From: a virus
Direction: 5' to 3' (one strand)
IMG/VR virus record: IMGVR_UViG_3300010373_000113
Coordinates: 1-28,010 of that record
DNA: 28,010 nucleotides
Below the pieces are notes generated by a model. It searched no databases and was not told the origin of the DNA. It saw only the letters and a program-made list of their open reading frames with translations. Of the stretch, positions 1-28,010 are shown piece after piece; positions within the stretch are counted from its first letter, which is position 1, and every line of letters starts with the position of its first letter. Both the position numbers and the translations under genes were made by a program.

Positions 1-1
1 C

Positions 2-787
2 GGGCTCGGCGCGGTTCCGGTCGTCAAGAACGGATCGAGCGCGCTGGCTGTCGGCGATCTCGGCTCCGGTCAGGCATTCGAGGTCACTTACGACGGCACG
101 AACTTCCAGCTCGGCGGCAGCGCTGGCGGCCACGGCGCACTGATCAATGTCCAGCTCATCACTGCGAGCGGCACCTACACGCCGACGCCGGGCGCGACGA
201 ATGGCTTTGCATGGGTGCAGGGCGATGGCGGCGCTGGTGGCGGCACGCCCGCGAGCGTCAGCGCGAATTATGTGATGGCCGGCGGCGGCGGATCAGGCGG
301 CACGTTTGCCATTGTCCGTTTGCCGACGCTCGCGCCCGAAACAGTGACCATCGGTGCCGGCGGCGTCGGTATCGCGGGCGCAAGCGGCGGCGCAGGCACC
401 GGGACATCCTTCGGCGGACTTTGCATCTGTCCGGGTGGGAATGGCGGATTCGTCAGCACGACTGGCGTAGGTGGCTCGGCATCGCCGGATGTTTGCGGAG
501 CAGTCACCACGAGCCCCGGCAATCCTACGGGCACGGGCAACATCGTTTTCGTGAAGCGCGGCGAACCTGGGCAACCCGGCCTCGCATTGCTCAATCCGTA
601 TGGCGGGACCGGCGGTAACAGCTTCTGGGGCACTGGCGGACCGGGCGGAGCAGCCGGAAATGGCTCGGCGGGTCAGAACTACGGTGGTGCTGGCTCCGGG
701 TGCGCACGGATCGCAACGGGCGGCGTTGCAGCAGCGGCGGGCTTCAACGGCGCACAGGGAGCGGTGCTGGTTTTCGAATACGCATAA
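2..787 (+). CDS. Glycine-rich tail fibre protein, C-terminal part (5' end outside window)
   Basis: The reading frame is open from the first bases of the window to a TAA at 785-787, so this is the last ~261 codons of a longer gene. The stretch around 148-230 encodes ALINVQLITASGTYTPTPG, a pattern commonly seen where phage tail fibres pass into a glycine-rich distal domain. After it come many GG, GGAG and GTGG runs, typical of polyglycine-type tips that contact the host receptor. It directly precedes the lysis block, so it is probably the last structural gene of the late operon. The family call rests on composition and this motif only. An internal ATG at 215 exists but is not a natural start. 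Confidence 0.7.
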   Translation, partial: GLGAVPVVKNGSSALAVGDLGSGQAFEVTYDGTNFQLGGSAGGHGALINVQLITASGTYTPTPGATNGFAWVQGDGGAGGGTPASVSANYVMAGGGGSGGTFAIVRLPTLAPETVTIGAGGVGIAGASGGAGTGTSFGGLCICPGGNGGFVSTTGVGGSASPDVCGAVTTSPGNPTGTGNIVFVKRGEPGQPGLALLNPYGGTGGNSFWGTGGPGGAAGNGSAGQNYGGAGSGCARIATGGVAAAAGFNGAQGAVLVFEYA

Positions 788-813
788 ATCAAAACGTCAA
801 ACGGGGAAATCAC

Positions 814-1098
814 ATGACGCTAGATAACGGATGGGCACTGATTATCGCAACGATCATCGGCGTGGTACTGGTCTGGATTGGGCAGCTCGTCACGAAGCAT
901 TGGGGCAACACCGAGGACGATACCGATCAGGCACACGCGCGTATTGCGACCCTCGCCGAGAAGATTTCGGAAGTCGCGATGGATCTGCTCAAGCATCAGC
1001 GCTATGTCGCAGAGAACTACGTGCCGAAACAGGCATTCGACCGCATCGAGGCGAAGCTGGACCGGCTGATCGAGCGCAATGGTGGCAAGCATGACTGA
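814..1098 (+). CDS. Small membrane protein with N-terminal TM and helical tail, lysis block
   Basis: A 94-residue protein. Residues about 6-24 (WALIIATIIGVVLVWIG) form one strong membrane segment, followed by a charged, helix-prone tail ending in YVAENYVPKQAFDRIEAKLDRLIE. That topology is shared by phage i-spanins (Rz) and by holin-associated proteins, and the gene is the first of the lysis block, just ahead of a two-TM protein and the lysozyme. The ATG at 814 follows a GGGGA ribosome site; an upstream in-frame ATG at 700 would lie inside the fibre gene and is not used. The last 8 nt overlap the next gene. Which lysis role it has (spanin, antiholin or holin partner) cannot be fixed from sequence. 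Confidence 0.65.
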   Translation: MTLDNGWALIIATIIGVVLVWIGQLVTKHWGNTEDDTDQAHARIATLAEKISEVAMDLLKHQRYVAENYVPKQAFDRIEAKLDRLIERNGGKHD

Positions 1099-1393
1099 CG
1101 ACAATTTCGCGCAGATATATGCAAAGGCGCGCGGCTCGAAGTCGTTCCTCTATGGGCTGATGGCGTTCATCTTCGCTTGGCTGGGAGTGAGCCGCGCGAC
1201 CGGCTTCGACGCCGACCACGGCCTCATCAACCTGATCCTGTCGGCAGAAGCATCCGTCTCGCTGGCCTTCTTCGCAATGATGGGCGACAAGCAGGACGCG
1301 CAGCACCGCGAGCAGGTAGCCGCGATGCTCGCGCTCCTTGATGCGATCAAGAAGGAAGAGGACCAGATTCTTGAGGGCGTCAGCCATGAATAG
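1091..1393 (+). CDS. Two-TM membrane protein, putative holin
   Basis: A 100-residue protein with two hydrophobic stretches (about residues 19-32, FLYGLMAFIFAWLG, and 44-60, LINLILSAEASVSLAFFAMM) joined by a short FDADHG loop, then a charged C-terminal helix. The FD...LINLILS pattern followed by a MxGDxQ-type segment resembles DUF1003 and low-affinity iron permease-like membrane proteins. Two TMs directly before an endolysin is the arrangement of class II holins, so a pore-forming role is inferred from context. The start ATG at 1091 overlaps the previous gene by 8 nt, and its stop overlaps the lysozyme start by 8 nt, so the three are translationally coupled. Confidence in 'membrane protein' is high, in 'holin' moderate. 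Confidence 0.6.
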   Translation: MTDDNFAQIYAKARGSKSFLYGLMAFIFAWLGVSRATGFDADHGLINLILSAEASVSLAFFAMMGDKQDAQHREQVAAMLALLDAIKKEEDQILEGVSHE

Positions 1394-1868
1394 CTTCGCC
1401 GACGCCTTCGCCGCAGTGATCGGCAACGAAGGCGGCTATTCGAACAATCCGTCGGACCCGGGCGGCGAAACGATGTTCGGAATCACGCAGGCCGTCGCGC
1501 GCGCGTGGGGCTATCAGGGTGACATGCGCATGCTGCCGCTCTCGACCGCGCAGGCGATCGCCAAGGTGAAGTATTGGGACGCCTATCAGTGCGACCAGTT
1601 CGACGCGCGCATTGGCTTCAACGTGTTCGACGCCGCATATAACGGCGGCCATCCGGCGCAGTGGCTACAGGCCGCGGCGCGCGTCACACAGGACGGCGTT
1701 ATCGGCGCTATCACGGTCGCAGCGGTGCGCGCGCTCGACCCGATGACCATCATCGCGCGCTTCAACTCAAGCCGCATCAGCTACTACACGTCCCTGACTG
1801 GCGAATGGGCCACGTTCGGGCGCGGGTGGATGAATCGGCTTGCGAACAACCTGCAACTCTCAACCTGA
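1386..1868 (+). CDS. Endolysin, glycoside hydrolase family 108 lysozyme
   Basis: A 160-residue protein that should cleave peptidoglycan glycan strands at the end of infection. The N-terminus carries the GH108 signature NEGGYSNNPSDPGGETMFGIT, with the likely catalytic Glu at residue 15. The C-terminal half (GGHPAQWLQAAARVTQDGVIG and onward) matches the peptidoglycan-binding domain that accompanies GH108 lysozymes, including the DGVIGAITVAAV repeat-like motif. Length is usual for the family. There is no cleavable signal peptide, so export should depend on a holin, fitting the membrane genes just upstream. The start ATG at 1386 follows a GAGGGCG site, and upstream in-frame codons belong to the overlap with the preceding gene. 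Confidence 0.92.
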   Translation: MNSFADAFAAVIGNEGGYSNNPSDPGGETMFGITQAVARAWGYQGDMRMLPLSTAQAIAKVKYWDAYQCDQFDARIGFNVFDAAYNGGHPAQWLQAAARVTQDGVIGAITVAAVRALDPMTIIARFNSSRISYYTSLTGEWATFGRGWMNRLANNLQLST

Positions 1869-1878
1869 AAGGCGAACC

Positions 1879-2190
1879 ATGAACACCATGCAATTCCTTA
1901 TGGCGATCCTCAACTGGCTCCAGGCCGATCCGTCACATCTGGTCGTCGCGGCCTCCGCGCTCGCCGCGCTCACTCCCACGCCGTCACCGAATACGCCGTG
2001 GGGCCGCGCGTACAAGGTGCTCGAACTGCTCGCGCTGAATTTCCTGCACGCGAAGGAAACCGGCGTGAATGCCACTTCTGTTGCTGAGGAAGTCGTCGCG
2101 ATCCTCACGAAGGCCAAGGCTGCTGCACCGGCGCCGACCGCCCCTGTTGCACCCAAGCCCGCTCCCGTTGTTACTCCGCCCACTGCCTGA
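1879..2190 (+). CDS. Conserved phage lysis-region protein of unknown function
   Basis: A 103-residue protein. The N-terminal ~75 residues (WLQADPSHLVVAASALAALTPTPSPNTPWG, then LELLALNFLHAKETG) show a pattern that recurs near lysis genes of proteobacterial phages but has no known function. The tail is rich in Ala, Pro and Val (PAPTAPVAPKPAPVV), suggesting a flexible linker. There is no clear signal peptide or confident TM. The ATG at 1879 follows AAAGGCG, 10 nt after the lysozyme stop. It sits between endolysin and lipoprotein, so it is co-transcribed with the lysis genes. No function is proposed. Confidence 0.65.
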   Translation: MNTMQFLMAILNWLQADPSHLVVAASALAALTPTPSPNTPWGRAYKVLELLALNFLHAKETGVNATSVAEEVVAILTKAKAAAPAPTAPVAPKPAPVVTPPTA

Positions 2191-2201
2191 AAGGACACAT
2201 C

Positions 2202-2576
2202 ATGAAACGCATCATTCTTTGCACCGTCTCCGCGCTTGCCTGCCTCGCCTTCACTGCCTGTTCGTCGACCCAGCAGGCAGGGATCAACACGACGCTCGCG
2301 AACCTGAATCAGACCAACCTGCTCGCATTGCAGACCATAAGCAACGGCTGCAAGATCGTGCAGCCCACGCTGGTCGCTGCCGGCACTGCCAGCCCGCAAG
2401 TCGCCGCTGCCGCCGCCGTCAATGGCGTCGTATGCGCGACTGCTGACGTCGCCACGAGCGCGGCAAGTGCCGCCGTCGCAGCGCAAGCACCGGCGCCGCC
2501 CGCTGCACCGGCGCCGTCAGTTTCACCAAGTAGCACTGCAACCGCTGCACCGGCGGCTGCGTCGAGCCCGAAATGA
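2202..2576 (+). CDS. Phage lipoprotein, possible outer-membrane spanin-like component
   Basis: A 124-residue protein starting with a type II signal peptide: positive MKR, a hydrophobic core and the lipobox FTAC with Cys20 as the lipidated residue. The mature part is Ala-rich and ends in a Pro/Ala/Ser-rich tail (APAPPAAPAPSVSPSS). Outer-membrane spanins (Rz1) are Pro-rich lipoproteins, so a spanin role is possible, but Rz1 is usually shorter and embedded in or adjacent to Rz, and here the only TM/helical candidate lies four genes upstream. The start follows GAAAGGACAC. The last four bases overlap the lipase start (ATGA), so lipase translation is probably coupled to it. Confidence 0.65.
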   Translation: MKRIILCTVSALACLAFTACSSTQQAGINTTLANLNQTNLLALQTISNGCKIVQPTLVAAGTASPQVAAAAAVNGVVCATADVATSAASAAVAAQAPAPPAAPAPSVSPSSTATAAPAAASSPK

Positions 2577-3160
2577 CTCCCCGCGCCTACGCCATCCTCG
2601 CGCAAGAGGCATACGACGCGGCGCCGGACATCGGCGTCGAGGCAAGCGCCTCGCGCGCGATCGTCAGGAACACCGACGACGGTCTCTGCGTGATCTTCCC
2701 CGGCACCGACAACCTCGCGTGTTACGCCGCAGACTTCGATATCAGCCCGCTCGATGTCGCAGGTGTCGGGAAGGTCTATAAGGGGTTCTGGGATGCGTGG
2801 AGCGCTATCTCTCTGCCGGTCATGGCCTGCGCTGCGGGCGTGCCTGTAACGCTCGTAGGGCACTCCCTAGGGGCCGCTCTGGCGCTGATGTGTGCTGCCT
2901 ACATGACCGTCGGCGGGAACCCGCCTGCGGCCGTGTATGCGTTCGAACCGCCCAGGGTTGGCGTCGACCTCGGCATCCGCGCGGCACTGGCCAATGTCCC
3001 GGTCCATCTGTATCGGAACGGAAAAGATATCGTGACCGAGCTTCCGCCCGGCGGTTTCCACGCTGCCCTGCTGACACCGATCGGCCATCCGGCGTTGCCG
3101 TTCAACAATCTGGTCGATCATGAGATCGCGCGGGTGATCGCGGCTTTTCCTGAAAACTAG
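2573..3160 (+). CDS. Class 3 lipase-like alpha/beta hydrolase
   Basis: A 195-residue protein with the lipase class 3 layout. Residues 92-106 read VTLVGHSLGAALALM, giving the nucleophile elbow G-H-S98-L-G. YAFEPPRVG (122-130) corresponds to the family's TFGxPRVG strand, NGKDIVTELPP carries the likely acid Asp152, and VDHEIARV the likely His183. VIFPGTDN (40-47) matches the oxyanion-hole strand region. No signal peptide is seen. It should hydrolyse ester bonds, but the substrate (membrane lipid, wall ester or other) is unknown. The gene overlaps the lipoprotein by ATGA and ends the lysis block. Its TAG stop is interlocked with the integrase stop on the other strand. It may help disrupt the envelope at lysis or be a lysogenic-conversion gene. 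Confidence 0.85.
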   Translation: MTPRAYAILAQEAYDAAPDIGVEASASRAIVRNTDDGLCVIFPGTDNLACYAADFDISPLDVAGVGKVYKGFWDAWSAISLPVMACAAGVPVTLVGHSLGAALALMCAAYMTVGGNPPAAVYAFEPPRVGVDLGIRAALANVPVHLYRNGKDIVTELPPGGFHAALLTPIGHPALPFNNLVDHEIARVIAAFPEN

Positions 3161-4155
3161 AGACGAGCCGCGATGTCCTCCGACGACTCGCGGTAATAGA
3201 CCTGTTGCAGTATCCGCAGATCCTTGTGCCCGCTGATCTTCGCGAGCGTCATCACGTCGACCTTGCGTGACAGGCGCGTCAGCGCTTCCGCGCGCGAGTC
3301 ATGAAAGTGCAAGTCCTCGATCAGCAGCTTGTCGCGGGCCTTGCGGAATATCGCGTCAAGCGTCCCTGACGACACAGCAAAACATTGCTCGCGCTCAGCC
3401 ACAGGACGCAGCAGGCGCACCGCATGGCGCGACAGTGGAACCTCGCGCGGCCGGCCGGTCAGATACTCCATCTTGTGGTGAACCGTGGCGACCCGGCGCG
3501 TCAGATTCAGCGTGCGCGCGCCAAGGCTCAATATCTCGCCGGCCCGCATCGCCGTGCGCAGCCCGACCAGAAAGGCAAGCGCCACGTCCTGACTCTTTGT
3601 GACCGGCGCGTGACCGCTGCGATATCCGAGCGCGCGGCAGATCAGCTTGACCTCGCGCGGCGATACCCGGCGGATGCGGGGCGGCGTCTCGGCAGGCATG
3701 CGGAATCCTTCGAACGGCTTATGCTCCATCCAGTGCCATTCCTCGCGCGCGATATTGAACGCGTTGCGCAGCCAGTTAATATCGCGCTGCACGGATGCGG
3801 GCGTCACGCCTGCCTTCAATCTGTCGTCCCGCCATTTCCCCAGATGGGGAGTCTGGATCTGCGACAGGGTGAGATTCGCGATCTCCGGGAAGTCCCTGAT
3901 TAACGCCTTGATGCGCAGCACTTCGGCGCGCTCGCCGCGCTTCTGGGGGGAGATCTCCTCCCCATAGCGTTTGAGCATGTCGCGCACCGTGTGCAAGTCA
4001 CCGGCTGGGACGGTCTTGAGGCGCCGCATTTCGATCTCGCGCGCGGCCGCCCATGACTTCGCCTCGCGCTGTGTGCGGAACACTTTGGAGTCACGCTCAC
4101 CGGCTACGTAGACCTGCGCGCGCCAGCCGTTTTTCTGTTGGGTGATGGAAGCCAA
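3157..4155 (-). CDS. int: Tyrosine recombinase, phage integrase
   Basis: A 332-residue integrase. The N-terminal AP2-like arm-binding region (residues 1-50, GWRAQVYVAGERDSKVFRTQREAKSWA) is followed by a SAM-like core-binding domain and the C-terminal catalytic domain. Catalytic residues are visible: Arg204 (TAMRAGEIL), His285 and Arg288 (HFHDSRAEALT), His310 (ISGHKD) and Tyr320 or 321 (QVYYRES). It integrates and, with an excisionase, excises the phage DNA. The start is a TTG at 4153-4155 with GGGA upstream; the next internal ATG would remove the arm-binding domain, so TTG is preferred. It converges on the lipase, sharing the bases CTAG at their stops. The att site candidate lies just upstream. 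Confidence 0.93.
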   Translation of the reverse strand: MASITQQKNGWRAQVYVAGERDSKVFRTQREAKSWAAAREIEMRRLKTVPAGDLHTVRDMLKRYGEEISPQKRGERAEVLRIKALIRDFPEIANLTLSQIQTPHLGKWRDDRLKAGVTPASVQRDINWLRNAFNIAREEWHWMEHKPFEGFRMPAETPPRIRRVSPREVKLICRALGYRSGHAPVTKSQDVALAFLVGLRTAMRAGEILSLGARTLNLTRRVATVHHKMEYLTGRPREVPLSRHAVRLLRPVAEREQCFAVSSGTLDAIFRKARDKLLIEDLHFHDSRAEALTRLSRKVDVMTLAKISGHKDLRILQQVYYRESSEDIAARL

Positions 4156-4193
4156 TTGGGGAGTCCCGCGGGTGCGAAATGGGGAGCCAATTG
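4150..4193. repeat. Short direct repeats at integrase 5' end, candidate arm-type sites
   Basis: AGCCAATTG occurs at 4150-4158 and again at 4185-4193. TTGGGGAGTC (4156-4165) resembles ATGGGGAGCC (4179-4188), and the latter recurs exactly at 4361-4370, beyond the tRNA-like core. Repeats on both sides of a core are the layout expected of integrase arm-type or excisionase sites. The repeats are seen directly; the role is inference. Confidence 0.4.
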
Positions 4194-4294
4194 TACAAAC
4201 AGTGCCGATGGATGGTAAAGCGAGGAAATGAAGCCGGGGATAAGTGCTTGATTTTCCGGGATCTCACAATAAACGAAAGAGCCCGGAAACAGTA

Positions 4295-4322
4295 TTGGTG
4301 CCCAAGAGAGGAGTCCGATTCC
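4295..4322 (-). other. attP: Candidate attP core matching a tRNA 3' end
   Basis: On the minus strand 4312-4296 reads TCCTCTCTTGGGCACCA: the 3' strand of a T-stem, a 7-nt acceptor strand CTTGGGC, discriminator A and CCA. Beyond 4312 the sequence stops fitting a T-arm (the expected TTCGANT loop is disturbed), so it is a fragment and not a full tRNA gene. Phage integrases often target tRNA 3' ends and carry such a fragment to restore the gene. It lies ~140 nt upstream of int. A CTTGGGC acceptor would pair with a 5' GCCCAAG end, which suggests a tRNA-Leu-type target (inference). Confidence 0.6.
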
Positions 4323-4360
4323 GCCTATTGGCGCGGCTTTGGCGGATCGCGTCTAAACAG

Positions 4361-4370
4361 ATGGGGAGCC
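4361..4370. repeat. Second copy of ATGGGGAGCC flanking the attP candidate
   Basis: Exact 10-bp copy of 4179-4188, on the other side of the tRNA-like core, overlapping nothing but the end of the 4373 gene region. Possible integrase arm site. Confidence 0.35.
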
Positions 4371-4372
4371 GT

Positions 4373-4555
4373 TTAATCGCTGGGTACAATTCGGACCTGC
4401 CCTCCGATTGGAGTAACCTCGTAAATCCCTTTGCCAATGTTCGCGATGGTCTGATCGTCGTTCCAGTAATAGGCCGGGCCAATGCGAATATCCTCATCAC
4501 CGTGGCCTTCGAGTTCAAGGACCTTCAGGCGCTTTCTCAGTTCAGTTACGGTCAT
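4373..4555 (-). CDS. Small hypothetical protein
   Basis: A 60-residue protein, MTVTELRKRLKVLELEGHGD at the start and a beta-rich C-terminus (GIYEVTPIGGQVRIVPSD). The ATG at 4555 follows a strong GAGGAAG ribosome site; a longer frame to 4588 would run into the upstream gene and lacks a site. It is the last gene of the leftward operon before the att region, next to the Xis-like gene. The N-terminal helix could be a small DNA- or protein-binding unit, but nothing is recognised. Confidence 0.65.
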   Translation of the reverse strand: MTVTELRKRLKVLELEGHGDEDIRIGPAYYWNDDQTIANIGKGIYEVTPIGGQVRIVPSD

Positions 4556-4562
4556 TTCTTCC

Positions 4563-4772
4563 TCACTTCGCCAACAGCAGCCGATCAACCTGCTCGATCG
4601 GAATCAACCCGCACCCATTGAACGAAAGCTTGCCAGCTTTCATCAGATTACGCACGGTCGGACGGCTCAACCCGAGCATTTGCGCTGCCTGCGTGATCGT
4701 CACCTGCACCGGCCTCGGATGCCGCGCGGCGTATATCTGCACCGCTTGGACTGCGGTTTCTAGTTCGCTCAT
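4563..4772 (-). CDS. Excisionase-like helix-turn-helix protein
   Basis: A 69-residue protein with the winged/MerR-type HTH of excisionase-family DNA-binding proteins: VTITQAAQMLGLSRPTVRNLMKAGKLSFNGCGLIPIEQVDRLL (about residues 24-66). The pattern 'xAAxxLGxSRPTVxxLxxxGxL' followed by a beta-wing 'xxGxxxIPxxxVxxxL' is characteristic. Its place two genes from the integrase and close to the attP candidate supports a recombination directionality role, though a plain regulator is possible. The start overlaps the stop of the upstream gene by ATGA. Confidence 0.75.
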   Translation of the reverse strand: MSELETAVQAVQIYAARHPRPVQVTITQAAQMLGLSRPTVRNLMKAGKLSFNGCGLIPIEQVDRLLLAK

Positions 4773-5173
4773 GCTGCTCTCCGATAGCTTCCGTAAAACG
4801 CTTCCACCAGCGGATCACGAAACGCCGGCCGCGCTAGTTCCCGCCTGATCCGCTCGCTCCGCTGCTTCTCAGCCTGTTCCTCGGCCGCTATCTTGGCGAG
4901 CCTCCGATACTCCTTGCATCGAGCCCGCTGTTCGGCTCGCGTCATCTTCGGCGGCCTCTTGGCGTCCTCGCCCGGTCCGTATCGGTAGGATGCCGCGGGC
5001 ACAGTTCCCGACTTCGGATAGCCCTCGATGTGCACCAGCTTCTGAGCGTGCAAGGCAAGGATGATCTTTTTGACGCTCGGCACGGACAGGCCGGTTGCCT
5101 TGGCGAGCGCCGGGAACGTCCCGCCGCGCTTCACGGCTTCGGTGACTCGATCGATATTGTGCTGGAGTGGCAT
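4769..5173 (-). CDS. Winged-helix-like DNA-binding protein with basic coiled tail
   Basis: About 134 residues. Residues ~5-50 (VTEAVKRGGTFPALAKATGLSVPSVKKIILALHAQKLVHIEGYPKSG) read as a winged helix: a helix-turn-helix (LAKATGLSVPSVKKIILAL) followed by a wing with 'LVHIEGY'. The C-terminal half is very basic and helical (MTRAEQRARCKEYRRLAKIAAEE and onward). Two adjacent ATGs (5176 and 5173) are possible; AGGAGG lies one base from the first and four bases from the second, so 5173 is preferred. It overlaps both neighbours and is probably a phage regulator. No target is known. Confidence 0.7.
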   Translation of the reverse strand: MPLQHNIDRVTEAVKRGGTFPALAKATGLSVPSVKKIILALHAQKLVHIEGYPKSGTVPAASYRYGPGEDAKRPPKMTRAEQRARCKEYRRLAKIAAEEQAEKQRSERIRRELARPAFRDPLVEAFYGSYRRAA

Positions 5174-5391
5174 CATTCCTCCTTCGTGCCGCAGAGATAG
5201 TCAACCGACACGCGCAGCGCCTTCGCGAGCCTGACCAGCGTGTCCATCGTCGGGTTCGCGCGCTTGCCGTCGAAGTATTGGCTGATCGTGGCGTGGTGAA
5301 TGCCTGCCACTCGGGATAGCTCGGCCATGGTGAGGCATTCGGCGGATTGGGCGCGCATCAGGCGGATGGCGAATGAGTCATTGGCGCTCAC
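5173..5391 (-). CDS. XRE-family HTH transcriptional regulator
   Basis: A 72-residue protein that is almost entirely a Cro/CI-type HTH domain: LTMAELSRVAGIHHATISQYFDGKRANPTMDTLVRLAKALRVSVDYL. Helix 2-turn-helix 3 are ELSRVAGI and HATISQYF, followed by the usual 'P..dTL.rLAkaL.VsvdyL' ending. It overlaps the upstream gene by ATGA and the downstream gene by a few bases. As it lies far from the repressor/PR region, it is a secondary regulator, perhaps of int/xis expression (inference). Confidence 0.82.
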   Translation of the reverse strand: MSANDSFAIRLMRAQSAECLTMAELSRVAGIHHATISQYFDGKRANPTMDTLVRLAKALRVSVDYLCGTKEE

Positions 5392-6077
5392 GATTTCCCT
5401 CCGCTTTCGGGATGCGCGGCGATCTCAACTTCCACGCCCAGCAAGTCTTGAAGCAACTCGACGGCTTGCGCATTCGTCCCTGTGACGCCATGCGCATCCG
5501 GCGCGCGCCAGTATTTGAAGCCATGGTCAATGGCCTTCTGCTGCAGGGAAGCGACAGTCAGCGCCGCCTGTGTCTGTGCTGGCTGGGGCGCCGTGTAGAG
5601 CGGCAGCCGCGGTAGTGCGCGCTCCTCATCTGTGGCATAGCGCTCAAGGTATGCCGGATAGACAAGCTGCTGAGTCCGGTCCGGGGTGCCGATCTCATAC
5701 GCATATGGCGCTGCCACCTTTTCGGCGGTGAGTGCGACGCGGACATATTCGACCTCTTCGATCAAGTCTCCATCTCCGACTGAATCCTCGCACCAGGTGT
5801 GCGACCCGCCTTCACCTTGTTCTCGTTGCAACCATATGCGCGCAGGTGCCCATTCGTGCACCCGCTCCCCCATCGCCCCATTTGCGGCGTCCTCACCGAT
5901 AGGCGAAGCGGGGGCATACCGCGCAAGCGCTTCGGCAAGTGCTGCGCGGACTGCGTTCGGGTCTGCGGCCTTTTTAGAGGTCCCGTCCGCATTGAAGCAG
6001 TAATGGCCGCCTTCGCAACCGATTGAGGAACAGCCGCCCGGTTTGCACTTGGATGCTGTGTGATTTGTCGTGGTCAT
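5388..6077 (-). CDS. Hypothetical early phage protein with N-terminal Cys cluster
   Basis: A 229-residue protein. The N-terminus has a tight cysteine cluster (Cys11, 16, 21 and 28 in KCKPGGCSSIGCEGGHYC), a possible metal-binding knuckle. The middle segment (HTWCEDSVGDGDLIEEVEYVR) and 'LPLYTAPQPAQ' are patterns repeatedly seen in Ead/Ea22-type proteins of lambdoid early-left regions, which have no agreed function. The start overlaps the preceding gene (6074) by ATGA. Expression is through the leftward early operon. Confidence 0.65.
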   Translation of the reverse strand: MTTTNHTASKCKPGGCSSIGCEGGHYCFNADGTSKKAADPNAVRAALAEALARYAPASPIGEDAANGAMGERVHEWAPARIWLQREQGEGGSHTWCEDSVGDGDLIEEVEYVRVALTAEKVAAPYAYEIGTPDRTQQLVYPAYLERYATDEERALPRLPLYTAPQPAQTQAALTVASLQQKAIDHGFKYWRAPDAHGVTGTNAQAVELLQDLLGVEVEIAAHPESGGKS

Positions 6078-6841
6078 TTGCTGTCCTTGGCGGCGCCGAT
6101 GGCCGCATCAATTGCTTCCCGCTCGCCGTTATAAAACCGATGCTCGTCGTGCAGGACGTGGTAGTTCTCGTCCTCGTCCTGCGTCATCAACTGATACTGC
6201 AAGATCGATCCATCACGGTTGCATCGAACGGTGAACGCGTCGTTTGCAAGCATGAAATCGAGACGATCCGTGTCCGTCACCGCCTCGTCTGCTTGCTCGG
6301 CGTCACCGCACGATTGCGCGGGAGCGGCGGGGGCACCTTCTTTAAGCGCAGCAACTTCCTCGCGGAAATCACGCGTGAAGATCAACTGCCGCGCGTACAT
6401 GCGATACAGTTTCGACACGTCGCGCAGAGCAGGCGTGACGTATTCAGGCTTGATGGTGTCTCCCTCGCTCCAATACCCGCATGCTGCTGAAGTAATGGCC
6501 GCCATGCGCAGCGTGTAGAGTTCGTTACGCTCTAGGGTCGCAGGGGATGCGGCGTTCATAGCATCGCAGACAAACTGTGCGTCTGCTTTATCCGTCGTCC
6601 ATGACAGCACGCAGTAATCGGGCTCGTCGCCGCGCATCTCACTTCGAACTCGGTCTACCACAAGATATGAGCCGTTTTCGGGGACCAGAAAATAACGATC
6701 ATCAGTCGGTTCCGTCACGGCAGGCTTGCTTGCAAGCAGGGCGCGCAATCTATCCACGTTGTTGAAAATCCAACCGCCTTTGTCTGTTCTGCAAAGACAT
6801 GCATCGTCCGCAGCCTTCATCAGCTCTAGGTCCGTCATCAT
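6074..6841 (-). CDS. Hypothetical early phage protein
   Basis: A 255-residue protein beginning MMTDLELMKAADDACLCRTDKG. It contains FLVPENGSYLVVDRVRSEM, ELYTLRMAAITSAACGYWSEGDTI and a C-terminal TDTDRLDFMLANDAFTVRC segment. The last ('D..RLDfml') is shared with many early proteins of lambdoid phages of unknown role. The frame is open to 7138, but the real start is the ATG at 6841 (or 6838): it has GGAG six bases upstream and overlaps the stop of the small upstream gene. No catalytic motif is visible. Confidence 0.65.
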   Translation of the reverse strand: MMTDLELMKAADDACLCRTDKGGWIFNNVDRLRALLASKPAVTEPTDDRYFLVPENGSYLVVDRVRSEMRGDEPDYCVLSWTTDKADAQFVCDAMNAASPATLERNELYTLRMAAITSAACGYWSEGDTIKPEYVTPALRDVSKLYRMYARQLIFTRDFREEVAALKEGAPAAPAQSCGDAEQADEAVTDTDRLDFMLANDAFTVRCNRDGSILQYQLMTQDEDENYHVLHDEHRFYNGEREAIDAAIGAAKDSK

Positions 6842-6984
6842 TCGATCTCCGATAGCCACTGTTTCATCTGCGCGACTGCCTGTTCCAGCTTGTGCGCCGG
6901 TAGCTCGCGCTGCTCGACGCCTTGCGCGGTCTTTTCGGCCATTGCCGCGATCAGGCGTAGGTTTAGGGTGGTTTGGCCGGTCAT
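6838..6984 (-). CDS. Small hypothetical protein (48 aa)
   Basis: Reads MTGQTTLNLRLIAAMAEKTA then QGVEQRELPAHKLEQAVAQMKQWLSEIE, a soluble, largely helical 48-residue protein. The start at 6984 has GAGGAA eight bases upstream; the longer frame to 7032 is inside the neighbouring methyltransferase-like gene. Its stop overlaps the next gene start (ATGATGA). Unknown function. Confidence 0.55.
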   Translation of the reverse strand: MTGQTTLNLRLIAAMAEKTAQGVEQRELPAHKLEQAVAQMKQWLSEIE

Positions 6985-6995
6985 ATCGGGTTCCT

Positions 6996-7580
6996 CTATG
7001 CGGCAGCTTGTGAAAGAAGGTCGCCGCCCCATTGGTCGGCCATTGCAAGGGCGATCCCGTCGTATGTCTTTGAGCGCTCGCGCGCGCGTTCCGGGCCGGG
7101 CGACATCTTGTGAATCCTGTCGGCGCGGCCGTCAACAATCTCTGTGGGCACCAGCAACGGCATACCTTTCAGCCATAGGCACGTCGCCTTCGTCTCGCCA
7201 TGGCCGAACTGCCATGGCTGGATCACTTGGTCTGGCTTGCGGTACAGCGAACTGATGATCGACACCGGCTGCTCGAAGCACGTCCGGGGGATGTGCGCAG
7301 ACCGGCGCATGAGTTTCATGAAGAACGCAACGCCTGCCGCCTGCCGTCCGTCCATCCACTTTTCCGCAAAGTGCCGCGCGCCACTGACTGACGTATGAGT
7401 GCATGGCGGGTGGAAGATGGCGAGATCCCACGGATAGTCGATCACGTCGAAAATATCGCCCTCGTAGTGCGGGCCGCGCGATCGCGTCGGCATCAGGTCG
7501 CACGAGAGAACCTTGTGGCCGCGTGCGGCGAATGCATCTCGCACGGTTCCGGATTCTTCGCAGCCGATAAGCACGTTCAT
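6996..7580 (-). CDS. Cytosine DNA methyltransferase-like protein
   Basis: A 194-residue protein starting MNVLIGCEESGTVRDAFAARG, an AdoMet-binding type motif I as in C5 cytosine methyltransferases. D28 (SCDLMP) matches the ribose-binding acid, and IFHPPCTHTS has the PPC catalytic Cys60 (motif IV). TCFEQP (101-105) stands where the ENV/ENP motif VI is expected. A later FGHGETKATCLWLKG segment is typical of the short phage version of this family. It may modify phage DNA against restriction. At under 200 residues it lacks an obvious target-recognition domain, so activity is uncertain. The ATG at 7580 is preferred over 7640, which runs into upstream sequence. Confidence 0.72.
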   Translation of the reverse strand: MNVLIGCEESGTVRDAFAARGHKVLSCDLMPTRSRGPHYEGDIFDVIDYPWDLAIFHPPCTHTSVSGARHFAEKWMDGRQAAGVAFFMKLMRRSAHIPRTCFEQPVSIISSLYRKPDQVIQPWQFGHGETKATCLWLKGMPLLVPTEIVDGRADRIHKMSPGPERARERSKTYDGIALAMADQWGGDLLSQAAA

Positions 7581-7654
7581 ATCAGTCTCGAAAAAGCGGG
7601 GCCGGTCCTGCGCCCCTTCAAACACACACGCGGAGATCACCGCGCGTTCGGGGG

Positions 7655-8161
7655 TTACGCTGCAAGCGAACGCTGCTTCTCGCTAGGCGGCTTCAGGCTC
7701 AACTCGGTTTCAAGCTGGAGCAAGTGATCGATCTTTCCCTGATCGGTCGCGCTCGGGTGCGCAACAGCCTTGAACTTCGTGATGACCGTTCCGCCATCCT
7801 TGCAATCGAACGTGAAGCCGCCGAGATCGACGCCATCCAGTACGATGTCCTGCTTCCCGCTCGCGCCGACGTGCAGATGCAATTCATAGCCAGCGCCTTC
7901 CCATTCGAACTTGAGCGGCATCCCGAGCTTCGGAAACTTCAGGCACGTCAGGCCGCCCATTTCGTCGTCGACAAGAAACGTAGGCCGCTCGTCGTGGCTA
8001 TATAGCGCGTGGCGAAGCTGAGAATCGAACTCGGACAGGACAAGATTCGTGCTGCTCATTTCGAATGTGACGCAGCAGGCCGCAACGCGCGTGCTTCCGC
8101 GCAGTTCGGACAGGACGGTAACAGCGACGATTCGGGCTTTCGAGTGGAACAGAGAGAACAT
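7655..8161 (-). CDS. Hypothetical protein of recombination block
   Basis: A 168-residue protein with strong ribosome site AAGGAG seven bases from the ATG. It is beta-rich in the middle (LTCLKFPKLGMPLKFEWEGAGYELHLHVG, then IVLDGVDLGGFTFDCKDGGTVITKFKAVAH), suggesting a compact beta fold, and ends in a charged helix. It lies two genes downstream of the YqaJ/RecT pair and could take part in phage recombination or early control, but no family is recognised. Confidence 0.65.
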   Translation of the reverse strand: MFSLFHSKARIVAVTVLSELRGSTRVAACCVTFEMSSTNLVLSEFDSQLRHALYSHDERPTFLVDDEMGGLTCLKFPKLGMPLKFEWEGAGYELHLHVGASGKQDIVLDGVDLGGFTFDCKDGGTVITKFKAVAHPSATDQGKIDHLLQLETELSLKPPSEKQRSLAA

Positions 8162-8182
8162 TTTTTCTCCTTCGTGGGATGG

Positions 8183-8428
8183 TTAGGCGGTGGGTATTCC
8201 GCGCTCGTCGAACTGCAAGCGGTTTTCGGGAGACGTCTGGTACTTGTCCTCGTGCTCGGTGTATTCCTCGACCGTCTGCATCGTGTAATGCGGAGTCCCG
8301 AGCTTGGGATGCGTGAGCGCAGCTATCTGGCCTAGCATTTCATCCCACGCGAGACGATCGGCGGTGCGGCCGTTCTCGGTGACTGCATAGCCTTGGTCAT
8401 TTGCGAAAGTGATAGTGATTTGGCGCAT
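8183..8428 (-). CDS. Small hypothetical protein
   Basis: An 81-residue protein, MRQITITFANDQGYAVTENG at the start, then a helical part and TPHYTMQTVEEYTEHEDKYQ. The beginning looks like two beta strands. Its start overlaps the exonuclease stop (TAATG), so it is coupled to the YqaJ-type gene. No function recognised. Confidence 0.62.
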   Translation of the reverse strand: MRQITITFANDQGYAVTENGRTADRLAWDEMLGQIAALTHPKLGTPHYTMQTVEEYTEHEDKYQTSPENRLQFDERGIPTA

Positions 8429-9108
8429 TACGCAGCCCTCGCTTCAAGTTGCTCGATCATCGACTGCGCTTCCTGCTCAAACTGAAGCAGACCCGGCAAC
8501 AGCACCTTGTCGATGTACTCGTTGTCGCGCTCGATGCGCTGATGGAACAGCCGGAATCGCGCGGCGACGCGCGGGTCGTATGAGACGAATTCCCACCAGA
8601 GGCGACCGGTCACGAGCATGCAGCCCTGAACCTGCGGCTTGTGTTCTTCGGGCATGCCGCAGAGCCACGTGTTGATGTGCACGGCTTCATCCATTGGGCA
8701 CTTCGATTCGTAGCCGCCATCTGCGCCTATGAGACCGTCCGGCGAGCATCCGATGAACGGATACTTGGGATGAGTCACGAAGTGTCCAGGCAGAACGATG
8801 TAGCCGGTCTCCAGTTCGAACACTTCCTTGCCGAACGACTCAACATCAGAGCCCCAGCGCGTGGCATAGCCGCCGACTTCATGCGTCGGTGCGAGCGAAA
8901 GGCGCTCGAACACGATCTCGCGCATGTACTTGTTGCGTGCCGCGGTCGAAGTCGACAACTTCGGTTGACCCTTGCGCGGCCCTGACTTGAACACTTCGCC
9001 AGGCTGAACGTCGGTCAGGGCTATAGCGTCGCCGAAACGCGATGCAGTGATCTTGCCGGCGCGCGCCAGACGCCATGCGTCGGTTCCTTGCTCGATCACG
9101 TCACTCAT
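8428..9108 (-). CDS. YqaJ-type viral exonuclease (lambda Exo-like)
   Basis: About 226 residues. The N-terminal EQGTDAWRLARAGKITASRFGDA is the opening signature of YqaJ/lambda exonuclease proteins. The nuclease core appears as IGCSPDGLIGADGGYESKCP, i.e. the D...ExK metal-binding motif of the PD-(D/E)xK fold, and later QVQGCMLVTGRLWWEFVSYDP supplies the usual C-terminal core strand. It resects double-strand ends 5' to 3' to make ssDNA for the annealing partner encoded just upstream (RecT). The ATG at 9108 with AAGG upstream is preferred to the GTG at 9117. It overlaps recT by 8 nt. Confidence 0.9.
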   Translation of the reverse strand: MSDVIEQGTDAWRLARAGKITASRFGDAIALTDVQPGEVFKSGPRKGQPKLSTSTAARNKYMREIVFERLSLAPTHEVGGYATRWGSDVESFGKEVFELETGYIVLPGHFVTHPKYPFIGCSPDGLIGADGGYESKCPMDEAVHINTWLCGMPEEHKPQVQGCMLVTGRLWWEFVSYDPRVAARFRLFHQRIERDNEYIDKVLLPGLLQFEQEAQSMIEQLEARAA

Positions 9109-9865
9109 TTCCGGCACCTTCAGATTCGCCTGTAAGCGTCTTGAGGCGCTTCAGTTCGTCCGGGCCGATTGCCTTGCGGTCTTCCTTCGACATGCGTCCC
9201 CAGGCGTTTGCAAGAGGCTCTGAACCGCCTTCCTTGGCGACTAGCTCAAGGTCGGCAATCATGCTCAGCAAACGGTCGTCGCGCTCGGCAGGTTTCGGCA
9301 GAGCAGCGGCGGCGATCTCAGCGCCCGATACATGGCGCGATGGCGTAATGTCTTTCTCGCCAGCAGGGAAATCCATCACTTCTTCGGCGAGCTGGATGCC
9401 CTTCAGCACGTCGGCGAAGTTGTCGCGAATGGCAAACGAGCGCGCGCGCATCTTCTTCATGCGCTGGGGATATTGAGACCACGGTCCCTGCTTTCCGCTC
9501 AAGCCAGCTTTTTGCGCCTCGGCATCGCCAAAGCGCTGAATATCTTCCGGCTTGCCGCGGCGCTTCACCTTGCAGAAGGCAGTGCCGTTTTCTTCCCACT
9601 CGTCGATGTACTCGCAGAGCGGCGAGGCGAGCACCAGAGCCATCACAGCGTCTCCCCAAAGGGAAGGGCGACCGTTGATAACGGCAATGTTCTGCATGGC
9701 CTGCATGGGCTTTAAACCAAGCTCCATGCCCCATTGAATCGCGACTAGAACATTGCCCGGCTTGCCGATGAAATCCTTCGGAACGATGCTTGAATCAGCG
9801 AGGATTTCGGCGAGCTTCATGGCTTCGTCGAGGCTCTTGGGCGACAGGTCTACGAGGTCATTCAT
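9101..9865 (-). CDS. recT: RecT-family ssDNA annealing protein
   Basis: A 254-residue protein with the RecT core: AMKLAEILADSSIVPKDFIGKPGNVLVAIQWGMELGLKPMQAMQNIAVINGRPSLWGDAVMALV, where 'GLxPxxAxxnIxvIxGRPxxwxDxxxALV' is diagnostic. RMKKMRARSFAIRDNFADVLKGI is the second conserved block. The C-terminal ~80 residues are variable and charged. It coats ssDNA and promotes strand annealing with the exonuclease encoded downstream, as in Red/RecET systems. The start has GGAG eight bases upstream and is the only good one. Confidence 0.93.
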   Translation of the reverse strand: MNDLVDLSPKSLDEAMKLAEILADSSIVPKDFIGKPGNVLVAIQWGMELGLKPMQAMQNIAVINGRPSLWGDAVMALVLASPLCEYIDEWEENGTAFCKVKRRGKPEDIQRFGDAEAQKAGLSGKQGPWSQYPQRMKKMRARSFAIRDNFADVLKGIQLAEEVMDFPAGEKDITPSRHVSGAEIAAAALPKPAERDDRLLSMIADLELVAKEGGSEPLANAWGRMSKEDRKAIGPDELKRLKTLTGESEGAGNE

Positions 9866-9906
9866 TTAAGGCTCCATTGCCCGAGACTCAGCCGGGCGGT
9901 AGATGG

Positions 9907-10053
9907 TTAAGTTGCTCTTTCGTGAAAAGCCTGCACAACGCTCGGCGGGTCCGCGGGGATGCAAGTTAGAACGATGACGACGATCAGCAGATAGCCCGCG
10001 AGGATCGAAAGCAGCGGGTGGCGCTCGCTGAAGCGGTTCAGCCGGCGGATCAT
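9907..10053 (-). CDS. Small single-TM membrane protein (48 aa)
   Basis: A short gene found by reading the minus strand. The start ATG at 10053 overlaps the stop of the upstream gene (ATGA) and the TAA is at 9909-9907. The product begins MIRRLNRFSERHPLLSILAG, then YLLIVVIVLTCIP, giving one hydrophobic segment after a basic N-terminus (inside-positive). It fills the gap upstream of recT. Function unknown; small membrane proteins in early-left regions sometimes alter the host envelope or exclude other phages. Confidence 0.55.
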   Translation of the reverse strand: MIRRLNRFSERHPLLSILAGYLLIVVIVLTCIPADPPSVVQAFHERAT

Positions 10054-10226
10054 TTCACGCTGCCATACGGCTTCGCACGCCGCTGCACGCGATTCGCCGG
10101 GGCCAGCAGATACCGATCGCCGAGCGCCTCTTTCGCGCGTGCCAATCGTTCCTCATGGCTGTCCACGTAGTCGAACATTTCGCGGAGCATCTTCTGGCGC
10201 TGCTCGGTGTAGTGATCGTTCAGCAT
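10050..10226 (-). CDS. Small hypothetical protein (58 aa)
   Basis: MLNDHYTEQRQKMLREMFDY at the start, then helical, charged sequence and a basic end (ANRVQRRAKPYGSVK). The ATG at 10226 follows CGAGGCATAC; the frame is open further to 10397 but that part belongs to neighbours in other frames. It overlaps the genes on both sides by a few bases, as expected in this compact operon. Unknown function. Confidence 0.55.
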   Translation of the reverse strand: MLNDHYTEQRQKMLREMFDYVDSHEERLARAKEALGDRYLLAPANRVQRRAKPYGSVK

Positions 10227-10345
10227 GTATGCCTCGCGGAAAACAGAATCAGGATGATGGTGACGATGCCCATCGCGGCGAGGCCAGCGAGAAAGCCATA
10301 TGCGTGGTCCATGCCGCGAAGGTCGCGATCGGTGATCTGTTTCAT
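10220..10345 (-). CDS. Small single-TM membrane protein (41 aa)
   Basis: MKQITDRDLRGMDHAYGFLA then GLAAMGIVTIILILFSARHTC: a 41-residue protein with one strong C-terminal membrane segment and a Cys as last residue. The start overlaps the upstream stop by ATGA and the stop overlaps the next start region. It was chosen because coupling on both sides is exact. Unknown function. Confidence 0.5.
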   Translation of the reverse strand: MKQITDRDLRGMDHAYGFLAGLAAMGIVTIILILFSARHTC

Positions 10346-10665
10346 GATTGGCCGCCGGTGGCTTTGGCGACGATGGCCTGAAGGTCTTCGCACACAATCT
10401 GTTCTCCCCATGAGTTATCGCGCGTGGAAAGAAACTTGATAGTCTCGATCGCTTCTTTTAGCGCTTCGAGCATCTCTGGCGCGGCGGCGATCAGGCGGGC
10501 GTTATGCACAGCTTCATCGTCAGTCGGAAAGAAAGCGCTGCCGGTATATCCGCTTGATGAGCCAACGATCACGTTCGTCTCGCCGAGGAAGTCGTATTGC
10601 TTGACGATCTTCGGCGACTCGCTGCTGATGCCCCATGGCCCCGGCGTGTGCTTGATCTCGCTCAT
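10342..10665 (-). CDS. HTPGPW-type conserved phage protein
   Basis: A 107-residue protein beginning MSEIKHTPGPWGISSESPKI and containing EAVHNARLIAAAPEMLEALK. The paired motifs 'HTPGPW' near the N-terminus and 'NARLIAAAPELLEAL' near the C-terminus define a very common family in proteobacterial phages whose function is still unknown. The ATG at 10665 is chosen because HTPGPW begins within a few residues of the start in this family. Confidence 0.82.
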   Translation of the reverse strand: MSEIKHTPGPWGISSESPKIVKQYDFLGETNVIVGSSSGYTGSAFFPTDDEAVHNARLIAAAPEMLEALKEAIETIKFLSTRDNSWGEQIVCEDLQAIVAKATGGQS

Positions 10666-10667
10666 TC

Positions 10668-11036
10668 TCAGTGCTCCCACGAAGCAAGTTCGCGATCAAT
10701 CTTGGTCATCCAGTCCTGCGCAATAACCTCTGAATCCTGCTCGATAAAAAGATGAATCAGCGCGCGCGCCATGATCCCGACGACGGCCATCTCACCGGCC
10801 AGCACGTGAGCCCGCATGACGCCTGCAGCGCCTTCTGTGATGCTCTGAAGGCCGCACACGATGTCTATGGGAGCCATTTCTGCCATGCGCTTCACGATCA
10901 GTTCCTGCGTGCGCGCGGCGATCATTTCGTCCCTCGACTCTTCAGAATCAATCGCGTTGTCGAGCTTGGCCTTGGCGCGGTCGGTGGCGAATTCGGTCAT
11001 CGCGGTCGCTTGCTTGGCGCAGTAGAGAGTGCTCAT
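10668..11036 (-). CDS. Hypothetical early protein
   Basis: A 122-residue, mostly helical protein (MSTLYCAKQATAMTEFATDR at the start; RTQELIVKRMAEMAPIDIVCGL; GVMRAHVLAGEMAVVGIMARALIHLFIEQ). The central part is moderately hydrophobic but looks more like an amphipathic core than a TM. It starts with ATGA overlap on the upstream gene. No family recognised. Confidence 0.6.
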   Translation of the reverse strand: MSTLYCAKQATAMTEFATDRAKAKLDNAIDSEESRDEMIAARTQELIVKRMAEMAPIDIVCGLQSITEGAAGVMRAHVLAGEMAVVGIMARALIHLFIEQDSEVIAQDWMTKIDRELASWEH

Positions 11037-11230
11037 GATTGGGCTCCGTCTTGAATGCGAACCGTAAATCCGACATGCGATGGATCTTTTGCAACACCGT
11101 TCGACATCATGTAATCGATGTCTGCCGTACCTGTTCCTTCGTTGTGGCAGTTCAGGAAAAGGCGTTCGATTTCTTCGATCGTTGCCGGCCGGTTTGCTTC
11201 GTCATTGAAGACGTAGAGACGGATGCTCAT
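11033..11230 (-). CDS. Small hypothetical protein (65 aa)
   Basis: MSIRLYVFNDEANRPATIEE then IERLFLNCHNEGTGTADIDYM and GFTVRIQDG; mixed alpha/beta small protein. It starts 2 nt after the next upstream gene ends and overlaps the downstream gene by ATGA. Unknown function. Confidence 0.55.
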   Translation of the reverse strand: MSIRLYVFNDEANRPATIEEIERLFLNCHNEGTGTADIDYMMSNGVAKDPSHVGFTVRIQDGAQS

Positions 11231-11232
11231 GT

Positions 11233-11373
11233 TCAGCCTCCCTCGCGTTCGTCGGCAACACCCTCGGCAATCAGGTTCATTGCCACTTCCTGCAACAGGT
11301 GAGAGGTAAGGGTTCCTGCGCCGCCCTGAGACAAGCGGACAAGCTCGATAAGGTCAAGTGCTAGGAGGGACAT
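11233..11373 (-). CDS. Small hypothetical protein (46 aa)
   Basis: MSLLALDLIELVRLSQGGAG, then TLTSHLLQEVAMNLIAEGVADEREGG: 46 residues, helical and partly hydrophobic, no clear TM. The ATG at 11373 has GTGAG upstream; the frame is open to 11637 but that part overlaps the secreted-protein gene in another frame. Unknown function. Confidence 0.45.
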   Translation of the reverse strand: MSLLALDLIELVRLSQGGAGTLTSHLLQEVAMNLIAEGVADEREGG

Positions 11374-11380
11374 GGCGATC

Positions 11381-11686
11381 TCACTTGCCCGCGTAGGGCG
11401 TGAATTCAGCTTTCTGGAACTGGCGCATCTCGCTTTCGGGATACGGCTGGAAGTTGTCGACCGCCGACGTGCGCAGATACCAGTCGCCGTATGAGCTGCC
11501 GTTTCCGCTCTGGCCGCCTGCCGCGGATGCCGATGACGAAGCGCTAGACGAGCCGCCAAAGGCACCGGCCGCCGCTCCAACAGCGCCGTTATTCCCGCCG
11601 CCGTGATGACCGTGATTAGCCGATGCCGTCGCTGCATTGGCCGAAGCGGCCATGGCGAAGAGAAGGATTGCGATGAACGATTTCAT
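11381..11686 (-). CDS. Secreted Gly/Ser-rich small protein with Sec signal peptide
   Basis: A 101-residue protein. Residues 1-19 (MKSFIAILLFAMAASANAA) form a textbook Sec signal peptide with a likely cut after ANA. The mature start has a His-rich patch (NHGHHGGG) that might bind metal, then a low-complexity Gly/Ser/Ala region, and ends YGDWYLRTSAVDNFQPYPES and MRQFQKAEFTPYAGK. AGGGAA lies before the ATG at 11686. It is unusual for an early lambdoid operon to encode a periplasmic or secreted protein; superinfection exclusion or envelope modification is possible but unproven. It overlaps the upstream tiny membrane gene by ATGA. Confidence 0.68.
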   Translation of the reverse strand: MKSFIAILLFAMAASANAATASANHGHHGGGNNGAVGAAAGAFGGSSSASSSASAAGGQSGNGSSYGDWYLRTSAVDNFQPYPESEMRQFQKAEFTPYAGK

Positions 11687-11814
11687 GATTTTTTCCCTGC
11701 GTAGTAGACGAACAAGAGAGCAGCACCGAACGGCCCGAAGATGCTGAAAATCAGCGCCCAAAATGCCAGGCCAATCACAAGGGCGATCAGTGACGCAATT
11801 ACTTCTGAGAACAT
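11683..11814 (-). CDS. Tiny membrane protein (43 aa)
   Basis: MFSEVIASLIALVIGLAFWA then LIFSIFGPFGAALLFVYYAGKKS: almost entirely hydrophobic, enough for two short membrane segments, ending in a basic tail. GAGG lies seven bases before the ATG. The stop overlaps the secreted-protein start (ATGA), so the two are likely translated together and may act together at the envelope. Too short for most gene finders. Confidence 0.55.
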   Translation of the reverse strand: MFSEVIASLIALVIGLAFWALIFSIFGPFGAALLFVYYAGKKS

Positions 11815-11822
11815 GGCCGGCC

Positions 11823-11942
11823 TCAATAAGAGCCAGCGATCAGGACTTGCGCGAGGGCGCGCATTTCGCCCCAGACATCGGCGAAGTCATCCAGATCGGG
11901 TGAGTGGAGAAGTCGGAACAGGTTGTAGGCGGTGGCGGACAT
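11823..11942 (-). CDS. First gene of leftward operon, 39-aa hypothetical protein
   Basis: MSATAYNLFRLLHSPDLDDF then ADVWGEMRALAQVLIAGSY, a helical 39-residue protein. It is the first open frame downstream of the leftward promoter, starting ~42 nt from its -10, with GTGAG before the ATG. In lambda this position holds the antiterminator N, but this protein is not Arg-rich, so there is no support for an N function. Confidence 0.4.
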   Translation of the reverse strand: MSATAYNLFRLLHSPDLDDFADVWGEMRALAQVLIAGSY

Positions 11943-11983
11943 GGCGGGCTCACAGGGTTGGGGTTTGCTGCTGCTGTGATTGA

Positions 11984-12012
11984 AGATTAGTCCACGCTAA
12001 ACCATTGGTCAA
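11984..12012 (-). promoter_or_regulatory. Leftward early promoter (PL-like)
   Basis: On the minus strand a -35 TTGACC (12012-12007) and a -10 TAATCT (11989-11984) are separated by exactly 17 bp. It faces the leftward operon whose first ATG is at 11942. A GTTTAG half site (GGTTTAG, 12003-11997) lies in the spacer and AGTTTAG (12026-12020) just upstream of the -35, the same half site seen at the repressor/PR region, so repression by the phage repressor is expected. Confidence 0.72.
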
Positions 12013-12019
12013 GTGGAAA

Positions 12020-12026
12020 CTAAACT
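12020..12026 (-). promoter_or_regulatory. Candidate operator half site AGTTTAG near PL
   Basis: AGTTTAG on the minus strand, 8 bp upstream of the PL -35. Matches copies at 12681-12687 (+) and 12738-12732 (-) and, with one change, 12003-11997 (-). Confidence 0.4.
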
Positions 12027-12048
12027 GATCGGCGAGAAATTTGTAACA

Positions 12049-12064
12049 GCCCCGAGGTCGGGGC
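12049..12064 (-). terminator. GC-rich hairpin after repressor operon
   Basis: GCCCCGAGGTCGGGGC forms a 6-bp GC stem with a 4-nt loop, 13 nt downstream of the last gene of the repressor operon (stop at 12077). The following minus-strand bases (TGTTACAAATTT) have only a weak U-rich run, so it is a modest intrinsic terminator. It would separate repressor transcripts from the PL operon. Confidence 0.5.
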
Positions 12065-12076
12065 CGTGTGGGAGGT

Positions 12077-12259
12077 TCAGTGGCAGTAGGTGGTGATGAC
12101 GCGAACGGCCATCAGAAGGTGGTGCGCGAGTTCGTTAAGCAGGGCTTCGGTCTCCTCGCGGCCTGGCGGTAGTTTCAGCTTGTTCGGTGTAACGCTCTTA
12201 CGTGATCTGTACGAATCAAGATCGATGATCCGGTCACTTTCTTCGGCGCTTGACTGCAT
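12077..12259 (-). CDS. Small hypothetical protein co-transcribed with repressor
   Basis: About 60 residues, MQSSAEESDRIIDLDSYRSR at the start, then PNKLKLPPGREETEALLNELAHHLLMAV. The ATG at 12259 follows GAGGG; a second ATG at 12283 would add eight residues but has a weak site. It overlaps the repressor gene by ~26 nt and is expressed with it in the lysogen. It could be a lysogenic accessory (immunity or exclusion) protein, but nothing is recognised. Confidence 0.55.
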   Translation of the reverse strand: MQSSAEESDRIIDLDSYRSRKSVTPNKLKLPPGREETEALLNELAHHLLMAVRVITTYCH

Positions 12260-12674
12260 GGGATGGACCCTCGTTTGTTGCATTGCTCAGTTGCTGCTCG
12301 GCCCTCCGGAAATCATCGATCCCGGATGAATCATTCTGCGACGTTGGCAATGAGTTAGCAACTTGCAGGATTCCAGTGATCATCGGGAACATTTTACGGG
12401 CCGGATCGCTAATGGCGTCCAGACGGGAAATCCACTGAATGAGGTTCAGCGCTTCGGCGGTAAGAGGCACCTTTTGCCCTGTAATCGACGAATCGGATAT
12501 GCCATCCAGATATCCGTCCCCCATTCCGTAGTCACGTTCAAGCCGGCGCGCGACGCGCTCGCCAAATGAACTCCCTCCTTTCAGCTGTGAGAACAGGCTT
12601 TTCTCAGCTGGCGGGACGGAATGCGTTTCTAGCCAACGCGCGAGGTTGGCCCGTCTGGTTTCTTGAATGTCCAT
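12234..12674 (-). CDS. Phage repressor-like HTH protein lacking a peptidase domain
   Basis: A 146-residue protein. Residues ~6-58 (RRANLARWLETHSVPPAEKSLFSQLKGGSSFGERVARRLERDYGMGDGYLD) match the N-terminal DNA-binding domain of CI-type repressors, with the characteristic 'SSFGExxARRLExxxGMxxGxLD' ending. The rest has no S24 peptidase Ser/Lys motif and is far shorter than a CI protein, so RecA-stimulated self-cleavage is not expected. The gene diverges from the Cro-like gene, the standard repressor position. It has no ribosome site, and its -10 lies 6 bp before the ATG, so its mRNA is probably leaderless like lambda cI from PRM. Confidence 0.78.
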   Translation of the reverse strand: MDIQETRRANLARWLETHSVPPAEKSLFSQLKGGSSFGERVARRLERDYGMGDGYLDGISDSSITGQKVPLTAEALNLIQWISRLDAISDPARKMFPMITGILQVANSLPTSQNDSSGIDDFRRAEQQLSNATNEGPSHAVKRRRK

Positions 12675-12680
12675 GAGTAG

Positions 12681-12709
12681 AGTTTAGTGTTTTGTGAATT
12701 AGCATTCAC
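12681..12709 (-). promoter_or_regulatory. Repressor promoter (PRM-like), probably leaderless
   Basis: Minus strand: -10 TAAACT (12686-12681), 17-bp spacer, weak -35 GTGAAT (12709-12704). The -10 ends 6 bp before the repressor ATG (12674), so transcription would start at or next to the A of ATG. A weak -35 is typical of maintenance promoters that need activation. The AGTTTAG half site (12681-12687) overlaps this -10. Confidence 0.55.
12694..12709. promoter_or_regulatory. Inverted repeat GTGAAT-N4-ATTCAC, candidate operator
   Basis: GTGAATTAGCATTCAC is a perfect 6-bp inverted repeat with a 4-bp spacer. It abuts the rightward -35 (12710) and contains the leftward -35, the place where an operator can repress one promoter and touch the other. 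Confidence 0.5.
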
Positions 12710-12738
12710 TTGACTACAGGTTTAATAGCTCCTAAACT
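12710..12738 (+). promoter_or_regulatory. Rightward early promoter (PR-like)
   Basis: -35 TTGACT (12710-12715), exact 17-bp spacer, -10 TAAACT (12733-12738), about 33 nt before the GTG of the Cro-like gene. It drives the rightward regulators and replication genes. Confidence 0.75.
12720..12737. promoter_or_regulatory. Inverted repeat GTTTA-N8-TAAAC in PR, candidate operator
   Basis: GTTTAATAGCTCCTAAAC has 5-bp arms and lies in the PR spacer and -10. One arm extended is AGTTTAG, shared with the PRM and PL copies. A protein bound here would block PR. Confidence 0.5.
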
Positions 12739-12771
12739 GCATCCATACCCAACCTCCCACAAGGTGCAGAC

Positions 12772-13008
12772 GTGGACTTGAGAACCTATTTCGTCAGCGA
12801 GCGCGGGGCGGCCAAGAAGCTTGCCGAAGCGCTCGGGATTTCGCCTTCCTACCTGTCGCAGATGAGCAGCGGCATCACGCCCGTCTCACCAGAACGAGCC
12901 GTCCTGATCGAGAAATCGACCGGTGGCGCGGTGACTCGGCGCGACCTGTTCCCTGATAGCTGGGAACGGATCTGGCCTGAACTGAAAGAACAATCCGCAG
13001 CGGCATAG
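12772..13008 (+). CDS. Cro/YdaS-like transcriptional regulator
   Basis: A 78-residue protein, MDLRTYFVSERGAAKKLAEA then LGISPSYLSQMSSGITPVSPERAVLIEKSTGGAVTRRDLFPDSWERIWPEL. The HTH is AAKKLAEALGISPSYLSQMSSG, and the tail 'ERAxxIEkxTxGxVtRrdLfPdxWxxiWPEL' is characteristic of the YdaS/Cro-type family found opposite phage repressors. The start is a GTG at 12772 with AAGGTG upstream. It is the first gene of the rightward operon and should repress the repressor promoter during lytic growth, by analogy with Cro. Confidence 0.85.
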   Translation: MDLRTYFVSERGAAKKLAEALGISPSYLSQMSSGITPVSPERAVLIEKSTGGAVTRRDLFPDSWERIWPELKEQSAAA

Positions 13009-13057
13009 ACCGTCCCTTCGACTCCCTAGGACCGAGGGGACCCTCTTGAGGCTCATC

Positions 13058-13363
13058 GTGGAACAAGTATCCGTACCTATCACTGAACGTGCACGCAAGT
13101 CGCATTCGCTGGCTCTAAAACGAATTTCAGAAGTAGGACAGAACAACATCGCCACTGAAATCGGAGTTTCACCGCCGACGGTCTCGCGGTTTGTCTCGGA
13201 AGATCTTGAACGCGCCTGCCAAGTGCTTGCAAGCGCCGGCCTCAAGATCGTTCCGCTTGACCGTATCTGCGTCGACACAGCGATGTATCAGTCGCTCGTG
13301 ACGATCGCGAGCGCCGCAATGGCTAACCCGAACACGATGCAAACGCTCGTGTGGGAGGACTGA
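13058..13363 (+). CDS. CII-like transcriptional activator
   Basis: About 101 residues. TERARKSHSLALKRISEVGQNNIATEIGVSPPTVSRFVSEDLERACQVLASAGLKIVPLDRICV matches the CII family: 'aRk...aLkrI.evGq..iA..igVs..TvSR....DLeraC..La.LGLKiVP'. It stands immediately downstream of the Cro-like gene, as in lambda. It should activate lysogeny promoters; I did not find a convincing TTGC-N6-TTGC site nearby. The start is likely the GTG at 13058, with GAGG six bases upstream, rather than the TTG at 13046. Confidence 0.82.
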   Translation: MEQVSVPITERARKSHSLALKRISEVGQNNIATEIGVSPPTVSRFVSEDLERACQVLASAGLKIVPLDRICVDTAMYQSLVTIASAAMANPNTMQTLVWED

Positions 13364-13365
13364 AC

Positions 13366-13443
13366 ATGGACTTAATCATCGATTGCTGGATGACCGCGGT
13401 CATCTTCGGCGCGTTCGCGTTGCCGATCGTCTGGATGAGGTGA
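13366..13443 (+). CDS. 25-aa hydrophobic peptide
   Basis: MDLIIDCWMTAVIFGAFALP then IVWMR, preceded by GGGAGGACTGAAC (GGAGG eight bases from ATG), filling the space between the CII-like and O-like genes. The sequence is long and hydrophobic enough to span a membrane once. The ribosome site is good, but a 25-residue frame can occur by chance. Confidence 0.4.
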   Translation: MDLIIDCWMTAVIFGAFALPIVWMR

Positions 13444-13447
13444 GGCG

Positions 13448-14278
13448 ATGGCCCGCATCAGAACAATCAAGCCAGATTTCTGGACCGACGAGAAAATCGT
13501 CGAGCTTTCGTTTGAGGCTCGATTGTTCTTTATCGGCTCATGGAACTTCGCGGACGACAACGGAAACCTGCAACGGTCGGCCCGAAAACTGAAGATGCAG
13601 ATCTTCCCGGCCGACCCGATCGACTGCGAACCGCTCATACAGTCACTGATGACTCACGGATTGCTCACTGAGTACGAAGTGAATGGCGACAAGTTCTTAC
13701 ACATCAAGGGTTTCAGCACGCATCAGGTGATTAATCGCCCGTCAAAAACGGGGCTTCCGCTGCCTGTTTCAGGTAGCACTCCTACACCACTCACTGATGA
13801 CTCACTGACGGAAGGGAAGGGAGGGGAAGAGGAAGGGAAAGGAAGGGAAGGGAAAGGAAAGGAAAGGAAAGGAGTAAAGACGGACGTAGGTGGTACACCC
13901 AGCGAATCCGTCCGTCCGGCCCAACTCTCCGCAGCAATGCGAAAGCATTCCGTCGATGCCCAGCCCGGTGATCCCCGCCTCATCGCTGCCGCCGCTGCTG
14001 GCATCACGCCGGAAACCGTGGAAGCCGCATGCGCAGAGGCCAAGGCATCCGACCCGTCAGGCCGCATCAAAGCCGGTTTCGTGCTGGCAATCGCCGAACG
14101 CTGGACGCGTGATGCAGCCGCACCGCGCCCCGCTGGCACCGCGCCCCGACCCGGATTCACTAACGCCCGCGACGAGAGCCGGCAGCGCGCGTATCAGGTC
14201 CTGACCGGCAAGACCGGCCCGCAATCCGAAGTCCAACCCGAAGAGGTGATCAATGGGCACATCAAGCTCATCGGCTGA
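13448..14278 (+). CDS. O-like phage replication initiator with winged-helix N-terminus
   Basis: A 276-residue protein. Residues 1-95 (MARIRTIKPDFWTDEKIVEL, then ARLFFIGSWNFADDNGNLQR) are the winged-helix domain common to phage replication initiators. A low-complexity Gly/Lys/Glu linker (about 121-142) follows, encoded by a homopurine run. The C-terminal part (LSAAMRKHSVDAQPGDPRL, then GITPETVEAACAEAK) resembles the DnaT/O-type end. It should bind the phage origin, perhaps within its own gene as in lambda, and hand over to the P-like protein. The start follows GAGGCG, 4 nt after the small peptide's stop. Confidence 0.8.
   Translation: MARIRTIKPDFWTDEKIVELSFEARLFFIGSWNFADDNGNLQRSARKLKMQIFPADPIDCEPLIQSLMTHGLLTEYEVNGDKFLHIKGFSTHQVINRPSKTGLPLPVSGSTPTPLTDDSLTEGKGGEEEGKGREGKGKERKGVKTDVGGTPSESVRPAQLSAAMRKHSVDAQPGDPRLIAAAAAGITPETVEAACAEAKASDPSGRIKAGFVLAIAERWTRDAAAPRPAGTAPRPGFTNARDESRQRAYQVLTGKTGPQSEVQPEEVINGHIKLIG
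13810..13874 (+). repeat. 65-nt homopurine tract inside the O-like gene
   Basis: From 13810 to 13874 there is not one pyrimidine; the run is built of GGAAG, GGGAA and a tandem GGAAA series (about 13851-13872). It codes for the EGKGGEEEGKGREGKGKERK linker. Lambda's origin lies in the same place within gene O, so this may be part of the phage origin (easy unwinding, strand asymmetry) or form a triplex. The tract is seen; the role is inference. Confidence 0.75.
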
Positions 14279-14876
14279 GCAGTGGCCGCAAGACGCTGCG
14301 CCCCGTCATTGGGTCGCTGCACTGTTCGAAAAAATGACCCGCATGTGGGGCAACACGTTCCTCGACAGATGGCGTGATGTGGACCTCGAAGGCGTGATGC
14401 AGGAATGGGGAAAGGGCCTCAAGAAGCTTTCGAATGCCGAATTGAAGGCCGGTGTTGACGGGCTCATGTTGCAGAAATTTCCGCCTTCGCTTCCCGATTT
14501 CTATGCCAGCTGCAAAATGCGTCGCCTTGTCGAAGTCGCCCAGCAGCCGGCGATCACGGACAACCGGCGAGCCGATCCGAACGAAGTTCAGGCCAATCTC
14601 AAGCGCATGCGTGAAACGCTCGCGCCGCTGTCGCAGCCGAAGGAAATCAGCGCTGAGTGGGCGTTCAGGCTGCTCATGAAGGATCGGTCTGACGCTGACT
14701 GCGGAATCTCATACGAGGCTGTCCGCTGCGCCTCTGACGCGATTACCTCAGCCGCCGGCCGTAAGGTCGTCGAGAGCTGCGCCGATCCCGAACTCAAAGC
14801 CGAATACGAAACCATCCGCAATGAGATCGTGCGCGCCTATCGGGCTGCGAACAAACCGCTGTGGGAGACACCGTGA
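14253..14876 (+). CDS. P-like replication protein (helicase loader)
   Basis: A 207-residue protein. The N-terminal half, AALFEKMTRMWGNTFLDRWRD, then VMQEWGKGLKKLSNAELKAGVDGLMLQKFPPSLPDFYASC, follows the pattern of phage replication protein P: 'Ff..m...yG..f..r..d.....k.eWg..L..ls...l..Gl......pPslpeF...C'. P-type proteins bring host DnaB to the O-bound origin. It overlaps the O-like gene by 26 nt, with GAAGAGG before the ATG at 14253, so the pair is coupled. The C-terminal half is helical and less conserved. Confidence 0.75.
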   Translation: MGTSSSSAEQWPQDAAPRHWVAALFEKMTRMWGNTFLDRWRDVDLEGVMQEWGKGLKKLSNAELKAGVDGLMLQKFPPSLPDFYASCKMRRLVEVAQQPAITDNRRADPNEVQANLKRMRETLAPLSQPKEISAEWAFRLLMKDRSDADCGISYEAVRCASDAITSAAGRKVVESCADPELKAEYETIRNEIVRAYRAANKPLWETP

Positions 14877-14925
14877 ACTCAATGACTTCCACCACACCCG
14901 CGCACGCGCGCGATTCGAGGCACGC

Positions 14926-15414
14926 ATGCTGATCGCAATCGACCCAGGCATCAAAGGCGCGCTGGCTTTCTTCGGCCCCGCTGACCGCATCGCGGTGCAC
15001 GACATGCCGACGCGCGCAAAGCAGGGCAATGGGAAGATCCGCAACGAGATCGACCCCAAGGCATTGCAGGCACTGCTGCGCCGCTGCGCGCCGGCCGATG
15101 AAAAGGGGCTAGTCGTGATGGAGAGCCTGAACACGTTCGCCGGCGGAAGCGTGCAGAGCATGGGCTCGCTCGAAGCGACGAAGGCCGTAATCTGCACCGT
15201 GTGCGAGCTCAGCGGCTTCGATATGGCCTTTGTGAGCCCGAGGGAATGGCAACGCTTCTTCGGTATCAAGGCAACGCCCAGCGAGACCACCAAGCAGCAA
15301 TCGCTGCGTCTGGCGCGGTCTTTGTTCGGCATGGACTACTGCCCGTTGCAGAAGCATGACGGGCGGGCGGACGCGCTGCTGATCGGGCGCTATGGGCAGA
15401 GGCACTTCGTATGA
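14926..15414 (+). CDS. RuvC-like Holliday junction resolvase
   Basis: A 162-residue protein beginning MLIAIDPGIKGALAFFGPAD, the RuvC/RNase H fold opener with Asp6. Further acidic sites are Glu66 (LVVMESLNTF) and Asp149 (KHDGRADALLIGRYG, with Asp145), giving the D-E-D set of RuvC-type nucleases. Phage versions resolve branched DNA before packaging, in line with the RecT/YqaJ system and replication genes nearby. The frame is open back to 14821, but the ATG at 14926 has GAGG six bases upstream and starts right at the first catalytic strand, as in the family. Confidence 0.82.
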   Translation: MLIAIDPGIKGALAFFGPADRIAVHDMPTRAKQGNGKIRNEIDPKALQALLRRCAPADEKGLVVMESLNTFAGGSVQSMGSLEATKAVICTVCELSGFDMAFVSPREWQRFFGIKATPSETTKQQSLRLARSLFGMDYCPLQKHDGRADALLIGRYGQRHFV

Positions 15415-15992
15415 GCACCGCGGTTTCTGTGCTTTTCGCTCGCTCGGATTCGATCTACAAAACGATCGACGGCTGCGACGTGTGGGACGCCGATCGTGAT
15501 GCACGTAACTGGCCGGGCGGCTCTCCAGTCGTTGCGCATCCGCCGTGCAGGACATGGGGAAGTCTGAAGACCAAAGCGAAGGCGCCGGCCGGTGAGAAGC
15601 ATCTTGCCCTTTTCGCTCTGGCGATGGTCCGCCAGTACGGCGGTGTGCTCGAGCATCCTTGGCAATCAGACCTCCGCGCGCAGCCTGATATGCCGGCGGT
15701 CGGGCGCCGTGACGTTTGGGGTGGATGGATTCTCCCGATTCGTCAGCATTGGTTCGGCCACAAGGCGATAAAGCGAACCATGCTCTACATCTGCGGCTGC
15801 GAACCTCGAGAAATCCCGACTATGCCGATGGAACTAGGAGAGGCATCGCACACGGTCGGTCTTTGGTCAGGCCGCGATCGGGATAACTGCAAGCCCGGAT
15901 TGCCCAAAAGTGAATTCGACAAGACGCCGCCTGCGCTCGCCGAATGGCTTGTCGAACTCGCGCGGCGCTGCACGATCAGGGAGGTTGCTTGA
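15411..15992 (+). CDS. Second PPC-type methyltransferase-like protein
   Basis: A 193-residue protein. VVAHPPCRTWG carries a PPC motif (44-46), GGVLEHPWQS a motif VI-like E-H-P (81-83), and HWFGHKAIKRTMLYICG parallels the FGHGETKATCLWLKG segment of the gene at 6996-7580. The two proteins are thus distant relatives. Here the AdoMet-binding N-terminus is poor (VLFARSDSIYKTIDGCDVWD lacks the usual glycines), so it may be a degenerate or catalytically different member. It overlaps the resolvase by ATGA and is co-translated with it. Confidence 0.6.
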   Translation: MSTAVSVLFARSDSIYKTIDGCDVWDADRDARNWPGGSPVVAHPPCRTWGSLKTKAKAPAGEKHLALFALAMVRQYGGVLEHPWQSDLRAQPDMPAVGRRDVWGGWILPIRQHWFGHKAIKRTMLYICGCEPREIPTMPMELGEASHTVGLWSGRDRDNCKPGLPKSEFDKTPPALAEWLVELARRCTIREVA

Positions 15993-16228
15993 TGGCCTCG
16001 ATCCTCCAGCTCGCCGGCATGCTCCCGCGCGACCCTCAGTTCCGCGCCTTCGTCTCGCAATACATGGTCCCGCCGCGCGAGCCAACCATCGACGAGGCCG
16101 CGTCGTTTATCCGGGCCGCATGTCACGTTGAGAGCCGCCGGCAGCTTGCCGTTGATCGCACGGCAGAGCGCAGGTTTCACCGATACATCCGCCTGCAATT
16201 CGTTGCGTGGCGATCGAAGCAGCACTGA
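15992..16228 (+). CDS. Hypothetical protein of nin-like region
   Basis: A 78-residue protein, MASILQLAGMLPRDPQFRAF then PTIDEAASFIRAACHVESRRQLAVDRTAERRFHRYIRLQFVAW. The pattern 'eAA.fiR..C.v.SRreL..d..a..rFh..ir..F..W' recurs in small proteins encoded near recombination/replication genes of GC-rich phages; the role is unknown. The start overlaps the previous stop (TGATG), with GAGG upstream. Confidence 0.65.
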   Translation: MASILQLAGMLPRDPQFRAFVSQYMVPPREPTIDEAASFIRAACHVESRRQLAVDRTAERRFHRYIRLQFVAWRSKQH

Positions 16229-16248
16229 CCACAACTCGGGGAAACACC

Positions 16249-16596
16249 ATGCGACCACGCAAAACCAGACTCCCTCTAACCCTCGATTCACTGGTCGCTC
16301 TCATGATCCCCGGGACGCCCTACACCGCGGCCAAGCTGTCCTGCATCTTCGACGGTTCGCCGGAGGCCATAGCGGCGGTTCTGGCGACTCTCACGGCCAT
16401 TGGCAAGGTGGAGACATCGCTGCCGGAATGCGGGCGCTACAGGGACCAGCGAGAGACGCGGCGGATCTACTGGCTCCCGCTCTACAGCTCGCCGAATGTC
16501 GCCCAGCGGCGCACCGCACCGGCTGAGATGGTCGGTGAGCTTGTCGGCTATGACCTGAGCCGCTTCCAACGCCTCGCAATGGCCACTCGACGCTGA
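16249..16596 (+). CDS. Hypothetical protein with possible winged-helix fold
   Basis: A 115-residue protein, MRPRKTRLPLTLDSLVALMI then PGTPYTAAKLSCIFDGSPEAIAAVLATLTAIGKVE. The segment TAAKLSCIFDGSPEAIAAVLATLTAIGKVETSL has helix-turn-helix and wing character and would suit a regulator; this position, at the end of the rightward early genes, is where a late-gene activator often lies. That is inference only. GGGGAAACACC precedes the ATG at 16249. Confidence 0.6.
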   Translation: MRPRKTRLPLTLDSLVALMIPGTPYTAAKLSCIFDGSPEAIAAVLATLTAIGKVETSLPECGRYRDQRETRRIYWLPLYSSPNVAQRRTAPAEMVGELVGYDLSRFQRLAMATRR

Positions 16597-16597
16597 G

Positions 16598-16627
16598 ATT
16601 GGCGCTGCCTATGCTCTCCCGCATCCA
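16598..16627 (+). promoter_or_regulatory. Promoter-like element, copy 1 (ATTGGCGCTGCCTA)
   Basis: ATTGGCGCTGCCTA at 16598-16611 is repeated exactly at 26780-26793, and the similarity continues (TGCTCTCCCGCATCCA versus GCATCTACCGCATACA). Read as sigma70, TTGGCG (16599-16604) and CATCCA (16622-16627) are 17 bp apart. It sits 16 nt before the ATG of the RMF-like gene. The repeat is certain; promoter activity is a guess, as the -10 is poor. Confidence 0.45.
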
Positions 16628-16642
16628 CAGGAGGGCATCGCC

Positions 16643-16819
16643 ATGCTGAGCCGCGACGACATCGAGAGACTGATGCGCGAAGGCGCCGAGGCTTTCGAAC
16701 GCGGCATGGGCGAAAACGTCTGTCCTTACCCGATGCTCAGCGCTCCGATGTGCACGTGGATGCGCGGCTATCAAAACGCGGCCTTTGGCGCCGCCCACCA
16801 GGAGAAGCACCATGTCTGA
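16643..16819 (+). CDS. Ribosome modulation factor (RMF)-like protein
   Basis: A 58-residue gene with an excellent site (CAGGAGGGCATCGCC before ATG). The product has the RMF layout: an N-terminal helix with EGAEAFERG (matching 'G..AG..G'), then ENVCPYPML with the invariant C27-P28-Y29, then WMRGYQNA (39-46, matching 'W..GW..A'). Length is close to the ~55 residues of E. coli RMF, which binds the 30S near the anti-Shine-Dalgarno region and drives 100S hibernation dimers. A phage copy could alter translation in infected or lysogenic cells. Its last 8 nt overlap the next gene. Assignment rests on motif order only. Confidence 0.72.
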   Translation: MLSRDDIERLMREGAEAFERGMGENVCPYPMLSAPMCTWMRGYQNAAFGAAHQEKHHV

Positions 16820-17513
16820 CGTTCAAGCGGAAGCGGCAGCGCGGTTAATTGCGCAGATCACTGCTGAGACCGGCGTTGCGCCGCAGGAGGTTGGCACGGC
16901 CACGGCGGGGGAGACACCTGCGGCACCTGCGGAGGCCGCACACGTCGATACTTCCGCTATGACCTCTGTCGGCGCTGTGGCATCGGCCGCGACTCAGGGC
17001 GTAGATGAGCTGGGAAACGTGCCTGCGGTTGCGGCGGCATCTGCGACGGAAGCTGCTACTGCTGAAGTCCCAAACGTCGCTGCCAGCACGTCGCCCGCTG
17101 GTGCTGCTACCGATGCCACTACGGCCGGTGAAGTCCCAAACGCTGTAGCCGCTGTCGACGCTGGCGCGCCCGAGGCTGGCGATGCTCATGCCGATGGTGG
17201 TGAACTCCCAAACGCTGCCTCGGTTGCGGGCGAGCCTACAACCGCTCTGGGCTCTGCATCGAATGCCGCTGGCGAAAGTATCACGTCCACCATCGGCGCA
17301 AGTTCCGTTGACGCGCTGCCTAAGAGCGTGGCCGCGCATCTGGAAGCGATCTATGCCTTGGTCGTTGACCATGTGACAGGCGAGCAACGCGGGCCCGATA
17401 CCGGCATGCTCAGGACACTGATCGGCGATGTCCTATACCGCATCAGCAACGGCATGGACGTGAGGCAGGGCGAGCTGGTGACGAAGCTCGAAGCGCTCTA
17501 CCAGGCGCTCTGA
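16812..17513 (+). CDS. Ala/Thr/Val-rich repeat protein upstream of terminase
   Basis: A 233-residue protein: N-terminal helix (MSDVQAEAAARLIAQITAET), a ~130-residue low-complexity middle rich in Ala, Thr, Val and Gly, and a globular C-terminus (PKSVAAHLEAIYALVVDHVTG, then GMLRTLIGDVLYRISNGMD). The middle contains imperfect ~22-24-residue repeats centred on EVPNVAA, GEVPNAV and GELPNAA. GGAGAAG precedes the ATG at 16812. It is directly before the small terminase (TGATG overlap), so a packaging or late role is possible, but no family is recognised. Confidence 0.6.
   Translation: MSDVQAEAAARLIAQITAETGVAPQEVGTATAGETPAAPAEAAHVDTSAMTSVGAVASAATQGVDELGNVPAVAAASATEAATAEVPNVAASTSPAGAATDATTAGEVPNAVAAVDAGAPEAGDAHADGGELPNAASVAGEPTTALGSASNAAGESITSTIGASSVDALPKSVAAHLEAIYALVVDHVTGEQRGPDTGMLRTLIGDVLYRISNGMDVRQGELVTKLEALYQAL
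17061..17217 (+). repeat. Imperfect tandem repeats in the Ala-rich gene
   Basis: GGTGAAGTCCCAAACGCTG (17127-17145) and GGTGAACTCCCAAACGCTG (17199-17217) differ by one base; a third, shorter copy GCTGAAGTCCCAAACG is at 17061-17076. Spacings are 66 and 72 bp, whole codons, so repeat number can vary without a frameshift. Confidence 0.7.
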
Positions 17514-17908
17514 TGGTCGCGCCCACTTTCACGCAAGAGCTCTTCGACAAGATCTGCGATCTGATCGCGGACGGAAAGAGCGTTCGTGAAATCTGCGAAC
17601 TGAAGGGCATGCCGCACCGCATGACGTTCAACAAATGGCGCAAGCGGACGCCGGAACTTCAGGCGCAATACGACCAGGCATATCGCGATTATGAGGACTC
17701 GACGCTTCAGGACATCGTGCATATCGCGGATTCGGAGGTCGATCCTCAACGCGCCAGGGTGATGATCGATGCGCGCAAGTGGGAGCTCAAGATCCGCAAC
17801 CGCAAGCGCTTCGGCGACCACATCACCGAGGAAGTGACCGGCCCGAACGGCGGCCCGCTTCAGGTCGTGCGCCTGCGCATGGCTCCCGTCGACGAGTTGC
17901 CGGAATGA
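17513..17908 (+). CDS. terS: Terminase small subunit
   Basis: A 131-residue protein. The N-terminal HTH (FDKICDLIADGKSVREICELKGMPHRMTFNKWRKRTPELQAQYDQA) is typical of small terminases that recognise the packaging site, followed by a helical oligomerisation region (DIVHIADSEVDPQRARVMIDARKWELKIRNRKRFGDH) whose 'aRkWe...l.pkryGd' pattern is widely shared. It lies just before the large subunit. The start overlaps the previous stop (TGATG). Confidence 0.87.
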   Translation: MVAPTFTQELFDKICDLIADGKSVREICELKGMPHRMTFNKWRKRTPELQAQYDQAYRDYEDSTLQDIVHIADSEVDPQRARVMIDARKWELKIRNRKRFGDHITEEVTGPNGGPLQVVRLRMAPVDELPE

Positions 17909-17950
17909 ACGACGAGCGCGACCACTTCGACGAGCGTCTCGGGGGCAGCC

Positions 17951-19417
17951 GTGGCCGCCGCCGGTGAGATCGACCTTCCGCACAACTGGTCGCCGCGCAT
18001 CTATCAGGGCCGACTCTGGAACGCGATGATCAGCGGCTGCAAGCGGGCCATTGACATCGCGCATCGCAGGTGGGGAAAGGACGATGTGTGCCTGCACTGG
18101 ACATGCCTTGCTGCCCATGACCGGATCGCAACCTACTGGCACATGCTGCCGATGGCATCGCAGGCGCGTAAGGCGATCTGGGAAGCCGTGAATCCGCATA
18201 CCGGCAAACGTCGCATTGACGAAGCCTTCCCGCATGAGCTGCGCGCGAGCACGCGAGAGAACGACATGATGATCCGGTTTCGCAACGGCTCGACATGGCA
18301 GGTGCTCGGCAGTGACAATTTCAACTCGCTAGTCGGCTCGCCGCCGGCCGGTCTGGTGTTCTCTGAATGGGCGCTCTGCAATCCGGCCGCGTGGGCTTAT
18401 CTGAAGCCGATCCTCGATGAGAACGGCGGCTGGGCGATGTTCATCACCACGCCGCGCGGCAAGAATCACGCGTTCAAGATGTACCAGATGGCGAAGAGCA
18501 ACCCGAAGTGGTTTGCCGAGGTATCGAGTGCCCTGAAAACCGGCCGCTTCTCGCGTGGCGAACTCGAAGAGCAGCGCGCCGAATACATCAGCATGTTCGG
18601 TGAGGATCAGGGCAACGCGATGTTCGAACAGGAGCTGATGTGCAGCTTCGAAGCGTCCATTCTCGGCGCCTACTATGGCGTAGAAATGGCGACTGCGGAG
18701 CGCGAAGGGCGCATCACCAGCGTTCCGCATGATCCGGCATTGCCCGTCTACACCGCGTGGGACTTGGGCCGTACTGACGATACATCGATCTGGTTCTTTC
18801 AGACGCATTGGGGTGAGATTCGCGTGATCGACCACTACAAGGCGAACGGCAAAGACCCGAAGCACTACGCCGAGGTTATCCACGGTCGCAAGATCGACGT
18901 GTCCGAGTATGGCCCGAACGGCAAGCCGGTGAAATGGAAGCTCGGCGAGCCGATTCCCGAACATGCTCACCATATCGCCTATCACTACGCGCGCCACTGG
19001 CTGCCGCATGACGCCAAGCCCAAGAGTTTCGCGTCACCGCGCTCGGCTATCGAACAGATGAACGATTTCAACGTGAAATCGTACATCGTGCCGAGCCTGT
19101 CAGTGCAGGACGGCATTCAGGCCGCGCGCGCCACGCTCAAGCATGTCTATTTCGACGCGGAGCGCTGCGAATACGGCATCGAGTCGCTCAAGAACTATCG
19201 GCGCGAGTGGGATGAGGACAAGAAAATCTTCAAAGACAACCCGGAGCATGACTGGACCTCGCACGCGGCCGACGCCTTCCGCTACATGTCGCTCATCTGG
19301 CGCAATCCGGAGTCCGAGAAGCCGATCGAGAAGCCGCGCTTCCTGCACGACATGACGGCCAACGAGATTTTCTGGCCGAAGCATGAGCAGGGCAGCGGCC
19401 AACGGGAGCGCATCTGA
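17951..19417 (+). CDS. terL: Terminase large subunit (ATPase/nuclease)
   Basis: A 488-residue packaging motor. IAHRRWGKDD (36-45) is the Walker A-like motif used by this family, AGLVFSEWAL (134-143) the Walker B with catalytic Glu140, and FITTPRG (165-171) the coupling motif. The RNase H-like nuclease begins at YTAWDLGRTDDTS (Asp272, Asp277) and ends with HDWTSHAADAFRY, the typical last acidic site. The start is a GTG at 17951 with GGGGG seven bases upstream; the frame is open back to 17909 without an ATG. It cleaves concatemers and pumps DNA through the portal encoded 4.5 kb downstream. The spike genes in between are unusual. Confidence 0.95.
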   Translation: MAAAGEIDLPHNWSPRIYQGRLWNAMISGCKRAIDIAHRRWGKDDVCLHWTCLAAHDRIATYWHMLPMASQARKAIWEAVNPHTGKRRIDEAFPHELRASTRENDMMIRFRNGSTWQVLGSDNFNSLVGSPPAGLVFSEWALCNPAAWAYLKPILDENGGWAMFITTPRGKNHAFKMYQMAKSNPKWFAEVSSALKTGRFSRGELEEQRAEYISMFGEDQGNAMFEQELMCSFEASILGAYYGVEMATAEREGRITSVPHDPALPVYTAWDLGRTDDTSIWFFQTHWGEIRVIDHYKANGKDPKHYAEVIHGRKIDVSEYGPNGKPVKWKLGEPIPEHAHHIAYHYARHWLPHDAKPKSFASPRSAIEQMNDFNVKSYIVPSLSVQDGIQAARATLKHVYFDAERCEYGIESLKNYRREWDEDKKIFKDNPEHDWTSHAADAFRYMSLIWRNPESEKPIEKPRFLHDMTANEIFWPKHEQGSGQRERI

Positions 19418-21036
19418 TGTACAGCACTCTCGACCTTCAGAAGCTCGTTCAGATGCTCAATTTTCTGGGCTTCGCTGGCAACATTGCGCCGCCTCATAGC
19501 GTAGTCATCGGTGGCGGCTGGGTCACGCCTGGCGCGAGCGGTACGCTGTTCGCATCGAACGGGCCGACCTTTGATCCGTCTTTTCAGACTCTCGCGGCGC
19601 TGGGCATTCAGGGAGCACTCGGCTACACGCCGGCGCACTCGGGCGCAAACTCGGATATCACATCGCTTCTCGGGCTCTCCACGCCGTTGTCGATCCCACA
19701 AGGGGGTACGGGAGCCAACACGGCGACCGGGGCACTCACGGCGCTCGGCGCGCAGGCTGCGTTAGGCTTTACGCCAGCGCACAGCGGCGCGAATACCGAC
19801 ATCACAAGCCTCGCGAACCCGGCCATTGGATCTGCGACAGCAACGACGCAGCCGCGAGGCACGAACAACACCCAGGTCGCCACCGCAGCTTTCGTTGCCG
19901 CGCATAGTGGTGCGATCAGCATCCTCGACCACGGCGGCAAGGGCGACGGCGTAACGGATAACACGGTAGCATTCAATGCGGCAGTCACTGCGGCGCAGGC
20001 TATTTTCCCTGACAAGGTAGCGATCGTATTTCCGCCTGGGAATTATTACTTCGCATCAGGCATCACCTATACGCACCCGTCCAGTCCCGCTTATGGGGCT
20101 GTCTCGTTTGTAGGTGCTGGCGTCGGGTCGACGCAATTGATCTTCGCTTCTGGCGTCGGAGTCGGGATCGCCATCACGCATCAAACGCTGTTCGATAACA
20201 CTGTCTTTCAGGGGATGACCATCCTCACGAAAGGAGTGGGGGCGGACATTGGCATCAAGCTCATCCTGAATACGGGACTCACGCCGCCGCTCGATAGCGC
20301 CGTGACATTCCGCGATGTGGACATGCGCGGCGCGGATGGCTTCGCGATTTCGCAATTCTGGAACTATTGCGTCTATGTGCTTGGCGTTTCCAACGTCAAT
20401 TTCTATAACTGCAATTTCAGCGGCATCACGAACGCAAACGCAACCGGCGTCTATGTTGTTGAGAACTCTCCGAGCCAGATCCCGGTTGTTTATAACTTCG
20501 TAGGGTGCCAGTTTAACTACATGGGCATCGGCTTCAACTATGGCGCCAATGTTCAGGGCGTTACCTTCACGGCGTGCAACTTCGTCGGCAACAATATCGG
20601 CATCTACATTGCGCCGAGCATCTCCGGAATGGATCAGCTGACCGTGACCGGATGCCAGTTCAACAGCTTCCAGAACAGCATATTTATCAACAGCCCATGC
20701 GGTGCTGTGTCGATCGTCAATAACTACTTCCTTGTTCAGCCGAATGCGAACGGAATTTCGATGAGCAACACGCTGGACTATTCGATCGTCGGGAACGTAT
20801 TTAACCCGACCATTATTCCGATCACGAATTCGAATGACATCGTGATTGGCGCATGGCACGACAACGCAGGGATCATCACTGGCAATTCGTTTCTCTATGC
20901 GACGACAGCTGTCACGCTCGGCGCGAGCAGCCAGTTCGTAAACGTTCAATCGAACGTCTATGCGCACTGCACATCGAACGTTTCCAATTCAGGCACGAAC
21001 AACACGCTCGGCGGCGTCACCGGTGCAACCAACTAG
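19417..21036 (+). CDS. Tailspike with pectate-lyase-like beta-helix
   Basis: A 539-residue protein. Residues ~65-135 hold two fibre repeats (GALGYTPAHSGANSDITSL and AALGFTPAHSGANTDITSL) around IPQGGTGANTATGALTALG, a pattern of tail-fibre shafts. At 168-190, ILDHGGKGDGVTDNTVAFN is the signature of pectate-lyase-type spikes, and the remainder has the short hydrophobic/Asn/Gly turns of a right-handed beta-helix (e.g. VSNVNFYNCNFSGITN, VTGCQFNSFQNSIF). Such spikes bind and often degrade capsule or LPS sugars. Its start shares a base with the terL stop (TGATG). Catalytic residues are not evident from sequence. Confidence 0.87.
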   Translation: MYSTLDLQKLVQMLNFLGFAGNIAPPHSVVIGGGWVTPGASGTLFASNGPTFDPSFQTLAALGIQGALGYTPAHSGANSDITSLLGLSTPLSIPQGGTGANTATGALTALGAQAALGFTPAHSGANTDITSLANPAIGSATATTQPRGTNNTQVATAAFVAAHSGAISILDHGGKGDGVTDNTVAFNAAVTAAQAIFPDKVAIVFPPGNYYFASGITYTHPSSPAYGAVSFVGAGVGSTQLIFASGVGVGIAITHQTLFDNTVFQGMTILTKGVGADIGIKLILNTGLTPPLDSAVTFRDVDMRGADGFAISQFWNYCVYVLGVSNVNFYNCNFSGITNANATGVYVVENSPSQIPVVYNFVGCQFNYMGIGFNYGANVQGVTFTACNFVGNNIGIYIAPSISGMDQLTVTGCQFNSFQNSIFINSPCGAVSIVNNYFLVQPNANGISMSNTLDYSIVGNVFNPTIIPITNSNDIVIGAWHDNAGIITGNSFLYATTAVTLGASSQFVNVQSNVYAHCTSNVSNSGTNNTLGGVTGATN

Positions 21037-21045
21037 GGATCAACA

Positions 21046-22122
21046 ATGAAACGGCTACTCACTGGCGCGCTCGCGCTTCTTCTCTCAGTCGCGGCATCTG
21101 CGACGACGCTTAACCCGATCCAGCTTCTCAACCCGACCGGATCGAGCAGCGGGCAGGCGATTGTTTCTACTGGCGCATCAAGCGCGCCGGCATGGGCGAA
21201 TGTGGCTGCTACAGCGCTCGCGGCTCAGGCGGCTAATACCGTGGTGGCGAACGTCACCGGGTCGGCAGCGAGCCCAACTGCAATCGCGATGCCGCTTTGC
21301 AATGCCTCAACTGCGGCGCTTCAATACACGACGGGCGGGTCAGGCTTTGTATGCAACACGTCGATCAATGCAGCAACACTCGGCGGAACAACATTCGCAG
21401 CACCGGGGCCGATTGGGTCGACCACAGCATCCACCGGCTCATTCACAACGCTCGCGGCGAGCAGCACGGTAAGCGGGACCGGGTTCAGCAACTATCTTGC
21501 CTCGCCGCCTGCGATCGGCAGTACGGCGGCCGGAACTGGGGCGTTCACGACGATCTCAGCGTCATCGACGGTATCCGGTACGGGCTTCTCGACCTATCTC
21601 GCATCGCCGCCGGCTATCGGTGGCACGGCGCCGGCCGCAGGGTCATTTACCACGCTATCCGCCACGAGCACGATAACGCCGTCGCAGACCGCTGGCATCG
21701 TCGGCACCACGACGAACAACAGCGCGAATGCGGGGAGCGTGGGCGAGGTCATATCAAGCTCGGTAGCATCGCCCGGGGTCTCCCTGACAAGTGCCTCCCC
21801 TGCGAACGTCACCAGCATCAGCCTTACTGCCGGCGATTGGGATGTGTGGGGAAATATCTATCCGGTTCCGGCGGGTTCGACTGTGATTGCGCAGGAGCGG
21901 GGCACGATTTCGACCACGACGGGATCTATTGGCACCTATGGCGATGCAGGCTCTTTTCTGCAACAGATAACGTTGACGGCTGGCGCGGCGAACACTATGA
22001 ACGTGGGACCAATCAGATTGAGCTTGGCATCTACCACGACTGTTTATCTTGTCACGCAAGAATCGTTCTCCACTTCAACCTGTACCGCATTCGGACAGAT
22101 TTTCGCGCGTCGGCGCCGCTAA
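21046..22122 (+). CDS. Repetitive fibre-like protein with N-terminal signal peptide
   Basis: A 358-residue protein. Residues 1-19 (MKRLLTGALALLLSVAASA) look like a Sec signal peptide. The middle contains a 34-residue repeat: IGST at 123, IGST at 157 and IGGT at 191, each followed by a GxFTTL/I-ASSTVSGTGFSxYLASPPA segment, typical of fibre shafts. The C-terminal domain (SVGEVISSSVASPGVSLTS, then SISLTAGDWDVWGNIYP) is beta-rich and resembles domains on phage fibres. A signal peptide on a putative virion protein is odd, since virions assemble in the cytoplasm; it may be surface-exposed or a hydrophobic attachment region. The start has a GGGATCAAC region just upstream. Confidence 0.72.
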   Translation: MKRLLTGALALLLSVAASATTLNPIQLLNPTGSSSGQAIVSTGASSAPAWANVAATALAAQAANTVVANVTGSAASPTAIAMPLCNASTAALQYTTGGSGFVCNTSINAATLGGTTFAAPGPIGSTTASTGSFTTLAASSTVSGTGFSNYLASPPAIGSTAAGTGAFTTISASSTVSGTGFSTYLASPPAIGGTAPAAGSFTTLSATSTITPSQTAGIVGTTTNNSANAGSVGEVISSSVASPGVSLTSASPANVTSISLTAGDWDVWGNIYPVPAGSTVIAQERGTISTTTGSIGTYGDAGSFLQQITLTAGAANTMNVGPIRLSLASTTTVYLVTQESFSTSTCTAFGQIFARRRR

Positions 22123-22132
22123 GGAGAGCATC

Positions 22133-23650
22133 ATGCTGAGGGCTGTATCTTCAAATCAGGTTGCTTCATGGAACCCGGCGCAGAATACACATGGGATCTT
22201 GCCGGGCGGTGCGGCTGCTCCGCTTTCGCCCGGTGTAACGGTCGTCGCGGCCAGCATGACCCCGAGTTCGTCAATTACGAGCACCACGCCGACCTTGGGC
22301 ACCATTCTTGACAGCATAAATTTGCCGGGTGGGGTAGTTGGCCCCGATGGCTGGTTCGAGCTATGGATCGATTGGACATGCAACAGCAGCGCGAATGTGA
22401 AATCAGTCGGCGTGTATTGTGACAATAGCGGCGCTAATATTGGCGACTCACAGACCACCACCACATCATCGACTTTTCTGGTTCGCATTGGCAACCGTAA
22501 TAACACCGCGGTTAACATGGCTACCAGTGCGCCACGTCCGGGGCAGTCCGCTACAGGCGTTCTCAACTTTACGAGGGACTTGTCGAAGGAAGGGAGTACC
22601 ATCGCTTTGTGGGCGTCTATCGCCAATGCGGCAGACAATATGCGCATCGAACGATGGATGCTGACTGCACATAACCCGCCGACATACAGCGCCCCCCGCC
22701 TGAAGTATGGAACGCCGATATTTTGGGGCGCCAATTCGCACTTCGATGATACGCAGTCGATCGCCATGCATATTGCTGGCATGAAAACGATGGGCATGAA
22801 GCTCATGCGTATTACTTGGGAAGGGGGTGGTTCACTCGCAACCATCCAGAGTTACGCGCAGGCTTTTCAATCAGATGGAACGGGGTTACAGCTTCTCGTA
22901 TGCCTCGATTTGAGTATTAGCCCTGACGGATCGAGTCTGTATTCCAGCGAAGCTGCTGCTTATAGTGCTGCGCACTCGGCTGCAGTCACCGTCGCGACAG
23001 CGCTCGCTCCTTATGGGGTGACGATGTTCGAATGCGGAAATGAAATGGATACAAAGTTCGGAATCAATACCGGAGACCCACAAGGCGGCTTGCCGACTGA
23101 TTTCGATAACACCAAAGTCTCCATCTTCCGCGGCATCCAGCGCGGGGCAATTGATGGAATTCATTCGGTGAATCCTGCGTTTATCGCATGCTCGAATGCC
23201 TATACGGTTTGCTCGATCGCACTGGCCGACATGATGTGGTACGGCACGAATCCGGACGGTTCAACGGGACATAACCTTGTCCGCTGGGATGTCACAAGCT
23301 GGCACAACTACGAGGATTACGGTCCGCTGATGGGCGTCGAAATGGGTAACACCCGCCCGTGGGTAAATATTTATGCCTATGCCAACCGGCGCTGGGGTGG
23401 CAAGCCGATCATGATCACCGAGTGGAACGGTAAATCATCGGATACCGATGCGCAGCGCGCGGCATGGGCATCGCGCTTCATGTATGAGGCGTACTCCAAC
23501 CGCTACAAATACAACATCGCCGCAGTTCTGGTTTATGAGTTGTATGGCGGCCCATGGAACGTGCTCGATGGAGTCGCAAATACTCCCATTAGCACCTTCG
23601 GAACTACGGTTCAATCCTTCATCACCAGCAACCCCGACACTGGACTCTAA
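22133..23650 (+). CDS. Spike protein with GH-A-like glycoside hydrolase domain
   Basis: A 505-residue protein. The N-terminal ~180 residues are Thr/Ser-rich and beta-like (DGWFELWIDWTCNSSANVKS). From ~190 a TIM-barrel-type enzyme begins: IFWGANSHFDD, GMKLMRITWEGGG, then MFECGNEMD with Asn303-Glu304, and PIMITEWNGKS with Glu430. An N-E pair as acid/base and a second Glu after a strand are the clan GH-A pattern (e.g. GH5, GH39). It may be a depolymerase of host surface polysaccharide, a fold less common than the beta-helix in spikes. The ATG at 22133 has GGAGAG; the frame back to 22049 overlaps the previous gene. Confidence 0.78.
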   Translation: MLRAVSSNQVASWNPAQNTHGILPGGAAAPLSPGVTVVAASMTPSSSITSTTPTLGTILDSINLPGGVVGPDGWFELWIDWTCNSSANVKSVGVYCDNSGANIGDSQTTTTSSTFLVRIGNRNNTAVNMATSAPRPGQSATGVLNFTRDLSKEGSTIALWASIANAADNMRIERWMLTAHNPPTYSAPRLKYGTPIFWGANSHFDDTQSIAMHIAGMKTMGMKLMRITWEGGGSLATIQSYAQAFQSDGTGLQLLVCLDLSISPDGSSLYSSEAAAYSAAHSAAVTVATALAPYGVTMFECGNEMDTKFGINTGDPQGGLPTDFDNTKVSIFRGIQRGAIDGIHSVNPAFIACSNAYTVCSIALADMMWYGTNPDGSTGHNLVRWDVTSWHNYEDYGPLMGVEMGNTRPWVNIYAYANRRWGGKPIMITEWNGKSSDTDAQRAAWASRFMYEAYSNRYKYNIAAVLVYELYGGPWNVLDGVANTPISTFGTTVQSFITSNPDTGL

Positions 23651-23653
23651 GCC

Positions 23654-23953
23654 ATGAATACACAGCCTTTTACGATCGGGCAGACGACGAAGATTTCTGC
23701 GACGAGCACTAGCCAGAACGTTGTGATTGATTCGGCGACCTCATTCCCGAGTCAGGTGGCGCGGGTAGTCGTCACGACCGGCAACGTCTATATCCGGTTC
23801 ACCAACAACGCCACTGATACCGCATCGGCCACGACGGATATGCCGGTTCTTTCTGGCAGCGTGGAGACGTTCTCCAAGGGCGATCTGTGCAACATCGCGA
23901 TCATTGCTGATACCACGGCGACCGTGTGGGTGACGGTCGGGGAAGGCATGTAA
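23654..23953 (+). CDS. Small structural protein of unknown role
   Basis: A 99-residue, beta-rich protein, MNTQPFTIGQTTKISATSTS then VARVVVTTGNVYIRFTNNATDTASAT and LCNIAIIADTTATVWVTVGEGM. The alternating pattern suggests a beta-sandwich similar to small virion decoration or fibre-tip proteins. It is 3 nt downstream of the glycosidase spike, with its stop overlapping the portal start (TAATG). No family name is safe. Confidence 0.6.
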   Translation: MNTQPFTIGQTTKISATSTSQNVVIDSATSFPSQVARVVVTTGNVYIRFTNNATDTASATTDMPVLSGSVETFSKGDLCNIAIIADTTATVWVTVGEGM

Positions 23954-26226
23954 TGACCGAAGCTCGCGCGCAGGGCGACACCGCTCTCCCCACTGATAAC
24001 ACCGTCGTCAGGTGGATCAAGGAGATTGAGCTATACGAGTCGAAAGCTGAGCAATGGGAGACCAAATCGAAGAAGATCCTGCGCCGGTACAAAGACGAAC
24101 GGAACGCGCGCGAGACGAAGGAGAGCCGCTATAACGTGCTCTGGTCGAATATCCAGACGCTGCTCCCGGCGCTCTACTCGAAGAATCCGAAGCCTGACTT
24201 TCAGCGGCGGTTCCTCGATGCTGATCCGGTCGGCCGCGTGACGTGCCAGATATTGGAGCGCGCGACGAGCTTCACGCTCGATAAGGAGGACTTCTTCCTC
24301 ACCGCGCGCCAGTGCGTCACGGATAGGCTTCTGCCGGGCCGCGGCACGGCCTGGATTCGCTATGTCCCGCACTTTGCCGAAGGTGGCCAAGGGATGCTCG
24401 GCAACGAAGGCCCGGAGATCGACGACGACGCCAACGCCAACGAAGCGCCTAATGTCGAGCAGCACGCATCGAGCGGCGAAGTGATCGAGGATGTCGAGTA
24501 CGAAGAGATCGACATCGATTATGTCCACTGGTCGGACTTCGGCCATACGATCGCCCGCACGTGGCAGGAAGTGCGCGCGGTGTGGCGCATCTGCTATCTG
24601 ACGCGTGCCGAGCTCGTGAAGCGTTTCGGCGACGAGAAGGGCAAGAAAGTGCCGCTCGACTACAAGCCCGAGGATCTGAAAGGGCAGGAAGTCACCGAAT
24701 ACCAGCAGAAGGCGCGCATCTATGAGATCTGGGACAAGACGACGAAGAAGGTCTATTGGCTCAGTCGCGGGATGATGTTCGAATGCCTCGACGAGCGCGA
24801 GGACATGCTCGGGCTGGAGGACTTCTTTCCATGCCCGCGCCCGATGTTGCCGAATCACGCTAACGATACGGTTATCCCGGTCCCCGATTATGCGATGTAT
24901 CAGGATCAGGCCAACCAGCTCGACGACCTGACCTCGCGCTGCAAGCTGCTCGCCGATGCGTTGCGCGTGGCCGGCGTCTATGATTCGAGCACGCCGGGCC
25001 TTCAGCAGATCCTTGCCGGCGGCTACGACAACAAGCTCATCCCGGTCGATTCATGGGCCGCATTTGCGGAGAAGGGCGGGCTCAAGGGCGCTGTCGAACT
25101 GCTGCCGATGGACATGATCGCGACGACGCTGCTCTCGATCTACGACACGCGCGAGAAGGTCAAGCAGGATCTCTATGAGATCACCGGCATGGCCGATATC
25201 ATCCGTGGCTCGACCGATCCGGATGAGACGTACGGCGCGCAGAAGATCAAGTCCAATTGGGCCTCGATCCGCCTGGTCGACATGCAGGCAGAGGTTCAGC
25301 GCTTCGCCCGCGATGTCGTCGTTCTCGTGGCCGAAGTGCTCGCCAATCAGTTCGACATCAAGACGCTCGCCGAGATTTCCGGCTATCCGCTGATGACCGC
25401 GCAGGAGAAGCAGATTGCGCAGATGATCCAGCAACTGGGCGGCGAGCTTCCGGACGACATGGAAAAGCCGTTCGGGGAACCGACGTGGGAAGAGGTCGAC
25501 AAGCTCCTGCGCGACTCCAACATGCGGCATTTCCGGCTCGATATCGAGACCGATTCGACGCTCAAGATGGATCAGATGCAGGAGAAGCAGGACCGCACCG
25601 AGTTTCTGACGGCCGTCGGCGGCTTCCTGAAGTCTGCCGAAGGCGCGGACCCGGCCATGATGCCGCTGCTCGGGCAGATGCTCATGTTCGCCGTGCGCGC
25701 ATTCCCGGTCGGAAAGCAACTTGAATCCTGCCTGCAAGAGACGGTCGACGCACTTGAGAAGCGCGCGAAGCAGGCGCAGGACAATCCGCAACCGAATCCG
25801 GAAATGATGAAGCTCCAGACGCAAGTGCAGATCGCGCAGGGCAAGCAGCAGGGCGACATGGCCGCCGAGCAGCAGCGCGGACAGATCGAAATGGCGAAGC
25901 TCGCGCAGGAGCGCCAGAACGATCAGGCAAAGGCTCAGCTCGATGCATGGGTAGCACAGCAGGAGCAGCGCGCGCAGGCCGCCCAAGCGGCGCAGGAACA
26001 GCAGCTAGAGGCGCAGCGCAGCGCAATGGAAGCGCGCAATCAGGTGATGATCGAGCAGATGAAGGCGCACATGGAACAGCAAACGGAAGGGCTGAAACAG
26101 TCCATGGCGGTGCTGATCGCTCAACTGAACAATGCCGCGAAGATTGAAGTTGCGGAGATAGGCGCTCAAACTACGCTCGATGCCGCCGAGATCAGCGCGG
26201 CCAACTCTGCAACCTCGGGGGAATGA
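23953..26226 (+). CDS. Portal protein
   Basis: A 757-residue portal. YEITGMADIIRGSTDPDETYGAQKIKSNWASIRLVDMQAEVQRF is the diagnostic portal segment (ITG..DiiRG...a.eT..AQ.iK). Upstream, YQDQANQLDDLTSRCKLLADALRVAGVYDSS forms the wing region and VWSDFGHTIARTW-like strands the clip (around 195-210). From ~610 the chain becomes a Gln/Ala/Glu-rich coiled-coil tail, as in large P22-type portals with a barrel. It forms the dodecameric DNA gate and docks terminase. Start at the ATG 23953 (TAATG with the previous gene). Confidence 0.92.
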   Translation: MTEARAQGDTALPTDNTVVRWIKEIELYESKAEQWETKSKKILRRYKDERNARETKESRYNVLWSNIQTLLPALYSKNPKPDFQRRFLDADPVGRVTCQILERATSFTLDKEDFFLTARQCVTDRLLPGRGTAWIRYVPHFAEGGQGMLGNEGPEIDDDANANEAPNVEQHASSGEVIEDVEYEEIDIDYVHWSDFGHTIARTWQEVRAVWRICYLTRAELVKRFGDEKGKKVPLDYKPEDLKGQEVTEYQQKARIYEIWDKTTKKVYWLSRGMMFECLDEREDMLGLEDFFPCPRPMLPNHANDTVIPVPDYAMYQDQANQLDDLTSRCKLLADALRVAGVYDSSTPGLQQILAGGYDNKLIPVDSWAAFAEKGGLKGAVELLPMDMIATTLLSIYDTREKVKQDLYEITGMADIIRGSTDPDETYGAQKIKSNWASIRLVDMQAEVQRFARDVVVLVAEVLANQFDIKTLAEISGYPLMTAQEKQIAQMIQQLGGELPDDMEKPFGEPTWEEVDKLLRDSNMRHFRLDIETDSTLKMDQMQEKQDRTEFLTAVGGFLKSAEGADPAMMPLLGQMLMFAVRAFPVGKQLESCLQETVDALEKRAKQAQDNPQPNPEMMKLQTQVQIAQGKQQGDMAAEQQRGQIEMAKLAQERQNDQAKAQLDAWVAQQEQRAQAAQAAQEQQLEAQRSAMEARNQVMIEQMKAHMEQQTEGLKQSMAVLIAQLNNAAKIEVAEIGAQTTLDAAEISAANSATSGE

Positions 26227-26594
26227 TGCCGCTCTATACCTTTGAATGCCGGCAATGCGGGATCACGGAAACCGCATTCCGCAAGATCGCTGACCGCAAT
26301 GAAGCGCCAGAATGCAGGCACGGCGCGGGGGCAATCCGCATGCACCGCATCGTCGAAGCTCCGATGGTCGCACCCGACATCAACGCCTATCAGGCTGTGG
26401 CCGTCGACGTTGCCACTGGCAAGCCGCCGGTCATCAACAGCCGCAGCGCGCACCGCGACTTCCTGAAGCGCAATGGCTATACCGAAGTCGGAAATGAGCA
26501 GATCGGCCGAAAACCGGGAGAAGTCCGCGGCGATTTCAACCTGCGCAAAGAATTGACGCAGGCCACGCGCGAAGTGTTGGGGAAACAGAAATGA
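26223..26594 (+). CDS. FmdB-like zinc-ribbon protein in head operon
   Basis: A 123-residue protein beginning MMPLYTFECRQCGITETAFR, the FmdB/zinc-ribbon opening (MPxYxFxCxxCG) with Cys9 and Cys12. The second pair is C31-R-H33, a CxH in place of the usual CxxC. The rest is helical and basic (SAHRDFLKRNGYTEVGNE, then FNLRKELTQATREVLGKQK). Such proteins are frequent between portal and capsid genes of related phages; a role in head assembly or DNA ends is possible but unknown. The start overlaps the portal stop (ATGATG). Confidence 0.72.
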   Translation: MMPLYTFECRQCGITETAFRKIADRNEAPECRHGAGAIRMHRIVEAPMVAPDINAYQAVAVDVATGKPPVINSRSAHRDFLKRNGYTEVGNEQIGRKPGEVRGDFNLRKELTQATREVLGKQK

Positions 26595-26764
26595 TCGGCG
26601 CCTTCCTTCCGCGCCTCGTCGCGCTCCTGCATCAGACGCAGGCTCAGGCCCAGCAAAAGGCGCTTCAGATGGCGCAAGCCGCCCAGCATCCACCGCAAGG
26701 GGCCGGGTCTCCGCAACCGTCTATGGCGCCTCCTATACCTCCGCAGGGCATGCCTCCGCGCTAA
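26591..26764 (+). CDS. Small Gln/Pro-rich protein (57 aa)
   Basis: MIGAFLPRLVALLHQTQAQA, then QQKALQMAQAAQHPPQGAGS and a Pro-rich tail (PPIPPQGMPPR). The start overlaps the upstream stop (ATGA). The amphipathic N-terminal helix and Gln repeats resemble the portal tail and could mediate assembly contacts, but no function is known. It lies before the second promoter-like element. Confidence 0.55.
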   Translation: MIGAFLPRLVALLHQTQAQAQQKALQMAQAAQHPPQGAGSPQPSMAPPIPPQGMPPR

Positions 26765-26779
26765 TCCGTTGCGGCGCTA

Positions 26780-26809
26780 ATTGGCGCTGCCTAGCATCTA
26801 CCGCATACA
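26780..26809 (+). promoter_or_regulatory. Promoter-like element, copy 2 (ATTGGCGCTGCCTA)
   Basis: Second copy of the 16598 element. TTGGCG (26781-26786) and CATACA (26804-26809) are 17 bp apart, 18 nt before the scaffold ATG. This copy has a slightly better -10. It would give head genes their own transcript. Confidence 0.5.
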
Positions 26810-26827
26810 AATCTGCGGGGATGCAAA

Positions 26828-27847
26828 ATGACGGTCGAAAGCGGTCAGGTGGGCGAAACGGGCGAAATCGAGCAGACAGCGGAACTGTCGCTGCGCGAGG
26901 AACTGGCGAAGAATCTGGCGGACCTGAAGGGCGAGCACGAAGAAGTCATCGAAACGCCGGTCGCCAAGGTCACTGAAACGGCGCCCGCCGAAGGCAAGAC
27001 CGAAACGGGGGTCGAAAAGCCCACCGAGACGGCAGCCGTCGAGCATAAAGCTCAAGCGCCGCGCGCCTGGTCAGCAACCGAGAAAGCGCATTGGGACAAG
27101 ATCCCCGCCGAAGTTCAGGCCATCATCGCGCGCCGTGAGGAAGAAGCCCACCGCGGCATTACCACGCTCGGGCAGGACGCCGCGCTCGGCAAGAAGCTGA
27201 AAGACGTTATCAATCCCTACCTCCCGATGATCCGCGCCGAAGGTGGCACCGAAGAAGGCGCGGTTCGGGATCTACTCCAGACAGCCTACATTCTGCGCAC
27301 CGGCAACCCTCAGCAAAAGGCTGAGGTTATGCAGAACGTCGCAAGACTGTATGGAGTGGATTTATCTGTCGCTGCGCAAGGCGTGCAGCAGGTCAACCCT
27401 GAGCTGCAATCACTCCGCCAGGAGATCGCACACCTCAAAGGTTATCTGGGCAACGCCGAGCAGCAGCAACATCAGCAAGTACAGGGGCAGGCTCAAGCCG
27501 TTATCGATGCCTTCGTTGCAGATCCAAAGAACGAGTTCTACGAACAGGTGAAGCCGCTAATGGCCCATCTCCTGATCGGTGGACAGGCCAAGGATATGCA
27601 AGAGGCGTATGACATGGCGTGTCATGCAAATCCTGATGTTCGTTCCACAATTCTGACCCGCCAAACGGCGGAGGCAGAGGCGAAGCGGGCAGCGGACGCG
27701 AAAGCGAAAGCTGATGCAAAGCGTAGGGCGGGAGGATCGGTTAGCGGATCACCGGCGGGCACTGTCTCGACGACGACCACCGCGAACCAGAACCTCTCCC
27801 TGCGCGATGAACTGCGGCAAGCAATGCGAGCCGCGACAACCTCGTAA
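26828..27847 (+). CDS. Scaffold-like protein upstream of capsid
   Basis: A 339-residue, very charged, mostly helical protein. The N-terminal third is acidic and low-complexity (GKTETGVEKPTETAAVEHKA), the middle has conserved-looking helices (PRAWSATEKAHWDKIPAEVQAIIARREEEAHRG), and a long Gln/Ala coiled region leads to a basic C-terminus (AEAKRAADAKAKADAKRRAGG). A basic C-terminus and position directly before the major capsid gene are typical of scaffolding proteins. A near-duplicate motif opens and closes it (LSLREEL at ~21, LSLRDEL near the end). GGGG precedes the ATG at 26828. Confidence 0.75.
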   Translation: MTVESGQVGETGEIEQTAELSLREELAKNLADLKGEHEEVIETPVAKVTETAPAEGKTETGVEKPTETAAVEHKAQAPRAWSATEKAHWDKIPAEVQAIIARREEEAHRGITTLGQDAALGKKLKDVINPYLPMIRAEGGTEEGAVRDLLQTAYILRTGNPQQKAEVMQNVARLYGVDLSVAAQGVQQVNPELQSLRQEIAHLKGYLGNAEQQQHQQVQGQAQAVIDAFVADPKNEFYEQVKPLMAHLLIGGQAKDMQEAYDMACHANPDVRSTILTRQTAEAEAKRAADAKAKADAKRRAGGSVSGSPAGTVSTTTTANQNLSLRDELRQAMRAATTS

Positions 27848-27865
27848 ACCTCTGGGAGCACCATC

Positions 27866-28010
27866 ATGGCTCTGCAAAATCCGTCGAGCACTCTCACGGA
27901 AATTGTGACGACCACGCTTCGCAATCGCACCGGGAAGCTGGCCGACAACATCACGAAGAACAACGCCCTGTTGTTCCGCCTCCGCAAACGCGGCAACGTC
28001 AAGACTGTGA
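27866..28010 (+). CDS. Major capsid protein, N-terminal part (3' end outside window)
   Basis: The first 48 codons of a gene that runs off the window: MALQNPSSTLTEIVTTTLRN then RTGKLADNITKNNALLFRLR. A pattern 'l.eivttTl.nrs..laDnit.nNallf.lkkrg' is common to P22-like coat proteins of related phages. It follows the scaffold-like gene by 18 nt, with GGGAGCACC before the ATG, the standard scaffold-capsid order. Only the start is in view, so the call leans on context. Confidence 0.72.
   Translation, partial: MALQNPSSTLTEIVTTTLRNRTGKLADNITKNNALLFRLRKRGNVKTV

Follow-up and report, generated by a model that had tools for sequence, protein, structure and literature searches.

An RMF/CrpP-fold phage protein encoded ahead of the terminase genes that lacks key ribosome-contact residues of RMF

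Does a small phage gene that resembles the gene for bacterial ribosome modulation factor (RMF) encode a protein that acts on ribosomes, or has the same fold been put to another use? Public records label such phage genes 'ribosome modulation factor' (Streptomyces phage Gilgamesh gp51 and several BFVD entries among them), and the label implies a shut-off of host translation. We addressed the question for a gene in a virus record of 28,010 bases, part of a collection of viral contigs; the whole of this stretch of DNA is referred to here as the window. An earlier note on the window had read the gene as RMF-like.

A small gene under purifying selection

The gene (Table 1) encodes the 58-residue protein MLSRDDIERLMREGAEAFERGMGENVCPYPMLSAPMCTWMRGYQNAAFGAAHQEKHHV, in which motifs occur in the order found in RMF; the earlier note had delimited it exactly. 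The same type of gene is present in 18 viral contigs and in one prophage, that of Paraburkholderia madseniana RP11, with a further copy in a second Paraburkholderia genome (G044). Comparison of the window gene with its relatives gave dN values of 0.035-0.27 against dS values of 0.27-1.27. Because dN lies well below dS, the reading frame is a genuine gene, and it is under purifying selection.

The claim that the gene has a strong ribosome site holds for the window, where AGGAGG precedes the ATG, but not for the family as a whole: the Shine-Dalgarno sequence is not kept in all relatives, and most of L040-L046 show GATGGAAAACTGGCG instead.

Table 1. Features of the window around the RMF-like gene and at the second copy of the promoter-like element
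Feature	Position	Strand	Details
Upstream gene, 129 aa	16207..16596	+	sub-threshold FeoC-like match; upstream of RMF-like gene in most relatives
Promoter-like element	16587..16615	+	TCGACG, 17 nt, TATGCT; core TTNSCGCTGCCTA at 16599-16611; 27 nt before ATG
Shine-Dalgarno AGGAGG of RMF-like gene	16629..16634	+	8 nt 5' of ATG
RMF/CrpP-fold protein gene (P0001)	16643..16819	+	58 aa, Pfam and NCBIfam matches, AlphaFold2 model, low dN/dS
Ala-rich gene, 233 aa	16812..17513	+	overlap with RMF-like gene kept in relatives
terS, terminase small subunit	17513..17908	+	phrog_1482 E 1.1e-33; overlaps Ala-rich gene (TGATG)
terL, terminase large subunit	17951..19417	+	phrog_2 E 4.3e-25
Second element copy	26769..26797	+	TTGCGG, 17 nt, TAGCAT; 30 nt 5' of gene at 26828
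Scaffold-like gene, 339 aa	26828..27847	+	named by position and sequence character; no family match

Family assignment and predicted fold

We compared the protein with the Pfam RMF model PF04957, one of the two checks whose joint failure would, by the earlier note, refute an RMF relationship, and obtained 34.4 bits (cut-off 27.9, E 2.2e-8). A Streptomyces phage copy reaches 59.4 bits on the same model, so PF04957 fails to separate the phage relatives from cellular RMF. Among the NCBIfam models, that for the broad Rmf/CrpP subfamily (NF041886) is passed with 31.5 bits against a cut-off of 28, and the RMF equivalog model (NF011162) is missed widely, with 22.2 bits against a cut-off of 40. The top NCBIfam model is NF041887 (Rmf_like_phage, 'Rmf/CrpP fold protein'), which has a CPY ... 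W.RGY signature in common with the window protein and is matched by all 26 aligned members. The window protein itself reaches 33.7 bits where the curated cut-off is 40, which makes it a divergent relative of NF041887 and no formal member. Identity as CrpP was considered and rejected, the scores being 20 bits for NF033696 (CrpP_fam; cut-off 55) and 16 bits for CrpP_rel_fam (cut-off 35).

A profile built from five cellular RMF sequences gave the window protein 17.6 bits, against 10.7 for the best of about 1,900 scored shuffles, and a profile built only from the Streptomyces phage relatives gave it 44.2 bits (best shuffle, 7.7). Profile-profile comparison with the five cellular RMFs returned a probability of 93.6%. 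By these scores the window protein is a divergent member of the phage branch of the Rmf/CrpP fold group. Its kind is a known one, with a catalogue entry of its own (NF041887).

AlphaFold2, given the window protein together with 25 relatives, predicted a two-helix hairpin (helices 4-19 and 34-56) with a mean pLDDT of 94. In a Foldseek search of the PDB the top three matches were the RMF chains 9iot, 6h4n and 2jrm (probability 0.94-1.00), with E values of 0.19-0.62 that are weak, as expected for so short a protein. VIA-align gave the RMF chains Z scores of 6.4-7.7 and one unrelated chain a Z score of 6.9, so the match to the RMF fold is by itself modest, and the homology to RMF is carried by the sequence. 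The model supports a two-helix fold that is the same as that of bacterial RMF, the layout whose absence, together with that of a significant HMM score, the earlier note would have taken as refutation; both are present.

Loss of RMF contact residues

Alanine at R3, K5, R11, G16, G23, C29, P30, W40, G43, W44 or R45 of RMF abolishes or nearly abolishes 100S formation, and R45 contacts C1536 of the anti-Shine-Dalgarno sequence (PMC8126665). The E. coli variants R3A, K5A, R11A and R45A retain ribosome binding and lose dimers, whereas removal of five N-terminal residues, or the changes G16A, C29A, W40A or W44A, stop ribosome binding (PMC8126665). We mapped these positions onto the window protein through a phmmer alignment to RMF and interpreted the result through the same mutagenesis data (PMC8126665).

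Six core residues, G16, G23, C29, P30, W40 and G43, are kept as G14, G21, C27, P28, W39 and G42, and are invariant across the 26 aligned members. The query was what we take to be the E. coli RMF sequence; its residues 5-47 match the PDB chain in the alignment. R3 is without a counterpart in the window protein, K5 is replaced by S3, W44 by Y43 and R45 by Q44; R11 is retained as R9 in the window protein, and most close relatives have T, M or Q there.

The two ends of the protein differ as well. All four cellular RMFs that we fetched start with M(K/Q/R)R(Q/L)KRD and end with GWRE. Compared with E. coli and Vibrio RMF (PF04957; PDB 6h4n, 4v8g and 2jrm), with which it shares the two-helix fold and the Gly-Gly-CP(Y)-W-G core, the window protein is without the basic N-terminal arm (MKRQKRD) and the GWRE end, is acidic and is encoded in a probable phage late unit. 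Its net charge is -2 and its pI 5.8, whereas five cellular RMFs range from +4 to +7 and from pI 9.6 to 10.9.

The earlier note had looked to the dimerisation of ribosomes and the blocking of the anti-Shine-Dalgarno region for the function of the protein. The absence of R3, K5 and R45, the tyrosine in place of W44 and the acidic character of the protein speak against both activities, as do the loss of R11 in most relatives and the failed RMF equivalog model. By analogy with the mutants, loss of dimerisation is well supported, and loss of all ribosome binding is less certain: since the E. coli single mutants still bind, the loss of R3, K5, R11 and R45 need not by itself end ribosome binding. The window protein is very probably not a canonical hibernation factor, and the evidence from residues, charge and context makes the label 'ribosome modulation factor' unsafe for its branch of the family.

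The probable first gene of a late packaging unit

The earlier note had placed the gene at the end of a rightward early operon, after a promoter-like element and before packaging genes. The element is indeed conserved in relatives, and terS and terL lie downstream in all the relatives compared. The operon assignment does not stand: the gene is instead the first after the promoter-like element and begins an overlapping run that leads into terS-terL. The order RMF-like gene, Ala-rich gene, terS, terL is constant in all relatives compared. The RMF-like gene thus appears to open a late packaging unit, its late timing being suggested by its position and by the element that it shares with other genes.

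The Ala-rich gene has its ATG within the final codons of the RMF-like gene (ATGTCTGA) and its ribosome site, GGAG, within those for QEKHH. The overlap of stop and start reads ATGTCTGA or ATGACTGA in most relatives and ATGA in L048 and L049. Because the QEKHH codons carry the ribosome site and start of the next gene, their conservation is explained without a function in the protein; QEKHH as a functional C-terminal motif was rejected, as L048 and L049 have another end with the start/stop overlap still there. The Ala-rich protein, whose position is kept in relatives, has no match in Pfam, PHROG or PADLOC. PADLOC gave no match to anti-phage defence, and Rfam no match to a structured RNA in the window.

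A simple scan of positions 15900-17000 found no sigma-70 promoter, and the promoter-like element surfaced through comparison of relatives, in which the 46-nt gap upstream of the RMF-like gene is conserved. With TAnnAT as a putative -10 hexamer and a weak -35 hexamer 17 nt upstream, the element resembles a promoter. The window contains the core, TTNSCGCTGCCTA, exactly twice (at 16599 and 26781), against 0.24 occurrences expected with one mismatch allowed. In the 11 records searched, the extended element has 24 distinct copies when one mismatch is tolerated, 23 of them on the late-gene strand; a reversed-pattern control gave 0. Between element and gene start there are 27-29 nt at the RMF-like gene (in one relative a possible earlier start is 15 nt away) and 30-33 nt at the scaffold-like gene. 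Copies also precede a third conserved gene (MKRIVWDQ...) or, in two records, another gene. In L049 the scaffold-like gene precedes one for a 329-aa major-capsid-like protein, so named from position and sequence character, with no family match.

The sequence TTnCCCGCTGCCTAnnAT (window 16599-16615 and 26781-26797; relatives in L126-L150) recurs up to four times in a phage genome, ahead of the packaging unit, of the scaffold/capsid unit and of the third conserved gene. We regard it as a candidate late promoter; its spacer is unusually conserved, and a phage regulator may bind it. The third copy of the element (L133, L135, L142 and L145-L147) precedes the gene for MKRI(V/I)WDQPERVM..FVA...GE, and between this copy and the gene start there is a conserved leader, TTTTCCATCTTCATGCA ... 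GTAAAAGGTGCGC, which may be a structured or regulatory 5' leader.

Linkage to head and packaging genes in two phage groups

We began tests for the presence of the RMF-like gene at neighbouring genes, which avoids the bias of starting from the gene itself. Among relatives of TerL with 79-90% identity and enough upstream sequence, the gene is present in all 16 (L085 and L094, with too short an upstream sequence, are left out of this count); among those with at most 56% identity it is present in 0 of 16, 11 of which have at least 2 kb upstream. Starting from the MuF/protease protein of Streptomyces phage Cumberbatch, we found an RMF-like gene 6-24 nt after the MuF gene in 23 of the 24 loci with at least 200 nt downstream. 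The exception, L168, is a shortened MuF match near a contig end.

The 23 Streptomyces-type loci that were found through the RMF-like gene agree with this arrangement. In each the gene follows MuF/protease, directly so in 22; in the other, L073, the aligned MuF ends early. Scaffold and capsid genes come next wherever the contig reaches and the genes are recognised. In two unrelated phage groups the RMF-like gene belongs to the core set and stays with head or packaging genes.

The Streptomyces phage proteins (gene 5/6 of SV1, Cumberbatch, Alderaan and Darolandstone) have about 36-48% core identity to the window protein where listed, and are like it in their W.RGY signature and late-module neighbourhood. 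They differ in lying between MuF/protease and scaffold/MCP, whereas the window gene is upstream of terS, and in having YARAR in the stretch of the second helix where the window protein has YQNAA.

Other phages have more distant counterparts. Gp51 of Streptomyces phage Gilgamesh has the RMF fold, adjoins hydrolase and major capsid genes and is weakly similar to the window protein. BFVD holds many phage proteins of the RMF fold, several of them already named RMF. RMF-fold genes lie among DNA-metabolism or unknown genes in Delftia phage IME-DE1, Caulobacter phages CcrBL9 and Cr30, Serratia phage PS2 and Rhodococcus phage Trogglehumper. A tblastn search for cellular-type RMF in phages, with cellular RMF as the query, returned one weak match (E 0.9). 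Our literature search for a tested phage RMF found an annotation-level mention alone, that of RMF-superfamily proteins noted by the annotators of Agrobacterium phage Milano (PMC6588377), which are likened to the window protein by annotation only.

RMF in the probable host

The relatives point to Paraburkholderia as the host of the window's phage. None of 59 genomes of this genus has a Pfam RMF match above the cut-off, and six have sub-threshold matches. This cut-off is no clean divider, as the P. madseniana copy of the phage gene type also falls below it. The sub-threshold matches L020 and L022-L025 are relatives of the window's phage gene or other Rmf/CrpP-like proteins, and the MKRQKRD...GWRE signature is absent from them (L021 and L026 were left out of this comparison). 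Paraburkholderia thus appears to be without RMF. P. madseniana, which carries the related prophage, has one HPF, without the long-form C-terminal domain. E. coli alone gave an RMF match among 14 control genomes. RMF has been reported only in species with short HPF (PMC6746590).

Paraburkholderia genomes (L021 and L023-L026) also contain other short and diverse RMF/CrpP-like reading frames that are sub-threshold for Pfam RMF.

Possible functions of the RMF-like protein

Because most ribosome-contact residues are lost and the gene stands at the head of a packaging operon, we consider a reused fold more likely than a ribosome silencer. We give about even odds to this reading as a whole, a phage-specific late protein of the RMF/CrpP fold that does not dimerise ribosomes and most likely binds another partner; 'fold reused for another job', the fallback of the earlier note, is the best fit among its readings. 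Such a protein would appear late in infection and come first among the products of the packaging operon (RMF-like, Ala-rich, TerS, TerL). It would have retained the core of the fold and given up the basic N-terminal arm and the anti-Shine-Dalgarno contact used on the 30S subunit; with these gone, we infer that it would form no 100S particles. Its partner most likely belongs to the late programme and probably acts in packaging or head assembly. We propose this packaging or head-assembly role tentatively, and only as a somewhat weaker conjecture the general form, in which at least two unrelated tailed-phage groups, with hosts from two phyla, have turned the RMF fold into a core late gene for packaging or head assembly in place of the ribosome. 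Against such a role, terminases that are about 50% identical work in phages without an RMF-like gene, and the RMF-fold genes of other phages lie in quite different neighbourhoods. That the gene keeps so strictly to packaging and head genes in two unrelated phage groups nevertheless offers a testable alternative to translation shut-off, and makes it a candidate for an unstudied core late gene.

To our knowledge, RMF proper has been characterised only as acting on ribosomes, and a changed mode of ribosome binding could be concealed by divergence. The protein could then be a late ligand of the 30S subunit or of S1 that uses the RMF fold without dimerising ribosomes, tuning translation to late phage messages or protecting ribosomes. 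The homology, the fold, plausible late expression and the binding retained by the four E. coli arginine and lysine variants favour such a ligand, and it would provide a translation-level switch in the late phase if ribosome binding persists. We nevertheless consider it unlikely, since the whole basic arm is reduced, in a protein that is acidic, and both removal of five N-terminal residues and W44A, at the position that is tyrosine here, stopped RMF binding (PMC8126665); the fixed position beside structural genes in two unrelated phage groups also counts against it. A canonical RMF, by which the phage would supply what the host lacks, pair with short HPF and make 100S particles that slow translation in the host or shield ribosomes during lysogeny, would suit a genus apparently without RMF and a P. 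madseniana HPF of the short kind, the only kind with which RMF is reported (PMC6746590). This was rejected as the likeliest reading on the failed interface residues and equivalog model, and is highly improbable: three residues that are individually required for dimers are missing and W44 is replaced, a lysogeny gene would not be expected in a late position or as a core gene, and the same kind of protein occurs in Streptomyces phages, yet E. coli was the sole control genome with RMF. The small size, single domain and several genomic settings across phages would fit accessory cargo (a moron) that acts on the host in a way involving neither ribosomes nor assembly, which we regard as improbable given the fixed position, the occurrence in nearly all members of both clades when the count starts from neighbouring genes and the overlap with the next gene, all unlike the usual behaviour of cargo. 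Least credible by far is a CrpP-type small enzyme or resistance-like protein, from the CrpP branch of the same fold; the weak NCBIfam matches that suggest it fall far below the CrpP cut-offs, and the neighbourhood has no link to resistance genes.

Other features of the window

Between terL and the portal gene (window 19417-23650) lies a variable tail-fibre/pectate-lyase-like cassette with about 31-70% identity to relatives, compared with 76-90% for TerL and 62-94%, mostly above 82%, for the portal protein. This low identity relative to TerL and portal suggests that the cassette is likely a receptor- or capsule-specificity module set amid the packaging genes. An integrase (3157-4155) and a leftward module (6996-9865, - strand) with genes for a RecT-like annealing protein, a RecE-like exonuclease and a DNA methyltransferase-like protein point to a temperate phage. 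A class 3 lipase-like gene (2573-3160; PF01764, 47.5 bits) lies near the endolysin gene and is possibly part of lysis.
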